Shown here one piece after another: positions 1 to 64,000 of a DNA stretch of 64,000 nucleotides. Origin of the DNA: Polaribacter litorisediminis (GTDB lineage: Bacteria; Bacteroidota; Bacteroidia; Flavobacteriales; Flavobacteriaceae). Under the pieces are notes generated by a model that worked only from the letters and a program-made list of their open reading frames with translations, ran no database searches and was not told where the DNA came from. The stretch's first letter is position 1; every line of letters starts with the position of its first letter. Both the position numbers and the translations under genes were made by a program. Location of the stretch: assembly GCF_019968605.1 (NCBI RefSeq), contig NZ_CP082966.1:3337501-3401500 (forward strand), read 5' to 3'.

Positions 1-1116
1 GGTAAACTGGACTTTATAGGGGGCAGTTCCCAATGTAATATCAAAATTGGGCATGGTAGCTGCTGATCCATTAAAAGTTAAGATTGTTGGATTTAATGTA
101 CCTGGTATTACACAATTTTCATTAATATCTAAAATACCATCATTGTCATCATCATCATCACAAACATCTCCTAAACCATCAGAATCAGTGTCTAATTGAT
201 CTGGGTTAGCAATAGAAGGACAGTTATCATCTTCATTTAAAATACCATCACCATCTGTATCTTCTGGATTTGTCTCTTTTGGGTTAACAACTATATTGTA
301 AACACCTTCATAACTGCATCCATTGGCATCAGTAATTATAATATTGTAGGGTACGTTATTAGATTTTGTTAAAAAATCATTATAAAATTGACCATTTACA
401 TTGGTATCATTTGCAATAAATTTTGGCCAAGTTGAACTATCTGAAGGATCTACTCCTGTTGTTGGATTACTTGTAAAAAAGTTTCCTATAAAAGCGCCTC
501 TTGTAGTGAATTGAACGGTGAATGGCGCTACTCCTGAAATAATATCAAAATTACTCATTGTTACTTCAGGACCATTAAAGTTTAAATTTGTAATGTTAAA
601 TGTTCCTGGTTTTAATTCTCCTTCAAAAAGAGGACAACTATCTTCTGCATCTAAAATTCCATCATTATCATCATCATCGTCACAAATATCCCCTAAACCG
701 TCATTGTCTGTATCCAATTGATCGGGGTTTGCTGTTGTTGGACAGTTGTCTTCTGGATCATTAACGCCATCTCCATCCGAATCTCCAGCATTTACAACAA
801 TTGTATATACACCTTCATAGCTACAACCATTTGCATCTGTAATAATAATGTTATAAACTACATTGTTTGTTTTTGTTAAAAAATCATTTAAAAACTGGCC
901 ATTTACATTTGTATTATTTGCAATAAATTGTGGCCAAGTTGTATTGTCTGCTGGATTAACACCTTCTGTTGGATTACTGATAAAAAAGTTACCAATAAAA
1001 GCACCTCTCGTAGTAAATTGAACTGTAAATGGTGCTGTTCCTGAAATAATATCAAAATTACTCATTGTTACTGCAGCACCATTAAAATTTAATGTTGTTA
1101 GATTTAATGTCCCGGG
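1..1116 (-). repeat. Tandem 504-507 bp coding repeat
   Basis: Within the surface protein gene, module starts (the Pro codon of the PGT motif) fall at 1116, 609 and 105, giving periods of 507 and 504 bp. The third module is cut by the window edge. The DNA copies are clearly homologous and vary mostly at third positions, so the amplification is recent or homogenised. Copy number beyond the edge is unknown. Confidence 0.9.
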
Positions 1117-1350
1117 AACAAGACAGTCTTCATTGGCGTTTAAGGTTTTTTCTTCACTTTTATTATGATCCTTACTTGCAAAAACATAAGAAGTATTTGA
1201 AACTTTTGTTTCAAAATTACTATAAGCATACGCTTGATTAAAATCAAAGTTAAACGTTTGATCAAAATCTGAAACCGAAGGAGACCTTATTTGAGATAAA
1301 CCTAAAAAAGAATTGAAAACTAGTAACGAAAGCAATAATTTTAATTTCAT
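1..1350 (-). CDS. Modular secreted surface protein with Asp-rich calcium-binding type linkers (partial)
   Basis: An open frame of exactly 450 codons begins at ATG 1350 and runs off the window, so the C-terminus is missing. Residues 1-20 form a classical signal peptide (MKLKLLLSLLVFNSFLGLSQ). From about residue 79 the protein is built of near-identical modules of 168-169 residues. Each has a globular part with the conserved phrases SNFDIISG, FTTRGAFIGNFF and ITDANGCSYEGVY, followed by a thrombospondin type 3-like linker (DSDGDGVNDPEDNCP, then DNDGLGDICDDDDDNDG). Such linkers bind calcium in known families, and Bacteroidota proteins of this style are usually exported by the type IX system with a C-terminal sorting domain, which cannot be checked here. 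The neighbouring LytTR two-component pair and the shared upstream repeats suggest it is a regulated surface adhesin or structural protein. Function is inferred, not recognised. Confidence 0.85.
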   Translation of the reverse strand, partial: MKLKLLLSLLVFNSFLGLSQIRSPSVSDFDQTFNFDFNQAYAYSNFETKVSNTSYVFASKDHNKSEEKTLNANEDCLVPGTLNLTTLNFNGAAVTMSNFDIISGTAPFTVQFTTRGAFIGNFFISNPTEGVNPADNTTWPQFIANNTNVNGQFLNDFLTKTNNVVYNIIITDANGCSYEGVYTIVVNAGDSDGDGVNDPEDNCPTTANPDQLDTDNDGLGDICDDDDDNDGILDAEDSCPLFEGELKPGTFNITNLNFNGPEVTMSNFDIISGVAPFTVQFTTRGAFIGNFFTSNPTTGVDPSDSSTWPKFIANDTNVNGQFYNDFLTKSNNVPYNIIITDANGCSYEGVYNIVVNPKETNPEDTDGDGILNEDDNCPSIANPDQLDTDSDGLGDVCDDDDDNDGILDINENCVIPGTLNPTILTFNGSAATMPNFDITLGTAPYKVQFT

Positions 1351-1464
1351 AATGAACTTTGTTTATTTTTTTTTCAAAAACTCTTAGTAATTTTTATTTT
1401 TAAAAAAATAGAATTAATTTTTATAAAACAAAGCAAATAAAAAAAGGGTAGTATATAAGAAGTT

Positions 1465-1490
1465 TGTTCTGAAAAGCTATTTTTTGTTCT
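1465..1490 (-). promoter_or_regulatory. Putative LytTR operator upstream of surface protein
   Basis: On the minus strand two AGAACA half-sites are separated by 14 bases (1490-1485 and 1470-1465), part of perfect 12-bp direct repeats (TTTGTTCTGAAA on the plus strand at 1463-1474 and 1483-1494), 20 bp apart. The site lies 115-140 bp upstream of the surface protein start and just after the response regulator gene. The same arrangement precedes the kinase gene at 4190-4215. LytTR-domain regulators are known to bind pairs of short direct repeats about two helical turns apart, so this is a plausible operator; binding is inferred. Confidence 0.6.
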
Positions 1491-1502
1491 GAAATTAAAG
1501 AG

Positions 1503-2192
1503 CTAAAAATACCTTAAAAGATTGTTTTTATAATTTTTAGAAAGTTTAAATTTCTGATCAGCTATGGTTACCGAAACCGCATCTACTCTTTCTACAAATG
1601 TTGGGTTTACTGCTATACTTCTACTAATTTGAAATAAACTTTTTGATGGCATTTGATCTAAAAAAGCCTTTAAGGAAGATCTAATTAATGTTGATTTTGA
1701 TTTGTATAATAATCGAACATACACATGTTCTGCTTCTACATACAACAATTCTGAAAGATGAATATTATAAGTGGTTCTACCTACATTTATAGATGTATAC
1801 ACTTTGTTTTTATCATTTATATTGTCAAAAACAATATCTATTGTTGTAAGAAGTGTTGCATTATTTATAGGCTTATTAATATACCCTTTTGGTGATAGTG
1901 CTTTAATATTTTGTAATGTCTCTTTATCATTAAAAGACGAGATAAATAAAAAAGGTATTCCGAAATTTTCGTTAATAAAATGAGCAACATCTAAACCTGT
2001 TTTATTTCCAGAAATTCTAATATCTATTAATACCAAATCTACTTTTGTAGTTTTTAACAATAGCTCTGCAGCGTTGTAATTGATGGCTATTCCTGCACAA
2101 TTATAACCGTGATTTAGAATGGATTTTTTTAATAATTGAGCGATTAGTATTTCATCTTCAACAATTAAAATATTTTTTTTATTTGTCAACAT
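1503..2192 (-). CDS. LytTR-family response regulator
   Basis: A 229-residue cytoplasmic response regulator. Residues 5-125 form a CheY-like receiver: acidic pocket VEDE (11-14), phospho-acceptor Asp57 in LVLIDIRI, and the conserved Lys in GYINKPI near residue 107. Residues about 130-229 form a LytTR DNA-binding domain with the typical LLYVEAEHVYVRL strand and the FQISRSIAVNP segment. It starts 15 bp after the stop of the sensor kinase gene on the same strand, so the two are almost certainly one operon and a cognate pair. The likely targets are genes preceded by the AGAACA pairs found upstream of the kinase and of the adjacent surface protein gene. Input signal unknown. Confidence 0.92.
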   Translation of the reverse strand: MLTNKKNILIVEDEILIAQLLKKSILNHGYNCAGIAINYNAAELLLKTTKVDLVLIDIRISGNKTGLDVAHFINENFGIPFLFISSFNDKETLQNIKALSPKGYINKPINNATLLTTIDIVFDNINDKNKVYTSINVGRTTYNIHLSELLYVEAEHVYVRLLYKSKSTLIRSSLKAFLDQMPSKSLFQISRSIAVNPTFVERVDAVSVTIADQKFKLSKNYKNNLLRYF

Positions 2193-2207
2193 AAATAGTA
2201 AAAAAAT

Positions 2208-4109
2208 TTAAAGTTTTTTCTTTAATTTGATTTTATAAGTAGAACCATCTCTAACTATTTTACCCTCTAGTTGCTCTACCATACTATTTATAATAAATAA
2301 GCCCAAACTTCTATTATTGTCTTTTATTATAAAACCCTCTCCAGAGTCTTTGTATAAAATAGTAATCCAACTTTTTTCGTAAATTATTTTTAAGTCAATT
2401 TTTAATTCATCATTCGTTTTTGCGTGCTCAAGACTATTACTAATAAGTTCATTCATTAATATACCAATAGGTAAAGCAGTGTCAATAGTTACATGTATAT
2501 TATCTACAAATTGTTTGTATTCAATTTTTCTGGAAGATAAACTTATTAAAGAATTAAATATTTTATCTAAATATTCTTCCAAATTATAAGATTTTCCTAA
2601 AATATTATTTTCAGAATAAATAAACTGTTCATGCGCAATAACAATGGCACTAATTCTGTTCTCTAAGTGTTTGAATTTTTCTAGATAAAAAACGTCTTCA
2701 ATTTCTTCAGATTGAAATTTTATCAAACTAATAATTAGTGATAAATTATTTTTTACTCTATGGTTTAGTTCTTTTAATAAAATTTTACTTTCATTTAATT
2801 TTTGATCAATTTGATTTTTAGCATCTTTTAATTTTTTTCTATTTTGAAACATTATCAATAAACTAATGGTTGTAATGACTAAAAGGATTAAAATAAAAAC
2901 GGTAGAAATTACTACAGTTTTGTATTTATTTTCACTTTCTGACGCTTTTTGAGATATAATTTCTTGTTCTTTTAAAATTTTATTAACTTGATACTTAGCT
3001 AAATCGAGATTTCTATTTTTAGAATTTACAGAATCTCTAATAAACTCAAATTTAAAAAGTGTTTCATCGGCTTCTTTATTTTTACCAAGCGCATCTAAAA
3101 TTCTACTTTTTAGATTGTATAAATTACTTAAATTATTAATTGAAAGTTTTTCCGAACCCACAAAAATGGCATCATTAATATATGTCAATGCCTTTTGATA
3201 TTCACTATTTTTAAAATAATAGGTACTTATAAAATGATTTGCGAAAACGGCTGTATGGATTTCTCCATAGAAATTTGAATGCGCATTGAGAAGGAATTTT
3301 CTGGCAAATTTTAAATTATCTACTGAAAAGTTATTTTGATTCCAATATTGTTGAAGTAATATATAGTCTTTTATATAAGGTCTATATCCTTTTAAATACC
3401 CGTCTTTTCTTTTAGAATTTATAACCTGCACGGCTTTTTTTTGGTATATTTTCGCACTATCTAATGCGCTTAATTTTATAAAAATAGTGGCCAAATCATT
3501 ATATATAATGGCTGTTCTTACGGGTTCAAACAACAAGGAATCTTTAATTAATTTTTGTAAATAAATTTTTTTTGCCTCCTTATAATAACCAGCTCTTATT
3601 AAGATTTCTGCATATACTTTATCAAGGTTTTCTGGCTCTGTTTCTTTATAATAATTATATTTCTTACCTAACCTTCTTAAATCAGAAAATTGCTCTAACA
3701 TATTAGGCGTATTGCCTGAATAACGATAAATATTAAAAATACCCCAATACACATCTATAGCTCCTTTTGAATCTTTTAAGCCAGGTATTTGCAATAGTTT
3801 ATATAAATAGCTTAGAGCAACATCACTATTTTTAAGCGTTAAATTTGCATGAATGATATAATGGTACAGCGCTGCTTTTTTATATCGGTCTTTTAGATTA
3901 TCTAAAGTTTTCTCATAATCTTTTGCTCGTTTTTCTAAAGCAATAATTTCGTCTTTTGGTAGATTAATAAACCTTACAATTGTACTATCTATAACCACAA
4001 AATTTTTATCATTTTGATATGCCTTTTCTAGTGGTAATTGACACCATAAGAACCCAGAATTAAAGTAGATTCCTAAAGAAAACAAAAAACTAACTACCCA
4101 ATATTTCAT
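2208..4109 (-). CDS. TPR-containing HisKA_2 sensor histidine kinase
   Basis: A 633-residue membrane sensor kinase. An N-terminal signal or anchor segment (1-23) is followed by about 370 residues of helical, TPR-like repeats expected to lie in the periplasm, one transmembrane helix at about 398-421, a short coiled segment, and a HisKA_2-type dimerisation domain with phospho-acceptor His450 in LKELNHRVKNN. The ATP-binding domain shows the N box (NELISNSLEHA), the DSGEGF G1 box and the SLGLFIINSM G2 box. Kinases of this layout are common in Flavobacteriia paired with LytTR regulators, and the next gene encodes one. The TPR region may sense a periplasmic protein or peptide, but that is inference. 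The start is the ATG preceding the signal sequence. Confidence 0.9.
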   Translation of the reverse strand: MKYWVVSFLFSLGIYFNSGFLWCQLPLEKAYQNDKNFVVIDSTIVRFINLPKDEIIALEKRAKDYEKTLDNLKDRYKKAALYHYIIHANLTLKNSDVALSYLYKLLQIPGLKDSKGAIDVYWGIFNIYRYSGNTPNMLEQFSDLRRLGKKYNYYKETEPENLDKVYAEILIRAGYYKEAKKIYLQKLIKDSLLFEPVRTAIIYNDLATIFIKLSALDSAKIYQKKAVQVINSKRKDGYLKGYRPYIKDYILLQQYWNQNNFSVDNLKFARKFLLNAHSNFYGEIHTAVFANHFISTYYFKNSEYQKALTYINDAIFVGSEKLSINNLSNLYNLKSRILDALGKNKEADETLFKFEFIRDSVNSKNRNLDLAKYQVNKILKEQEIISQKASESENKYKTVVISTVFILILLVITTISLLIMFQNRKKLKDAKNQIDQKLNESKILLKELNHRVKNNLSLIISLIKFQSEEIEDVFYLEKFKHLENRISAIVIAHEQFIYSENNILGKSYNLEEYLDKIFNSLISLSSRKIEYKQFVDNIHVTIDTALPIGILMNELISNSLEHAKTNDELKIDLKIIYEKSWITILYKDSGEGFIIKDNNRSLGLFIINSMVEQLEGKIVRDGSTYKIKLKKKL

Positions 4110-4189
4110 AATAAACCTTAAAAAATTGATTCTGTTATTTTAACACAAAATAGCAAGTACGTTTTTTTAAGTTTCATTTTTATAATTAA

Positions 4190-4215
4190 TGTTCTAAAAT
4201 AGCTTTTTTTGTTCT
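4190..4215 (-). promoter_or_regulatory. Putative LytTR operator upstream of kinase-regulator operon
   Basis: Two minus-strand AGAACA half-sites at 4215-4210 and 4195-4190 are separated by 14 bases. Spacing and half-sites match the pair at 1465-1490, and both spacers contain an A tract, AGCT and a T tract. The pair lies 80-106 bp upstream of the kinase start, as expected for autoregulation. The rest of the 278-bp gap (4110-4387) holds nothing else that I can identify. Confidence 0.55.
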
Positions 4216-4387
4216 AGGTATAGTATTAAAAATAATTTTGAAGTGAAATTATATTTTTTAAAGTACTTTTTAACTCTTAAACTTCTTCTAATCCAACTAT
4301 TAAAATATCATAATTTAAATATAAGATGTGTATGTACTCAGAAACATTTCAAAAGTATTCATCTAAGCTAGAGTTCTAAAAAAATTG

Positions 4388-5452
4388 TTACGAAAGTGTA
4401 CTTTTTTTTTCTGAAAGCTTATTTTTCTTAAACTTCAAAACCTCACTACGCCCTTTTTTAAAGATTTTATTGCTCGCAAATTTTCCTTTTCTGAGTTCTT
4501 TTTGTTCCTCATAAGATAAATGAATGATCTCTTGACAATCTGTAGAACAGGTGTTTTCCATTTTTTCTGAACATTCATCACATTGAATAAACAATAAATG
4601 ACAGCCTTCATTGGCGCAATTGGTATGCGTATTGCAAGGTTTACCACATTGATGGCAATTGGATATCACATCATCGGTAATTTTTTCTCCTCTTCTGTGG
4701 TCAAAAACAAAATTTTTACCAATAAATTTATTTTCTATTCCTTCTTCATTTACTTGCCGCGTATATTCTATGATGCCACCTTCTAATTGAAAAACATTTT
4801 TAAAACCTTTGTGTTTGTAGTAGGCAGATGCTTTTTCGCAACGAATTCCGCCAGTGCAATACATCAATAAATTTTTATCCTCTTTATTATCTTTTAAATC
4901 TTCTTCAATAATATCTAAAGAATCTCTAAATGTGTCTACATCTGGTGTAACAGCGCCTTCAAAATGACCAATTTCACTTTCGTAATGATTCCGCATGTCT
5001 ACACAAATCGTATCAGGATTCGCCAACATTTTATTAAATTCTTCGGCATTTAAATGAACTCCTTTATTGGTTACATCAAAAGTTTCATCATTTAACCCAT
5101 CGGCAACAATTTTATTTCTAACTTTTACCTTGAGTTTTAAAAACGACTTGTTATCTTGCTCAATAGCAACATTTAAACGAATATCCTTTAAAAAAGAAAT
5201 AGTATCTAATTGTTCTTTTAAGGCATAAAAATTTTCTGATGGCACTGATAATTGTGCGTTAATCCCTTCATAAGAAACATAAATTCTTCCTAAAACATCT
5301 AAAGAGTTCCATTCTAAAAATAATTTATCTCTAAGAATTTGTGGATTTTTAATTTGGTGATATTGATAAAAAGAAATGGTAAGTCTTTCTTTACCAGCTT
5401 TATCAATTAATGCAGCGCGTTGTTTGGCGCTTAACTTATTGTACAGTTGCAT
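4388..5452 (-). CDS. trhO: tRNA uridine(34) hydroxylase, rhodanese family
   Basis: A 354-residue protein of the TrhO/YceA (UPF0176) family, which hydroxylates U34 of certain tRNAs on the way to 5-methoxy- or carboxymethoxyuridine. An N-terminal acylphosphatase-like domain (about 22-115, with YVSYEGINAQLS) precedes a rhodanese domain (about 140-240) with catalytic Cys199 in MYCTGGIRCEKA, the family signature. The C-terminal region holds nine Cys between residues 266 and 306, consistent with metal binding. Length matches the family (about 350). It is transcribed away from pflB, alone, with a good -7 box at 5488-5495. Confidence 0.93.
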   Translation of the reverse strand: MQLYNKLSAKQRAALIDKAGKERLTISFYQYHQIKNPQILRDKLFLEWNSLDVLGRIYVSYEGINAQLSVPSENFYALKEQLDTISFLKDIRLNVAIEQDNKSFLKLKVKVRNKIVADGLNDETFDVTNKGVHLNAEEFNKMLANPDTICVDMRNHYESEIGHFEGAVTPDVDTFRDSLDIIEEDLKDNKEDKNLLMYCTGGIRCEKASAYYKHKGFKNVFQLEGGIIEYTRQVNEEGIENKFIGKNFVFDHRRGEKITDDVISNCHQCGKPCNTHTNCANEGCHLLFIQCDECSEKMENTCSTDCQEIIHLSYEEQKELRKGKFASNKIFKKGRSEVLKFKKNKLSEKKSTLS

Positions 5453-5487
5453 GCTATACTTTTTAGGTTAAACAAAATACTTTTATG

Positions 5488-5495
5488 CAAATGTA
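5488..5495 (-). promoter_or_regulatory. -7 promoter box for trhO
   Basis: The minus strand reads TACATTTG, an exact match to the Bacteroidota -7 consensus TANNTTTG, about 36-43 bp before the trhO ATG. The -33 region has only a degenerate TTTC, so the call rests on the -7 box. Confidence 0.5.
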
Positions 5496-5631
5496 ATTAA
5501 TTTTTAAAATTGAAAGCGACTAAAAACCAAACCTTTTATCTTACTGATTTTCAACACAAAAACAACTACAACGTTTTCTTAAATAATTACAAAACCTAAC
5601 TTTTGTCATGTTTTAAAAATAATTTCACTAC

Positions 5632-5639
5632 TAAATTTG
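5632..5639 (+). promoter_or_regulatory. Candidate -7 box for the pfl operon
   Basis: TAAATTTG matches TANNTTTG and lies 46 bp upstream of the pflB ATG. The nearest upstream TTG (5603-5605) is 26 bases away, longer than the usual N19, which might reflect an activator-dependent promoter. I see no clear FNR/CRP-type TTGAT-N4-ATCAA site. Confidence 0.35.
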
Positions 5640-5684
5640 TATCGTAATTAAAAAGAAATACATAGAAATATAAAATATACGATC

Positions 5685-7940
5685 ATGGAAGTACAAGAAA
5701 TCATTTTAGAAAAACCACAAAAAGCAGCCTTTAAAAAAGGAGTTTGGAATACCTCTATAAACGTTAGAGATTTTGTTGTAAAAAACATTATATCTTACTA
5801 TGGAGATGATCAGTTTTTAACGGGTATCAGTAAAAAAACTCAAAAACTTTGGGAGGCTTGTAAAAAAGAAACTGAAATTGAAAGAAAAAATGGAGGAGTT
5901 CACTCTGTGGATACAGAAACCATTTCTGGAGTTTCAAGTTTCAAAGCAGGTTACATCGACAAAGAAAATGAAGTAATTGTTGGTTTGCAAACAGATGCGC
6001 TTTTAAAAAGAGCTATGAAACCTTTTGGAGGTTATAAAGTAGTACAAAAAGCACTTGAGGAGCAAGGTGTAAAACCAAGTGAAGACATTAATACCCTCTT
6101 TACAAAGTATGTAAAAACACATAATGATGGTGTTTTCGCAGCCTATAATGCAGAAATCAAAAAGTTCAGATCTTTAGGATTCTTAACAGGATTGCCAGAT
6201 AATTATGCTCGTGGTAGAATTATTGGTGACTACAGACGTGTGGCTTTATACGGAATTGACAAACTAATTGCGGTTAAGAAATATGACTTAGCCAATATTG
6301 AAGGCCCAATGACCGATGCCGTGATTCGTTTAAGAGAAGAAGTTTCTGAACAAATCAAAGCATTAAAAGAGATGATTGTCATGGGAAATCATTACAATTT
6401 AGAATTAAATCGTCCGGCAGAAACGGCTCAAGAAGCGGTTCAATGGACCTACATGGCGTATTTAGCTGCTGTAAAAGAGCAAGATGGCGCTGCCATGTCT
6501 TTAGGTAATGTTTCTACTTTTTTAGATATCTTTATTGAAAGAGATTTACAAAGTGGTGCCATTACAGAGGTGGAAGCACAAGAATATATCGATCAATTTG
6601 TGATGAAATTAAGAATGGTACGTCACTTAAGAATGGCTGCTTATGATGATATTTTTGCCGGAGACCCAACTTGGGTTACAGAAGCAATTGGCGGTATGTT
6701 AAACGATGGGCGCTCTAAAGTTACAAAAACGGCATATCGTTTTTTACACACTTTATATAATTTAGGTCCATCACCAGAACCAAATATTACCGTTTTATGG
6801 TCTCCTTTATTACCAGAAAACTTTAGAAAATTCTGTTCAAAAGTTGCAATCGATACTTCATCAATCCAATTTGAAAATGATGATTTAATGAGAACTTTAA
6901 GAGGTTCTGATGATTACGGAATTGCTTGTTGTGTTTCTTACCAAGAAATTGGGAAACAAATTCAGTTTTTTGGAGCAAGAACCAATTTAGCTAAAACATT
7001 ATTATTAGCGGTAAATGGCGGTAAATGTGAAATTACTGGAACCCAAATGGTCGTTGGAATTGAGCCTGATACTGATGAATACCTAGACTTTGATAAAGTA
7101 ATGGCAAACTATAAAATAGCCATGACTAAAGTTGCAAAAGTGTACAATGATGCGATGAACATTATTCATTACATGCATGATAAATATTACTACGAAAAAG
7201 CACAAATGGCTTTAATTGATACAAATCCGCAAATTAATATCGCTTATGGTATTGCTGGATTATCTATTGTAGCAGATTCTTTATCAGCCATTAAATATGC
7301 AAAAGTTAAACCGATAAGAAATGAAGATGGATTAACGGTGGACTTTAAAATTGAAGGCGAATTTCCGAAATACGGTAATGATGATGATCGCGTAGATATT
7401 TTTGCACACAATGGTGTAGAAGACTTTAACAATGAACTTAAAAAGTTAAAAGTATATAAAGATGCAGAGCCAACCATGTCTGTTTTAACCATTACATCAA
7501 ATGTTGTTTATGGTAAAAAAACTGGGGCTACGCCCGATGGTAGAGCTTTAGGTGTTCCTTTTGCTCCGGGTGCAAACCCAATGCACGGTCGTGACACAAA
7601 CGGCGCTATTGCTTCTTTAAACTCTGTAGCAAAAATTGATTATAAAGATTCTTTAGACGGAATTTCTAATACTTTTTCAATCGTTCCTAAATCTTTAGGG
7701 GCTACAGAAGAAGACAGAATAGACAATTTAGCGACCACTTTAACTGGATATTTTGAACATGGTGCACAACACCTAAATGTAAATGTATTCGATAGAGAAA
7801 CTTTAATAGATGCTATGGAACATCCAGAAAATCACCCCCAATTAACCATTAGAGTCTCCGGATATGCTGTTAATTTTATACGGTTAACAAAAGAGCAACA
7901 AATGGAAGTAATTTCACGTTCTTTTCACGAATCTATGTAG
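5685..7940 (+). CDS. pflB: Formate C-acetyltransferase (pyruvate formate-lyase)
   Basis: A 751-residue glycyl radical enzyme converting pyruvate and CoA to acetyl-CoA and formate under anoxic conditions. The catalytic cysteine pair is Cys415-Cys416 (GIACCVSYQ) and the radical Gly726 lies in the C-terminal RVSGYAVNF motif, both as in the enteric enzyme (760 aa). The Cys-Cys pair distinguishes true PFL from diol-dehydratase-type relatives. pflA follows after a hairpin-rich 151-bp gap, then an OFA-family transporter, forming a fermentation module. The ATG used is preceded by an A-rich leader with no Shine-Dalgarno, normal for the phylum. PFL in an organism that also carries a full aerobic complex III/oxidase operon implies a facultative lifestyle. 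Confidence 0.97.
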
Positions 7941-7959
7941 TGCTTTTTATGTATTTATG

Positions 7960-8043
7960 AGGGATTCAAAAAAAAAAATAAGGTTTGCCCCCTTTACTTT
8001 TTAAAAGTAATAGCCTTTTTTTTTTAATAGAATCCCTTTTTTT
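7960..8043 (+). terminator. Large hairpin with T-tract between pflB and pflA
   Basis: Outer arms AGGGATTC (7960-7967) and GAATCCCT (8030-8037) pair perfectly. The adjoining A-rich 7968-7983 and T-rich 8014-8029 can extend the stem, and the loop contains a second hairpin TTACTTTT/AAAAGTAA (7994-8001, 8003-8010). Seven T residues follow the outer stem (8037-8043). This is the architecture of an intrinsic terminator, placed inside an operon, so partial termination or 3'-end protection of pflB mRNA is likely. Confidence 0.75.
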
Positions 8044-8091
8044 ATTCACTTAAATCCTAATCCCATTAAAACTTCAACAAACATATTAAAT

Positions 8092-8814
8092 GTGCATTCT
8101 ATTGAGTCTTTCGGAACACATGATGGACCGGGCATTAGAATGGTTATTTTTTTACAAGGTTGTAAATTAAAATGCCAATATTGCCATAACCCAGATACCA
8201 TTGATACCCATGGAGGTGAAGAATATTCCATAGAAGATTTGGTACAAAGAGCGCTAAAAATGAAGTCTTATTTTGGTGATAAAGGCGGCGTAACGGTTTC
8301 TGGCGGAGAACCTCTTTTACAAGCACAGAATCTTATTCCGTTTTTTAAACGATTAAAAGAAGAAGGAATTCATACCAATATTGATACGAATGGACGCATG
8401 TTAAATCATCCTGTTGTAGAATTATTAGATTCCTATGCCGATTTAGTAATGCTAGATATTAAACACATGACAGAAGAAGGATTTCAGCAAATTACAGGTA
8501 AAAAAAATAAAGAAACTACCTTTAATTTTGCCAAACACAGAGAAGCTTCTGGCAAAAAAATGTGGTTACGATATGTGCTTATCCCCGGAATTACAAATAC
8601 CCCAGAATTATTACATCAATTAGGGAGTTATTTTAAAGAATATAAAACCATAGAACAAATAGAATTGCAGCCTTACCATAAATTAGGCATTCATAAATGG
8701 GAAGCTTTAGGTTGGGATTATCCATTAAAAGATGCTAGAGAAAACACAAAAGAAGAGTTAGAAGAGGCTTTTAATATTCTTAGTAACTACTTTAAAAAAG
8801 TTAAAATCAATTAA
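8092..8814 (+). CDS. pflA: Pyruvate formate-lyase activating enzyme
   Basis: A radical SAM protein that installs the glycyl radical on PflB. The 4Fe-4S site is Cys24, Cys28 and Cys31 in GCKLKCQYCHNP (CxxxCxxC); the SAM-binding GGEP motif follows (VSGGEPLL). The HSIESFGTHDGPGIR N-terminus is the usual PflA opening, and family members normally begin only two to five residues before it. The only canonical start there is GTG 8092, giving 240 residues; the nearby ATG at 8090 is out of frame. The reading frame stays open further upstream without a standard start codon. Eleven bases separate it from the transporter gene that follows. Confidence 0.93.
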   Translation: MHSIESFGTHDGPGIRMVIFLQGCKLKCQYCHNPDTIDTHGGEEYSIEDLVQRALKMKSYFGDKGGVTVSGGEPLLQAQNLIPFFKRLKEEGIHTNIDTNGRMLNHPVVELLDSYADLVMLDIKHMTEEGFQQITGKKNKETTFNFAKHREASGKKMWLRYVLIPGITNTPELLHQLGSYFKEYKTIEQIELQPYHKLGIHKWEALGWDYPLKDARENTKEELEEAFNILSNYFKKVKIN

Positions 8815-8825
8815 AAACAATTAAA

Positions 8826-10085
8826 ATGAGTACACCCAAACTAAAAAACAGATGGTTCATTGCGGCTTCTGCGGTAGGCATTCATATTTCCATAGGATCT
8901 GTTTACGCCTATTCAGTAATGACTAACCCCGTAAAAGATGTGTTTGATGTGGAAGGAAGTGTAATAAAATGGGCATTTAAAATAGCTATTTTGTTATTAG
9001 GTTTGTCCGCAGCCTTTTTAGGACGTTGGGTAGAAAAAGTAGGCCCAAAAATTAGCGGAACCACTGCAGGAATATTTTATGGAGTAGGAATTTTAGGCTC
9101 AGGATTGGCTGTACAATTAGAATCTCTTTGGCTATTTTATGTATGTTATGGTGTTATTGGAGGAATTGGTTTAGGTTTAGGATATATTACTCCCGTAAGT
9201 ACCTTGGTTAAATGGTTTCCAGACAAGAGAGGTCTAGCTACAGGAATGGCAATTATGGGCTTTGGTTTTGCTGCTTTAATTTTTGGTCCAGTAATGGCAA
9301 AATTATTTGAAACTGTAGGGGTTTCTAATGCATTTTATGTTTTAGGAGTTATTTATATGGTATTAATTTTATCTTCTGCCAGCTATATCGAAAGGCCTCC
9401 AGTTGGTTATGTACCTGAAGGATATAATGAAGGAGAAGGAAAAGTAATCAAAGAAGATTTAACAAATATTACTGCCAATGAAGCTTTAAAATCTACTCGT
9501 TTTTATTATATCTGGATCATGATGTTTATCAACATTGCATGTGGTATTGCTATTATTTCAGCTGCAAGTCCTATGATGCAAGAAAAGTTAAATTACACGC
9601 CCATGCAAGCTGCAGCTATTGTGGGTTTTATAGGAGTTTTTAATGGATTAGGACGTATTACTTGGTCTACATTATCAGACTATTTAGGAAGAGCTAACAC
9701 GTTTATTGTCTTTTTTGCCTTTCAAATTTTAGCCTTTTACTTCTTACCAAAAATAGGTATAGAAAGTGTTTTCTTAATTATATTATTTACCGTAATTACC
9801 ATGTATGGAGGCGGTTTTGCAATGTTACCTGCATTTTTAGGCGATTTATTTGGCACCAAACAATTAGGCGCAATTCATGGAATGGTTTTAGCCGCTTGGG
9901 GATTAGCAGGTGTTATTGGTCCAACAATTTATGATATGGTAAAACAACAAACAGGATCATTAGATACAACTCTCCTAATTTTTGCAGGCTTATTTGTTGT
10001 AGCATTTATTGTTTCAATAATGATGAAAATCTCCATAACAAAATCTGAAAAATTAAAAAAACACCAATTGAGCATCATCACCTAA
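8826..10085 (+). CDS. OFA-family MFS transporter, probably formate or pyruvate
   Basis: A 419-residue major facilitator protein with about 12 membrane helices, closest in style to the oxalate/formate antiporter (OFA) family: opening NRWFIAASAVGIHISIGSVYAYSV, conserved loop LVKWFPDKRGLATGMAIMGFG, and central glycine-rich helices. Starting 11 bp after pflA, it is surely in the pfl operon, so formate export (or pyruvate exchange) is the natural guess; OFA members include oxalate/formate exchangers and enteric YhjX, linked to pyruvate. No FocA-type formate channel is seen nearby. Substrate assignment is contextual. Confidence 0.85.
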   Translation: MSTPKLKNRWFIAASAVGIHISIGSVYAYSVMTNPVKDVFDVEGSVIKWAFKIAILLLGLSAAFLGRWVEKVGPKISGTTAGIFYGVGILGSGLAVQLESLWLFYVCYGVIGGIGLGLGYITPVSTLVKWFPDKRGLATGMAIMGFGFAALIFGPVMAKLFETVGVSNAFYVLGVIYMVLILSSASYIERPPVGYVPEGYNEGEGKVIKEDLTNITANEALKSTRFYYIWIMMFINIACGIAIISAASPMMQEKLNYTPMQAAAIVGFIGVFNGLGRITWSTLSDYLGRANTFIVFFAFQILAFYFLPKIGIESVFLIILFTVITMYGGGFAMLPAFLGDLFGTKQLGAIHGMVLAAWGLAGVIGPTIYDMVKQQTGSLDTTLLIFAGLFVVAFIVSIMMKISITKSEKLKKHQLSIIT

Positions 10086-10106
10086 TCACACTTCAGTTCA
10101 CTCACA

Positions 10107-10144
10107 AAAGATCTTTCACTATTTTCATAAGGAAAGATCTTTTT
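10107..10144 (+). terminator. Rho-independent terminator of the pfl operon
   Basis: Perfect 11-bp arms AAAGATCTTTC (10107-10117) and GAAAGATCTTT (10132-10142) with a 14-base loop and a short T run, 22 bp after the transporter stop. Confidence 0.85.
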
Positions 10145-10273
10145 AATTTTAAAAAAAAGTATTTCAAATAGTATTTTAAAGTATCTTTCCGAAATATTGT
10201 AACTGCCTAAGGTTATAATTCATTCCTGTTATCAGGTGCAATAAATACTAAAATCTATTCTAAAACCCTAATT

Positions 10274-10768
10274 ATGAAATACCTCTTATTTGTCATTGTG
10301 TTAATGCTATCTTTACATAATACTGCAGCTCAAGAACTCCCGAAAAAATCTGAAATTTTTGTACGGGTATACAATAATGTAGGTGAAAAAATTGCTAAAG
10401 GAAAAATTCTCAGTATAACTGAAAATTCTCTGATTCTAAAAAAAGGAAGTAGTTCTGTTACAATTCCGTCTAATGAAATTTCGTATTTAAAAACCAAGAG
10501 ATCTAATGGACATAATGTTTTATTGGGTGCATCTGGAGGTTCTATATTAGGGCTTGCCATAGTTGCTTCCGAAAGTGGAAATTCTAATGCTGGTTTTGGC
10601 GGCACAGCAAAAGGTCTCGCGTATGCCGGAGCAATTGTAGTGGTATTTATTGGAAGTGGAGTTGGTTATCTTACCACACTTTTTAAAAATTCTAACCAAT
10701 ATATAATTAATGGAGATACTGCAAAATGGCAAGGTTTTAAAGAAGAAATGTATGCCCCAAAATACTAA
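10274..10768 (+). CDS. Small exported protein with glycine-rich hydrophobic segments, unknown function
   Basis: A 164-residue protein with a signal peptide (MKYLLFVIVLMLSLHNTAAQ, cleavage near residue 20). A beta-rich part (about 28-76) reads like a small SH3-like or hexapeptide-free barrel (GKILSITENSLILKKG). Two glycine/alanine-rich hydrophobic stretches (about 80-95 and 107-130) could be membrane helices. Bacteroidota genomes carry many small secreted proteins of this sort; I do not recognise a named family. It stands alone between the pfl terminator and asd, with short flanking gaps that hold no clear promoter. Confidence 0.7.
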   Translation: MKYLLFVIVLMLSLHNTAAQELPKKSEIFVRVYNNVGEKIAKGKILSITENSLILKKGSSSVTIPSNEISYLKTKRSNGHNVLLGASGGSILGLAIVASESGNSNAGFGGTAKGLAYAGAIVVVFIGSGVGYLTTLFKNSNQYIINGDTAKWQGFKEEMYAPKY

Positions 10769-10917
10769 AATTACCTCAACTAGTTTAATTTTAAACATCT
10801 AAAATTTATCTGCTAAAATTTTAAACTTTCATTTAATTAGTATCAATTAGGTAATTTATTTCGATTTTTTTTTTAGCATCTTTGCATCCTATAATCGTAA
10901 AATAAATATTTAATCTG

Positions 10918-11907
10918 ATGAAAATAGCAGTAGTTGGCGCAACTGGAATGGTTGGTACCGTAATGTTAAAAGTTTTAGAAGAACGCAATTTACCAATTAC
11001 AGAATTAATTCCTGTAGCATCAGAAAGATCTGCTGGTAAAAAATTAAACTATAAAGGCAAAGAATATACCATAGTAACGTTGGCCGATGCTGTAAGTCTA
11101 AAACCAGATATTGCTCTTTTTTCTGCTGGTGGAGATACTTCTTTAGAATGGGCACCAAAATTTGCAGAAGTTGGAACCACCGTAATCGATAATTCATCAG
11201 CTTGGAGAATGGATCCGACTAAAAAATTGGTGGTTCCTGAAATCAACGGTGCTATTTTAACTGCTGATGATAAAATTATTGCAAATCCTAATTGTTCTAC
11301 CATTCAATTGGTGATGGCTTTGGCACCTTTGCACAAAAAATATAAAATGAAACGTTTGGTGATTTCTACGTATCAATCTGTTTCTGGAACGGGTGTAAAA
11401 GCGGTTCAACAATTAGATAATGAGGAAGCTGGTATTGATGGTGAGATGGCATATCCTCACAAAATTGGGAGAAATGCATTGCCACATTGCGATATCTTTT
11501 TAGAAAATGGCTACACCAAAGAAGAAATGAAATTGGTAAAAGAACCAAAGAAAATTTTAGGTGATGAGTCTTTTTCTGTAACAGCAACTGCGGTAAGAAT
11601 TCCAACTGCTGGCGGACATTCTGAAGCTGTAAATGTGCAGTTTTTAAATGATTTTGATTTGGATGAAGTTCGCGAACTTTTATCAGCAACTCCAGGTGTA
11701 ATTGTACAAGATGATTTGGCAAATAATGTATATCCAATGCCAATTAACGCCCATAATAAAGATGAAGTTTTTGTTGGACGCATTAGACGCGATGAATCCC
11801 AAAAAAATACCTTAAATTTGTGGATCGTTGCTGATAACTTACGAAAAGGTGCGGCAACAAACACAGTTCAAATAGCTGAATATTTAATCGCAAAAAATTT
11901 AGTCTAA
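10918..11907 (+). CDS. asd: Aspartate-semialdehyde dehydrogenase
   Basis: A 329-residue cytoplasmic enzyme reducing aspartyl phosphate to aspartate semialdehyde, the branch point to lysine/diaminopimelate, threonine and methionine. The NADPH-binding GATGMVG motif is at residues 7-13, the catalytic Cys126 in NPNCSTIQ, and the active-site His234 in PTAGGHSEA. Length is normal for the short Gram-positive/Bacteroidota type. A reductase gene begins 7 bp downstream and a LysE exporter after that, so three genes probably share a transcript. Confidence 0.96.
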   Translation: MKIAVVGATGMVGTVMLKVLEERNLPITELIPVASERSAGKKLNYKGKEYTIVTLADAVSLKPDIALFSAGGDTSLEWAPKFAEVGTTVIDNSSAWRMDPTKKLVVPEINGAILTADDKIIANPNCSTIQLVMALAPLHKKYKMKRLVISTYQSVSGTGVKAVQQLDNEEAGIDGEMAYPHKIGRNALPHCDIFLENGYTKEEMKLVKEPKKILGDESFSVTATAVRIPTAGGHSEAVNVQFLNDFDLDEVRELLSATPGVIVQDDLANNVYPMPINAHNKDEVFVGRIRRDESQKNTLNLWIVADNLRKGAATNTVQIAEYLIAKNLV

Positions 11908-11914
11908 AACATTT

Positions 11915-12961
11915 ATGGCAACATTTCACAAAGTACACATACAAGAAGTTAAACAAGAAACCGCCAACGCGGTTTCTGTGTTATTTAAGATACCTGAAAA
12001 TTTACAATCTGATTTTAAATTTACGTCAGGTCAATACGTTACCTTACAAAAAGAAATCAATGGTACCGAAATTAGAAGAGCGTATTCTATCTGTTCAACA
12101 CCCAAAAGCGGCGCTATTAGAGTTTCTATAAAAGCTGTTGAAAACGGAATCTTTTCTACCTACGCAACTTCTCATTTAAAAGAAGGAGACGAAATAGAAA
12201 TCACCGCTCCTGAAGGACGTTTTTTACTGAATCCTGAGCCCAATAAAAACTACATTGCATTTGCAGCAGGTTCTGGTATTACTCCAATTTTATCGATGGT
12301 AAAATCAGTTTTAGAAAATGAATCAAGCTCAAGTTTTACTTTAGTTTACGGAAATAAAACGGTGGCTGATACCATGTTTTATGATGAACTAAATGCACTA
12401 AAAGAAAAGTTTTCAGGCAGGTTCAAGCTACATTATATTTTTAGTAGAGAAAATGTAAAAAATCAATTGCAAGGTAGAATTGATAAAAGTGTGACCAACT
12501 ACTTTGTAAAAAACATGTACAAAGAAACTTCTTTTGATGCTGCTTTTATATGTGGTCCAGAAGAAATGATTCATGAAGTTTCTAAAACATTAGAAAGCAA
12601 TAAAATAGCAAAAGAAAACATCCATTTTGAATTATTTACCGTTTCTATTGATGAAGAAGCTGCAGATCAAGTAAAAGAAGGAACTACCCAAATTACGGTA
12701 TTGTTAGATGATGAAAAAACAACATTTACCATGCAACAAACCGATGATATTTTAGCGGCAAGTTTGCGCAACGAATTAGATCCTCCGTACTCTTGTCAGG
12801 GTGGAGTTTGCAGTTCTTGTCTGGCTAAAGTTACCGAAGGGAAAGCTGTTATGGTGAAAAATTCCATTTTGACTGATAGTGAAGTAGCAGAAGGTTTCAT
12901 CTTAACTTGCCAAGCGCATCCAACAACATCTACCATTACCATTGATTTTGATGACGTTTAA
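11915..12961 (+). CDS. NAD(P)H ferredoxin reductase with C-terminal 2Fe-2S domain (PaaE-like)
   Basis: A 348-residue electron-transfer flavoprotein. The FAD domain (about 1-105) carries RAYSICSTP and the GEFTLNP-like GRFLLNP strand. The NAD(P)H domain (about 108-235) has AAGSGITPILSM and the FICGPEEMI motif. The C-terminal plant-type ferredoxin domain holds Cys at about 294, 299, 302 and 332 (YSCQGGVCSSCLAKV, then LTCQAHP). This is the layout of PaaE, the reductase of phenylacetyl-CoA epoxidase, but no paaABCD genes lie in the window, so the natural electron acceptor is uncertain. It is tightly coupled to asd (7-bp gap). Confidence 0.9.
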   Translation: MATFHKVHIQEVKQETANAVSVLFKIPENLQSDFKFTSGQYVTLQKEINGTEIRRAYSICSTPKSGAIRVSIKAVENGIFSTYATSHLKEGDEIEITAPEGRFLLNPEPNKNYIAFAAGSGITPILSMVKSVLENESSSSFTLVYGNKTVADTMFYDELNALKEKFSGRFKLHYIFSRENVKNQLQGRIDKSVTNYFVKNMYKETSFDAAFICGPEEMIHEVSKTLESNKIAKENIHFELFTVSIDEEAADQVKEGTTQITVLLDDEKTTFTMQQTDDILAASLRNELDPPYSCQGGVCSSCLAKVTEGKAVMVKNSILTDSEVAEGFILTCQAHPTTSTITIDFDDV

Positions 12962-12984
12962 AATCCGTATTTTTGTAAAATTCT

Positions 12985-13653
12985 ATGGACATTTACGACT
13001 TTAAAAATGCAATTCTTATCGGGTTTTTCATGGCTTTCATGATTGGCCCTGTATTTTTTATGCTCATTCAAACGAGTATTTTAAAAGGAGCTAGAGCCGC
13101 TATTATTTTTGATTTAGGCGTTATTCTTGGCGATATTTCTTTTATTTTAATTGCGTATTATGGCAGTAGATCTTTATTAGAAAAAATTAAAGATGATCCT
13201 AGATTATTTTTTATCGGTGGGTTGGTTTTAATTATTTATGGTCTTATTACCTATTTTGATAGAGAAAATAAAAAGGAGGCGATTGCCTCTGCTAAAAGCA
13301 TTGAAGTACCTATTGTGAAAAACAATTATTTAAAATTATTGGTGAAAGGATATTTCTTAAATTTTATAAATATTGGCGTTTTAGCTTTTTGGCTAGGAAC
13401 CGTTTTAGTCATTGGCCCGACTTTAAACATGAATCAAAATGCTATTTTTGCCTATTTTTCGGTCATTATTGTCTCTTATTTTATCACTGATTTAAGTAAA
13501 ATATTTTTAGCAAAACAGTTAAAGAATAAAATGACACCAAACGTTATTTATCGCGTAAAAAAAATAATGGGCATTACTTTAATTATATGCGGTGTCTTTT
13601 TAATCTTAAAAGGGTTTATTCCTAATGAAAAAATAAATGAGTTTATGCAATAA
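12985..13653 (+). CDS. LysE/RhtB-family amino acid exporter
   Basis: A 222-residue inner-membrane protein with about six hydrophobic helices and the family's early motif FFMAFMIGPVFFMLIQTSI followed by KGARAAIIFDLGVILGD. LysE/RhtB proteins export amino acids such as lysine or threonine. Position behind asd, the first committed enzyme towards those amino acids, fits an overflow role, though many Flavobacteriia keep such exporters in unrelated places. The stop overlaps the start of a strong bidirectional terminator. Confidence 0.88.
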   Translation: MDIYDFKNAILIGFFMAFMIGPVFFMLIQTSILKGARAAIIFDLGVILGDISFILIAYYGSRSLLEKIKDDPRLFFIGGLVLIIYGLITYFDRENKKEAIASAKSIEVPIVKNNYLKLLVKGYFLNFINIGVLAFWLGTVLVIGPTLNMNQNAIFAYFSVIIVSYFITDLSKIFLAKQLKNKMTPNVIYRVKKIMGITLIICGVFLILKGFIPNEKINEFMQ

Positions 13654-13692
13654 AAAAAGAGAGGTTTTATTGGATAAAACCTCTCTTTTTTT
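13652..13692. terminator. Bidirectional terminator between convergent genes
   Basis: A perfect 19-bp inverted repeat (13652-13670 and 13674-13692, core GAGAGGTTTTAT/ATAAAACCTCTC) with a 3-base loop, A tract on one side and T tract on the other. It serves the LysE gene and the convergent M1 peptidase gene. Confidence 0.92.
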
Positions 13693-13707
13693 TATTTTAC
13701 TTACTTG

Positions 13708-15546
13708 TTATTTTGTGACTGTATTGTTTTCTAAATTAATATCTGCCATCAATCCACTTTTATCAATCGTAACCGATTTCACTTCTTTAGTAGCCTTAAA
13801 AGTATACGTTGGGTGCGCCCAAGGCCAATCTTCTATCACATTCGCTGTCGTTGGTTTTGATCCTCTCATCATTCGTAAAGGAATATTGAAACTTTCTTTT
13901 GTATCGTCTTGATAAACAACTTCTACATCTATAGGCATTGGCATTTGCCCAATTCTTTCTAGGGTTACTGAGTTCCCTTCAACAGATTTAATTCCATAAT
14001 CGATTGTATGTGTAGTTTGTGTCCACTCATTCAAATACCAATCTAAATGAATACCAGAAACTTTTTCCATAGAACGTTTAATGTCATTTGGCGTTGGATG
14101 TTTAAAACTAAAATCTGTAAAATACTTTTTCAAGCCTTTTGCTACATTTTCTGGACCAATTACATATTCTAATTGCGATAAGAAAATATTTCCTTTTGAA
14201 TAACTAGCAGTTCCATAAGCCCAATTTGTATTATAGCGGTCTGCATGGGTTGATAAAGATTCTTCATATCCTCTTTCTACAATATTTTTGTACCCTCTGT
14301 AAGAACCTGCATGTGGATTTTCTTTACCCGATTCTAAAATTTCATTCTCAGCTTTATTAGAAATGTAAGAGGTAAAACCTTCATCCATCCAAGGATGTAA
14401 ACTTTCATTAGATGCTAATAAAAATTGAAACCAAGTATGTGCCATCTCATGCGCAGTTACGCCAAATAAACTACCAAAACTTCTTTGACCTGTTACTAAA
14501 GTAGACATTGCATATTCCATTCCGCCGTCTCCACCTTGAATTACAGAATATTGTTTGTAAGGATATTGTCCAACATTGGCGCTGTAATACGCTATTAATT
14601 CCGCAGTTTTAGGTTGTAATTTTTTCCAATTTTCTAAATATTTTGCTGCTAATGTTTTCTTATAATAGAAATGTAAATCAACACCACTTTCTGTTTTTAA
14701 AATGTCATGTATGTATTCTGGATCTGCAGCCCACATAAAATCATGCACATTGGGTGCTTTAAAATGCCAGGTTAATTTATCGCCTTTAGGCAAGTTTAAC
14801 GGTTTTGTTGCATCTTCATAACCATGACCAACTTCTTGCGGGTTTTGCACATATCCTGTTCCGCCCACTACATAATTTTTATCAATATGAATGGTTACAT
14901 CAAAATCTCCCCAAACTCCATGAAATTCTCTTGCCAAATAAGGAGGTGTGTGCCAACCTTGAAAATCATATTCTGCCATTTTAGGATACCATTGCGCCAT
15001 AGATAATGCAACATCTTCCTTACTATTTCTTCCTGAACGTCTAATTTGAACAGGAACTTGCGCATCAAAAAGCATCTCAAAAGTTACACTTTCACCAGAT
15101 TTAATGGGGGTGTTTAATTGCACTTCTAAAATAGTTCCTACGGTTTCAAAAGAAACTGCAGCCCCATTTTGCTTTAAAGAATTTACTTTTATATATCCTA
15201 TTTCATTAGGTTGTAACTTGCTAATTCTGTCACCAACTCGTCTATCTGGGTCTTTAATATTTAAAGAACGAACGTCCATTTGAGAGCCTGGCTGAAATGC
15301 ATTAAAATATAGATGATAAAAAACTCGATCTAAATCGTCAGGAGAATTGTTGGTGTATACTAGTTTCTGAGTTCCTTTATATTGATACTTATTTACATTC
15401 ATATCAATATCCATTGTGTAATCTACATGTTGTTGCCAATAGGTAGATGCAACCGTGTCGTCCTTCTGCAAGTTGGTTACGTTTTTTGTTTCACTGCAGG
15501 AAAACAGTAAAAAGGAAGCAAAGACTATAGATAAAATTTTTCTCAT
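13708..15546 (-). CDS. M1-family zinc metallopeptidase lipoprotein
   Basis: A 612-residue exported lipoprotein: signal peptide with lipobox LLFSC (Cys17). The gluzincin site is His366-Glu-Met-Ala-His370 (TAHEMAHTWF) and the third ligand Glu389 in WMDEGFTSY, giving the M1 spacing of 18 residues. The exopeptidase signature appears as GGMEYAMST in place of GAMEN, usual for Bacteroidota M1 homologues. It likely trims peptides in the periplasm or at the cell surface. It is last in a minus-strand run with an S8 protease (23-bp gap) and an MBL hydrolase. Confidence 0.93.
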   Translation of the reverse strand: MRKILSIVFASFLLFSCSETKNVTNLQKDDTVASTYWQQHVDYTMDIDMNVNKYQYKGTQKLVYTNNSPDDLDRVFYHLYFNAFQPGSQMDVRSLNIKDPDRRVGDRISKLQPNEIGYIKVNSLKQNGAAVSFETVGTILEVQLNTPIKSGESVTFEMLFDAQVPVQIRRSGRNSKEDVALSMAQWYPKMAEYDFQGWHTPPYLAREFHGVWGDFDVTIHIDKNYVVGGTGYVQNPQEVGHGYEDATKPLNLPKGDKLTWHFKAPNVHDFMWAADPEYIHDILKTESGVDLHFYYKKTLAAKYLENWKKLQPKTAELIAYYSANVGQYPYKQYSVIQGGDGGMEYAMSTLVTGQRSFGSLFGVTAHEMAHTWFQFLLASNESLHPWMDEGFTSYISNKAENEILESGKENPHAGSYRGYKNIVERGYEESLSTHADRYNTNWAYGTASYSKGNIFLSQLEYVIGPENVAKGLKKYFTDFSFKHPTPNDIKRSMEKVSGIHLDWYLNEWTQTTHTIDYGIKSVEGNSVTLERIGQMPMPIDVEVVYQDDTKESFNIPLRMMRGSKPTTANVIEDWPWAHPTYTFKATKEVKSVTIDKSGLMADINLENNTVTK

Positions 15547-15569
15547 GTTTGATTGTATTTTTAGTTTGA

Positions 15570-17207
15570 TTATTTTCTATGCACCATGTTATCTGCCATT
15601 ATTAGCGCATTGTAAGCATTTACAACTCTCCCTGAAACTGATAAATCTGTAAACGGCACTTTTTCTCCATTCGGATTTTCTCTACTTTGTGAGCCTGGTT
15701 TAATGACATCCATCGCAATTAATGATCCAGAATTCATTAAAATGTGCTTTACTTGACTGGCTGTTAACTTTGGATAATAAGAACGAATTAATGCAGCAAC
15801 ACCAGCCGTAGCTGGAGCTGCCATAGAAGTTCCACTAAATTTCTCGTATTCATTCTCTGGAGTTGTTGAATAAATTTGTACCCCTGGAGCAAAAACATCT
15901 ACATTTAATTTTCCGTAATTAGAAAAATTGGCTGGCAAGTTTTCGTTGTAATTAGCACTCATGGCGCCGATTGTAATAACATTGTCGGAAATTTCTGTTT
16001 TTAAATCTTTAGAATCATTCGGATAGGTTAATTCTTCATCAATGTTTTTACCATCATTTCCTGCTGCATTTACAATTAAAACATCTTTTGAAGCAGCATA
16101 TTGAATCGCTTCCCAAACCCACTCTTTTTTTGGTGAATATCCTTTACCAAAACTAGTATTTAAAACTTTTGCCCCATTATCTACTGCATACCGAATTGCT
16201 AAAGCAACATCTTTATCATACTCATCACCATCAGGAACTGCTCTTACCGCCATAATTTTTACATTATTGGCAACGCCATTCATCCCTACTTCATTATTTC
16301 TTAAGGCTCCAATAATTCCAGATACATGAGAACCATGAGCTTCTGATTTTATAGAATGCCCCACTTTGTTATCACCATAAATAGTAATTTCCATCGTATT
16401 TTCATCATCTCCTATGGCAGTTCTATAATTATTTTTAAGACCATCTCCAGTCAACAATTTATCGGCAGTTTCTACTAAGCCCGTTAATTCGTCAATAGCT
16501 TGCTGCATAGAAGTAATACCAAAAGCATACATTTGGTTGGCAACCGACACACTTTGCACAAGAGCAAGTTCTGTTGATTCGATCGCTAATACATCATCTT
16601 TCGTGTATTCTGCTTTCTTTAAATGCGATTTTATTATTTTATCAGCATTCGAAACCCCAGCTAACATTTGGCCATATCTCAGCTTGTTCATTTCTGCTGC
16701 CTTCACTTTTTTTTCATAGACTGCTTTTGCTCTATCCACAGTTTCTGAATCTGCAATGGCAGGATTGGCAATAATACGACTCAACTCTGTATTTTCTTTA
16801 TAAATAGATCCTAAAAAGTTCCATCCATGAATATCATCGATAAAACCATTTTTGTCATCATCAATTCCATTGCCTGGAATTTCTTTTGTATTTATCCATG
16901 CATTTCCCTTTAAGTCTTCATGTGTTAAATCTGTTCCAGAATCAATTACGCCTACAACAACTTCGTTCCCTTTTTTTCCTGATAAAAAAGCATAAGCTTT
17001 CGCCACACTCATTCCTGGAATCGAATCCTGTATTAAATCTAAATGTTGCCAATTTTGACTTTCAACATCTGATAATGGCATTTTTTTGGCCGTTGCAGAA
17101 ACAGCAGTTGAAGTCCCCATTGGAACCGGAATGTTTGCGATTGATTTACAACCTGTAAATGCTAAAACTGCAAACGCAGTGTATAAAAATGGTTTTATTA
17201 TTTTCAT
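15570..17207 (-). CDS. S8 subtilisin-like serine protease lipoprotein
   Basis: A 545-residue exported protease with lipobox FTGC (Cys20). The catalytic triad is Asp89 (VGVIDSGTD), His291 (EAHGSHVSGI) and Ser461 (SGTSMAAPATAG). The Asp-His distance, about 200 residues, is far longer than in subtilisin (about 32). The insertion (roughly 110-275) is helical and charged and may be an internal lid or pro-like domain. It lies between the M1 peptidase and MBL genes with gaps of 23 and 5 bp, so the three are likely co-transcribed and may form an extracytoplasmic proteolysis module. Confidence 0.93.
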   Translation of the reverse strand: MKIIKPFLYTAFAVLAFTGCKSIANIPVPMGTSTAVSATAKKMPLSDVESQNWQHLDLIQDSIPGMSVAKAYAFLSGKKGNEVVVGVIDSGTDLTHEDLKGNAWINTKEIPGNGIDDDKNGFIDDIHGWNFLGSIYKENTELSRIIANPAIADSETVDRAKAVYEKKVKAAEMNKLRYGQMLAGVSNADKIIKSHLKKAEYTKDDVLAIESTELALVQSVSVANQMYAFGITSMQQAIDELTGLVETADKLLTGDGLKNNYRTAIGDDENTMEITIYGDNKVGHSIKSEAHGSHVSGIIGALRNNEVGMNGVANNVKIMAVRAVPDGDEYDKDVALAIRYAVDNGAKVLNTSFGKGYSPKKEWVWEAIQYAASKDVLIVNAAGNDGKNIDEELTYPNDSKDLKTEISDNVITIGAMSANYNENLPANFSNYGKLNVDVFAPGVQIYSTTPENEYEKFSGTSMAAPATAGVAALIRSYYPKLTASQVKHILMNSGSLIAMDVIKPGSQSRENPNGEKVPFTDLSVSGRVVNAYNALIMADNMVHRK

Positions 17208-17212
17208 TCTAA

Positions 17213-18055
17213 TTAATTAAATATATCTGTAAATTTGTGTGTTTCTTTTAATCGTACTCCTTTTTCTGTATGTTTTAATGTGCAAATTTCGTTGTGCGCA
17301 TCGTGCTCTAAAAAAAGATAATAATTATGATCGGCAGCTTCCTTTAAGAAATTACCTTTTTCTTTTATTGTTAGCAAAGGCCTCGTATCATAACCCATAA
17401 CATACGGCAAAGGAATGTGACCCGTTGTAGGTAATAAATCTGCCATAAAAACCAAAGTTTTATCTTGGTATGTTAATTTTGGTAACATTTGTTTTTCTGT
17501 GTGACCGTCCATAAACAGGACATCAAACCCAACTTGATCCATAGAATTACTGTGGATAAAATTTAACTGTCCGCTTTCTTTGATTGGATTGATATTTTCT
17601 TTTAAAAAAGAAGCTTTTTCTCTTGGGTTGGGTTCGGTTGCCCATTTCCAATGTCTGTCATTAGACCAGACTTTTGCATTCTTAAAAGCAGGAATTAGCA
17701 TACCGTCTTTAGTTCTTTCAATGACACCTCCACAATGATCAAAATGCAAATGTGTTAAAAAAACATCGGTAATATCGTCTCTATGAAAACCTAGTTTCGC
17801 TAGAGAAATATCTAAAGAAAAGTCGCCAAATAAATAGTAATAACTATAAAATTTATCCGATTGTTTTGCACCTAAACCCGTATCTACAAGCGTTAAACGA
17901 TCACCATCTTCAATAAGCATACAGCGCATACTCATCTCTATTAAATTATTGGAATCCGCAGGATTTGTTCTTTGCCAAATTGTTTTTGGTACAACACCAA
18001 ACATCGCACCACCGTCTAATTTAAAATTACCTGTTTCAATAGGATATATCTTCAT
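17213..18055 (-). CDS. MBL-fold metallo-hydrolase
   Basis: A 280-residue metallo-beta-lactamase fold hydrolase with the metal motif THLHFDHCGG (His102, His104, Asp106, His107), a downstream FMDGHTEKQ His, a MADLLPTTGH Asp and a terminal EHDAHN His. The pattern resembles the lactonase/AttM-like branch of the superfamily, but the substrate cannot be told from sequence. No signal peptide, so it is cytoplasmic. The stop lies 5 bp before the S8 protease start. Confidence 0.88.
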   Translation of the reverse strand: MKIYPIETGNFKLDGGAMFGVVPKTIWQRTNPADSNNLIEMSMRCMLIEDGDRLTLVDTGLGAKQSDKFYSYYYLFGDFSLDISLAKLGFHRDDITDVFLTHLHFDHCGGVIERTKDGMLIPAFKNAKVWSNDRHWKWATEPNPREKASFLKENINPIKESGQLNFIHSNSMDQVGFDVLFMDGHTEKQMLPKLTYQDKTLVFMADLLPTTGHIPLPYVMGYDTRPLLTIKEKGNFLKEAADHNYYLFLEHDAHNEICTLKHTEKGVRLKETHKFTDIFN

Positions 18056-18193
18056 GGTTTTCTTCTGTAAGTTATTTGAGTGGTTAAAAATACGCTATTC
18101 ATCAATATTCACAAAACTATAACTTCTAAGGTTTTCCTAAATAAAGAAATTAATATTCTCTATATTATAAAATACTTAAAAACTACATGAAAT

Positions 18194-20575
18194 TTAGTTC
18201 TTAATAATGATTTGTTGTTGAATTTCCTCCCCAAAATTATCGATTACTGTAATCTTATGATGACCAATTTTAGGTGCAATTTGAAACTCATGAATTTCGT
18301 TTGTTTTTCCTAAATAGCTATTATTTAAATACCAATATAGCGTAATTTTTTTATTAGCATGAGCAACTTTTAAAATGATTCCGTTTTGTTTTCCCTCAAA
18401 ATCTCTGGGTAAAAAAATGGTGCTTTTTTCTGTTGGATATATAAATTTCATTCCGTTTTCTATTCCTCTAAAACAATCATTTCTAAATTTTGGCAACGGT
18501 TTGTAGAAAGGATTTTTAACCTTATAATAATACTCCATTAAAGGAGGCAAGACAAACCAAGATTTCTGTTTGATGTTTTCTATCGATGCACACGAAGTAT
18601 TTACCTGATAATTCTCTGATGCGTCTACATGTATAGAAATATGAAAAGGACAAGGTGCTGTTTTTAACCCTGAATTCTGAACATATTCTAGCTTTTTACG
18701 TTCACAGATTTCTGTAGCCCTAAAACCACTTTTAGTACAAATTTCGATTTCAGTCATTTCATCAAAAGGTTTTTCAAACCAATCTGATTTTGGTAATTTA
18801 TCAAAAACATCAAATAAAATAGGCGCTGCACTTTGCACTCCTACCAAACCGGGCCTTCCTTCTCCGTCTGCATTTCCTACCCAAACGCCCACAACATAGT
18901 CTTTGGTGGTGCCAATTGCCCAAGCATCTCTACAACCAAAACTTGTGCCTGTTTTCCAAGCAATTTGTTTTGCAGCATCAAAAAATTCCCAATTTCCTTC
19001 AGCATTGGGTCTATTTACTTCTTTTAAACTTTGAAAAGTCAAGTAAATCGATGCAGCATCAAAAATAATTTTTTCTGACGATTTTACGCCAAAATCGATT
19101 TTTTCATCCCCATAAAAAGTAGGCTCACAAAACTCATTTGTACGATATCTACTAGAGTTTTCTGTATAATGATTTACAGTAGATGCCATGGAAGCGTAAC
19201 TTTTACATAAATCCCATAAGTTACTTTCTGCACCTCCTAAAACAAGTGTTAACCCATAATGATTCGCATTTCTTCGGATATCTTTTAAGTTTAATTTTTG
19301 CAAATAATCATGAAATTTCTGCAAACCAAATTTTTGCAACATTCTAACTGTAGGTACATTTAAAGATTTTGCCAATGCTAATTTTGCTGAAATGGCGCCT
19401 GCATACTTTTTATCAAAATTTTCTGGTTGATAACTGCCGTAGTTTATCGGTACATCTGCGACTAAAGTATTCGGTAATAACTCGCCACTATCTAACATCG
19501 CTGCATATAAAAATGGTTTTAAAATACTTCCTGTACTTCTTGGTTTCGTAACAATGTCTACATCTTTTTGATGCTTTTTTGAGGTTAGCGTATTTCCTAC
19601 ATAGCTTAAAACTTGTCTTGTTTTTACATCTAAAATCAGTACCGCAATATTATGAATTCCGTTTTTACGCAATTGATTATACTGATTTTTAACAATATCA
19701 TTTGTTTGTATTTGCAAGCGCTTATCTATAGTAGTTTTTACAATTTCTCCTTTGTTAACTTTATGAATTCTTTGTAATAAATGGGGTGTAATTTGTGGTA
19801 AATTATAGGGTTTTTCAGGGATTTTTTCTAAAATTGATAACGCATAGGTTAGTGTATCAATCTCGTTTTTGGCGAGTAATTTTTGTAACAATCGATTTCT
19901 TTTCGCTACTAATTTCTGTTGATTTTTTCCGGGATACATTAAATTTGGCGCATTCGGCAACACGGCTAACGTTGCAGCTTCTGCCCAAGATAAATCTGCA
20001 GATTTTCTATTAAAATAACGCCAAGAAGCCGCATCTAGTCCAACAACATTTCCGCCAAAAGGAGCATTTGAACTCCAAAAAGTAAGAATTTTTTCTTTGG
20101 ATGCTCTCAATTCTAATCGTGTTGCCAAAACTAGTTCTTTTAATTTTTCAAAATAGGTTCTTGATCTGTCATCTCTGCTCAATCGAATGACTTGCTGCGT
20201 AATGGTGCTCCCTCCTCTTTTTATGCTTCCTGCTTCTAAATTTTGTTGGAAAGCCTTAAAAATAGAAACTGGATTAAAGCCTGGATGTTGATAAAAATGT
20301 TCATCTTCAAACTGAATTAAGCAGGTTTTAAATTTATCGGGAACAGCATCATTATGCGGAAATCTCCATTGGCCGTCTTGTGCAATTAAGGCCCCTAATA
20401 ATTCATTATTTTTACTTGTAATTACTGTAGATGTTGGTTTTGTAAACAGCTGCTTTGGCAAACAAAAGGCATAGAAAATTATCAAAATCAAAAGAAATAT
20501 TGTTTTCTTTTTGTGTTTCTCCTGCAAGGTTTTAAAAACCTTGTAGGTATAGTTGTATAACTTCTCTTTTTTCAA
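18194..20575 (-). CDS. pbpC: Penicillin-binding protein 1C
   Basis: A 793-residue bifunctional peptidoglycan synthase. A membrane anchor (about 24-42) is followed by a GT51 glycosyltransferase domain with Glu90 (FEDEHFYQHPGF) and RGGSTITQQV, a transpeptidase domain with Ser350-x-x-Lys353 (TGSILKPF) and KTGTS, and a C-terminal BiPBP_C Ig-like domain (about 700-793). PbpC is typically encoded next to an alpha-2-macroglobulin, thought to trap proteases after cell-wall damage, and that gene lies 88 bp upstream here. Residues about 10-19 are encoded by a palindromic repeat that also occurs outside genes (see repeats), so the cytoplasmic tail has absorbed a mobile-looking element. Confidence 0.95.
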   Translation of the reverse strand: MKKEKLYNYTYKVFKTLQEKHKKKTIFLLILIIFYAFCLPKQLFTKPTSTVITSKNNELLGALIAQDGQWRFPHNDAVPDKFKTCLIQFEDEHFYQHPGFNPVSIFKAFQQNLEAGSIKRGGSTITQQVIRLSRDDRSRTYFEKLKELVLATRLELRASKEKILTFWSSNAPFGGNVVGLDAASWRYFNRKSADLSWAEAATLAVLPNAPNLMYPGKNQQKLVAKRNRLLQKLLAKNEIDTLTYALSILEKIPEKPYNLPQITPHLLQRIHKVNKGEIVKTTIDKRLQIQTNDIVKNQYNQLRKNGIHNIAVLILDVKTRQVLSYVGNTLTSKKHQKDVDIVTKPRSTGSILKPFLYAAMLDSGELLPNTLVADVPINYGSYQPENFDKKYAGAISAKLALAKSLNVPTVRMLQKFGLQKFHDYLQKLNLKDIRRNANHYGLTLVLGGAESNLWDLCKSYASMASTVNHYTENSSRYRTNEFCEPTFYGDEKIDFGVKSSEKIIFDAASIYLTFQSLKEVNRPNAEGNWEFFDAAKQIAWKTGTSFGCRDAWAIGTTKDYVVGVWVGNADGEGRPGLVGVQSAAPILFDVFDKLPKSDWFEKPFDEMTEIEICTKSGFRATEICERKKLEYVQNSGLKTAPCPFHISIHVDASENYQVNTSCASIENIKQKSWFVLPPLMEYYYKVKNPFYKPLPKFRNDCFRGIENGMKFIYPTEKSTIFLPRDFEGKQNGIILKVAHANKKITLYWYLNNSYLGKTNEIHEFQIAPKIGHHKITVIDNFGEEIQQQIIIKN
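20521..20547 (-). repeat. 27-nt palindromic repeat, copy 1, inside pbpC
   Basis: Arms CCTGCAAGGTTTT and AAAACCTTGTAGG around one central base. On the minus strand it is identical to the plus-strand copy at 27236-27262. It encodes about residues 10-19 of PbpC. Confidence 0.85.
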
Positions 20576-20615
20576 TTTAATTTTTTGGAATAAAACTCAA
20601 TTGTACAATTATAAA

Positions 20616-20642
20616 CCTACAAGGTCTTGGAGACCTTGCAGG
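20616..20642. repeat. 27-nt palindromic repeat, copy 2, pbpC/A2M gap
   Basis: Arms CCTACAAGGTCT and AGACCTTGCAGG. Compared with copies 1 and 3, the innermost paired positions changed together (T-A to C-G), keeping the stem. It lies 21 bp after the alpha-2-macroglobulin stop, so it could also act as a processing hairpin between the two genes. Confidence 0.85.
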
Positions 20643-20663
20643 ATTGACTAATAAATTATTGAT

Positions 20664-23600
20664 CTACTTCACTACCTCAACCCAACTTCCTTTCGTTCTC
20701 ACCAAATAATCATTGTCATACATTGCTTCTACTTGAATTCCTGGTAAATAGTAAGTTCCTAAATATGCCGCGTTTAACAACACTGTAAAAGTTTTTGTTT
20801 CTGGTACTTTTGATTGCTCTTTCAAATCGAAGTAAAAATTAACACGATCGTCTCTAATATCGGTATAGCGAGCTTCACTTTTTGTCGATGTTCCAAAATC
20901 TGTAAAACGAGTGTTTACGATTTCCCATCCTGAAGGAAAAATTTGCGTAAGCGCAATATCATTTATGGCTTCATTTTTAGAAGTACTCACATTAATTTCA
21001 GCGACAAAATCCTGACCTTGTTTTAGTGTTTTTATATCAATTTTATTTCCTTGAACATCTTTATAATTCACAGAAACGCTTAAACCTCTACTTTCTGAAA
21101 GTTCATCACCTAAAGGCAACTTCCCTAAATTTATAATTCTTGCAAACACAATATTATCATCAACATTCTGAATTGTAATTGAATTTAGACCTTCTTTTAG
21201 CTCAATTTTTCTTTGCAGAAAAGAACTATTTGTGGTTATTTTCTCTGTTTTATTAGTATTTGTGTAGTTTAAATTGATGGATTTTCCGCCATTTTTAACC
21301 ACCATTTTTCCAATAGACACTAAACTATAAGCGGTTGTTTGCGTGCTTAACCAATGATTACTAGACAATTCTTTGGCAATAGTTTCCGCCAACTCTTTTG
21401 TGCTTTTATCATTTAGTAATAACATCGTTTCTAAAGCCATCGCTCTATTTCTGGTTACAGAACCATACGTACGATGATCGTAGTTCACAAAGTTTACATT
21501 GGCAGTTTTTATAATGGCATCACTCGCCTCTTTTTGCCCCACCAAAGCATAAGCGGCGGCTAATCTCCATTTTGCTTCATTGGTAATTTGTTTAAATTCT
21601 CGCAATCTATTCATGGCCGATAAATCTGGACTTCCTGCCAAAGCTAGCGTGTATAACCTGTATGCTTGTGCAAAATCTGTGGTATACTGCGTATAGCTTG
21701 GTCGCCAATTTCTAGCTTCTTTTTTTTGATATTTAATAAAATTAGACTTGAACGTTAAGGGCAATACAAATCCTTTTTTTGCTGCTTCTAACATAAAATG
21801 ACCAGCGTAACTAGTTCCCCAATCACTCACATTATTTTCTCCCATCCAATAACTTAAACCTCCATTTACTTTTTGAAAATCACCTAATCGTTCGATTCCT
21901 TTTTCTATATTTTTTTGAACTTCAGAGCGTTTTGCTGAGGTTAAATCAAACAAATCATTTAAAAATAATTGCGGAAAAACACTGGAGGTCGTTTGCTCAA
22001 CACAACCATGAGGATATCGTATTAAATAATCTAATCTACCAGAAAAATTAATTGGCGGAATCGTTGATAATTCTAAGATTGCCGAGTTTGAACCTTCCAC
22101 TCCAAAGGTATCAAAATTGATGATTTGTGTTTCTGTACCCTGAATAGTTTTATCAAGGATTGTTGAAGTCATCGGATTAGGATTTACGACATCGAGTTCT
22201 ACTTTATAAGATGCTTTTTCTCCGTTGCCGGATGCAAGAATCTCCACAGTATGAACACCATTCGCTTTTAAAACATCCAACTCAAAATACACCATTTTCT
22301 CGTCTGGTTTCTCAAAGTTTACGGTTTGTGTTTTGTTCCCAACAACAGCTATTCCGTTTGTTGTTTTTATTTGAACTGTTACGTTTTTCACTTTTTTATC
22401 CATCGCAAAAACGGAAATTGGCAAAGTAACTTTTTCTTTTGGTGATAATTTTCTTGGTAGCGTTGCCAGCACCATTAATGGCTTTTTAACAGGCACTGTT
22501 TTTTCGGTATTTCCGAAAGCTTCATTTTTAACATCACCTGCAACCACCATCGTTCTCACGGAACCGATATAATTTGGCAACCTAATTTTATGGACTTTTT
22601 TTGCTCCTTTTTCTAAATAAAAAGGTCCTAAATATTTTACTACAGGTTTAAATCTATTGGCTTTTTGATTTTTTCCTTTTGATACACTTCCGTCTCCACC
22701 AATTGCAAAAACTTGATCTATGCTTCCTGAATATGCGCCTATAACGTCATCAAAAATATCCCAAGTTTTTACCCCTAAAGCTTCTCTTGCATAAAAATCG
22801 TCGTATGCATTTGGCGTTTTAAATCGTGTTAAATCTAACAAACCTTCCTCTACAATTGCCAAAGTATAAGTCATTGATTTGTTATTCTTTTCCGATACTT
22901 TTACAGAGAACTCTTCTTCTGGTTGCAGCACATCTAACATATTAATTTCTGGCTCTAATTTTGTGTTTTTGTCTCCTACCAAAATCGGAATTACACCATA
23001 CAACCGAATTGGCAAATCGTTTTCTGAAACTTGATGTGGTTGCAATAAAGAAATATTTACAAACACATTGGGCGTCATATTTTTTTGAATCGGAATTTCA
23101 ACGGAAGTTGTTCCTTTTTGAGTTTCTACCCATTTTGTTTCTAAAACTCTTGAACCATTTTCAATACTGATGAGCGCTCTTCCTTTGCTTCCTGAAGGAA
23201 ATATTATTTTAGCAGTTTCACCAACATTATAGCTTTCTTTATCCGCAGAAAATACCAACATTTTTGCAGCTTCTTTGTCGCCAGAAGTTGAGTTTTGCCA
23301 CCAATTTTTATAGAAATAAGCGGTTCTTCCCGTTGCGTGACCACTTTTTTTATCAATAACTCGTATTAAAAATCTTCCTCTATCATTTTCTGGAATATTC
23401 AACTTAAAAACACCTTCTCCTTTAGAATTGGTAACCACTTTTAAAGTTTGATAAGGCTTATGATAACTACTAGATGTATATGCTGATAAATTATCTTCAG
23501 AAGAACTCCACCACCAACGCCATTTTATTTGATACACCTGCACTTCAATTTCATCATTTTTAATTGGCATTCCTTTTTCATCCACAGAGATTAACGAAAA

Positions 23601-26207
23601 AGTTTGATTTTCATCAGTAAAAAAAGATCCGTATTTGTTTCCTTTAGGAGATTTTAATCCTACAAAAGAGGTAAAAGGCGCATATTTTTTTGTGAAAGCA
23701 TCCATTGAAAAATCACCACCATTTTCAAATGCTCTTACTAAAAACTGAACGTTTAACATTCCTGGAGCATTTTTACCAACGGTTAACTTATTGCTAATTT
23801 TTGCCAATCCGTTGTTATCTAATTTCCCCTCAAAAAGGGTAATTTCTTCGGATGAAAAACTTCTTGATGGATCTAAAAAAACATACGCTTTATAGTTTTC
23901 AAAACTAAAATTTGAGGCCGAAACTTTTGCTTTCACCTCCGCTTTTAAGTTTTTAGCAGGGGTTCCATGCAACCACTTTACATCTAAAGTTCCTTTTATC
24001 GGCTTGCTAGAAGATAGAATTTCATCTTCAAAATCTACTTTAATTTTTAAACGGTTTGGTTTAACCGTTTCAATTTTTAAGGTTTTATAAAACTTTGCAC
24101 CTCCAACTGAAACTTTTGCGGAATAATTCCCTGTTTTTGCCTCTGGCGAAGTAGTTACTGTAAATTTATAAAACTTATGAAGATTTTCTGAAGTTACCTT
24201 TTTGTAAACTAACTTTCCATTAGGATCAGTAACTTCTAACTTTATAGGATGATTTTTAGGCAATTCATTCTCTACATCATTCAACAAAAAAGTTAAATGC
24301 AAAGAATCTCCAGGTCTCCAAACACCTCGTTCGCCATACAAATAGCCTTTTAATCCTTGCTGAGTTTTGCTGCCAGAAACATCAAACTTACTCAACGACA
24401 AGGAATTACCGTCTGCTAATTTAAGATATCCTTTATTTCTTCCTTTCGAAACCATGGCAAAAGCCGCATTTTTTGATGAATTGATGGTTACAAAACCATC
24501 TGAATCCGTTGAAGACGATGCGATTTCTTGCTGTTGAAAGTTAAATAATTTTACGTTTGCTCCCACTTCGGGTTGTGCATTTAAAATATTGTTCACTGCC
24601 AAGAAGTAAGAGTTTTCGACTCCTTGTTTTACGATAATTCCTAAGTTTGATGCCAATACGTTTTGAGCAATCATTTTATCTTGGTCGTAATACGCTTCGT
24701 GGCATGGATTTTCTCGTTCTCGCCAATTATAATTTTCGTTTTTATACCTATATAATTTATTGTCCCAATACAACTCTTCCCTTATTTCCTCATCATCAAC
24801 TTCGCTATAATCATCCTCATTAAAAGCATTTGAATCATTTTCAGAATTTTCATTTCCTAAAGTGCTACAATCGGCAAAAACTTGATTTTTATTATAATTG
24901 AGTTCAATTCTGTAGATTGCTCCGGGTTCGGTAGCCACCATTTTAGAAATATCAATGCTATATGCTTTCCATTTTTGCGTATTGTTTTGTTCATTATTAA
25001 TTAAAGTAATGGTTTGTTTGGCAACTCTTCTTCCAACTCTTTTTAAATCATACTCGTTGTTGCTATTCAAATTATTATCCTGTAAAAACTGCAACACATT
25101 GTCTTCAAAAACTTTAATAATTCTAACATCCACTTCCCGCACATTAACGGCTTCAAAATTGAACTTTAAATTCTTTGAATTCGGTAAAATAGTTCCGTTA
25201 GAAATGGCTCTTATTTGTGGTTTTTCCTGTTCAAAAGAGATCGTTTCCTGAAATGTGTCTTTAAGTTTATACTCCTCTGTATCTTTAATTCCTTGAAAAA
25301 CCGAAACTAAAATATCTCCAGAGAACTTGGCTTCAGAAAAAACTTTTAACTCATTACCGTTGACAATAAATCTTGGTTTTACTAAATTCTCAATCACGAC
25401 CAATCCGTCAAAATTTTGTTGCTTTTTTAGTGTATTCGAAAAATTAACAGAAATATACTGCTCATTGGTGTTATTCACGCTTATATGAACAACTTTAAAA
25501 TTATTTTTACCAGGGATGATAATTTCATTTTCACCATTGTTTTCCGCATTTATAGCAGCACCATTCCACTGAACAACTAATTTAGAATCCTCTTCAAAAC
25601 GGTGAATACTATCAATTTTGAACTCAAAAATTTTTCCTGACTGGTAAGACTCATTCCAAACAACATTTTTATCATCTCCTTTTTGCGAGGCCTTCAGAAG
25701 TGTTTTTGCATTTTCTAAGGAAATAATATCTGCAGATTTTACAACACCTTCTAAATATTGATACTCTTTTGAATACGATTGTAACACCTCTGTTTTAATT
25801 GAAAAGTTTGGTGCAATTGTTTTAAATTGGAATGTATAATCTTCAAATTTTTCTGGAATACTTTTATAAATTTCCGACAACTTAACCGTTACTGAATATT
25901 CGGTATCTGGCTCTAAATTTTCATCAGGAATAAAAATAAAAGCATGTTTATTAAAGATTTCAATTTTTCCGCTTACAAAGGGTTTTATGGATAAAATATC
26001 TGCAGAGATTTCTTGATTCGCTTCCCAGCCTTCTACATCTTTAACAAGATTTATATTTAACTTTTTCTTCACCGAAACCACCCCAGACGTTGTGTAACTT
26101 ATATATTCTTTGAAACTATAAATATTATCGATTGCTATTTTCTCTTTTTTACAAGAAAAAATTAATAAGAAAATAATGAGAATTGAGGGTAAGTTTTTTA
26201 GTTTCAT
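20664..26207 (-). CDS. Alpha-2-macroglobulin family lipoprotein
   Basis: A giant exported protein, 1847 residues from ATG 26207. I prefer this start to one 15 codons upstream because it places a clean lipoprotein signal (MKLKNLPSILIIFLLIFSC, Cys19) at the N-terminus. Successive MG domains carry the VWRPGDSLH-type MG1 landmark near residue 620. The thioester motif is intact: GCVEQ with Cys at about 1402, followed by the helical thioester-domain toroid. Bacterial A2Ms trap foreign proteases in the periplasm and pair with PbpC, encoded downstream. An acidic low-complexity insert lies near residues 450-480. Confidence 0.95.
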   Translation of the reverse strand: MKLKNLPSILIIFLLIFSCKKEKIAIDNIYSFKEYISYTTSGVVSVKKKLNINLVKDVEGWEANQEISADILSIKPFVSGKIEIFNKHAFIFIPDENLEPDTEYSVTVKLSEIYKSIPEKFEDYTFQFKTIAPNFSIKTEVLQSYSKEYQYLEGVVKSADIISLENAKTLLKASQKGDDKNVVWNESYQSGKIFEFKIDSIHRFEEDSKLVVQWNGAAINAENNGENEIIIPGKNNFKVVHISVNNTNEQYISVNFSNTLKKQQNFDGLVVIENLVKPRFIVNGNELKVFSEAKFSGDILVSVFQGIKDTEEYKLKDTFQETISFEQEKPQIRAISNGTILPNSKNLKFNFEAVNVREVDVRIIKVFEDNVLQFLQDNNLNSNNEYDLKRVGRRVAKQTITLINNEQNNTQKWKAYSIDISKMVATEPGAIYRIELNYNKNQVFADCSTLGNENSENDSNAFNEDDYSEVDDEEIREELYWDNKLYRYKNENYNWRERENPCHEAYYDQDKMIAQNVLASNLGIIVKQGVENSYFLAVNNILNAQPEVGANVKLFNFQQQEIASSSTDSDGFVTINSSKNAAFAMVSKGRNKGYLKLADGNSLSLSKFDVSGSKTQQGLKGYLYGERGVWRPGDSLHLTFLLNDVENELPKNHPIKLEVTDPNGKLVYKKVTSENLHKFYKFTVTTSPEAKTGNYSAKVSVGGAKFYKTLKIETVKPNRLKIKVDFEDEILSSSKPIKGTLDVKWLHGTPAKNLKAEVKAKVSASNFSFENYKAYVFLDPSRSFSSEEITLFEGKLDNNGLAKISNKLTVGKNAPGMLNVQFLVRAFENGGDFSMDAFTKKYAPFTSFVGLKSPKGNKYGSFFTDENQTFSLISVDEKGMPIKNDEIEVQVYQIKWRWWWSSSEDNLSAYTSSSYHKPYQTLKVVTNSKGEGVFKLNIPENDRGRFLIRVIDKKSGHATGRTAYFYKNWWQNSTSGDKEAAKMLVFSADKESYNVGETAKIIFPSGSKGRALISIENGSRVLETKWVETQKGTTSVEIPIQKNMTPNVFVNISLLQPHQVSENDLPIRLYGVIPILVGDKNTKLEPEINMLDVLQPEEEFSVKVSEKNNKSMTYTLAIVEEGLLDLTRFKTPNAYDDFYAREALGVKTWDIFDDVIGAYSGSIDQVFAIGGDGSVSKGKNQKANRFKPVVKYLGPFYLEKGAKKVHKIRLPNYIGSVRTMVVAGDVKNEAFGNTEKTVPVKKPLMVLATLPRKLSPKEKVTLPISVFAMDKKVKNVTVQIKTTNGIAVVGNKTQTVNFEKPDEKMVYFELDVLKANGVHTVEILASGNGEKASYKVELDVVNPNPMTSTILDKTIQGTETQIINFDTFGVEGSNSAILELSTIPPINFSGRLDYLIRYPHGCVEQTTSSVFPQLFLNDLFDLTSAKRSEVQKNIEKGIERLGDFQKVNGGLSYWMGENNVSDWGTSYAGHFMLEAAKKGFVLPLTFKSNFIKYQKKEARNWRPSYTQYTTDFAQAYRLYTLALAGSPDLSAMNRLREFKQITNEAKWRLAAAYALVGQKEASDAIIKTANVNFVNYDHRTYGSVTRNRAMALETMLLLNDKSTKELAETIAKELSSNHWLSTQTTAYSLVSIGKMVVKNGGKSINLNYTNTNKTEKITTNSSFLQRKIELKEGLNSITIQNVDDNIVFARIINLGKLPLGDELSESRGLSVSVNYKDVQGNKIDIKTLKQGQDFVAEINVSTSKNEAINDIALTQIFPSGWEIVNTRFTDFGTSTKSEARYTDIRDDRVNFYFDLKEQSKVPETKTFTVLLNAAYLGTYYLPGIQVEAMYDNDYLVRTKGSWVEVVK

Positions 26208-26260
26208 AGCTGATGAATTTAATATCACAACCAAAAATAGTGATTTAACCATGGAAAAAA

Positions 26261-26281
26261 TTACGAATTGAGAATTCGTAA
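26261..26281. other. Short perfect inverted repeat upstream of the A2M gene
   Basis: TTACGAATT (26261-26269) and AATTCGTAA (26273-26281) with a 3-base loop, 54-74 bp upstream of the A2M start. It could be an operator or part of the leader; no partner site was seen. Confidence 0.4.
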
Positions 26282-26307
26282 GGTTCTTTTTAGAATTCGA
26301 AGGATAT

Positions 26308-26339
26308 AAAAAACCTCAATCTTGTAGATTGAGGTTTTT
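26308..26339 (-). terminator. Terminator after tRNA-Cys
   Basis: Stem CCTCAATCT/AGATTGAGG (26314-26322, 26326-26334) flanked by A5 and T5 tracts, a textbook intrinsic terminator immediately 3' of the tRNA on the minus strand. Confidence 0.9.
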
Positions 26340-26340
26340 G

Positions 26341-26411
26341 AGGTGTCTAGCGGATTCGAACCGCTGTACATGGTTTTGCAAACCATTGCCTAGCCACTCG
26401 GCCAAGACACC
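26341..26411 (-). tRNA. tRNA-Cys (GCA)
   Basis: A 71-nt cloverleaf on the minus strand: acceptor GGTGTCT pairs with AGACACC, the anticodon stem ATGGT/ACCAT encloses loop TTGCAAA with anticodon GCA, and the T loop is GGTTCGAATCC. The discriminator base is T (U73), the cysteine identity element. No CCA is encoded. A strong promoter precedes it and a terminator follows. Confidence 0.97.
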
Positions 26412-26429
26412 TTTTTTAAATTGAGATTG

Positions 26430-26459
26430 CAAATTTACGCAAATTTACAAGTACTGCAA
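26430..26459 (-). promoter_or_regulatory. Promoter of tRNA-Cys
   Basis: On the minus strand TTG (26459-26457), N19, then TAAATTTG (26437-26430): an exact match to the Bacteroidota housekeeping promoter, with the expected start about 10 bp before the tRNA. A second TAAATTTG box overlaps upstream at 26447-26440. Confidence 0.85.
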
Positions 26460-26466
26460 GCATTTT

Positions 26467-26847
26467 TTATGTTTTGATTTTCCAAGGCGGATTTACTCTG
26501 TTTTCTCCACCGTAAAATAAAATAATTTGATTGCCATCTATATCTTTTAAGCGCGCCTCACGCCACAACCATGACGTATCATTTGGTTTTTCCTCAAAAT
26601 GGATTCCTTGTTTCATCAAATCAGCCACCTTTTCATCTAAATCCTCACATTCAAAATAAATATAAATACCATCTCCTCTTTGCATTTGGTCTACTTTATG
26701 AATCGAAAAAGTTGAGTTTCCATCTGGGCAAACAAACCTTGCATAGTTTGGTAAAGCCTCGACAATTAATTCTAATCCCAATGTTTTATAAAAAGGAATT
26801 GCCTTGGTTACATCTAAAGAAGGAACTGTAATTTGATTTAAATTCAT
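26467..26847 (-). CDS. VOC (glyoxalase/bleomycin-resistance fold) protein
   Basis: A 126-residue single vicinal-oxygen-chelate domain: LNQITVPSLDVTKAIPFYKTLGLELI is the typical first beta-alpha-beta unit, and IYIYFECEDLDEKVADLMKQGI plus ARLKDIDGNQIILF the second. Such proteins range from dioxygenases to metal-binding resistance proteins, and the substrate cannot be deduced. It starts 9 bp after the folB stop, so they are likely co-transcribed. Confidence 0.88.
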   Translation of the reverse strand: MNLNQITVPSLDVTKAIPFYKTLGLELIVEALPNYARFVCPDGNSTFSIHKVDQMQRGDGIYIYFECEDLDEKVADLMKQGIHFEEKPNDTSWLWREARLKDIDGNQIILFYGGENRVNPPWKIKT

Positions 26848-26856
26848 TGATGAATA

Positions 26857-27213
26857 TTACCTTTCTTTTGTCAAAATAACAACAACTTCTTCTACATTTC
26901 CGCCAATTGGAGGATTTATTTTTGAAACTGAAACCGTTGCTTTTTCAATCATTTTTAGTTCTCTAAAAAAACGGTCTAGAATCCTCTGAGCAACTTCCTC
27001 TAACAATTTAGAACGAATTGCCATTTCTTCTTTTACCACATGATTTAAGTGCACATAATCTACCGTGTCAGCTAATTCATCTGTTTTTGCTGATTTTTTT
27101 AAATCAGCTTCTACGATTACATCAACCCTATATGCTGATCCAATTTTTGCTTCTTCGTCTAAACAACCGTGATAAGCGTAAAGTTTGATGTTGTTTACTT
27201 TTATGATTCCCAA
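26857..27213 (-). CDS. folB: Dihydroneopterin aldolase
   Basis: A 118-residue enzyme of folate synthesis, cleaving dihydroneopterin to 6-hydroxymethyl-dihydropterin and glycolaldehyde. The conserved N-terminal KLYAYHGCLDEE holds the pterin-binding Tyr/His region, VDYVHLNHVVKEEM the central helix, and the C-terminal VSVSKINPPIGGNVEEV the catalytic Lys. Length is typical (about 120). A palindromic repeat lies 23 bp upstream. Confidence 0.93.
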   Translation of the reverse strand: MGIIKVNNIKLYAYHGCLDEEAKIGSAYRVDVIVEADLKKSAKTDELADTVDYVHLNHVVKEEMAIRSKLLEEVAQRILDRFFRELKMIEKATVSVSKINPPIGGNVEEVVVILTKER

Positions 27214-27235
27214 AATAATTTGATATTTTAAAATA

Positions 27236-27262
27236 CCTACAAGGTTTTTAAAACCTTGCAGG
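27236..27262 (+). repeat. 27-nt palindromic repeat, copy 3, upstream of folB
   Basis: Arms CCTACAAGGTTTT and AAAACCTTGCAGG around one base, the exact reverse complement of the copy inside pbpC. It sits in the 63-bp gap between the DUF2452 gene and folB. Confidence 0.85.
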
Positions 27263-27276
27263 ATAAATATAGTTTG

Positions 27277-27687
27277 TTACTCTATTTTCTCCCACATTTT
27301 ATCTGTATTTAACCTGAAAGAACCAATGTAATCAAAGCTACATTGTGCTGGTTCTATGATTGATAAAAATGGCTCTCCATTTCTATTATTGTATAAATGA
27401 TAATTCTCACCAAAAATAGGTTCGAAACTAAACTTTGCGTTGTAAATTAAATCATTGTATTGAAACTTTTGCATTAAGGTTTCATACTCCTTTTTAACTT
27501 CGTCAAACTTCGATTTTAGTTGTTTATTTACACGTTGAATTCCGTCATTTTTCCAACTTGCCGTGTTTAATGGCTTAATTACAGGAGAACTTGCAGAAGT
27601 TCCGTAAGGTTTTAAAGCCGCATCATATTGTTGCGTTTCTTCATTAAAAACAACTAAATCTGGTTTTTTTTCTGCGTCTTTATTCAT
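27277..27687 (-). CDS. DUF2452 domain protein
   Basis: A 136-residue soluble protein resembling the DUF2452 family common in Bacteroidota: opening KKPDLVVFNEETQQYDA, the central amphipathic helix RVNKQLKSKFDEVKKEYETL, and the conserved C-terminal NGEPFLSIIEP plus FRLNTDKMWEKI. Function unknown. It precedes folB on the same strand with a 63-bp gap containing a palindrome, so co-transcription is possible. No signal peptide. Confidence 0.8.
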   Translation of the reverse strand: MNKDAEKKPDLVVFNEETQQYDAALKPYGTSASSPVIKPLNTASWKNDGIQRVNKQLKSKFDEVKKEYETLMQKFQYNDLIYNAKFSFEPIFGENYHLYNNRNGEPFLSIIEPAQCSFDYIGSFRLNTDKMWEKIE

Positions 27688-27753
27688 CCTGCAAAATTAC
27701 GATAAAAAATAAACACGAAACTCCGTTTTTAGAAAACTTTAACTGGCAAAAAT

Positions 27754-27843
27754 GCCCGCGTTAGCGATTGAAGTGGCATCCTTTTTATCTCTTTTTCGAG
27801 ATAAAAAGATATAACGGAAAGCGCGACCTGAAAGGAAACGCCC
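27754..27843. repeat. GC-rich structured intergenic element
   Basis: A 90-nt stretch markedly richer in GC than its surroundings, bounded by GCCCGCG and AACGCCC, with a central hairpin CTTTTTATCTC/GAGATAAAAAG (27781-27791, 27798-27808). From memory, elements with the segments TTAGCGATTGAAG and GATATAACGGAAAGC recur in many Flavobacteriaceae intergenic regions; this is recall, not a search. No gene is apparent in it. Confidence 0.6.
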
Positions 27844-27934
27844 AAAATATTCAAAATAAATTCTAAAATAAATTAGGAATTAGTTCAATTTGTAATTTCA
27901 AATTCGTTTTCAAACCTCTTAAAATTGAGGTTCA

Positions 27935-28150
27935 CTAACTCGTAAAAAAGTCGAAAACGTTGCTTATTGCGCTTGTTTTGGTTTTGTAGAACTCGGTGTA
28001 CGTGCAGCGTTCGCAAGTTACGCTGGTATATTTCTGATTCTGAATATCGAATATTTTAGATAATGTGCCGCCGGTTGCTCGTAATTGCCCTAATTTATAT
28101 GTTTTACAATTGCATTTTGGGCAGGTGTAATTTCTAATTTGGTCGCTCAT
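27935..28150 (-). CDS. Small zinc-ribbon protein (DUF2082-like)
   Basis: A 71-residue protein with two Cys knuckles, YTCPKCNC near residue 10 and VTCERCTYTEFY near residue 49, and the conserved middle RATGGTLSKIFDIQNQK. This matches the small Zn-ribbon proteins described as nucleic-acid-binding like (DUF2082). Role unknown. It is divergent from glnS, separated by about 110 bp. Confidence 0.85.
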   Translation of the reverse strand: MSDQIRNYTCPKCNCKTYKLGQLRATGGTLSKIFDIQNQKYTSVTCERCTYTEFYKTKTSAISNVFDFFTS

Positions 28151-28239
28151 AATTTTTGGTTTTATGTATTAGTTGTTGAAATTACAAATTTGTTACAAAT
28201 CCTCAATGTCTATAAAGTATTTTATGTAATTTTGTGCTA

Positions 28240-28247
28240 TAATTTTG
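28240..28247 (+). promoter_or_regulatory. -7 box of glnS
   Basis: TAATTTTG is an exact TANNTTTG match ending 12 bp before the glnS ATG, so transcription should begin about 5-8 bases before the ATG and the mRNA is nearly leaderless. This also excludes the in-frame TTG at 28245 as the start. Confidence 0.6.
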
Positions 28248-28259
28248 TATATAAAAAAC

Positions 28260-29951
28260 ATGTCTGAAGAGAATAAATCGCTCAATTTTTTAGAGCATAT
28301 AATAGAAGAAGATTTAGCAAATGGAATGCCGAAAGAGAATTTACGATTTCGTTTTCCGCCAGAACCCAATGGATATTTGCATATTGGTCATACCAAAGCT
28401 ATTGGCATTAGTTTCGGTTTAGGTGAAAAATACAATGCACCCGTAAATTTGCGTTTCGACGATACAAATCCGGCAAAAGAAGAGCAAGAATATGTAGATG
28501 CTATTAAGGATGATATTTCTTGGTTAGGATATTCTTGGGCGAATGAATGTTATTCTTCAGATTATTTTCAGCAATTGTTCGATTGGGCAGTTTTGTTGAT
28601 CAAAGATGGAAAAGCCTATGTAGATTCGCAAACCTCAGAAGAAATGAGAGTGCAAAAAGGAACGCCCACTCAAGTTGGTACAAATAGTCCTTTTAGAAAC
28701 AGATCTGTAGCAGAAAACTTGGAATTATTTCAAGGAATGAAAGATGGAAAATTTAAAGAAGGTGCACATACTTTGCGTGCAAAAATTGATATGGAATCTC
28801 CGAATATGTTGATGCGTGATCCTTTAATGTATAGAATTATGTACAAAACGCATCACAGAACTGGCGATGATTGGTGCATTTACCCAATGTATGATTGGAC
28901 GCATGGTGAGAGCGATTATATTGAACAAATTTCGCATTCTTTGTGCTCTTTAGAGTTTAAACCTCATAGAGAATTGTACAATTGGTTTCGTGATAACGTG
29001 TATGATTTTAGTAAATCTGAATATCCGAATCCACCAAAACAACGTGAGTTTTCTCGTTTAAATTTGAGTTACACCATAATGAGTAAACGTAAGTTGTTAA
29101 CGTTGGTTGAAAACGGAATTGTGTCTGGTTGGGATGACCCAAGAATGCCTACAATTTCTGGTTTGCGAAGACGTGGTTATACACCTGCTGCGATTAGAAG
29201 TTTTGTAGAAACTGTTGGAGTTTCTAAACGCGAAAATGTAATTGATGTAGCGCTTTTAGAATTTAAAATTCGTGAGGATTTAAATAAAACGGCCAAAAGA
29301 GTTATGGGCGTTTTAGATCCTGTAAAAGTGGTTATTACCAACTATCCGGAAGGAGAAGAAGAAATGCTAATGGCTAATTATAACGATTATGAAGAGGGAT
29401 TTGGAAGTAGAGAAGTTCCGTTTTCTAGAGAACTTTATATCGAAAAAGAAGATTTTAGAGAAGAAGCAAATAAGAAATTTTTCCGATTGAAATTAGGAAG
29501 TGAAGTTCGTTTGAAAAATGCCTATTTTATCAAGGCAAATAGCTGCACAAAAGATGAAGATGGCAATGTAATTGAAATTCAGTGTACGTATGATCCGTTA
29601 ACAAAATCTGGAATGGATACTGAAGAAAGCAAACGTAAAGTGAAAGGAACTTTGCATTGGGTTTCTGTAAAACACGCTTTAAAAGCCGAAGTAAGATCGT
29701 ATGATAGATTATTTTTAGATGAAGCACCAGACGCTCACAAAGACAAAAATTTTATGGAATTTATTAACCCAAATTCTCTAGAATTCATTGAAGCTTTTAT
29801 AGAACCGAGTTTGCAAACGGCTGCCATTGGCGATCGTTTTCAGTTTCAACGTTTGGGTTATTTTAATGTGGATGTTGATAGTACGGATGCCAATTTAATT
29901 TTTAATAAAATTGTAGGTTTAAGAGATTCTTGGAAATCCCCATTGTCCTAA
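28260..29951 (+). CDS. glnS: Glutaminyl-tRNA synthetase
   Basis: A class I synthetase, 563 residues from ATG 28260. The HIGH motif is at residues 41-44 (PPEPNGYLHIGHTKA) and the KMSKS loop appears as MSKRK (about 274-278). The C-terminal anticodon-binding beta-barrels follow (about 340-563). A TTG 15 bp upstream lies within the promoter box and is rejected as start. The last residues (SPLS) and stop codon are formed by a hairpin repeat element rather than by conserved protein sequence. Presence of GlnRS implies direct glutamine charging. Confidence 0.96.
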   Translation: MSEENKSLNFLEHIIEEDLANGMPKENLRFRFPPEPNGYLHIGHTKAIGISFGLGEKYNAPVNLRFDDTNPAKEEQEYVDAIKDDISWLGYSWANECYSSDYFQQLFDWAVLLIKDGKAYVDSQTSEEMRVQKGTPTQVGTNSPFRNRSVAENLELFQGMKDGKFKEGAHTLRAKIDMESPNMLMRDPLMYRIMYKTHHRTGDDWCIYPMYDWTHGESDYIEQISHSLCSLEFKPHRELYNWFRDNVYDFSKSEYPNPPKQREFSRLNLSYTIMSKRKLLTLVENGIVSGWDDPRMPTISGLRRRGYTPAAIRSFVETVGVSKRENVIDVALLEFKIREDLNKTAKRVMGVLDPVKVVITNYPEGEEEMLMANYNDYEEGFGSREVPFSRELYIEKEDFREEANKKFFRLKLGSEVRLKNAYFIKANSCTKDEDGNVIEIQCTYDPLTKSGMDTEESKRKVKGTLHWVSVKHALKAEVRSYDRLFLDEAPDAHKDKNFMEFINPNSLEFIEAFIEPSLQTAAIGDRFQFQRLGYFNVDVDSTDANLIFNKIVGLRDSWKSPLS

Positions 29952-29973
29952 AGGACATTTCCCCAAAGGGGAA
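29934..29973 (+). repeat. Double-hairpin element overlapping the glnS stop
   Basis: Two short perfect hairpins: GTCCT/AGGAC (29945-29949, 29952-29956), containing the glnS stop TAA, and TTCCCC/GGGGAA (29959-29964, 29968-29973). The GC-rich arms are unusual for this region. It may act as a terminator, although no T run follows. Confidence 0.6.
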
Positions 29974-30004
29974 TATTAGACTAAACTTTTAAAAAATAAA
30001 CATT

Positions 30005-30310
30005 ATGAAAAAATTACTTTTAGTATCGGTTTTTTTAATTGCGATTTCCTGTGGCAATAATAAAGAAATAACACAAGTTGCAGAAGTATCTTGTGGTCAG
30101 TGTAAATTTGAATTAGATTCTGAAAATGGTTGCAGTTTAGCCATTAGAATTGATGAAAAAGCGTATTTTGTTAAAGGTTTTAAAATTGATGATTTTGGTG
30201 ATGCACATGATGAACATACTGGTTTTTGTAATGTTATTAGAAAAGGTGAAGTTACTGGTTATGTAGAAGATGGTAAATTTATAGCAAGCTCTATTGAGTT
30301 GGTTGAGTAA
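30005..30310 (+). CDS. DUF6370-like small lipoprotein
   Basis: A 101-residue lipoprotein with lipobox IAISC (Cys16). The mature part has a CGQC motif (VSCGQCKFEL), further Cys in NGCSLAI and TGFCNVI, and an acidic GDAHDEHTG loop, the pattern of DUF6370 proteins. Function unknown; the CxxC and His/Asp-rich loop suggest metal or redox chemistry at the membrane. It lies 53 bp after glnS, with the double-hairpin element between. Confidence 0.8.
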   Translation: MKKLLLVSVFLIAISCGNNKEITQVAEVSCGQCKFELDSENGCSLAIRIDEKAYFVKGFKIDDFGDAHDEHTGFCNVIRKGEVTGYVEDGKFIASSIELVE

Positions 30311-30355
30311 CCTATTTGTAAAAGGCTTGCCTAATACAAATTTGTGTTTTAAACA

Positions 30356-31657
30356 TTAAAGATACTGTTTAATTTTTTCTTCCACAAAGGAATCTACATC
30401 ACTAAAATTCAAATAAAAATCTTTGTTATTTTTTAATAAAGCATTCAATTTATTGTTGTTTTTCCATAACAAAACTTTTCCGTTTAAAACATCTGCTCCT
30501 GAATAAACTAACATATAACTAATAAATAAATCTTTTTCTAGTGGATTAACCCTAATGGAAAACTGCGAAAAAGAATTATTTTTTTCTGAAAATTCAGAAA
30601 TCAAATAGTTTTCAGTTTTATTAACGCGACCAATACCTTTAAAATTATTATTATTAATCTTTAATGTTAGTTCTCCAAGGCTGTTTAATACTTTGAAATA
30701 GATCGGTATTAAATAATTATTATCACCAAGATAGAAGCCACAATATTCACCAATTAAAAAATTTACAATTTCTAAACGGTTTGGAGAAATTGCTAAATCT
30801 GAAGCCTTATGAGGTAAAATACTTTCTACTTCCATTCTTTGAGAATATAAATAATGATGAAAAATAGGGTTTACTTCATTCGATTTTACTTTAATTTCTT
30901 GTGCTTCTTTATCCTGCACTTGTTCAAAAATCAACTTACCAATTACTGGACTATTGTTTCTATTAAATCCGCAATAAGCCCCTAACAATACGGGTTTAGT
31001 TTGCATATTGTTTCCAAAAAATATATTTACAAAACACTCCTTATTAAGATTAGAATTTTCTTTGCTAAAATAAAAAGATAATGCACTTTCACCAGTAGGA
31101 ACACATTTACCAAAATAGGTGTAGAATATTGGTTGTGAATCTCGTTCCCAATATAAAATTTCCCAAGAAGCTGTTTTCATTTTATAAATGGTGAACTTAG
31201 ATTTTATAAAATATTGACGATTTTCGATATAATAACCTACATAGTAGAGTGCGTCTATAGCACTTGAATTTTCGTCAATATTGGTTCCTTTTTCCTGTTC
31301 TTTTATGTCTTCAGTAATAAAAGTAGAATTATGAATATAATCGCTATAAGAATTATATCCGGCTGCCAATAAAAGTAACGACAAATAATCCCTCCTTAAC
31401 TTGGTATACTTACTATTTCCTCTATCTATTTCTTTTATTTTATTATATAAATACTTCCCATTAATCCACTGACCTGTAATTTCAGTGATAAATCCTTTTA
31501 AACTTGGACGTTCAGCATTGAAGTCTCCAAAACCATATAACTGGAATACAGTAAGTGTTTTTATTTCTATGGAATAATGTTTAGAAAAAACAGCTAAAAG
31601 CTCTTTTTGTAACCCTATAATCAAACTATTAGATACTGTAATTCCTCTTGCATTCAT
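30356..31657 (-). CDS. Unrecognised 433-residue protein
   Basis: I do not recognise a family. There is no signal peptide or membrane helix, so it is cytoplasmic. Residues 1-110 are helical and basic, with KIKEIDRGNSKYTKLRRDYLSLLL followed by AAGYNSYSDYI, a phrase reminiscent of N-terminal helical domains in other Bacteroidota cytosolic proteins. Residues 130-430 are mostly beta, with repeated aromatic-rich strands. It is read away from the TonB receptor-hydantoinase operon across a 145-bp intergenic region holding an inverted repeat, a layout often seen for local regulators, but no helix-turn-helix is evident. Its 3' end faces the lipoprotein gene. Confidence 0.75.
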   Translation of the reverse strand: MNARGITVSNSLIIGLQKELLAVFSKHYSIEIKTLTVFQLYGFGDFNAERPSLKGFITEITGQWINGKYLYNKIKEIDRGNSKYTKLRRDYLSLLLLAAGYNSYSDYIHNSTFITEDIKEQEKGTNIDENSSAIDALYYVGYYIENRQYFIKSKFTIYKMKTASWEILYWERDSQPIFYTYFGKCVPTGESALSFYFSKENSNLNKECFVNIFFGNNMQTKPVLLGAYCGFNRNNSPVIGKLIFEQVQDKEAQEIKVKSNEVNPIFHHYLYSQRMEVESILPHKASDLAISPNRLEIVNFLIGEYCGFYLGDNNYLIPIYFKVLNSLGELTLKINNNNFKGIGRVNKTENYLISEFSEKNNSFSQFSIRVNPLEKDLFISYMLVYSGADVLNGKVLLWKNNNKLNALLKNNKDFYLNFSDVDSFVEEKIKQYL

Positions 31658-31704
31658 AATAAATAAAAATATTAATAGTTCACAAAATACATTTATTCCA
31701 GTTA

Positions 31705-31753
31705 AATTCCTATTTTAAATTAATAATATTAAAATAACAGGAATATAGGAATT
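31705..31753. promoter_or_regulatory. Inverted repeat in the divergent hydantoinase-operon promoter region
   Basis: Perfect 9-bp arms AATTCCTAT (31705-31713) and ATAGGAATT (31745-31753), 31 bp apart, with additional ATTCC (31695-31699) and GGAAT (31740-31744) half-sites. The cluster lies 50-100 bp before the TonB receptor and 50-100 bp before the divergent gene, a plausible shared operator. Confidence 0.45.
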
Positions 31754-31802
31754 AATCCTAATCTATTTGTAAAATTGCGTAACTAATTTAAAATAAGTAA
31801 AA

Positions 31803-34205
31803 ATGAAAAATCTAATTTTAACCCTTTTTTGTATCACTTCATTGATGGTATTTGGGCAAAACACAAAAGATATTGGCGGTAAAGTTTTAGATGCAACAGG
31901 CAACCCCCTGCCTGGAGCAACCGTTATAGAAAAAGAAAACCCACAAAACGGAACAACAACTGATTTTGACGGTGAGTTTATCCTTAAAGTTAGTCAAAAC
32001 GCTAGCGAACTCGTAATTTCTTACATTAGCTATGAAAGTAAAACTGTAAAAATTACTGGCAATTACATAAACGTTGTATTAAAGCCAAAAGAAAATCAGC
32101 TTGATGAAGTCACTATTAAAGGTTTTCCATCCGTAGCGAGTAAGGCACGTGTTAGATCACAAGCCATTCAGAGTTTACCAGAAACTACTGTGGCCATAAA
32201 TGCAGCTACTATTGAAGCTAGTGGTATTGATAATATTCAATCCTTTACATCACAAATCTCTAATGTAACTTTTACGCAAGCACAGCAACCAGGTGTAAAT
32301 TTTTTAACAGTACGTGGTATATCCCAAATTAGAAATGCTGAATCGCCAGTAGCGGTGGTTATTGATGGAATGACTTTACCAGATGCAAGTGCAATGAACA
32401 TGTCTCTGTATGACATTGAATTATTAGAATTTGTAAAAGGTCCTCAAGGAACACTTTACGGTAAAAATGCGATTGCAGGCGCTGTAAACATCATAACGAA
32501 AGACCCTACAAATAATAATAAAACTAAAGTAATGCTCAATACGGGTAATGGTGGTTTGTTAGGTGCTGGTATTTCTAGTTCTGGAGCTTTTGTAAAAAAC
32601 AAGTTTTATTACAGTTTAAATGGTCGATACTCTTCTTTTGATGGTTTAATAAACAATACATTTTTAAATCAAAAAGTAGACTTTTCAAAAGAATACAATT
32701 TTCGTGCAAAGTTAAAATACAAGTTCAATCCACGTTGGTCAGCAACCTTTGTACAAGATAATTTTAAAGTGGAAGCAGGTGGTAATTACTATGTGACTAA
32801 AACAGATCTTTTTGATGCAACAATACCTGTACTGGCCGATGATGACTATTCTAGTGAACCTTTTGGAGATGTTTTAGGAGATTCCGATTTATCTAATGCC
32901 TTAAGCAGTTTAAAAATCGAAGGTTCCTTGGAGAATGCAAAGTTTCAATCGGTTACTTCTTATAATGCCACAAGACGTTATTACATCGGAGAAAATGATT
33001 ACTCTCAATACGCCTTTAGCAAAGTTTCTCAACAATCAGATTCAGATACGTTTAGTCAAGAATTTAGACTAACATCAAATGCTGCCGAAGAAACAAAATT
33101 AAATTATACTTTTGGTACCCTATTTCAAAATAGTAAACGCTATTTAAATACCTCTACGTTTTTAAATAATACCTACTACGAAGGTGGTTTTGTAGATGCA
33201 TCTGCTGCAAACGCAAATTATAGTGCAACAGGTTTAGTGGGTAATGACGATGACAACACCATACAAACGATCGCTGCTTTTGGTTTTATAGATTATAAAA
33301 TTACAGATAAGTTTACATTATCTGCAGGAATGCGTGTAGATTATGATAAATTAACAAACGAGTCTCGTATTTCAAATACTTCCATAGAAAATGACATTAC
33401 CGTATGGCAACCTAAATTCTCTTTAGCTTATGAATTTTCTGACGCTGTATTGGGATATGCAAATTATGGACGTGGCTATAGAAGCGGTGGATTTAACTCT
33501 GATGCAACTGTAAAATTTAATAAAACCTATGAAGCAGAATTTACTAACAACTATGAGATTGGTTTAAAAACAAGTTTCTTAAACAATAGAATTATTTTTA
33601 ACAACGCATTTTATATCATCGATTTTAAAAACCAACAACAATACACATTTATACCTGTAACGCCAGCTGTATTAGGAATATATAATTTCGATGAATCTAG
33701 AATATCAGGTTTTGAAACGGAAATAAAATTTAAAGCAAGTAATACCTTAGACTTTTTTGCAGGTTTAGGATTAAATAACGGTGAAATAAAAAAAGGTACT
33801 TACAACAGATTAACTAACGCTGCTGCATTCGATTATACCACAAGTGAAGTAGTAGATGTTAGCGGAAATACCTCTCCTTTTACCATAGAAAGTACCTTTC
33901 AAATTGGGACTAATGCCAACTTTAAACTATCAGAAACTTCTAAATTAGGGTTTCATTTAAATGTGGATAGCAGAGGTACACAATATTGGGATCCTTTAGA
34001 AGAGTACAAACAAGATCCATACACATTAGTAAACGCCAGAGTAAATTTAAAGTTGAGTAAAATTGATGTGAGCTTGTGGGCAAATAATATTTTTGACACT
34101 AAATTCAATACCGAGTTTTTCCCAACAGCAGAGTTTGGTTTTAATAACTTAAGATTTCCAAACACCCCAACAACGGTAGGTGTAGATTTATCTTACACAT
34201 TCTAA
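31803..34205 (+). CDS. TonB-dependent outer-membrane receptor
   Basis: An 800-residue receptor: signal peptide (1-18), a carboxypeptidase-regulatory-like domain (about 22-100, GGKVLDATGNPLPGATV), a plug domain (about 115-230, with IQSFTSQISNV, VAVVIDGM and AGAVNIITKDP) and a beta-barrel ending in a terminal Phe (GVDLSYTF). No SusD-like lipoprotein follows, so it is not a glycan-utilisation pair; the plug and barrel read like the siderophore/small-molecule type. The hydantoinase genes begin 97 bp downstream on the same strand, suggesting it imports their substrate. Confidence 0.93.
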   Translation: MKNLILTLFCITSLMVFGQNTKDIGGKVLDATGNPLPGATVIEKENPQNGTTTDFDGEFILKVSQNASELVISYISYESKTVKITGNYINVVLKPKENQLDEVTIKGFPSVASKARVRSQAIQSLPETTVAINAATIEASGIDNIQSFTSQISNVTFTQAQQPGVNFLTVRGISQIRNAESPVAVVIDGMTLPDASAMNMSLYDIELLEFVKGPQGTLYGKNAIAGAVNIITKDPTNNNKTKVMLNTGNGGLLGAGISSSGAFVKNKFYYSLNGRYSSFDGLINNTFLNQKVDFSKEYNFRAKLKYKFNPRWSATFVQDNFKVEAGGNYYVTKTDLFDATIPVLADDDYSSEPFGDVLGDSDLSNALSSLKIEGSLENAKFQSVTSYNATRRYYIGENDYSQYAFSKVSQQSDSDTFSQEFRLTSNAAEETKLNYTFGTLFQNSKRYLNTSTFLNNTYYEGGFVDASAANANYSATGLVGNDDDNTIQTIAAFGFIDYKITDKFTLSAGMRVDYDKLTNESRISNTSIENDITVWQPKFSLAYEFSDAVLGYANYGRGYRSGGFNSDATVKFNKTYEAEFTNNYEIGLKTSFLNNRIIFNNAFYIIDFKNQQQYTFIPVTPAVLGIYNFDESRISGFETEIKFKASNTLDFFAGLGLNNGEIKKGTYNRLTNAAAFDYTTSEVVDVSGNTSPFTIESTFQIGTNANFKLSETSKLGFHLNVDSRGTQYWDPLEEYKQDPYTLVNARVNLKLSKIDVSLWANNIFDTKFNTEFFPTAEFGFNNLRFPNTPTTVGVDLSYTF

Positions 34206-34215
34206 ATTTAATAAA

Positions 34216-34266
34216 GCAGTCCAACCCTTTGTCTTTTATCAAGTAAAAATGATAAAGATTGGCTGC
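34216..34266 (+). other. Hairpin between TonB receptor and hyuA
   Basis: Outer arms GCAGTCCAA (34216-34224) and TTGGCTGC (34259-34266) pair with one bulge, and TTTATC/GATAAA (34235-34240, 34251-34256) pair inside. No T tract follows, so it is more likely a processing or partial-attenuation hairpin than a terminator. Confidence 0.5.
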
Positions 34267-34302
34267 CTGTATAATATATTTAAATAAATAACACGAACAT
34301 TT

Positions 34303-36363
34303 ATGAGAGTCGCAACAGATATTGGTGGAACCTTTACAGACTTAGTTTTTTTCGATTACGATAAAGAAACTAAAGAGGTTAAAAAAGTAGAGGTATCCAA
34401 ATCCAGCACAACACCAGGTGAGTTTGAAAAAGGAATCCTAAATACAATTAAAAAAATAGATTTAGATTTAAATACGATTGAATTTTTTGCTCACGGAACA
34501 ACTGTGGTGATCAATGCCATTACGGAACGAAAAGGATCTAAAACTGCATTAATTACCACCGAAGGCTTTAGAGATGTTCTTGAAATTGCAAGGGGTACAA
34601 GACCCGATTTGTATAATTTCAACTTTAAAAAAGAAGAACCCTTTGTAGAGCGTTATTTACGACAAGAAGTAAAAGAACGTATCAGTTATTTAGGTGAAAT
34701 TATAACGCCGTTAGACTTATCTTCAGTAGATGATCTAATTACAGAATTTATAAAAGAAGAGGTAGAAGCCATCGCCATTTGCTTTTTACATGGCTATAAA
34801 AACCCAGTTCATGAGAAACAATTAGCGGAATACATTCGTACTAATTACCCGCAATTTGAAGTGATCACTTCACATGAAGTTACCAGAGAATGGCGAGAAT
34901 ATGAACGTACGAGTACTACCGTATTATCAGCCTATGTAAAACCCATAGCCACAAAATACTTAAATAATTTAACGCATCATTTACAAGAGTTAGGGTATAA
35001 AAACAACCTATATATTATGCAGTCTAATGGTGGTATTACTACGATTGAAGATGTAAAGGCAAACCCAATTACCTTAATCGAATCGGGGCCTGCAAGTGGC
35101 ATGCTTGGTGCTGTAATGTTAGGCAGAACTATTGGTAAAGAAAACTTATTGGTCTTAGATATTGGTGGTACTACTGCAAAATGTTCCTTAATTGAAAACG
35201 GCATACCAAAAATAGTAACCACTTATAATATTGAAAAAACAAAAACCCAAGCCGGGTTTCCAATTTTAACACCCGTCATAGATATTGTAGAAATTGGTAA
35301 CGGTGGTGGCAGTATCGCTTGGTTAGACGATGGTGGTAAAATGCGTGTTGGACCAAAAAGTGCCGCCGCAAATCCTGGGCCTTCTTCTTACGGAAAAGGT
35401 GGAACAAACTTTACAACTACAGATGCAAACGTAGTTTGTAACCGTATTCATAAAGACTACTTTTTGGGTGGCGAATTAAAACCAGATTTTGATAGCTTAA
35501 AAAACGCAGCAAAACCACTTTGTGATGAATTAGATATGACCATGGAAGAAGTTGCGCGAGGTGTAATTCGTGTCGCAAACTCTAATATGGTAAATGCCTT
35601 AAAAAGTGTTTCCGTAAATAAAGGATACGATCCAAGAGATTTTTCTTTGGTGGTTATTGGCGGCGGCGGTCCAATGCATGGCGCTTATTTAGGTGAAGAA
35701 TTACAAATGCCAGAAATTATAGTTCCCTTAAATGCAGGTGTATTTTCAGCCTTCGGGATGTTAATGTCAGATTTAAGAAGAGATTATATTCGCACAGACG
35801 TTATGGCTTTAAATGTTGATAATTTTTCAATCTTGAATAGTGTTTTTCAAGAAATGAAAAATGAAGCTACAAAAGCCTATGAAAGAGATGCATATCAAAA
35901 AGAAGACATTCAATTTGAATATTTTTTAGACCTGCGTTATGACGGACAAGAACACTCAGTAAAATTGAAGTTATCTGATATCGATAACTTAAAAATGGAT
36001 GAAATAGAAAATGATTTTCATCAACTACATAAAAAGAGATATGCTTTTAGCCTTGCAGATACTCACATAGAAATTGTAAACTTTCATCTAGTAGCCGAAG
36101 TTATTGTAAATAAACCTGTTATTAGTAAGATTGAAGCTAAAGGTTATTCCGTTGAAGACGCTTTAATTGCTACTGAAAATGTTGATTTTGATGAATCTGG
36201 CATCCACGAAAGTCGCTTTTTTGACAGAAATAAATTAGACCCAGGAATGACGATTTCAGGTCCCGCCATTATTGTAGAAAGTTCTACTTCAACAGTTGTG
36301 CCTCCAAAACATCAATTTAGTATTGATATCTACGCAAACATCATCATCAGTAAAATAAAGTAA
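34303..36363 (+). CDS. hyuA: Hydantoinase/oxoprolinase A-type subunit
   Basis: A 686-residue ATP-dependent amidohydrolase subunit. The N-terminal Hydant_A_N domain opens with DIGGTFTD (6-13), the ATP-binding core carries LDIGGTTAKCSLIE (near residue 286), and a C-terminal domain follows. HyuA-HyuB pairs hydrolyse cyclic amides such as N-methylhydantoin or 5-oxoproline with ATP; related pairs carboxylate acetone but need a third subunit, not seen here. hyuB begins 2 bp after the stop, so the two are translationally linked. Substrate unresolved. Confidence 0.93.
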   Translation: MRVATDIGGTFTDLVFFDYDKETKEVKKVEVSKSSTTPGEFEKGILNTIKKIDLDLNTIEFFAHGTTVVINAITERKGSKTALITTEGFRDVLEIARGTRPDLYNFNFKKEEPFVERYLRQEVKERISYLGEIITPLDLSSVDDLITEFIKEEVEAIAICFLHGYKNPVHEKQLAEYIRTNYPQFEVITSHEVTREWREYERTSTTVLSAYVKPIATKYLNNLTHHLQELGYKNNLYIMQSNGGITTIEDVKANPITLIESGPASGMLGAVMLGRTIGKENLLVLDIGGTTAKCSLIENGIPKIVTTYNIEKTKTQAGFPILTPVIDIVEIGNGGGSIAWLDDGGKMRVGPKSAAANPGPSSYGKGGTNFTTTDANVVCNRIHKDYFLGGELKPDFDSLKNAAKPLCDELDMTMEEVARGVIRVANSNMVNALKSVSVNKGYDPRDFSLVVIGGGGPMHGAYLGEELQMPEIIVPLNAGVFSAFGMLMSDLRRDYIRTDVMALNVDNFSILNSVFQEMKNEATKAYERDAYQKEDIQFEYFLDLRYDGQEHSVKLKLSDIDNLKMDEIENDFHQLHKKRYAFSLADTHIEIVNFHLVAEVIVNKPVISKIEAKGYSVEDALIATENVDFDESGIHESRFFDRNKLDPGMTISGPAIIVESSTSTVVPPKHQFSIDIYANIIISKIK

Positions 36364-36365
36364 TT

Positions 36366-38045
36366 ATGAGCTTAAATAAATTTACATCAGATATAATTCA
36401 AGATTCATTGATCTCAATTGGTGAGGCGATGTTTGAAACCATCCAACGAACCAGTATGAGTCCGATTATTTACGAAGCATTAGATTATGCAGTTGGCATT
36501 ACAGACGGAGAAGGAAGATTGTTGGCACAAGGAAACGGAGTCATTACTTTTTTAGCTGCAATGAGTCTTGTGGTAGAAGAAACAATAGAGCGTTTTAATG
36601 ATGACAATCCTATAAAAGAAGGTGACGTTATCATTGCAAATACACCTTATGTAGGTGGTGGTACGCATTTATCAGACATTGCCATTATTACCCCTATTTT
36701 TTATAAAGGAGAACGTGTAGCTTTTACAGTAAATAAAGCACATTGGACAGATATTGGTGGGACCAACCCAGGTTCTGTATCTACCGTTTCTACAGAAATT
36801 TATCAAGAAGGAATGCATTTTCCTTTCATCAAAATTAAGGATGAAGGCAAACTAAATACTGCTATTATCCAAATGATTGAAGCCAATGTACGTTTACCAA
36901 AAAGTACCTTAGGCGATTTGTATTCGGGTATTGCGGCTAATGATGTTGGTGCAGAACGCATTCTGAAACTTATAGATAAATATGGTTTAGAAGCTTACAA
37001 ACAAGCGGCTAAAGAATTTATGGAATACGGCGAGCGCATCAGTTTAAAAGAATTACAAAAAATTCCGAGTGGTGTCTATGAAAACACAGGATATATAGAA
37101 AATGATGGCTTTGGAAATGGTCCGTTTCCAATAAAATTAAAAATAACCATCTCTGATGAACATATGATCTGCGATTTTACCGGGTCTCACGAGCAATTAA
37201 AAGGTCCCTTAAATTTATCTAGAACAGGATTGGAAACTGCAGTAAGAGCCGCCTTCAAATCGATTACTACACCAACACTACCAGCTAACAATGGGTCTTT
37301 TAAACATGTAAAATTAATATGTCCAGAAAAAACAGTCGTAAGTGCTGAATCACCAGCGCCTACATCCGTATATTATGAGGTGTTTTTGGCAGCTATCGAT
37401 TTATTATTAAAAACATTGGGACCTATTGTTCCAGAAAAATTGCCTGCAGGGCATTTTAGATCGGTGTGTGTAACCTATATTTCGGGTATTCACCCAGTAA
37501 CCAACGAATTTTATGTGCAAGCAGAACCACTTTCTGGTGGTTGGGGCGCTTGCGCCTATCATGATGGAAACCGTGGACAATTTTCGTATGCCCATGGCGA
37601 ATCGTACAATATTCCTGCAGAAACCAGAGAACGTAAATATGGTGTTGTTGTAGAAGAATACGCTTTTCATAATGAAGGTGGTGGATACGGTGAATTTCAA
37701 GGTGGAAATGGACAATATTTAACATTTGAAATTCTCTCTGACGAAGCATTTTTAACAGGAGCATTTTTAGGATATTCTATTCCAACTTGGGGATTAAAAG
37801 AAGGTAAAGAAGGAAGTTACAATTATTTTACCGTAATAAGAACCGATGGCACGGAGGAGGAATATAACATTGTAACCAATGTGAAACTAAATAAAGGCGA
37901 TAAGGTAAAGTTAGTTACAGCAACTGGTGGCGGTTATGGAAATCCGAAAGATAGACCTTTAGCTAAAATTCAAAATGATATAAAAAACGGTTTTATTACC
38001 AAAGAACAAGCATTGGAGCATTATCCTGCAATGATTGAAGCTTAA
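36366..38045 (+). CDS. hyuB: Hydantoinase/oxoprolinase B-type subunit
   Basis: A 559-residue partner of HyuA. The Hydantoinase_B landmarks are present: the opening IGEAMFETIQRTSMSPII, GDVIIANTPYVGGGTHLSDIA, and the glycine-rich ETRERKYGVVVEEY...EGGGYGEFQGGNGQ region near residue 440, and TATGGGYGNP at the C-terminus. It supplies most of the active site in characterised homologues. A small cupin gene follows after 13 bp. Confidence 0.93.
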   Translation: MSLNKFTSDIIQDSLISIGEAMFETIQRTSMSPIIYEALDYAVGITDGEGRLLAQGNGVITFLAAMSLVVEETIERFNDDNPIKEGDVIIANTPYVGGGTHLSDIAIITPIFYKGERVAFTVNKAHWTDIGGTNPGSVSTVSTEIYQEGMHFPFIKIKDEGKLNTAIIQMIEANVRLPKSTLGDLYSGIAANDVGAERILKLIDKYGLEAYKQAAKEFMEYGERISLKELQKIPSGVYENTGYIENDGFGNGPFPIKLKITISDEHMICDFTGSHEQLKGPLNLSRTGLETAVRAAFKSITTPTLPANNGSFKHVKLICPEKTVVSAESPAPTSVYYEVFLAAIDLLLKTLGPIVPEKLPAGHFRSVCVTYISGIHPVTNEFYVQAEPLSGGWGACAYHDGNRGQFSYAHGESYNIPAETRERKYGVVVEEYAFHNEGGGYGEFQGGNGQYLTFEILSDEAFLTGAFLGYSIPTWGLKEGKEGSYNYFTVIRTDGTEEEYNIVTNVKLNKGDKVKLVTATGGGYGNPKDRPLAKIQNDIKNGFITKEQALEHYPAMIEA

Positions 38046-38058
38046 TTCAAAAAAAAAT

Positions 38059-38367
38059 ATGGAAGTATTACCGTTGACGTATCCCAAAAAAGATTATCTA
38101 AAATACATCATTAAAAAACAAGAAGAAGGTGTAGCTGTAGATTGTGGTTCGGTTGTTTTAAAAAAAGGACAAGTACTTCCGTTTAAAACTCTTGAATCTC
38201 ATGAAATCACCTATTTAGTTGCTGGTAAATTAAAAGTTTTTACCAAAGATGGGAATGAAAAAATAATGATTCAAGGCGATTTAATCTATTTGAATAAAGA
38301 CGAAATCCGAAAAACAGAAACCTTAGAGGATAGTAAAATTCTGTTCTTCTTGTTTAAAAAAGTATAA
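38059..38367 (+). CDS. Small cupin-domain protein
   Basis: A 102-residue single-domain cupin from ATG 38059 (MEVLPLTYPKKDYLK). An in-frame ATG at 38035 would overlap hyuB and add a Lys/Asn-rich octapeptide of no evident use. Strand pattern and LESHEITYLVAGKLKVFTKDG match the cupin fold, with few metal-ligand histidines, so it may be a binding or accessory protein. It sits between hyuB and the permease with short gaps (13 and 27 bp), and so belongs to the operon. Confidence 0.8.
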   Translation: MEVLPLTYPKKDYLKYIIKKQEEGVAVDCGSVVLKKGQVLPFKTLESHEITYLVAGKLKVFTKDGNEKIMIQGDLIYLNKDEIRKTETLEDSKILFFLFKKV

Positions 38368-38394
38368 ATGACCTCATAAATAAACGCATTTAAA

Positions 38395-39693
38395 ATGGAA
38401 GATTCACCAACCAATTCAAAACAAACTTCTGATTGCAATTCAGATGTTATACCATTAAATCAAAGACAACCTTGGCATGTGCCCGCTTTTATTTTTGGGG
38501 GATTAGAATTTTGTATTCCTGTATTACTAATAGGTGGTATATTAATAGGTAATTTTAGTCTGTTAGAAATTGTAGGTATTTTAATGATTGCCCTTGTTTT
38601 CTTTCAATGGATCGGTAATGCAATACAGGGCTATATTGGTGCTAAAACCGGTTTAACATCATCGGCTTTAGCGGCTTTGAGTTTTGGAAAAGAACAGTCT
38701 AGAATTATTGTAGGGATTGTTATTTTAGCTTTAACCTTAGGTTGGTGGGCCATACAAACTTCTGTTGCCGCCGATGCTTTTAGTGCTTTGGTCGGTATTA
38801 ATAAAAACGACGATACCTTCTTGTATGTTTTAAGTACAGCGCTTATTGGTATCCTTTTTGCCATTCCGTCAATATTAGGGTATGGATCTATAAAATGGGT
38901 AGATTATGTCGCTATTCCCGCAGGATTACTCCTAGTTACAGTGGCGCTATATTTATCGATAAATAATATGGGTTGGGAGACCATGGCTGCTTGGAATCCA
39001 GAAGGTAGCATGTCTTTTGTTGAGGCAATTAATTTAGTAATAAGCATTAATGTTGCTCAATGGTTAATTGCACCAGATTATACAAGATTTGCAAAACCTA
39101 CTTGGAGAGACAATATTTTAATTCCTTTAGGGATTATCATTGTTGGTTTTCCCTTATTTATAGTCGGTGGTATTATGTCTATGGGTACAGGGAATTCAGA
39201 TATTGTTCAGGTGATGCAAGAGTTAGGTTTTCCTGCCTGGGGCTTTGTTGTGCTTTGGGTGGCTACTTGGACAAGTCAATTGGTTAGTAACTACACTGGT
39301 GGTTTAGTATTGTGCAATATGTTTAATTTACATAGTGATAAAAGCAGAAAAATAATGACGCTCCTATTTGCTTTAGCAGGTATTATTTTGGCTTTATTAG
39401 GTATAATGGATCAGTTTGTAAACTTTTTATACGCCATTGCACTTATTGTTCCTGTAATAGCAGGAGTTATAATGGCTCATTTCTTTTTTGTTGATAAAAC
39501 TGAAGTAACCACAAATCAATCCTGGAATTGGTTAGCCACTGCAAGTATTTTAGTAGGGCTTATAGTAGGTTATATAACACAATACCCATTTCCTATAGGC
39601 TTTCCAGCAGTTCAGTCTTTAGCTATATCTGGCATTTTATATGCCCTTTTAACGAACATAAAGAAAACAAAATTAATTGAAAAAAATATTTGA
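38395..39693 (+). CDS. NCS1-family permease (cytosine/purine/hydantoin type)
   Basis: A 432-residue inner-membrane transporter with about 12 helices and the family opening LNQRQPWHVPAFIFGGLEFCIPV. The central AINLVISINVAQWLIAPDYTRF resembles the NCS1 motif around the substrate site. NCS1 members carry cytosine, purines, allantoin, and hydantoins (Mhp1), so placement behind hyuAB supports a hydantoin-like or cyclic-amide substrate. The last 17 bp overlap the start of the proline dehydrogenase gene. Confidence 0.9.
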   Translation: MEDSPTNSKQTSDCNSDVIPLNQRQPWHVPAFIFGGLEFCIPVLLIGGILIGNFSLLEIVGILMIALVFFQWIGNAIQGYIGAKTGLTSSALAALSFGKEQSRIIVGIVILALTLGWWAIQTSVAADAFSALVGINKNDDTFLYVLSTALIGILFAIPSILGYGSIKWVDYVAIPAGLLLVTVALYLSINNMGWETMAAWNPEGSMSFVEAINLVISINVAQWLIAPDYTRFAKPTWRDNILIPLGIIIVGFPLFIVGGIMSMGTGNSDIVQVMQELGFPAWGFVVLWVATWTSQLVSNYTGGLVLCNMFNLHSDKSRKIMTLLFALAGIILALLGIMDQFVNFLYAIALIVPVIAGVIMAHFFFVDKTEVTTNQSWNWLATASILVGLIVGYITQYPFPIGFPAVQSLAISGILYALLTNIKKTKLIEKNI

Positions 39694-40861
39694 CAACACC
39701 GAAATTGCGCTGGCACTAAAATCTGATTCAGAATTAAACAGAGCCTTATTTTTATTTGAAATGATAAAAAAAGCGCCATTAGTTAAAATCGGAGCAGCAG
39801 TTACAAATTTTGCTTTAAAGGCAAAATTACCCGTAAAACAATTAATTCGAGCTACCGTTTTCGATCATTTTTGTGGTGGAATCAACCAGGAAGATTGCCG
39901 TGTAGTTATCAAAAAGATGCACACTAAAAATGTACATACTGTTTTAGATTATTCGGTAGAAGGAAAAGAAGAAGAAGCCCAATTCGATTATGCGCTTCAA
40001 AAAATATTAGAAACATTAGAGTTTGCAAAAGAAGATGCCTCAATACCGTTTATTGTATTTAAACCAACAGGTTTTGGTCGTTTTAAAATTTACCAAAAAC
40101 TTACAGAAGGAACTACTTTAAATGCTGCTGAAAATAAAGAATGGAACGCGATTAAGGAACGTTTTCATAAAATTTGTAGCAAAGCGTTTGAATATAGTAT
40201 TCCTATTCTTATTGATGCAGAAGAAAGTTGGATGCAAAATTCTGCAGATGCGCTCATTGAAGAAATGATGGAGAAATACAACAAAAAGGATGTTATTATT
40301 TTTAATACACTGCAAGCCTATCGTTGGGACAGATTAGATTATTTAAAAGGTTTACATGAGCGCGCAAAAGGCAAAGGTTTTAAAATTGGAATGAAATTGG
40401 TAAGAGGTGCGTACATGGAAAAAGAAAGAGATAGAGCTTTAAAACACAATTATAAAGATCCAATTTGCGTAGACAAAAATACTACCGATAATTTATACAA
40501 TGAGGTCTTAAACTACATGGTAAATAATTTGAATGATATGGTAATTTTTGCAGGAACACATAATGAAGAAAGTTCTTATCTACTCATGAAAATGATGAAG
40601 AAAAATAACCTTTCTGAAAATGACAAAAGAATTTGGTTCGGGCAATTATATGGCATGAGTGATAATATTAGCTATAACTTATCTGCACTAGGATACAATG
40701 TCGCAAAATATCTTCCGTTTGGACCTGTAAAAGATGTAATGCCTTATTTAATAAGACGCGCTGAAGAAAATACTTCTGTAGCCGGACAAACTTCAAGAGA
40801 ACTATGCATCATCAAAAAAGAGAGAGCTCGAAGAAAAATAGAAAATCAAAAAAAGCATTAA
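39677..40861 (+). CDS. Proline dehydrogenase
   Basis: A 394-residue FAD enzyme oxidising proline to pyrroline-5-carboxylate. TIM-barrel landmarks: ATVFDHFCGG, IVFKPTGFGR, IDAEESWMQ, LQAYRWDRL, GMKLVRGAYMEKE with the substrate-contacting Arg, and the C-terminal GQLYGMSDNIS plus YLPFGPVKDVMPYLIRRAEEN. It begins at TTG 39677, 17 bp inside the permease gene; no ATG exists near the conserved N-terminus, so the TTG start and translational coupling are well supported. It is monofunctional: no P5C dehydrogenase domain. Its link to the hydantoinase genes may be metabolic (both routes can end at glutamate). Confidence 0.92.
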   Translation: MKKIFDNTEIALALKSDSELNRALFLFEMIKKAPLVKIGAAVTNFALKAKLPVKQLIRATVFDHFCGGINQEDCRVVIKKMHTKNVHTVLDYSVEGKEEEAQFDYALQKILETLEFAKEDASIPFIVFKPTGFGRFKIYQKLTEGTTLNAAENKEWNAIKERFHKICSKAFEYSIPILIDAEESWMQNSADALIEEMMEKYNKKDVIIFNTLQAYRWDRLDYLKGLHERAKGKGFKIGMKLVRGAYMEKERDRALKHNYKDPICVDKNTTDNLYNEVLNYMVNNLNDMVIFAGTHNEESSYLLMKMMKKNNLSENDKRIWFGQLYGMSDNISYNLSALGYNVAKYLPFGPVKDVMPYLIRRAEENTSVAGQTSRELCIIKKERARRKIENQKKH

Positions 40862-40865
40862 GTTA

Positions 40866-43499
40866 TTACCGCGCAAAACGATACGTAAATTTTACAAGGA
40901 ACGTATCATTTGCTGGCGCTCTAAAAACTTGGTCAGAAACACTATCAACTAAATCATCACTCACTTCTGCACTACCAGAAGAACCTCGTGCCCAAACTAA
41001 AAATAATTCTGAACCTGGAATGTATTCCCATCTTGCTACTAAATTTGTTTGTAATTGTACAAATGAAAAATCTGGATTAGAAAAACTATAATCTGTGATT
41101 CCATTTGTATTTTCATCAATCGTATAAACGTCATTTTCAAAACTTATTTGTTGCTCGTTATAAACAGATATTCGATCATTTATACTTTCACCTAAAGGAT
41201 TTAAAACATAATTTAAATCTGTATATTGACCTTTACTAATAAACGGCTGACCGTAAAACTGCAAAGAAATATCTGGTGTAAAACTATAATTTAAGCGCAA
41301 TGTGGTCGTTAAAGTTTGATTTTTAATTCTTCCTAAAATATATCTCGTATCGTTATTAACTTCTATTCCAGAGGATTCTGTAACATATTGTGTTCTATCA
41401 AAGAGGTTTGCATACTCAATATTAAAAGACATGCTAAAAGCATCTGTTGGTTGATAATTAGTTCGAATTACAAAACGATCTCTACCTACAACATTTTCAG
41501 AACTACGTCTGTTTGTATATCCTAATGTAAAACTAAATAGTTTGCTATTATCAGAATTCAGAAAAAAGTACAAAAAAGAAGTATCTGGCATCCTCCATCT
41601 AGGACCGCCCCTTAAAAAGAAATTATCGTAAGAATTTATACTTAAACCAAAACCAGAATTTGTAGACCAATTGTTAATGTAGCTAATTCGACCTTGCGCC
41701 TCGAACTGCATTCCATTTAAATTTCCTCCAAAATCGTAGTCACTACTTTGTTCTAAACTAAGATTTATATTTCTGTAAATATCTGTGGGAACCTGCCACA
41801 AATACCTCAAGTTTCCAAACTGAATAATCTCATCGGTTCTTCTTAAAAAACCAACATCATTTAATTCTAATTCTGGAGAACGCCAAATTACCCCACCATT
41901 ATAGCGCCAATTTCCTCCACCATTTTTACCGATCTCTACTCTTCCTCCTGTCCCTGTTAAAGACGTTTTATTTTCATCAACAGAAACATGTGTGGCATCG
42001 GTTCTTTGAAAATTATGTCGTAAAGTTTGCTGAGTTGCTGTGATTGCCTCGGTACTTCCTAAAACATGACTAAAAATAGTATTTCCCTCTATATAATATT
42101 CTCGATCTTTCCAATTGTGCTGAAAATCTGCTCCGGCAGTATATCCAGCTGTGCGCATTTCATTAAAGTTGCCATTTAAATTTCTATTGGTTGCTGTAAA
42201 AATTCCGCCAATAAATGAATTTCGATCATTAAAATCTTTTTGAGCTCTGGCCACAAAATAATTGGTCATAGGCTCTACAATTTCCTCTCTTTCCGTTCCG
42301 TCAGTTTGTCTAATCGTAGCATATTCATTAGCAGTAACACTTTCTAAAACACCAATAGACCAACCATTTCTAGTTTTACCAGAAAATTTTGCAGCTCCTA
42401 AAATTGTTGAATTTTGAGGAACATCTGCAAATTCACCAGGATTTAAAGTGGCATATCTATGCGGATTTCGCCCAATTCTTCTGCTATAAAAAAGATTGTC
42501 CCGACCGTTTGCAAATTCAAAATCAAAAATATTAAAATTCTCTACAAAAAATGGTCGTTGTTCTCTAAAGAAAATCTGAAATCCGTCTAAAGCAATTGCT
42601 CCTGGATCTGCTTCTACTTGACCAAAATCTGGATTGATGGTTAAATCTAACGTTAAATCATTGGTAATTCCGATTTTTGCATCTAAACCAGCGTTTAAAG
42701 AAAAATCACTTCCTGTTTTAAAAGGGTTGCCAATTTCTTTAGGATATATATCTTGTTGTAAAACTGTAAAAGGCTGAATTTCTAATTGCTTTTGCGGAAC
42801 TAAATTTTTCAATCCGTGTAACTCTCCTGCTTCACTTATAAAGCCAGTTTGCGTGTTTGGAATTCTTTGCCAAAGAGAACGTTCTTGAAATCTAAAAATA
42901 GTTCTATTCACGTTAAATCCCCAGATTTGCTCTTCTGCTTTTCCGAATCTTAACTGACTAAAAGGTATTTTCATTTCTGCTGTCCAACCTTTATCATCTA
43001 CCTTTGCATTGGTGTACCAAATAGGGTTGTAACTATCATCCCAATTACTTCCATTTTGAGAAGCCAACTCCTCTCCTTTTACACCTGCGGCGGTTGTGGT
43101 AAAAACAAACGCAGTTCTTTGATCATGATAACTATCTATGATCACATTTACACGATCTCCTTGAAAACCATCTCTTCTACTTAAACGCTGTTGAATTAAT
43201 TCTGGTTCCGCATCAAAAGCTCTTATGGCGATATACAAATATTTTGCATCATACATCACTTTAAACTTCGTTTGATATGCAGGCGGGGTTCCTTCATCAG
43301 GATCTTTTTCAGTAAAATCTGACGACCATTCTACCGCATTCCAAGCATCATCCAAAATAGCACCATCTATAACCGGAACTTTTATCAATCTTTTTGTTGT
43401 ATAAATTCTTTTTGGAATTATGTTTTCTGGCATTTCTTGTGCACCTACATTTGCACCTAAAAAGATAAAAAAGATTAAGAAAGTAAAGAGGAATTTCAT
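40866..43499 (-). CDS. DUF5916 protein with CBM9-like domain
   Basis: An 877-residue exported protein (signal peptide 1-20). An N-terminal CBM9-like domain (about 35-220) carries VIDGAILDDAWNAVEW and YDAKYLYIAIRAFD. The rest is the DUF5916 region, a series of amphipathic strands ending LVKFTYRFAR, consistent with an outer-membrane barrel. Function unknown; such proteins are frequent in Flavobacteriia. It converges with proline dehydrogenase with a 4-bp gap and no visible terminator. Confidence 0.88.
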   Translation of the reverse strand: MKFLFTFLIFFIFLGANVGAQEMPENIIPKRIYTTKRLIKVPVIDGAILDDAWNAVEWSSDFTEKDPDEGTPPAYQTKFKVMYDAKYLYIAIRAFDAEPELIQQRLSRRDGFQGDRVNVIIDSYHDQRTAFVFTTTAAGVKGEELASQNGSNWDDSYNPIWYTNAKVDDKGWTAEMKIPFSQLRFGKAEEQIWGFNVNRTIFRFQERSLWQRIPNTQTGFISEAGELHGLKNLVPQKQLEIQPFTVLQQDIYPKEIGNPFKTGSDFSLNAGLDAKIGITNDLTLDLTINPDFGQVEADPGAIALDGFQIFFREQRPFFVENFNIFDFEFANGRDNLFYSRRIGRNPHRYATLNPGEFADVPQNSTILGAAKFSGKTRNGWSIGVLESVTANEYATIRQTDGTEREEIVEPMTNYFVARAQKDFNDRNSFIGGIFTATNRNLNGNFNEMRTAGYTAGADFQHNWKDREYYIEGNTIFSHVLGSTEAITATQQTLRHNFQRTDATHVSVDENKTSLTGTGGRVEIGKNGGGNWRYNGGVIWRSPELELNDVGFLRRTDEIIQFGNLRYLWQVPTDIYRNINLSLEQSSDYDFGGNLNGMQFEAQGRISYINNWSTNSGFGLSINSYDNFFLRGGPRWRMPDTSFLYFFLNSDNSKLFSFTLGYTNRRSSENVVGRDRFVIRTNYQPTDAFSMSFNIEYANLFDRTQYVTESSGIEVNNDTRYILGRIKNQTLTTTLRLNYSFTPDISLQFYGQPFISKGQYTDLNYVLNPLGESINDRISVYNEQQISFENDVYTIDENTNGITDYSFSNPDFSFVQLQTNLVARWEYIPGSELFLVWARGSSGSAEVSDDLVDSVSDQVFRAPANDTFLVKFTYRFAR

Positions 43500-43651
43500 T
43501 TATTTTGATCAATTATAATGACTTCAAAAATATGCAAAAAAAGATACTCGAATTAGACTACAAAAATAGGTTTCTATTTTCTTAAGTTTATGTTAATTAT
43601 GAATTCAATATTTTATGAAATTAATAAATAAAGAAATATTGTAAAAGCCTA

Positions 43652-43682
43652 TTTGTCAATTAAATAAATATTACTACATTTG
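43652..43682 (+). promoter_or_regulatory. Promoter of the rplM-rpsI operon
   Basis: TTTG (43652-43655), N19, TACATTTG (43675-43682): a perfect match to the Bacteroidota consensus TTTG-N19-TANNTTTG. The predicted start gives a leader of about 50 nt before rplM. Confidence 0.85.
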
Positions 43683-43739
43683 CACTCCTTTTTTAAGGAA
43701 AACATATTTTATTCATAAACAAAAACTAATAGTGTAATT

Positions 43740-44195
43740 ATGAACACATTAAGTTACAAAACAGTATCAGCAAACAGCGCTACCGTTAACAAGGAGTGGG
43801 TTTTAGTTGATGCGGACGGGCAAACGTTGGGTCGTCTAGCTTCTAAAATAGCAAAGCTAATTAGAGGTAAATACAAACCAAATTTTACTCCTCACGTAGA
43901 TTGTGGAGATAACGTGGTTATCATCAACGCAGAAAAAATTGTTTTAACGGGTAACAAATGGAGAGACAAATCTTACATTCGTCACACAGGGTACCCAGGA
44001 GGACAAAGATCGCTAACGGCAACAGAAATGTTTGAGAAAGATCCTACAAGATTAATCGAAAAAGCAGTAAAAGGAATGTTACCTAAAAATATTTTAGGTT
44101 CAGCACTTTACAGAAACTTGTATGTTTATGCAGGTACAGAGCACAAACACGCAGGTCAAGCACCTAAAGCTATTAACCTTAACGATCTTAAATAA
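43740..44195 (+). CDS. rplM: 50S ribosomal protein L13
   Basis: A 151-residue L13: WVLVDADGQTLGRLASKIA, then NVVIINAEKIVLTGNKW and the late MLPKNILGSALYRNLYVYAG. Length is as usual for the phylum. Its TAA overlaps the rpsI ATG by one base (TAATG), the standard L13-S9 coupling. A near-perfect promoter lies 58 bp upstream. Confidence 0.98.
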   Translation: MNTLSYKTVSANSATVNKEWVLVDADGQTLGRLASKIAKLIRGKYKPNFTPHVDCGDNVVIINAEKIVLTGNKWRDKSYIRHTGYPGGQRSLTATEMFEKDPTRLIEKAVKGMLPKNILGSALYRNLYVYAGTEHKHAGQAPKAINLNDLK

Positions 44196-44581
44196 TGGAT
44201 ATAGTACACAAAATCGGTAGAAGAAAAACAGCTGTTGCTCGTATCTATCTTTCGGAAGGAACAGGAAACATAACAGTAAATAAAAAAGACTACAAAAGCT
44301 ATTTTACTACTGGAACTTTACAATATAAAGTGCAACAACCTTTAATGTTAACAGAAAACTTAGAGTCTTACGATATCAAAGTAAATGTTTACGGTGGTGG
44401 AATTACAGGTCAGGCAGAGGCTATTCGTTTAGCAATTACCAGAGCTTTAGTTTTTATTGATGCAGATCATAGAGCTGTATTAAAACCAGAAGGATTGTTA
44501 ACACGTGATCCAAGAATGGTAGAACGTAAAAAATTCGGTCAGAAAAAAGCACGTAAAAAATTCCAATTCTCGAAACGTTAA
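44195..44581 (+). CDS. rpsI: 30S ribosomal protein S9
   Basis: A 128-residue S9 with the signature GGGITGQAEAIRLAITRALV and the basic C-terminal tail ending KKFQFSKR, whose last Arg reaches the decoding site in known ribosomes. It is translationally coupled to rplM. A hairpin follows 9 bp after the stop, marking partial or full termination before rpsB. Confidence 0.98.
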   Translation: MDIVHKIGRRKTAVARIYLSEGTGNITVNKKDYKSYFTTGTLQYKVQQPLMLTENLESYDIKVNVYGGGITGQAEAIRLAITRALVFIDADHRAVLKPEGLLTRDPRMVERKKFGQKKARKKFQFSKR

Positions 44582-44590
44582 TACTGGATT

Positions 44591-44612
44591 TGTTTCAGTA
44601 TTTGCTGAAACA
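44591..44612 (+). terminator. Hairpin after rpsI
   Basis: TGTTTCAG (44591-44598) and CTGAAACA (44605-44612) form a perfect 8-bp stem with a 6-base loop, followed by a T-rich run. Probable terminator or attenuator between rpsI and rpsB. Confidence 0.65.
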
Positions 44613-44634
44613 TTTTCAATATTTATTTTTAGAG

Positions 44635-44714
44635 AACTGTTGTTATTACACAAATTTAATAGTAAACAGTTTAGCATCTAAATAGTTAAGACTCGAAAGA
44701 CTACCTAACTATTG
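44635..44714 (+). ncRNA. Candidate structured leader of rpsB
   Basis: Two stems occupy the gap before rpsB: AACTGTT/AACAGTT (44635-44641, 44666-44672) and AATAGTTA/TAACTATT (44682-44689, 44707-44714), the latter enclosing a loop with GACTCGAAAGACT. Ribosomal protein S2 is autoregulated through its leader in other bacteria. No sequence match to a known leader class was tested. Confidence 0.4.
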
Positions 44715-44747
44715 ATTTCAAAACAGAAAGTAAACACATTTTAAAAA

Positions 44748-45578
44748 ATGGCAAACATAAATATTCAAGAATTATTAGACAATGGTGTTCATTTTGGACA
44801 CTTGACTAGAAAATGGAACCCTAACATGGCTCCTTATATATATACAGAACGTAATGGTGTACACATCATCGATTTGTATAAAACTGCTGCTAAAATAGAA
44901 GAAACTTCAGAAGCTTTAAAAAAGATTGCAAACTCTGGACGTAAAATTTTATTTGTTGCTACTAAAAAGCAAGCAAAAGATATCGTTGCTGAAAAAGCTA
45001 AAGCTGTAAGCATGCCTTTCATTACAGAAAGATGGCCAGGTGGTATGTTAACAAACTTTGTGACGATTAGAAAAGCGGTTAAAAAAATGACCTCTATTGA
45101 TAGAATGAAGCAAGATGGTTCTTTTGATGCCTTGTCTAAAAGAGAAAAACTACAAATTAATCGTCAGAGAGAAAAATTAGAGAAGAATTTAGGTTCTATT
45201 TCTGATATGACTCGTTTACCAGGTGCTTTATTTATAGTAGATATCAAAAAAGAGCATATTGCCGTAGCAGAAGCTAGAAAATTAAACATTCCTATTTTTG
45301 CAATGGTAGATACCAACTCTGATCCTAGATTAGTAGAATATGTAATCCCTGCAAATGATGATGCTTCTAAGTCAATAGACAAAGTATTATCGTATGTAAC
45401 AAATGCAATTGCAGAAGGTTTAACGGATAGAAAAGCAGATAAAGATAAGGTAAAAGAAGCGAAAGCCCCTAAAAAGGAAACAGCTCCTAAAGTGGAGGCA
45501 ACGGTAGCAGCCGAAGCTCCTAAAGTAGAAGAAGCAAAAGCTAAATCTGCTGAAACATCTGCTGAAGAAACAAAATAA
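44748..45578 (+). CDS. rpsB: 30S ribosomal protein S2
   Basis: A 276-residue S2: DNGVHFGHLTRKWNPNM, GRKILFVATKKQAKDIV, ITERWPGGMLTNF and the MVDTNSDPRLVEYVIPANDDA motif. The last 40 residues are a Lys/Glu/Ala-rich tail not found in the enteric protein (about 240 aa) but common in Bacteroidota. tsf follows after 25 bp, the universal S2-EF-Ts order. Confidence 0.98.
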   Translation: MANINIQELLDNGVHFGHLTRKWNPNMAPYIYTERNGVHIIDLYKTAAKIEETSEALKKIANSGRKILFVATKKQAKDIVAEKAKAVSMPFITERWPGGMLTNFVTIRKAVKKMTSIDRMKQDGSFDALSKREKLQINRQREKLEKNLGSISDMTRLPGALFIVDIKKEHIAVAEARKLNIPIFAMVDTNSDPRLVEYVIPANDDASKSIDKVLSYVTNAIAEGLTDRKADKDKVKEAKAPKKETAPKVEATVAAEAPKVEEAKAKSAETSAEETK

Positions 45579-45603
45579 ATACAACTTAAAACATAAAAAT
45601 AAC

Positions 45604-46575
45604 ATGGAAACAGTAAAGATTAGTGCTGCTGATGTTAAAAAATTAAGAGAAGCAACGGGCGCTGGAATGATGGACTGTAAAAAGGCATTAGTAGAAGCTG
45701 CTGGAGATTTCGATAAAGCAATTGACATTTTACGTAAAAAAGGTCAGAAAATTGCTGCAAAAAGAGCTGATAGAGATTCTACAGAAGGTGTTGCAGTAAC
45801 AAGAATTAATGATACTAACACTATGGGTGTTGCTATTGTTTTGGCTTGTGAAACTGACTTTGTTGGTAAAAATGAATCATTTGTTGCTTTAGGAGGTCAA
45901 TTTGCAGACATCGCTTTAAATACAGAAAGTAAAGAAGAGTTTTTAGCTGCTGATTTTGGTGGTATGACTGTTGCTGAGAAATTAGTTGAGCAAACTGGTG
46001 TGATTGGTGAAAAGTTAGATATCACTGCTTTTGAAAAAGTAGAAGCTGCTTATGTGGGTGCTTATACACACATTGGTAAAATTGCTGCTTTAGTTGGTTT
46101 GTCTGCAGTTGTAGATAATGCCGAAACTTTAGTAAAAGATATTGCAATGCAAGTAGCCTCTATGGGCGCAACTACTTTATCTTACAAAGATTTTGATGCC
46201 GCGTATGTAGCTGCTGAAACAGAAGCTAGAATCGCTGTTATTGAAAAAGATAATATAGAGTTAGGTAGATTAGGTAAAACATTAAAAAATGTACCTCAAT
46301 TTATCTCTATGTCTCAATTATCTGAAGAAGTTTTAGCAAAAGCTGAAGAAGCTGCAAAAGCTGAATTGGCTGCTGAAGGGAAACCAGAAAAAATATGGGA
46401 TAGAATTTTACCAGGTAAAATGGAAAGATTCATTTCTGACAACACCACTTTAGACATGGAGCAATGCCTTTTAGATCAAGCTTTTATTAAAGATGAAAAG
46501 AAAAGCGTAGCAGCATATGTAAAAACATATGGTAACGTTGAGGTTTCTTCTTTTAAAAGAGTTACTTTAGGTTAA
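45604..46575 (+). CDS. tsf: Elongation factor Ts
   Basis: A 323-residue guanine-nucleotide exchange factor for EF-Tu. The N-terminal UBA-like domain carries VKKLREATGAGMMDCKKAL and the core motif ACETDFVGKNESF (the conserved TDF-V loop that contacts EF-Tu). It is co-transcribed with rpsB and followed by a strong terminator. Length is at the upper range for the family, due to a mid-protein helical insert. Confidence 0.98.
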   Translation: METVKISAADVKKLREATGAGMMDCKKALVEAAGDFDKAIDILRKKGQKIAAKRADRDSTEGVAVTRINDTNTMGVAIVLACETDFVGKNESFVALGGQFADIALNTESKEEFLAADFGGMTVAEKLVEQTGVIGEKLDITAFEKVEAAYVGAYTHIGKIAALVGLSAVVDNAETLVKDIAMQVASMGATTLSYKDFDAAYVAAETEARIAVIEKDNIELGRLGKTLKNVPQFISMSQLSEEVLAKAEEAAKAELAAEGKPEKIWDRILPGKMERFISDNTTLDMEQCLLDQAFIKDEKKSVAAYVKTYGNVEVSSFKRVTLG

Positions 46576-46599
46576 ACATCCTTTTTAAACATATTATTA

Positions 46600-46626
46600 A
46601 AAACCACCCAATTCGGGTGGTTTTTT
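46600..46626 (+). terminator. Terminator of rpsB-tsf
   Basis: Stem CCACCC/GGGTGG (46604-46609, 46615-46620) extended by A and T tracts, ending in T6. Confidence 0.92.
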
Positions 46627-46710
46627 ATTTATGAATAGTTCGGCTTAAAATTATTCACTCCATTCAGAAGGACATAATACCAATTTACATTTCTAATGCC
46701 GTATAAAATA

Positions 46711-47244
46711 TTAGAAAAAAGAAAAACCAATTCCTAAAGAAATACTGTCTAATCTATTGTTTTTAAAGCCTATAATTCCTTTTCTATGAAAATCTAATCT
46801 TACTATGGTATGCCATCTTTTTTCTCCAGCAACCTGCGATCCTATTCCGAATCCATAATAATTTCCATCAGGATATATTGATGAGGGTCGCCACATTTTA
46901 CCAAAACTTATTTCTGCAAAAAAAGCATCATCTTCATCTTCCGAAATGTTGTACTTTAAACTCGTATACGCTGGGAAGGCACTTGTTGCATAATTCCAAT
47001 GATAATCAAAACCACCATTAAAGCTGATAGCGATTCTTCTTTTAAATTCGTAACCAAAACCAACTCTAAAAAAAATTGCTGCTGGTACAATGAGTGGCTC
47101 TCCGTCATCTGGCTCTATCGTGTAAAATTCATTAATACCAAATGTTAAGTTTGCTGAACCTGTAAAAAAAGGTCTTCCCAGTTTTTCTTGAGATGCAAGT
47201 TGTACTGCATAAAAAATTACAAGTAATAGAATTATTTTTTTCAA
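46711..47244 (-). CDS. Small outer-membrane beta-barrel-like protein
   Basis: A 177-residue exported protein (signal peptide 1-19, ending LASQ). The mature part alternates hydrophobic and polar residues in short strands with Gly/aromatic turns, and ends in Phe-Phe (SLGIGFSFF), the C-terminal pattern of outer-membrane barrels. The size suits an eight-strand barrel. No family recognised. It faces tsf and lies downstream of the sulfur cassette, separated by 226 bp. Confidence 0.75.
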   Translation of the reverse strand: MKKIILLLVIFYAVQLASQEKLGRPFFTGSANLTFGINEFYTIEPDDGEPLIVPAAIFFRVGFGYEFKRRIAISFNGGFDYHWNYATSAFPAYTSLKYNISEDEDDAFFAEISFGKMWRPSSIYPDGNYYGFGIGSQVAGEKRWHTIVRLDFHRKGIIGFKNNRLDSISLGIGFSFF

Positions 47245-47342
47245 AATTTCGTTTGATTTTTTGAGGCAAAAACTACTCCAGAAATAAATTTAGAATAAAG
47301 CTTAAATAGCTTTAAACTATCGCAAATTACTATCAAAAATAA

Positions 47343-47462
47343 TTATACTATTTTGATACAAGTCCATGCCATCTTAAAATTAAGATCAACCTTAAAAACC
47401 GAGATTCCTTGAACTAAAGTTGCACTTTTCATAGCCCAGCTAATATCAAAATTAAATTTCAC
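47343..47462 (-). CDS. Possible 39-codon reading frame downstream of the HMA gene
   Basis: A GTG-initiated frame follows the HMA gene by 8 bp and encodes a composition that looks protein-like (SWAMKSATLVQGISVF, then KMAWTCIKIV). It could be a small gene, the remnant of a larger one, or chance. No homologue is recognised and there is no start-site support. Confidence 0.2.
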   Translation of the reverse strand: MKFNFDISWAMKSATLVQGISVFKVDLNFKMAWTCIKIV

Positions 47463-47470
47463 TATAAAAT

Positions 47471-47737
47471 TTAAGAATCCATTTTACCAACGGCACAACT
47501 CACAAAAGATTTTGCTTTGTGTAATACCGTATTTTTATCACCAACTTCTGGATAGCCTAATTTAGATAATTTTTCCTTTACCGCTATTAAAACATTCTCT
47601 GTAGCATGCACTGAAACTAAGGAATCCTCAATATTAATGGCTATATCTTCTATACCCTCTATACTTAATAATCCTTTTTTTATAGTAGCTGCACAACCAC
47701 CACACTTTAAATTTTCTATTTTGATTTGTGTTTTCAT
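47471..47737 (-). CDS. Heavy-metal-associated (HMA) domain protein
   Basis: An 88-residue cytoplasmic protein with a ferredoxin-like HMA fold; the metal motif is CGGC in IENLKCGGCAATIKKG. An extra CAVG Cys lies near the C-terminus. I use ATG 47737 rather than an upstream in-frame ATG because it falls 5 bp after the rhodanese stop and matches where HMA domains begin. Placed at the end of the sulfur cassette, it could carry copper or receive sulfur; CopZ-like is an alternative. Confidence 0.82.
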   Translation of the reverse strand: MKTQIKIENLKCGGCAATIKKGLLSIEGIEDIAINIEDSLVSVHATENVLIAVKEKLSKLGYPEVGDKNTVLHKAKSFVSCAVGKMDS

Positions 47738-47742
47738 AATTT

Positions 47743-48108
47743 CTAATTTTCCATTTTCCATTGATTATATCCGCCCAAAACATTCACGACTTTAAAGCCA
47801 TTTTCTTGTAATATCCGAGCAGATGTTTCACTTCTATTTCCAGATCTACAATACAAATAAACAGGTTTTTTTGTATCTAATTGATTCTTTGCTTTTGTAT
47901 AAAAATCAGCATCAAAATAATCAGCAAACAAGGCTGTTTTTATAAATCCTGCTTTAATTTCTCCAGGAGTCCTAACATCTAATAACTGAATGCTATCTTT
48001 TGCTAGTAATGCCCTTAACTCTAAAGTAGTAATTCTTTCTATTTCTTGTTTTTTATCACAATTGATAAAAATAATACTGAGTAAAAAAATATAAAAAGCT
48101 TTGTTCAT
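47743..48108 (-). CDS. Exported single-domain rhodanese
   Basis: A 121-residue rhodanese with an N-terminal lipoprotein-like signal (IIFINC, Cys17), so it works in the periplasm or on the membrane. The active-site loop is YCRSGNRSE with catalytic Cys at about 88, followed by the C-terminal LGGYNQWK. Rhodaneses move sulfane sulfur between donors and acceptors. It begins 4 bp after the MBL-rhodanese stop. Confidence 0.9.
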   Translation of the reverse strand: MNKAFYIFLLSIIFINCDKKQEIERITTLELRALLAKDSIQLLDVRTPGEIKAGFIKTALFADYFDADFYTKAKNQLDTKKPVYLYCRSGNRSETSARILQENGFKVVNVLGGYNQWKMEN

Positions 48109-48112
48109 TTCT

Positions 48113-49519
48113 TTATTTTAAAGTTGATGGACATACTGGACTTGTCGTTTTAATACTTGTTTTTTTTATCGCGGTATACCCTCCGGATACATCAACCACA
48201 TTATGAAATCCTCTTGCCTTTAAGATAGATGCCGTAATTACAGATCGATATCCGCCAGCACAATGAATATAAAAAGCTTCTTTTTTAGGAAATTCAGAAA
48301 TGTGTTCATTTAAGAAATCTAAAGGAGTATTCAAAGCATTTACGACATGCTCACTTGCATATTCACCCGGTTTTCTAACATCAAAAACAGCTACATTTTC
48401 TTTAATTTTTTTCTCTAATACTTCTGCAGAAACCGACTCTAAAGTATCTATTTCTTTATTCGCATTTTTCCAAGCATCAAAACTGCCCTCTAAATAACCA
48501 ATTACATTATCAAAACCTACACGAGCTAAACGAATAATCGTTCCTTTCTCCTCTCCTACTGGCGTTACCAGCAAGATAGGTTGCTTAATGTCTTTAATTA
48601 AAGCACCTACCCAAGGAGCAAAAGTACCTCCCAAGCCAATAAAAATAGATTGAGGTATAAAGCCTTTTATAAATTCAGATTGATGTCTTACATCTAAAAT
48701 TAATGCATTTGTTTCATTGGCATGAATCTCAAAAGCTTCTACAGAAAGAGGTTTTGCACTATTTTCTATCACCTGATTTACATCTTGATATCCTTCTTTA
48801 TTTAATTGAACATTTAGTGGAAAATAAGCTGGTGGCGGTAATAAACCCTCTGTAACTTCTTTTACAAATTCTGCCTTGGTCATATCTGCTCTTAGTGCAT
48901 AATTGGTCGCTTTCTGATTACCGATTGTACCTACCGTCTCTTTACTTAAATTTTTACCACAAGCAGAACCAGCTCCATGTGCAGGATATACAATAACATC
49001 ATCTGCCAAAGGCATTATTTTTTCTCTTAAACTATCAAATAGAAAACCTGCCAAATCTTCTTCTGTAATATCTCCTTTTTGAGCTAAATCGGGTCTTCCT
49101 ACATCCCCTAAAAAAAGTGTATCTCCACTAAAAAGCGCATGATCTTTTCCGTTTTCATCTTTTAACAAATAGCAAGAACTTTCCATAGTATGTCCTGGAG
49201 TATGCAAAAGCGTAATCGTGATATCTCCTACTTTAAAAACTTGGTTATCTTCCGCAATTATTGCCTCAAAATTTGTTTTTGCTGATGGCCCAAACACTAT
49301 TTTTGCGCCTGTTTTTTCGGCAAGTGTTACATGTCCGCTGACAAAATCTGCATGAAAATGTGTTTCAAAAATATATTTGATCTTTGCTTTGCTTTTATTT
49401 GCCTTGTCTATATAATCTTGTACTTCTCTTAATGGATCAATAATGGCAACTTCGCCATTACTTTCTATATAATATGCTCCTTGTGCTAAACAACCTGTGT
49501 AAATTTGTTCTATAATCAT
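48113..49519 (-). CDS. MBL-fold persulfide dioxygenase-like protein with two rhodanese domains
   Basis: A 468-residue fusion. The N-terminal MBL domain has the ETHE1-type metal motif THFHADFVSGH (His54, His56, Asp58) and HTPGHTMESSCY, as in glutathione-persulfide dioxygenases. The first rhodanese-like domain (about 265-355) lacks a catalytic Cys (LLVTPVGEEKG at the loop) and is likely structural. The second (about 365-460) has an active CAGGYRS loop with Cys near 419. The gene is 12 bp from SulP and 4 bp from the rhodanese gene, consistent with sulfide/persulfide detoxification ending in sulfite or thiosulfate. Confidence 0.92.
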   Translation of the reverse strand: MIIEQIYTGCLAQGAYYIESNGEVAIIDPLREVQDYIDKANKSKAKIKYIFETHFHADFVSGHVTLAEKTGAKIVFGPSAKTNFEAIIAEDNQVFKVGDITITLLHTPGHTMESSCYLLKDENGKDHALFSGDTLFLGDVGRPDLAQKGDITEEDLAGFLFDSLREKIMPLADDVIVYPAHGAGSACGKNLSKETVGTIGNQKATNYALRADMTKAEFVKEVTEGLLPPPAYFPLNVQLNKEGYQDVNQVIENSAKPLSVEAFEIHANETNALILDVRHQSEFIKGFIPQSIFIGLGGTFAPWVGALIKDIKQPILLVTPVGEEKGTIIRLARVGFDNVIGYLEGSFDAWKNANKEIDTLESVSAEVLEKKIKENVAVFDVRKPGEYASEHVVNALNTPLDFLNEHISEFPKKEAFYIHCAGGYRSVITASILKARGFHNVVDVSGGYTAIKKTSIKTTSPVCPSTLK

Positions 49520-49531
49520 AATTCTATTATT

Positions 49532-51259
49532 TTATTTGTATGCTTGATGTATATATTTTGCATATCTTTCTTGATGTTTTCTATCTCCTGTTTTGTAATA
49601 TTTTACAGCTTGGTTGGCTCTCATAAAAAAGTTATTGACATCTATAATGTCTAAAATTCCACTTTTAAATAAATCATCTCTAACAGGGCCTTTTACGCCT
49701 GCAAAATAAAACTGAACTTCTTTTTTTTGATAAAACTTAATGCGTTCTTTTAACATTTCTACTCCTGTACTATCTACTCTATTAATGCTTTCTGCATCCA
49801 ATACTATCAATTTTAATGCCTTCCCTTTTTTCTCTGCCATATTATCTAAATTATCTCTAAAATAATTTGAATTGGCATAAAATAATTGGGCGTCAAATCG
49901 AAACACTAAAATATCATCATCGATAATTACTTCTTCAAAACGGTTTTTATTTCTATAAAAGTTTGAGTTCGGCACCTTCCCTAGCTCCGTAACATAAGGC
50001 CTAGATGTTCTGAATATTAATACAATTAAAGACAAACTAACACCGACCATAATTCCGTGTTCAATACCCAACAATAACGTTGCCAAGAACGTTGCCATCA
50101 TCAACCAGAAATCTAAATTATTTGCTTTCCATAAAAAGGCAGCTTCTTTAAAATTGACCAATCCAAAAACGGCTACAATAATAATTGCGGCTAATACTGT
50201 TTTTGGTAGATGATAAAATAGAGGCGTTAAAAAAAGCAATGTAATTATTACCATAGCCACTGAAATTAATGCCGCCATTCCTGTTTTTGCACCACTCTCT
50301 TGATTAATTGCAGATCGTGAAAAACTAGATGCAGAAGGATATGCTTTAAACAAAGAACCCACCATATTACTCAATCCCAGCGCTATTAATTCTTGATTGG
50401 GTCTTATTCTATATTCATCTTGCTTGGCTTCTAAAGATTTACCAATCGAAATAGTTTCTAAATAGCCAACCATTACTAAAGTAAATGCAATTGGTAAAAG
50501 TTCTCTAATGAGGTCTACATCAAATTCTGGAATTCCGAAAACAGGCAGCCCAGAGGGAATATCTTTTATAATTGCAACATCGTTGAAACTATATCCAAAA
50601 TATTTCATAATTACGATTCCTAGTATTACGACAATTAGTGCATTCGGAATCTTTTTATTTACCTTTCTTAAAATGATAATGATCATTACTGAAATTAAAC
50701 CAATAATACTTGTGTGTGCATTATACTTTGCTATTTGAAGCCAAATATCTTTTAATATATACTGAATTTGATCGCTTTGAATAAAATCTACCCCTAATAA
50801 ATTTCTAAATTGATTGAAGCCAATAATTAAAGCTACTGCCGATGTAAACCCAGTAATTACTGGTTTTGACAAAAAATTTACAATAAAACCTAAACTAAAA
50901 ACACCTAAAATAAATTGTATGGTTCCAACCAATAAACCCAATAAAATTGCAATTGAAATATAACTTTCTGATCCTGCTAAAGCTAAAGTAGAAACACCAG
51001 TGGCTACAATTAAAGAATCCATGGCTACAGGACCAATGGCAACTTGTCTGGAAGAACCGAAAATGGCGTACATTACCTGTGGAACTAAAGCACAATATAA
51101 GCCATAAATTGGAGGTAAACCTGCAATTAAAGCATATGCAATGCCTTGCGGAATTAAAATAATACCTACGGTTATACCCGCAAATAAATCTCCCTTAAAA
51201 AGAGATTTATTGTAGTTCGGTAACCATTCTAAAATTGGTATTACTTTTTTTATATTCAT
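49532..51259 (-). CDS. SulP-family anion transporter with STAS domain
   Basis: A 575-residue inner-membrane protein: about 10-12 helices with the SulP signature IPQGIAYALIAGLPPIYGLY near the N-terminus, and a C-terminal STAS domain (about 440-555, LIVLDAESINRVDSTGVEMLKE). SulP proteins move sulfate, bicarbonate or related anions. First gene of the cassette with the MBL-rhodanese, rhodanese and HMA genes, so a sulfur oxyanion is the likely cargo, possibly sulfite or sulfate produced by persulfide oxidation. Confidence 0.92.
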   Translation of the reverse strand: MNIKKVIPILEWLPNYNKSLFKGDLFAGITVGIILIPQGIAYALIAGLPPIYGLYCALVPQVMYAIFGSSRQVAIGPVAMDSLIVATGVSTLALAGSESYISIAILLGLLVGTIQFILGVFSLGFIVNFLSKPVITGFTSAVALIIGFNQFRNLLGVDFIQSDQIQYILKDIWLQIAKYNAHTSIIGLISVMIIIILRKVNKKIPNALIVVILGIVIMKYFGYSFNDVAIIKDIPSGLPVFGIPEFDVDLIRELLPIAFTLVMVGYLETISIGKSLEAKQDEYRIRPNQELIALGLSNMVGSLFKAYPSASSFSRSAINQESGAKTGMAALISVAMVIITLLFLTPLFYHLPKTVLAAIIIVAVFGLVNFKEAAFLWKANNLDFWLMMATFLATLLLGIEHGIMVGVSLSLIVLIFRTSRPYVTELGKVPNSNFYRNKNRFEEVIIDDDILVFRFDAQLFYANSNYFRDNLDNMAEKKGKALKLIVLDAESINRVDSTGVEMLKERIKFYQKKEVQFYFAGVKGPVRDDLFKSGILDIIDVNNFFMRANQAVKYYKTGDRKHQERYAKYIHQAYK

Positions 51260-51290
51260 TTTTATTGAAATATGCTTTAAATCTAATTCT

Positions 51291-52313
51291 TTAAAACAAT
51301 TCTCCTTGATTTATTCCTTTGACTCTTCCTAAATGTTTATACGCTAAATCTGTAACTTCTCTTCCTCTTGGTGTTCTCATAATAAAACCTTGCTGAATTA
51401 AAAAAGGTTCATATACTTCTTCAATGGTCTCTGTATTTTCAGAAACTGCGGTTGCAATTGTACTTAAACCTACAGGACCTCCTTTAAATTTATCAATGAT
51501 GGTTACTAAAATTTTATTATCCATCTCGTCTAAACCATGTGCATCTACATTTAGGGCTTTCAACGCATATTTTGCAATTTCTATCGTGATATTTCCATCG
51601 CCTTTTATTTGAGCAAAATCTCTAACTCTGCGCAGCAATGCATTTGCAATTCTTGGTGTTCCTCTGCTTCTACCTGCAATCTCTATAGCAGATTCCATAG
51701 AAATAGGAACTCCTAAAATATATGAGCTTCTTTGTATAATGGTTGTTAATAATTCTGTTGAATAATAATGCAAACGACTACTTATACCGAAACGAGCTCT
51801 CATGGGTGCCGTTAGTAATCCTGAACGGGTTGTTGCACCGATTAAGGTAAAAGGTTCTAAATTGATTTGAACGGTACGTGCATTTGGCCCAGATTCAATC
51901 ATGATATCAATCTTATAATCTTCCATAGCAGAGTACAAATATTCCTCTACAATAGGACTTAGTCGATGAATTTCATCAATAAAAAGTACATCTCGTTCGT
52001 CGAGGTTTGTAAGCAAACCTGCCAAATCTCCAGGTTTGTCTAAAACTGGTCCAGAAGTAACTTTAATTCCGACTTGCAATTCATTTGCTAAAATATGAGC
52101 CAATGTTGTTTTCCCTAAACCTGGAGGCCCGTGAAATAAAGTATGATCTAGCGCCTCTCCTCTTTGATTTGCTGCCTCTACGAAAATTTTTAAATTATCA
52201 ATTGCTTGATTTTGTCCTGAGAAATCCTCAAAAGAAAGCGGTCGCAATTTTTTTTCTACATCTAAATCTTCATTAGACAAATTACTATTCTCAGGATTTA
52301 AGTTTTCGTTCAT
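51291..52313 (-). CDS. ruvB: Holliday junction branch migration ATPase RuvB
   Basis: A 340-residue AAA+ motor. Walker [11 protein letters not shown] (61-70), Walker [10 protein letters not shown], sensor-1 [12 protein letters not shown] and the RuvB C-terminal winged helix with [14 protein letters not shown]. The ATG lies 4 bases after a TATCTTTG promoter box, so the transcript is close to leaderless. The promoter and the region before it are a copy of the segment after coxA (see repeats). Confidence 0.97.
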
Positions 52314-52317
52314 AAAA

Positions 52318-52325
52318 CAAAGATA
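52318..52325 (-). promoter_or_regulatory. -7 box of ruvB
   Basis: Minus-strand TATCTTTG matches TANNTTTG, with only TTTT between it and the ruvB ATG. The same box, in the same surroundings, recurs at 55702-55709. Confidence 0.65.
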
Positions 52326-52360
52326 ATAGATTTTAAAATAGATGCCACGTAAGTTTTGTT

Positions 52361-52407
52361 ACATAACATAAAACCTTTCCAAATTTTGGAAAGGTTTTAT
52401 GTTATGT
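52361..52407 (-). terminator. Perfect 23-bp palindromic hairpin upstream of ruvB
   Basis: Arms 52361-52383 and 52385-52407 pair without mismatch around one base (core ACCTTTCC/GGAAAGGT). It corresponds to the coxA terminator at 55751-55778 and now terminates transcripts arriving from wzc. Confidence 0.85.
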
Positions 52408-52430
52408 ACTACTTATAATAATTAGTAAGA

Positions 52431-52575
52431 TTATTCGCCTTTTAGTAAAAATATTGTTTGTAGAGCAAATTTTGCATATTCAAAATATTCACTTCCATCA
52501 TTTTCAGTATCTAAACGTTTACGCGATCATGCGACTATCTGTATTTTTGTAGTATTTTACCAAAAAGTTACAACT
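52431..52575 (-). pseudogene. Remnant of the coxA (ctaD) 3' end
   Basis: Reading the minus strand, KRLDTENDGSEYFEY and FALQTIFLLKGE-stop align with the intact CoxA tail (KRVDAEDDDSDYLHG, FVLQTTPLLDGE): 15 of 29 residues identical, no gaps. Upstream the homology continues (GRLPEVHRW) but with TGG changed to TAG and at least one single-base deletion, so it is non-functional. It lies in the 311-bp gap 52314-52624, together with the terminator and ruvB promoter. Confidence 0.85.
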
Positions 52576-52624
52576 ATAGGCATAGACGTCTCCTTTTTCT
52601 AAAAACGATAAGCATATTGAACAG

Positions 52625-55015
52625 CTAAATTATATTTATTTTTTTTAATATTTTTTTATACCAACCTTTCCGTAATCCCTCACTCTCAGCACCATAACCA
52701 TAACCATAACCATAGGCATAGCCATAGCCTTTCCTTAAGTCTGTTCCATTGATTAATAGTGCCATATTGGGCAAACGTTTTTCTTCGTACATTTTCTTTG
52801 GAATTTTCAATAACCGTTTATCCAAATAATTAGCACGAACCACATAGATTACTAAATCAGGTTTATTTTCGCTTAATAACAAAGTATCCGCAACAATATT
52901 TACAGGAGGTGTATCTACCACCACATAATCATAATGTTCTTTACCGTATTCCAATATCTCTTTAAAACGACCATTCATCAATAATTCTGCTGGATTTGGA
53001 GCATTTACACCTGCTTGTATCATATCAAAACCTGTAGATTCTACATGTTGTATTGTATTTTTTACTTCTAAACTTGTATCCATTAAAAAATGAGTTAATC
53101 CATTCTGTACTGGTACATTTAAATAAGTTGCCAACTTAGGTTTTCTAATATCCGCCCCAACAACCAACACTTTTTTATTAGCCAAAACTAATACTGTCGC
53201 TAAATTTATTGTCGTAAAAGTTTTGCCTTCTTGACTTATTGTACTCGTTATAAAAATTGATTTTGGACCGCTTTGAACGCCCAGCATAAAGTTTAGATTG
53301 GTTCGGAACAAACGAAAGGCTTCGGCTACAAAACTTTCATCATCTTTAGATATAATATTAAACTTGTTTCCTAATGCTGTTTTTGGGATATTACCAAGGA
53401 TTGGCATTTTAAGTTCCCTTTCCAAATCTTCAATATTGTGTATTTTAGTATCTAATGCAAGAATAATAAATATAATGATAAATGGTATTCCAAAACCTAC
53501 TATAAGTGAAAGAGAATATACTTTTTTAGGATTAATATTTACTGGACTATTACTACCATAAACACTCTCAATAATTTTTGCATTAGGAGTAGTAGCTGCC
53601 AAACTAATAGAATTTTCTTCCCTTTTTTGTAGCAAATACAAATACAATGTTTCTATAATTTGTTGTCGACGTCTCAAATCTCTGTACTCTCGTTCTTGTT
53701 TAGGAACCGATTGAATCTTTGAACCCATCAACTTTTCTCTTGTTTTTAGAGATTTTAAAGAAATATTTAAGGAAGACTCTAAATTCACCAAACTTTGTAA
53801 CATACTTTCCCTTATGTTTTTCAACTCTGAATCTAAATTAATAAGTATTGGATTCCTCATCCCAGAGCTTTTCTTAATTCGTTTTCGCTCTAATAACAAT
53901 TCATTATAAATCTGTGTAGATGAAGCAAAAGAGTTATCAGATAACCCTAAATTCTCAGGAATTAAATCATCAAAGTTATTTTTAATATAAGACGATACAT
54001 AAGATATTAGTTTTAGCTGTGTATTTATGTCTACAATACTTTCTTCTATGCTAGAATTAGAAGACAACGCCATCTCAGCTTCCTTTTGAACATCCGTTAT
54101 TTCATTAACGATCATAAATGATTCAACATTCCTATCCAGAAGAGATAGATCTTTTGTAATGACAACCAATCTTTCTTTTATAAAATCATTGGTCTTTACA
54201 GCGATGGCATTTTTATCAATTATGGCATTTTGATTATACTTTTTTACCAAGCTATAGAGAATATTTTTTGCTTTTTGTTTTATACCGTGTTGCATACTTA
54301 GTTTAACCAAACTAGATTTTACATCAGCTGGCTCAATACTAATAGTCTTTTTTAGTTGACCTGCCACTGATTCGATTGACCGAATAGCAACTCTGTATCC
54401 GTCATTATAATTAGAAAATTCAGATTTCGTAGGGGTTAAAATAAATTTAATTTTATCAATGGTGATTGTTGCACCATAAGTAAACTCCCCAATAGATTCT
54501 TCACCAGAATCTTCTAACGAAAATTGCGTTTTAGAAATTGGTATGACTTTAAATGAACAGGTTTCTGAATTTAATATTGAGTCTTTAGTTAAAAAATTTA
54601 TCTTAAAAGGCAAAACATCTTTATCCACCTCATATTCTCTAATTAAGTTTTTTTTATAGTAAGTAACGTTGAGTTTTAAATCTTTTACGACTTGTGCAAC
54701 CAAATCTTTAGACCTAAGAATACCCAATTCATTATCGAAAGAAGACCTCATGTCACTCATTACTCCTAGATCCTGAAAAGCAGAGAGTTCGCTCTGCCCT
54801 CCTCCAGAATCCTTATCATTTATCAAAATGGTTGTTGACACCTCATAAATTCTTGGCGTATATTTTAAATTTAAAAATCCGTAAATTACAGTTAGCACAA
54901 CTGATAACAAAAACCATTTGTAATACGAAAAGTATTTTTCAACTTCTGCCCGTATATTAAATGAATCATGATCCTCTTCAGAATAGATAGCAGCCGCATT
55001 ATTATTTTCTAACAT
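52625..55015 (-). CDS. Wzc-type polysaccharide co-polymerase / tyrosine autokinase
   Basis: A 796-residue inner-membrane protein controlling capsule or exopolysaccharide export. Wzz-like N-terminal domain with a first helix at about 33-52, a long periplasmic coiled-coil and GNVR region (about 250-480), a second helix (about 505-525), then a BY-kinase domain with Walker A ISQEGKT (Lys598), Walker A' VVGADIRKP and Walker B YDYVVVDTPP. The C-terminus bears a Tyr/Gly cluster (GYGYAYGYGYGYG) for autophosphorylation. Unusually it is alone: no wza, wzx or glycosyltransferase lies beside it, 786 bp of non-coding DNA precedes it, and coxA-derived sequence lies on both sides. Confidence 0.93.
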   Translation of the reverse strand: MLENNNAAAIYSEEDHDSFNIRAEVEKYFSYYKWFLLSVVLTVIYGFLNLKYTPRIYEVSTTILINDKDSGGGQSELSAFQDLGVMSDMRSSFDNELGILRSKDLVAQVVKDLKLNVTYYKKNLIREYEVDKDVLPFKINFLTKDSILNSETCSFKVIPISKTQFSLEDSGEESIGEFTYGATITIDKIKFILTPTKSEFSNYNDGYRVAIRSIESVAGQLKKTISIEPADVKSSLVKLSMQHGIKQKAKNILYSLVKKYNQNAIIDKNAIAVKTNDFIKERLVVITKDLSLLDRNVESFMIVNEITDVQKEAEMALSSNSSIEESIVDINTQLKLISYVSSYIKNNFDDLIPENLGLSDNSFASSTQIYNELLLERKRIKKSSGMRNPILINLDSELKNIRESMLQSLVNLESSLNISLKSLKTREKLMGSKIQSVPKQEREYRDLRRRQQIIETLYLYLLQKREENSISLAATTPNAKIIESVYGSNSPVNINPKKVYSLSLIVGFGIPFIIIFIILALDTKIHNIEDLERELKMPILGNIPKTALGNKFNIISKDDESFVAEAFRLFRTNLNFMLGVQSGPKSIFITSTISQEGKTFTTINLATVLVLANKKVLVVGADIRKPKLATYLNVPVQNGLTHFLMDTSLEVKNTIQHVESTGFDMIQAGVNAPNPAELLMNGRFKEILEYGKEHYDYVVVDTPPVNIVADTLLLSENKPDLVIYVVRANYLDKRLLKIPKKMYEEKRLPNMALLINGTDLRKGYGYAYGYGYGYGAESEGLRKGWYKKILKKINII

Positions 55016-55701
55016 AACCTTTTAACTGATAAGTTAAAATCAAAACGAACAAATCTACCATCTATATTCATATAACTAACAAAATTGAATTTTATAAAAT
55101 TAAAGCGATATAATTTATTGTTGAATTCATTGAACATACAATTCATAAAATTGTGCGCATAAAAGACTAGATAACGAATCAACACTTCATCAATTAAAAT
55201 TAATATTATCAACAATATTTCTTCTTTTGTACATTCATAGCGGAGTTTTGTATACACATATTCGAAAATATCTTAATCCTATATAGCCAAAGAATAATAA
55301 CTAGTTGACATAACCAATATAATAGCATATAACCTATTAATCATTGAACATAGTACATACCTGAAAGTCATATGAGTTTTAATATGGACTGTTAAAATCG
55401 TTAACTTCTTTCCTTATACATACGCTAAAAGTTTTTATTAAAGCGTATTTCATTTACCAAGTGCAACTAAATAGGAAATACATTTCGATTCCCTTAAATC
55501 TAAAATGAAGAAAACAGCTTTAAAAATATCATATATATTAAAAAAATTTATTTCAAATCATTACCTACTTTTAATACCAATAATAAATATAATTACATCC
55601 TCATAATTTAAAATTTTTATGCTTATTGCTATAAAATCGTTTCTACCCAATCTATATTAAAAGGATTCATAGATTTAAATAATTATATCTTCTGACGGGC
55701 G

Positions 55702-55709
55702 CAAAGATA
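55702..55709 (-). promoter_or_regulatory. Duplicated ruvB-type -7 box upstream of wzc
   Basis: Minus-strand TATCTTTG within a 24-base block nearly identical to the ruvB promoter. If active it would give wzc a leader of about 680 nt. Confidence 0.5.
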
Positions 55710-55750
55710 ATAGAATTTAAAATAGTTTTCGAGTAAGACTTTTTTACAAA

Positions 55751-55778
55751 AAAACCTTTTCAAATTTGAAAAGGTTTT
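55751..55778 (-). terminator. Terminator of the act-cox operon
   Basis: A perfect 28-nt palindrome (half AAAACCTTTTCAAA) 24 bp after the coxA stop, with a T tract on the minus-strand exit side. Confidence 0.9.
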
Positions 55779-55801
55779 ATATTTTTAAATAGACTTAAAC
55801 C

Positions 55802-57580
55802 TTAAGAAGGTTCTTCTCCATCTAGTAAAGGTGTTGTCTGTAAAACAAAATCTTCACCATGTAGATAATCACTGTCATCATCTTCTGCGTCCACACGCTT
55901 ACTATAATCATAAGCCCATCTATGAACCTCTGGCAATCTCCCTGGCCAATTTCCATGAATATGTTCTACTGGTGTAGTCCATTCTAACGTATTCGACTTC
56001 CAAGGATTTTGTGTTGCCTTTTGGCCTCTATACATTGATATAAAGAAGTTTGCTAAAAATATAATCTGAGCGACGCCACCAACTATTGCAAACAAAGTGA
56101 TTACCACATTCACGTCCGCTAAATCGTCAAACATTGGAAATGCTGTATTTGAGTAATATCTACGTGGTAAACCTGCTAAACCAATAAAATGCATTGGCCA
56201 AAATACCCCGTAAGCACAAACTATTGTAATCCAAAAATGCCAATAGCCCAATGTCTTATTCATCATTCTCCCATACATTTTAGGAAACCAATGATAAATA
56301 CCAGCGTACATTCCGAATATTGCAGAAACCCCCATAACCAAGTGGAAATGCGCTACTACAAAGTAAGTGTCATGAATAGCGATATCTAAAGCAGAATCTC
56401 CCAAAACTAATCCTGTTAAACCTCCGGTTACGAAAGTAGAGACTAATCCGATTGAAAATAACATCGCGGGATTTAACTGCAAATTACCTTTCCATAAAGT
56501 TGTAACATAATTAAACGCTTTTACCGCTGACGGAATTGCAATTAATAACGTTGTAAACGTAAACACAGATCCTAAGAAAGGATTCATTCCGGAAATAAAC
56601 ATATGGTGACCCCAAACAATTGTGGATAAAAATGCAATTGCCATTATTGACATTACCATTGCACGATATCCAAAAATAGGCTTTCTCGAATTTGTTGATA
56701 TAATTTCTGATGTAATTCCTAAAGCAGGAAGCAGAACGATATATACCTCTGGATGTCCTAGAAACCAAAATAGGTGTTCGAACAAAACTGGTGATCCCCC
56801 TTGATAATGCAATACTTCGCCCGAAATAAATATATCTGACAAATAAAAGGATGTTCCAAAGGATCTATCAAACATTAATAGTAATGAAGCCGATAACAAA
56901 ACCGGAAAAGAAACCACTCCAATAATAGCAGTGATAAAGAATGCCCAAATTGTTAATGGTAATCTTGTCATTTTCATTCCCTTTGTTCTTAAATTAAGCA
57001 CGGTAACGATATAATTAAGTGCACCAATTAAAGAAGATGCAATAAATATCGCCATAGAAACCAACCATAATGTCATACCTGTACCAGAACCAGGAATTGC
57101 CTGCGGTAATGCACTCAATGGAGGATAAACCGTCCATCCTGCTGATGCTGGACCTGCCTCCACAAACAATGAAAACAGCATGATAATACTTGACAAAAAG
57201 AATAACCAATAAGACACCATATTTAAAAAACCTGATGCCATATCTCGTGCTCCAATTTGTAAAGGAATTAATAGATTTGAAAAAGTACCACTTAAGCCCG
57301 CCGTTAATACGAAAAAGACCATTATAGTTCCATGAATAGTTACTAAAGCCAAATAAATATCAGGGCTCATTACACCATCTGTTTGGTGCGGTCCTAAAAA
57401 GGCTTCTATAATTGAAAATGATGTGTCTGGCCAAGCCAGTTGTAACCTAAATAACATAGACATTAACACAGCAATAACTCCCATGAACATACCTGTTACC
57501 AAGAATTGTTTAGAAATCATTTTATGATCTTGACTAAAAATATATTTTGTTACAAATGTTTCTTTATGATGTTCTGACAT
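55802..57580 (-). CDS. ctaD: Cytochrome c oxidase subunit I
   Basis: A 592-residue heme-copper oxidase core subunit with 12 or more helices. Heme and CuB ligands are visible: LVTIHGTIMVFF (low-spin heme His), FWFLGHPEVYIVLLPALG (the HPEVY Tyr-His crosslink region), WGHHMFISG (CuB His pair) and DTYFVVAHFHLVMG (heme ligands). The C-terminal tail is Asp-rich (RVDAEDDDSDY). It is the last gene of the act-cox operon, 33 bp after ctaC. The 3' end is duplicated near ruvB. Confidence 0.97.
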   Translation of the reverse strand: MSEHHKETFVTKYIFSQDHKMISKQFLVTGMFMGVIAVLMSMLFRLQLAWPDTSFSIIEAFLGPHQTDGVMSPDIYLALVTIHGTIMVFFVLTAGLSGTFSNLLIPLQIGARDMASGFLNMVSYWLFFLSSIIMLFSLFVEAGPASAGWTVYPPLSALPQAIPGSGTGMTLWLVSMAIFIASSLIGALNYIVTVLNLRTKGMKMTRLPLTIWAFFITAIIGVVSFPVLLSASLLLMFDRSFGTSFYLSDIFISGEVLHYQGGSPVLFEHLFWFLGHPEVYIVLLPALGITSEIISTNSRKPIFGYRAMVMSIMAIAFLSTIVWGHHMFISGMNPFLGSVFTFTTLLIAIPSAVKAFNYVTTLWKGNLQLNPAMLFSIGLVSTFVTGGLTGLVLGDSALDIAIHDTYFVVAHFHLVMGVSAIFGMYAGIYHWFPKMYGRMMNKTLGYWHFWITIVCAYGVFWPMHFIGLAGLPRRYYSNTAFPMFDDLADVNVVITLFAIVGGVAQIIFLANFFISMYRGQKATQNPWKSNTLEWTTPVEHIHGNWPGRLPEVHRWAYDYSKRVDAEDDDSDYLHGEDFVLQTTPLLDGEEPS

Positions 57581-57613
57581 AATTGTATTTATTTGTAGTG
57601 TGTATTTTATTTC

Positions 57614-58618
57614 TTATTGAATAACTGAAGCCAAAGTTGGTTGAAGTGCAAGCCATTTATCATATTCTTCCTGTTCTACAACCGTAATTTTCATTTGCAT
57701 ACTGTAGTGAGATGCTCCACAAATTTTATTACAAAGTATTAAATAATCAAATTCGTACAGATCTTCACCTTTAGCACTCCTAATTTTATTAATGCCCTTC
57801 GTTTTTGCCATAACTTCTGGCTGTTGTCTCATCTCTTCTGTAGTGTACTTAGGTGTAAACCCAAACTCAGTAACCATACCAGGAACACAATTCATTTGTG
57901 CTCTAAAGTGAGGCATATATGCCGAGTGCAACACATCTTGAGAACGGAACTTAAAATGTATTTTTCTACCTTTTGGTAAATATAATTCTGTTACTTGCTT
58001 ATCATCCTGGGAGTTTTTATCCGACATATCGACTCCCATGGTATTAATACCTTTAATATAGTTTACATTTCCTAATCCTAATGTATTGTCCTCTCCTGCA
58101 TACCGAGCATCCCATCTAAATTGTTGAGAATATACCTCGATAACAACAGCATCTTCATCAGACAAATCCATAATATTATTCCACTGCCATAAACCATATC
58201 CAATTAAAACAACTAAAACAATAGCTGGAGTAACCGTCCAAATCAGTTCTAATTTATGGCTATCAGCATAAAACTTTGCTTTGTTTGCCTCGTTTCCTCT
58301 GTATTTAAAAGTAAAATAAAAGATTAAAAACTGCATGAAAAATTGAACAATACCGATCAACCAGAAGGTCATGTCGAATAATCTATCATCGTGCTCTCCT
58401 TCTACTGAGGCAGCTTCTGGCAACATTAAAACATTCATTGCAATTAAACAATAAATCATCATCGCATATAAGAACACCATAAAATATAGTGCATACTTTC
58501 CTTGTTTAGAGTTATCCTTATCGTTTGCTATTACTCCTCTAAAATCTAAAATCCGTGTAATTTGCCAAAAACTTACACCTATTGCAACGCCTATAAAAAT
58601 ATAAAATAGAGCTAACAT
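57614..58618 (-). CDS. ctaC: Cytochrome c oxidase subunit II
   Basis: A 334-residue subunit with membrane helices near 5-20, 45-65 and 85-105, then the periplasmic cupredoxin domain. The CuA site is CNKICGASHYSM (Cys-x3-Cys, His, Met) with the upstream His in DVLHSAYMPH. There is no fused C-terminal cytochrome c domain, so electrons must come from a separate carrier or directly from the adjacent complex III. The Trp-rich LELIWTVTPAIVLV precedes the cupredoxin domain as usual. Confidence 0.95.
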   Translation of the reverse strand: MLALFYIFIGVAIGVSFWQITRILDFRGVIANDKDNSKQGKYALYFMVFLYAMMIYCLIAMNVLMLPEAASVEGEHDDRLFDMTFWLIGIVQFFMQFLIFYFTFKYRGNEANKAKFYADSHKLELIWTVTPAIVLVVLIGYGLWQWNNIMDLSDEDAVVIEVYSQQFRWDARYAGEDNTLGLGNVNYIKGINTMGVDMSDKNSQDDKQVTELYLPKGRKIHFKFRSQDVLHSAYMPHFRAQMNCVPGMVTEFGFTPKYTTEEMRQQPEVMAKTKGINKIRSAKGEDLYEFDYLILCNKICGASHYSMQMKITVVEQEEYDKWLALQPTLASVIQ

Positions 58619-58653
58619 ATATATCTTTTCTTAATTATTTAAATCTTAATTTA

Positions 58654-60099
58654 TTAATGATGATCTCCCGAACCTTCTCCTCTGTGTTCGATATTATAGT
58701 AATGGAAATGCTCACTTTCTTTCAAGAAAGGATTACCTTTTGGTACTGGATTTGCTTTCGCAAATGCACTGAATACTGTGAATATAAAAATACCTAGAAA
58801 AAACAGTAAAGCACCAAACTCGGGAATTCCGAAATACCACTGACTTCCTACGGTAGCCGGCATCACCATAACGAAAACATCTACGTAATGACCACAAAGA
58901 ATTACGATTCCACCGATGACCACAAACCAAGGTATACTTTTATAATCACTATTCAATAATAACAATATTGGAAAAACAAAATTCATAGCTACCATGGCTA
59001 AAAATGGCACTTTATACTCTTCAAAACGTGCAACGAAATAAGTAGTCTCTTCAGGAATATCTGCATACCAAATCAACATAAATTGGGAGAACCACAAATA
59101 AGTCCAAAATACAGAGAAACCAAACATAAATTTCGCTAAATCATGAATATGGCTATCATTTACTCCAGGTAAAGCATCTTTAGATCGTAAATAAATCGTT
59201 ACAAAAGCAATGACCGTTAATGCACTTACCAACAAACTAGCTAATACATACCAACCAAATAAAGTTGAAAACCAATGCGGATCAAGACCCATAATCCAAT
59301 CCCAAGACATCATAGTTTCTGTAATCATAAACAAAAACAAAAAACCTACCGATACATTATAATTTTTCTTATACGTTTTATAACCATCATTTGCCGTATC
59401 TTCTGCGATAGAATTCTTTCGAATAAACCATCGATAAGCATTCCAAATTAATAGATAAATAATACTTCTAATTGTCCATCCTGGAGTATTAATCCACCAA
59501 GATTTTCCATCAACAATTGCATCGTAATTTGGGCTTGACGGATCGAATGTGCCTTCAGTCATCCATACAAACATATGGTTCCAATGCAATACAGATGCTG
59601 ATAAAATAACCAATATCATAATAATAGAAACCGGTACTAAATTTGCTGTAATCGCCTCCATCACCCTAAACAAAACTACCGACCAAGCTGACTGCGCTAC
59701 TCTTTGCGAAGCATAAAAAGCCAACACTAACAAAGTAACTCCTAAAAAGAAAAATAAAGAAACATATAAAGCTGACCAAGGTCTATTTTGTAGTTGATGA
59801 AAAACATGCTCCGCATGCGCATCTTCATGACTTACACCATGATCTTCTGATCCATTATCTGCATGTTCCACATGTTCAACAGTAGCAGCAACATGGCTTT
59901 CCTCTTTATGATCGCCTGCAACTGCATGATTATTAGCTCCTGCATGATCATCCACATGGGATGAGGCTTCATGAGACATCATTTCCTTTACATCTTCAAC
60001 AGAACTTGGAGCATTATAAAAGCCCACGCCTATACCTATTGCTCCAATAAGAATTAGTGCAAACGATAACATTTTTAATTTACCCGAGAATTGATACAT
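58654..60099 (-). CDS. actF: Alternative complex III subunit ActF
   Basis: A 481-residue integral membrane subunit of the quinol:cytochrome c oxidoreductase (alternative complex III), with about 10 helices and related to the NrfD-like ActC. After the first helix (about 11-28), residues 42-101 form a loop with 13 His and many Asp/Glu, probably periplasmic, which may bind copper, zinc or heme. It is followed 35 bp later by ctaC, matching the conserved ActBCDEF-CoxBA order of Bacteroidota. Confidence 0.93.
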   Translation of the reverse strand: MYQFSGKLKMLSFALILIGAIGIGVGFYNAPSSVEDVKEMMSHEASSHVDDHAGANNHAVAGDHKEESHVAATVEHVEHADNGSEDHGVSHEDAHAEHVFHQLQNRPWSALYVSLFFFLGVTLLVLAFYASQRVAQSAWSVVLFRVMEAITANLVPVSIIMILVILSASVLHWNHMFVWMTEGTFDPSSPNYDAIVDGKSWWINTPGWTIRSIIYLLIWNAYRWFIRKNSIAEDTANDGYKTYKKNYNVSVGFLFLFMITETMMSWDWIMGLDPHWFSTLFGWYVLASLLVSALTVIAFVTIYLRSKDALPGVNDSHIHDLAKFMFGFSVFWTYLWFSQFMLIWYADIPEETTYFVARFEEYKVPFLAMVAMNFVFPILLLLNSDYKSIPWFVVIGGIVILCGHYVDVFVMVMPATVGSQWYFGIPEFGALLFFLGIFIFTVFSAFAKANPVPKGNPFLKESEHFHYYNIEHRGEGSGDHH

Positions 60100-60125
60100 A
60101 TCTTTCGTATTCTATCTTTATGTAA

Positions 60126-60674
60126 TTATTTTAATAAATCCGAACGCAATTTTTCAACATAGTGAACAACTTGCCAACGTTCGTTATAAGTCAATTGACC
60201 TGAATGGGAACCCATTAGATTTCTACCATGAATCAATACGTGATAAATACTACCTGCAGTAATATCTCTGTCTTTATAATTTGGAATTCCTTCAAATTTT
60301 TCTGCCTGTGACAAATAACCGTTTCCATCGCCTTTTTTACCATGACAAGAGATGCAATAAATTTCATACATCGCCTTCCCGTTTTCTAAATTCTCTTCAG
60401 TTAATTCTAAAGGATTCATTAATTCGGTCTTTGCTTTGTCATAACCCTCTGGTGTATTCGCAATATCATAAGCAGGATGTCCTCCTTTAGGAATTGTCCC
60501 TGCAACAGGCTTACTATTTACTGGTTTACCATTTAAACCTTCGGCATCATCTGTATCATAAGGCACAGAAACATACATGTCTGGCATATACTCAACCTGT
60601 GGTGTTCTTTTATTATTGCAAGAAATAATACTTACAAAAAACAGTAAAGCGATAATTAATTTTATACTCTTCAT
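60126..60674 (-). CDS. actE: Alternative complex III subunit ActE, monoheme cytochrome c lipoprotein
   Basis: A 182-residue lipoprotein (lipobox SIISC, Cys19) with one covalent heme motif CISCH (Cys107, Cys110, His111) and a distal Met in NLMGSHSGQLTYNERW as axial ligand. It passes electrons from the ActB Fe-S chain/ActA heme relay to the oxidase. Neighbours actD and actF are within 10-26 bp. Confidence 0.95.
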   Translation of the reverse strand: MKSIKLIIALLFFVSIISCNNKRTPQVEYMPDMYVSVPYDTDDAEGLNGKPVNSKPVAGTIPKGGHPAYDIANTPEGYDKAKTELMNPLELTEENLENGKAMYEIYCISCHGKKGDGNGYLSQAEKFEGIPNYKDRDITAGSIYHVLIHGRNLMGSHSGQLTYNERWQVVHYVEKLRSDLLK

Positions 60675-60684
60675 TATCTATATT

Positions 60685-61212
60685 TTAGTGCTTATCTACT
60701 ACATTAATTTCTACAGCTCCTGTTTTTGTTAATAATGTAGTTAACTCGTCTACATTATTTTTTACAGGAATTTCCATTAAAAAATGATCGTCTGTAGTTC
60801 TAGGATCTGGATTTTCAGCTTCTTTGAATGGCCAAATTCTACTTCTCATATAAAAAGTAATAACCATTAAGTGAGCTGCAAAAAACACTGTTAATTCAAA
60901 CATAATTGGCACAAATGCTGGCATGTTCTCCAACCAAGAAAAACTTGGTTTACCACCGATATCTTGAGGCCAATCTTGAATCATCATATAATTTGTCATC
61001 CAAATAGCGAAAGATAATCCTGTTATCCCGTAAAAGAAAGCAGTAATTGCTAATCTTGTTGGCGCTAATCCCATGGCTTTGTCTAAACCATGAACTGGAA
61101 ATGGACAAAATACTTCTTCTATGTGATGGTGCTCTGCCTTTACTGCTTTTACTGCGTCTAGCAAAATTTCATCATCATTGTAAAATGCATGAATAACTTT
61201 TGATGATTCCAT
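60685..61212 (-). CDS. actD: Alternative complex III subunit ActD (DUF3341)
   Basis: A 175-residue membrane subunit with two helices (about 57-75 and 103-123), a cytoplasmic N-terminal domain with VKAEHHHIEEVFCPFPVHGLDKAMG, typical of DUF3341, and a basic loop. Structural role in the complex. Stop and start lie within 2-10 bp of actC and actE, as in other act operons. Confidence 0.94.
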   Translation of the reverse strand: MESSKVIHAFYNDDEILLDAVKAVKAEHHHIEEVFCPFPVHGLDKAMGLAPTRLAITAFFYGITGLSFAIWMTNYMMIQDWPQDIGGKPSFSWLENMPAFVPIMFELTVFFAAHLMVITFYMRSRIWPFKEAENPDPRTTDDHFLMEIPVKNNVDELTTLLTKTGAVEINVVDKH

Positions 61213-61214
61213 AA

Positions 61215-62678
61215 TTATCCTTTTTTATTTTTATCAGCCTTATCTTCACCTTTATTGTCATTCAACAAAACAATTGCTGGCTTTGTAGGTATTCCTTGTT
61301 CGCTTCTCTTCTTGTAAAATTCACCAGAAGATTTTAATATTGTTTTTACTTCTGCTTGTGCTATCACAGGGAATGTTCTTGCATATAATAAAAATAACAC
61401 AAAGAAGAATCCGATGGTTCCTATAAAGATACCGACATCTACAAACGTAGGTTCAAAACGCCACCAAGTAGACGGTAAATGTCCTTTACTTAATACAATC
61501 GCTATAATATCAAAACGCTCAAACCACATCCCGATGTTAATAAATATAGAGATGATAAAAGTCCAAATAAAACTTCTTCTAATTTTCTTAAACCACAACA
61601 ATTGAGGTGTTAAGATATTAAAAAATAAGAGCGAATAAAAAGCCCAAGCATAAGGCCCCGTTGCAGCACCTACAGATAAATATGTATAATTTTCATAAGG
61701 TGAGCCCGTGTACCATGCTATGAAAAATTCAGTTGCATAGGCTACAGCCACAATACCTCCTGTTAAAATAATTACAATGTTCATATACTCAATGTGCATA
61801 CGTGTAATGTAATCCTCTAAATTAGTAACTTTACGCATTATACCTAATAATGTTTGCACCATCGCAAAACCTGAAAAGATTGCTCCGGCAACAAAATAAG
61901 GTGGAAATATTGTTGAATGCCAACCTGGATTAATAGAAGTAGCAAAGTCCATCGATACAATGGTGTGTACAGAAAGTACAAGTGGTGTTGCTAAACCAGC
62001 TAACACTAAAGATACTTCTTCAAAACGTTGCCAATCTTTTGCTCTACCAGACCAACCAAATGATAACAAAGCATATATTTTCTTTTGGAAAGGCTTTACT
62101 GCTCTATCACGAATCATGGCAAAATCTGGTAATAAACCTGTCCACCAAAAAACTAGTGAAACGGATAAATAAGTAGAAATTGCAAATACATCCCACAATA
62201 AAGGAGAGTTAAAGTTTACCCATAACGATCCAAATTGATTCGGAAGTGGTAATACCCAATAAGCATTCCAGGGTCTTCCCATGTGAATAATTGGGAACAA
62301 TCCTGCTTGAAAAACTGCAAAAATTGTCATTGCTTCTGCAGAACGGTTTATCGCCATTCTCCATTTTTGGCGGAATAATAAAAGTACCGCAGAGATTAAT
62401 GTTCCTGCGTGACCGATACCTACCCACCATACAAAGTTTGTAATATCCCAAGCCCAACCAATGTTCTTGTTTAATCCCCAAACTCCAATACCTGTTCCTA
62501 CAGTGTAAAAGATACAGCCAAATCCCCATAACATTGCTGCTAAAGAAATGTAAAACGCCATGTACCAATTCTTATTTGCCTTACCCTCTATAGGCTTAAC
62601 AATGTCTTCGGTAATATCGTGATAGCTCTTATCACCTAATACTAAAGGTTCCCTTATGGGTGCTTCGTAATGAGACAT
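61215..62678 (-). CDS. actC: Alternative complex III subunit ActC (NrfD/PsrC-like)
   Basis: A 487-residue polytopic subunit with about 10 helices of the NrfD family, the predicted site of menaquinol oxidation. Landmarks: WWVGIGHAGTLISAVLLLFRQKWR, IHMGRPWNAYWVLP and SPLLWDVFAISTYL. The C-terminus is a charged cytoplasmic tail. Starts 20 bp after actB and ends 2 bp before actD. Confidence 0.95.
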   Translation of the reverse strand: MSHYEAPIREPLVLGDKSYHDITEDIVKPIEGKANKNWYMAFYISLAAMLWGFGCIFYTVGTGIGVWGLNKNIGWAWDITNFVWWVGIGHAGTLISAVLLLFRQKWRMAINRSAEAMTIFAVFQAGLFPIIHMGRPWNAYWVLPLPNQFGSLWVNFNSPLLWDVFAISTYLSVSLVFWWTGLLPDFAMIRDRAVKPFQKKIYALLSFGWSGRAKDWQRFEEVSLVLAGLATPLVLSVHTIVSMDFATSINPGWHSTIFPPYFVAGAIFSGFAMVQTLLGIMRKVTNLEDYITRMHIEYMNIVIILTGGIVAVAYATEFFIAWYTGSPYENYTYLSVGAATGPYAWAFYSLLFFNILTPQLLWFKKIRRSFIWTFIISIFINIGMWFERFDIIAIVLSKGHLPSTWWRFEPTFVDVGIFIGTIGFFFVLFLLYARTFPVIAQAEVKTILKSSGEFYKKRSEQGIPTKPAIVLLNDNKGEDKADKNKKG

Positions 62679-62698
62679 ATTTTATACCTTAATTTTAA

Positions 62699-64000
62699 TT
62701 ACGCTTCGTTTGTATTCTTAATTTTCACTTGATAGATTACATTAGGTTTCGTCTGCAAGTAATCTAATACATTATAAGCTCTTTTATCTTCTGCTAAAGC
62801 AGCTACTTGATCTTCTTTATTATTTACATCACCAAAAACTAGTGCTCCAGTGGTACAAGCTGACGAACATGCTGTTTCAAATTCATCTGTATTCACTGCT
62901 CTTCCTTCTTTTTTAGCCTTTAGAATTGTTGCCTGTGTTAACTGAATACACATCGAACATTTTTCCATAACTCCTCTAGAACGAACTACTACATCTGGGT
63001 TTAACACCATTTTACCATATTGGTTGTTCATATTGAAATCAAACTCATTATTGTCTGAATATTTAAACCAATTAAAACGACGAACTCTATATGGACAGTT
63101 GTTTGCACAATATCTAGTACCTACACATCTGTTATAAGTCATTTGATTTTGACCTTGACGACCATGTGTTGTTGCAGCAACAGGACAAACAGTCTCACAA
63201 GGAGCATGATTACAGTGCTGACACATCATTGGCTGAAAAGTAACCTCTGGATTTTCTGCTTCCGTCTCTAATCCTTCGTAGGTTGCCGCAATTCCTAATC
63301 CTAATTCTTTTGCGTCTTCTCGAGTTTCTACTTCCGATGAATAATATCTATCAATACGCAACCAGTGCATATCTCTACCAACTCTTACTTCGTTCTTACC
63401 AACAACAGGAACATTATTTTCTGCATGACAAGCCACTACACAAGCGCCACAACCTGTACAAGATGTTAGATCGATAGATAGGTTAAAGTGATGACCCATC
63501 TCTCTGTTATGCTCATCCCACAAATCAATTGTATTCGCTTCTACCTCTTTATGATCGTAAGAAACATAAGATGGTTTATTCCAACCATGCTCGTGATCTT
63601 TAGGTGCTATTGTATTGTATTCTTTTAAAGAAGCAACTTTTAAAATATCGTGACGACCTGCAATTGTTTTTTGCACTTGTGTACAAGCAAACTTATGAGT
63701 ACCCTCAACTTTTTCTATGTTAACTCCGTATTGTATATTATTCGAGTTTGTGTATAATGCATATGCATTTACACCCACTTGCATTTCTTCTTTTAAACCA
63801 AAAGTTCTACCAAAACCTAAAGATAAACCTAAAGAACCTTTAGCCTGACCAGGTTGAATCATTACAGGAACTACAACTTCTTTACCATTAACAGATACCT
63901 TTGCATAATTTCCATTAATTGCACCGTTATCTTGAACAGGATTTTCAAAACCTAACGCTTTCCCATCTGCTGGGGACATGGTTAAATAATTATCCCAAGA
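62699..64000 (-). CDS. actB: Alternative complex III subunit ActB, iron-sulfur part (partial)
   Basis: The 3' 433 codons of actB; the frame stays open to the window edge, so the N-terminal molybdopterin-oxidoreductase-like half and TAT-type signal lie outside. The visible part carries the four Fe-S cysteine clusters: CTGCGACVVAC, CQHCNHAPCETVC, CVGTRYCANNC and CSMCIQL followed by CSSACTTGA. They form the electron wire from quinol to the cytochrome subunits. ActC follows after 20 bp. An in-frame Met at 63979 is internal, not the start. Confidence 0.95.
   Translation of the reverse strand, partial: SWDNYLTMSPADGKALGFENPVQDNGAINGNYAKVSVNGKEVVVPVMIQPGQAKGSLGLSLGFGRTFGLKEEMQVGVNAYALYTNSNNIQYGVNIEKVEGTHKFACTQVQKTIAGRHDILKVASLKEYNTIAPKDHEHGWNKPSYVSYDHKEVEANTIDLWDEHNREMGHHFNLSIDLTSCTGCGACVVACHAENNVPVVGKNEVRVGRDMHWLRIDRYYSSEVETREDAKELGLGIAATYEGLETEAENPEVTFQPMMCQHCNHAPCETVCPVAATTHGRQGQNQMTYNRCVGTRYCANNCPYRVRRFNWFKYSDNNEFDFNMNNQYGKMVLNPDVVVRSRGVMEKCSMCIQLTQATILKAKKEGRAVNTDEFETACSSACTTGALVFGDVNNKEDQVAALAEDKRAYNVLDYLQTKPNVIYQVKIKNTNEA

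Follow-up and report, generated by a model that had tools for sequence, protein, structure and literature searches.

Gene Content of the coxA–ruvB Locus

The window, by which we mean the whole stretch of 64,000 nucleotides analyzed here, belongs to a genome of 4.34 Mb represented by a single contig, and its genus group takes in Polaribacter and Tenacibaculum loci. The locus lies on the minus strand, where the order is coxA, a first copy of the coxA–ruvB junction, an AT-rich stretch, wzc, a second junction copy, and ruvB. Both outer genes are intact: coxA (55802-57580) encodes a cytochrome c oxidase subunit I of 592 aa (PF00115, E 4e-137), and ruvB (51291-52313) a protein of 340 aa (PF05496, E 8.4e-76) with orthologs 97% identical present in the genus, among the matches listed. 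Junction copy 1 (55702-55902), which lies away from ruvB, consists of the intact coxA 3′ end (55802-55900), a terminator palindrome (about 55749-55785), and a ruvB-type promoter block (55702-55725). Junction copy 2 (52318-52522) consists of a decayed coxA 3′ end with a premature stop (52422-52520, hereafter the stub), a terminator palindrome (about 52360-52408), and the ruvB promoter block (52318-52341).

Between the two copies, the open reading frames (ORFs) of at least 80 aa are wzc, an antisense frame within it, and an 82-aa frame overlapping its start, and no recombinase ORF was found among these. The AT-rich stretch between copy 1 and wzc (55016-55701; 23.6% GC) gave, besides itself, two short weak DNA matches in 35 genomes, that of the window included. 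An origin of these ~685 bp from the flanks of other wzc genes was rejected, given that six wzc loci yielded no convincing blastn match. A promoter-like TTTG-N-TAnnTTTG match before wzc (55050-55083) was also discarded, being at chance level (7 occurrences in the window vs. 7.45 expected).

The wzc gene itself (52625-55015) is intact, codes for 796 aa with tyrosine autokinase and polysaccharide co-polymerase character, and has no adjacent wza. Its product is, by predicted activity, a Wzc-type tyrosine autokinase. It is similar overall to GumC/Wzc proteins, has a tyrosine-rich C terminus (the GYGYAYGYGYGYG tail), and scores above the cut-off for PF13614 (39 vs. 27) and below it for Wzz (24.3 vs. 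25.5) and GNVR (22.4 vs. 27.7). The domain make-up is that of the Bacteroidota Wzc/GumC autokinases, among which it has relatives of 47–63% identity. Identity to the two nearest proteins is 63% and 62%, the second of them being from Polaribacter sp. IC073, and the genome holds two further full-length wzc genes, 47% and 37% identical. Within the genus, relatives at E 1e-180 occur in 32 of 166 genomes, that of the window included; among the candidates scored, up to six for each genome, the best other wzc, from genome G118, reaches 61%. This gene directly follows a wza-like gene, as read from the ORF, and the coxA–ruvB gap of the same genome is about 130 bp. In six other wzc loci (L006, L007, L229-L232) a wza-like gene, again read from the ORF, is also found directly upstream, whereas the wzc of the window stands alone between coxA and ruvB. 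Its GC content (30.9%) is close to that of the window (32.7%). We take this gene to be an acquired orphan, and we infer that it acts in trans, together with exporters encoded at other polysaccharide loci.

A Junction Copy Flanks the Insert on Each Side

The insert is flanked by direct repeats of its target. Local alignment of the two junction segments scores 111, in comparison with a best score of 36 and a mean of 22.6 in 500 first-order Markov resamples; their similarity is far above chance. Compared with its own genome, copy 2 matches copy 1 over about 200 bp at 70% identity (E 1.3e-18); the other matches listed comprise copy 2 itself and two minus-strand matches of the terminator palindromes. 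An initial annotation of this DNA had described two collinear segments of 240 bp. The collinearity is confirmed, but the length has to be shortened, since secure homology covers about 200 bp, that is, the two copies as delimited above. A gentler alignment continues weakly past this point, and a comparison with coxA over 52501-52900 scores 21, below the resample maximum of 34. Two counts of that description were reproduced on recounting: the promoter blocks differ at 1 of 24 bases, and the stub is identical to the intact coxA tail at 15 of 29 residues. Both copies also contain a palindromic terminator.

Further remnants were sought and rejected. For a ruvB remnant after copy 1 the scores are 25 in the window and 20 in a second locus described below (L047), with resample maxima of 35 and 32, and four comparisons of coxA or ruvB with other parts of the insert each score below the maximum of 10 resamples.

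The Uninterrupted Junction Is Common in Relatives

We collected 117 loci around ruvB (37 plus 80, four of the 37 from other families of the order). Within the stretch read, coxA is upstream of ruvB in 96 of them; the other 21 have no coxA upstream in the stretch read, which is short in some. The gap between the two genes is 67–238 bp in 67 of the 96 loci and 407–8527 bp in 29. Four locus pairs are the same record twice, which leaves 92 distinct junctions, 65 of them with a gap of at most 250 bp; at L221, for example, it measures 106 bp. A genus-wide search of 166 genomes placed ruvB in at least 159 and coxA in at least 158, and many of the pairs, read by eye among the matches listed, are again direct neighbors. 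A wzc between or around coxA and ruvB was found in none of the 117 loci read.

Relatives thus commonly have an empty site and, since wzc is at this site in 0 of 117 loci, wzc was inserted; we take the insert as derived. The idea that DNA carrying wzc came to split an ancestral coxA–ruvB junction, which now lies on both sides, is supported by this distribution: the uninterrupted version that the initial annotation suggested looking for does exist, and relatives do not share a wzc at a site that is never empty.

The Two Copies Probably Share One Source

The divergence of the two coxA ends had initially been read as a sign that the copies came from different strains. Over the last 33 codons of coxA, aligned gapless with 19 empty-site relatives, copy 1 has a mean identity of 81% and copy 2 of 64%, and copy 1 is the closer in all 19. 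Compared with the consensus of these relatives, the stub has 31 differences in 96 bases, distributed as 14/7/10 over codon positions 1/2/3, whereas the 19 relatives together differ at 53/20/160, mostly at third positions (Fisher p 2e-4, the relatives not being independent of each other). Moreover, 20 of the 96 bases of the stub are seen in no relative, compared with 2 of 96 in copy 1 and 0–7 in each relative. The stub thus looks like a pseudogene decaying under lost coding selection, judging from its substitutions, and not like the working tail of another strain.

The promoters are less easily told apart. Mean identity to the 19 relatives is 0.676 for copy 1 and 0.667 for copy 2, which does not separate the copies, and copy 2 is the closer to 8 relatives and copy 1 to 10. 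Only the nearest relative and local alignment distinguish them: among 53 junctions, L221 is the best match of both, with a score of 98 for copy 2 (next 69) and of 68 for copy 1 (next 50). L221 is also nearest in whole coxA DNA (85.3%). Taken piece by piece along coxA, the nearest relatives are L221, L220, L205, L206, a tie of L224, L221 and L205, L221, and L045, all with small margins. A foreign coxA 3′ end was accordingly rejected, as no drop or jump occurs along the gene, and the test is a weak one because the nearest relative has only about 85% DNA identity. For the same reason the event is not datable. The codon-position pattern of the stub, the shared nearest relative of both promoters and, more weakly, the even course of coxA argue against an origin of the copies in different strains. 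Import from a near relative is possible.

A Second Case and the Rarity of Tail Duplication

A comparable arrangement occurs at L047 (genome G026), an uncultured Polaribacter, isolate YR2-5-5-J, of which L079 is a duplicate record. Here a stretch of 3136 bp at the coxA–ruvB junction (8679-11814) carries a frameshifted SNF2 helicase gene, and a second coxA tail with terminator lies beside ruvB, with a score of 267 against a maximum of 30 in 100 resamples. The aligned tail extends from −54 to +105 around the coxA end. Relative to that end, the duplication reaches back into the coxA tail to −101 in the window and to −54 in L047, the two cases available. Two further proposals for L047 were discarded, namely that its copy 1 ends in the ruvB promoter of another strain (score 29, resample maximum 27) and that the SNF2 pieces belong to a defence system, the model matches being put down to shared helicase domains. 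Both L047 copies hold a palindrome-like stretch (TTGTCATTC...GGCAGGAATCTCAA), which may be a small repeat element.

Among 49 long-gap rows (46 distinct), each tested with 30 resamples, duplication of the coding tail of coxA was found only in the window and in L047/L079. The family-wide sample consisted of 40 junctions chosen by their long gap among the matches listed; two proved short, and in the remaining 38, some of which look like repeats of earlier loci, coding-tail duplication was found in none. Flags raised at L097, L122, L194, L244, L250, and L272 lie past the coxA stop codon, are terminator-like, and were not counted as tail duplications. Long gaps at coxA–ruvB are thus common, and duplication of the coxA tail is rare.

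A Single Crossover as the Probable Route of Insertion

We propose that the native junction was duplicated around acquired DNA carrying wzc, probably by a single crossover with a circular molecule, and that the redundant halves then decayed; we would give this reading a probability of about 0.62. Foreign DNA, circular or recircularized and bearing wzc together with a short segment homologous to the junction, would have entered the native coxA–ruvB junction through a Campbell-type single crossover. About 200 bp of the junction, comprising the last ~33 coxA codons, the terminator, and the ruvB promoter, would have become duplicated as direct repeats, with coxA retaining its intact tail in copy 1 and ruvB its promoter in copy 2. 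The redundant halves would subsequently have decayed, as seems to be the case for the coxA stub of copy 2 and, less clearly, for the ruvB promoter of copy 1. The junction may tolerate such an event because, once duplicated, it still supplies coxA with its 3′ end and ruvB with its promoter. The repeat stops directly ahead of the ruvB start codon, an end point of which the single-crossover model gives no account.

The length of the direct repeats, ~200 bp in the window and ~160 bp in L047, bears on the route, as transposon target duplications fall far short of both values. Conjugation experiments in Escherichia coli offer a closer parallel: 56 of 60 recombinant clones gave a duplication-diagnostic PCR product, 14 sequenced clones carried duplications of 109–950 bp, and the authors ascribe these to a single crossover with a circular molecule (PMC3240628). 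Homology-facilitated illegitimate recombination, by the account given in the same report, generally results in an insertion together with a deletion of similar size. Since illegitimate recombination generally goes with deletions and crossover with a circle goes with duplications (PMC3240628), we rank the single crossover first and regard the integration of circular DNA, with moderate confidence, as the likeliest route. In both the window and the E. coli recombinants, foreign DNA is accompanied by a direct duplication of a homologous gene end; the E. coli study, however, used a laboratory plasmid and lacZ (PMC3240628), whereas the window is natural and no plasmid backbone is seen in it.

In an alternative scenario, homology-facilitated illegitimate recombination, a linear donor from another strain would have paired with coxA by homology and been joined illegitimately at its other end, so that the old tail was displaced toward ruvB. 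This comes close to the earlier reading, in which entry by flanking homology swapped one coxA end; the split junction of that reading is supported, an origin of its copies in different strains is not, and we keep this route as an unlikely rival. Displacement of an old 3′ end by one-sided recombination has been proposed for the effector-immunity arrays of Vibrio (PMC5361080), and a search of 13 Flavobacteriaceae genera reported homologs of Riemerella transformation genes in most of these, including Polaribacter (PMC8459023). The genome of the window encodes a ComEC-family protein and gave no match to Ku (a control search was positive in 1 of 14 genomes), both of which speak for such a route. 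Nevertheless, the published cases generally combine an insertion with a similar-sized deletion and not with a duplication (PMC3240628); at the window both junction flanks are present and no loss of recipient DNA is seen. In addition, the stub looks decayed rather than foreign, both promoters are nearest to L221, and coxA has no foreign 3′ end, on the weak test above. The V. cholerae arrays resemble the window in that DNA is inserted at the 3′ region of a gene and the older part displaced, but in those arrays the incoming DNA brings a different effector-immunity pair and the old immunity gene is kept (PMC5361080), whereas in the window both tails belong to the same housekeeping gene, coxA, and the displaced one decays.

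Repair of a break might also leave native-type sequence directly duplicated on both sides with both copies nearest to one lineage, either through a staggered break of ~200 bp that was filled, with captured DNA ligated in, or through a small tandem duplication followed by entry of DNA at the joint. The absence of a Ku match in the genome makes classical end joining unlikely, and the tandem version needs two steps; we consider either form quite improbable.

Prophages and islands can integrate into the 3′ end of a conserved gene, as does e14 at icd in E. coli, which brings a replacement 3′ end. That the window holds the remnant of a site-specific element of this kind, one that used the 3′ end of coxA for attachment and brought along a replacement end, is very improbable: repeats of the gene 3′ end do flank the insert in the window and in L047, as they lie on both sides of an e14-type insert, but no recombinase or integrase ORF is present among the insert ORFs of at least 80 aa, the repeat has no fixed end (the duplicated tail starts differ between the two cases), and tail duplication is rare among the relatives tested, found only at L047/L079 among the 48 further long-gap rows and in 0 of 38 rows of the family sample.

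Whichever the route, of which we favor the single crossover, the locus is a clear scar of gene insertion and not a new kind of mobile element. It provides a natural example, complete with empty-site controls, of a core-gene junction that was entered with neither neighbor broken. A search for housekeeping genes with displaced 3′ stubs might uncover integrase-free insertions that island finders relying on integrases or attachment sites would miss. A broader proposition, which we regard as doubtful, is that coxA–ruvB is a recurrent capture site in the genus, at which unrelated genes enter by single crossovers over short homology, with displaced, decaying coxA ends left behind. If so, such capture would in general leave a readable scar, in the form of displaced 3′ ends of housekeeping genes.

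Variation of the coxA–ruvB Interval in Other Genomes

In nine genomes (L209-L216, L228) whose ruvB has 95–97% protein identity to that of the window, coxA is not beside ruvB. On contigs that contain both genes, the distance between them is about 0.5 Mb or more, or 67 kb in G141. The corresponding value for coxA, in the five coxA-away genomes read (L217-L220, L207), is 88–92%. The window ruvB DNA is nearest to that of L213 (0.87), one of the coxA-away genomes, whereas the window coxA is nearest to L221; from this mismatch of nearest relatives, a relocation or replacement of the cox operon is possible. That the stub is a leftover of cox operon loss was rejected, as the nine coxA-away genomes show no coxA tail, by eye, in the 300 bp before ruvB.

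Intermediate distances are also found, coxA and ruvB being 16.1 kb apart in L226 (G102) and about 22.8 kb apart in L225/L208 (G077). Several loci of the genus (L050, L059, L197-L200, L223, L224, L227) have gaps of about 2.2 kb, and those of L050 and L059 contain two ORFs each, of 394–395 and 288–289 aa. Finally, gaps of 7.4–8.5 kb occur in several genera (L105, L115, L118, L128, L129) and share, from ORF reading, a recurring three-gene block that encodes a large secreted protein, a PorP/SprF-like protein (318–327 aa), and a protein of 628–676 aa.
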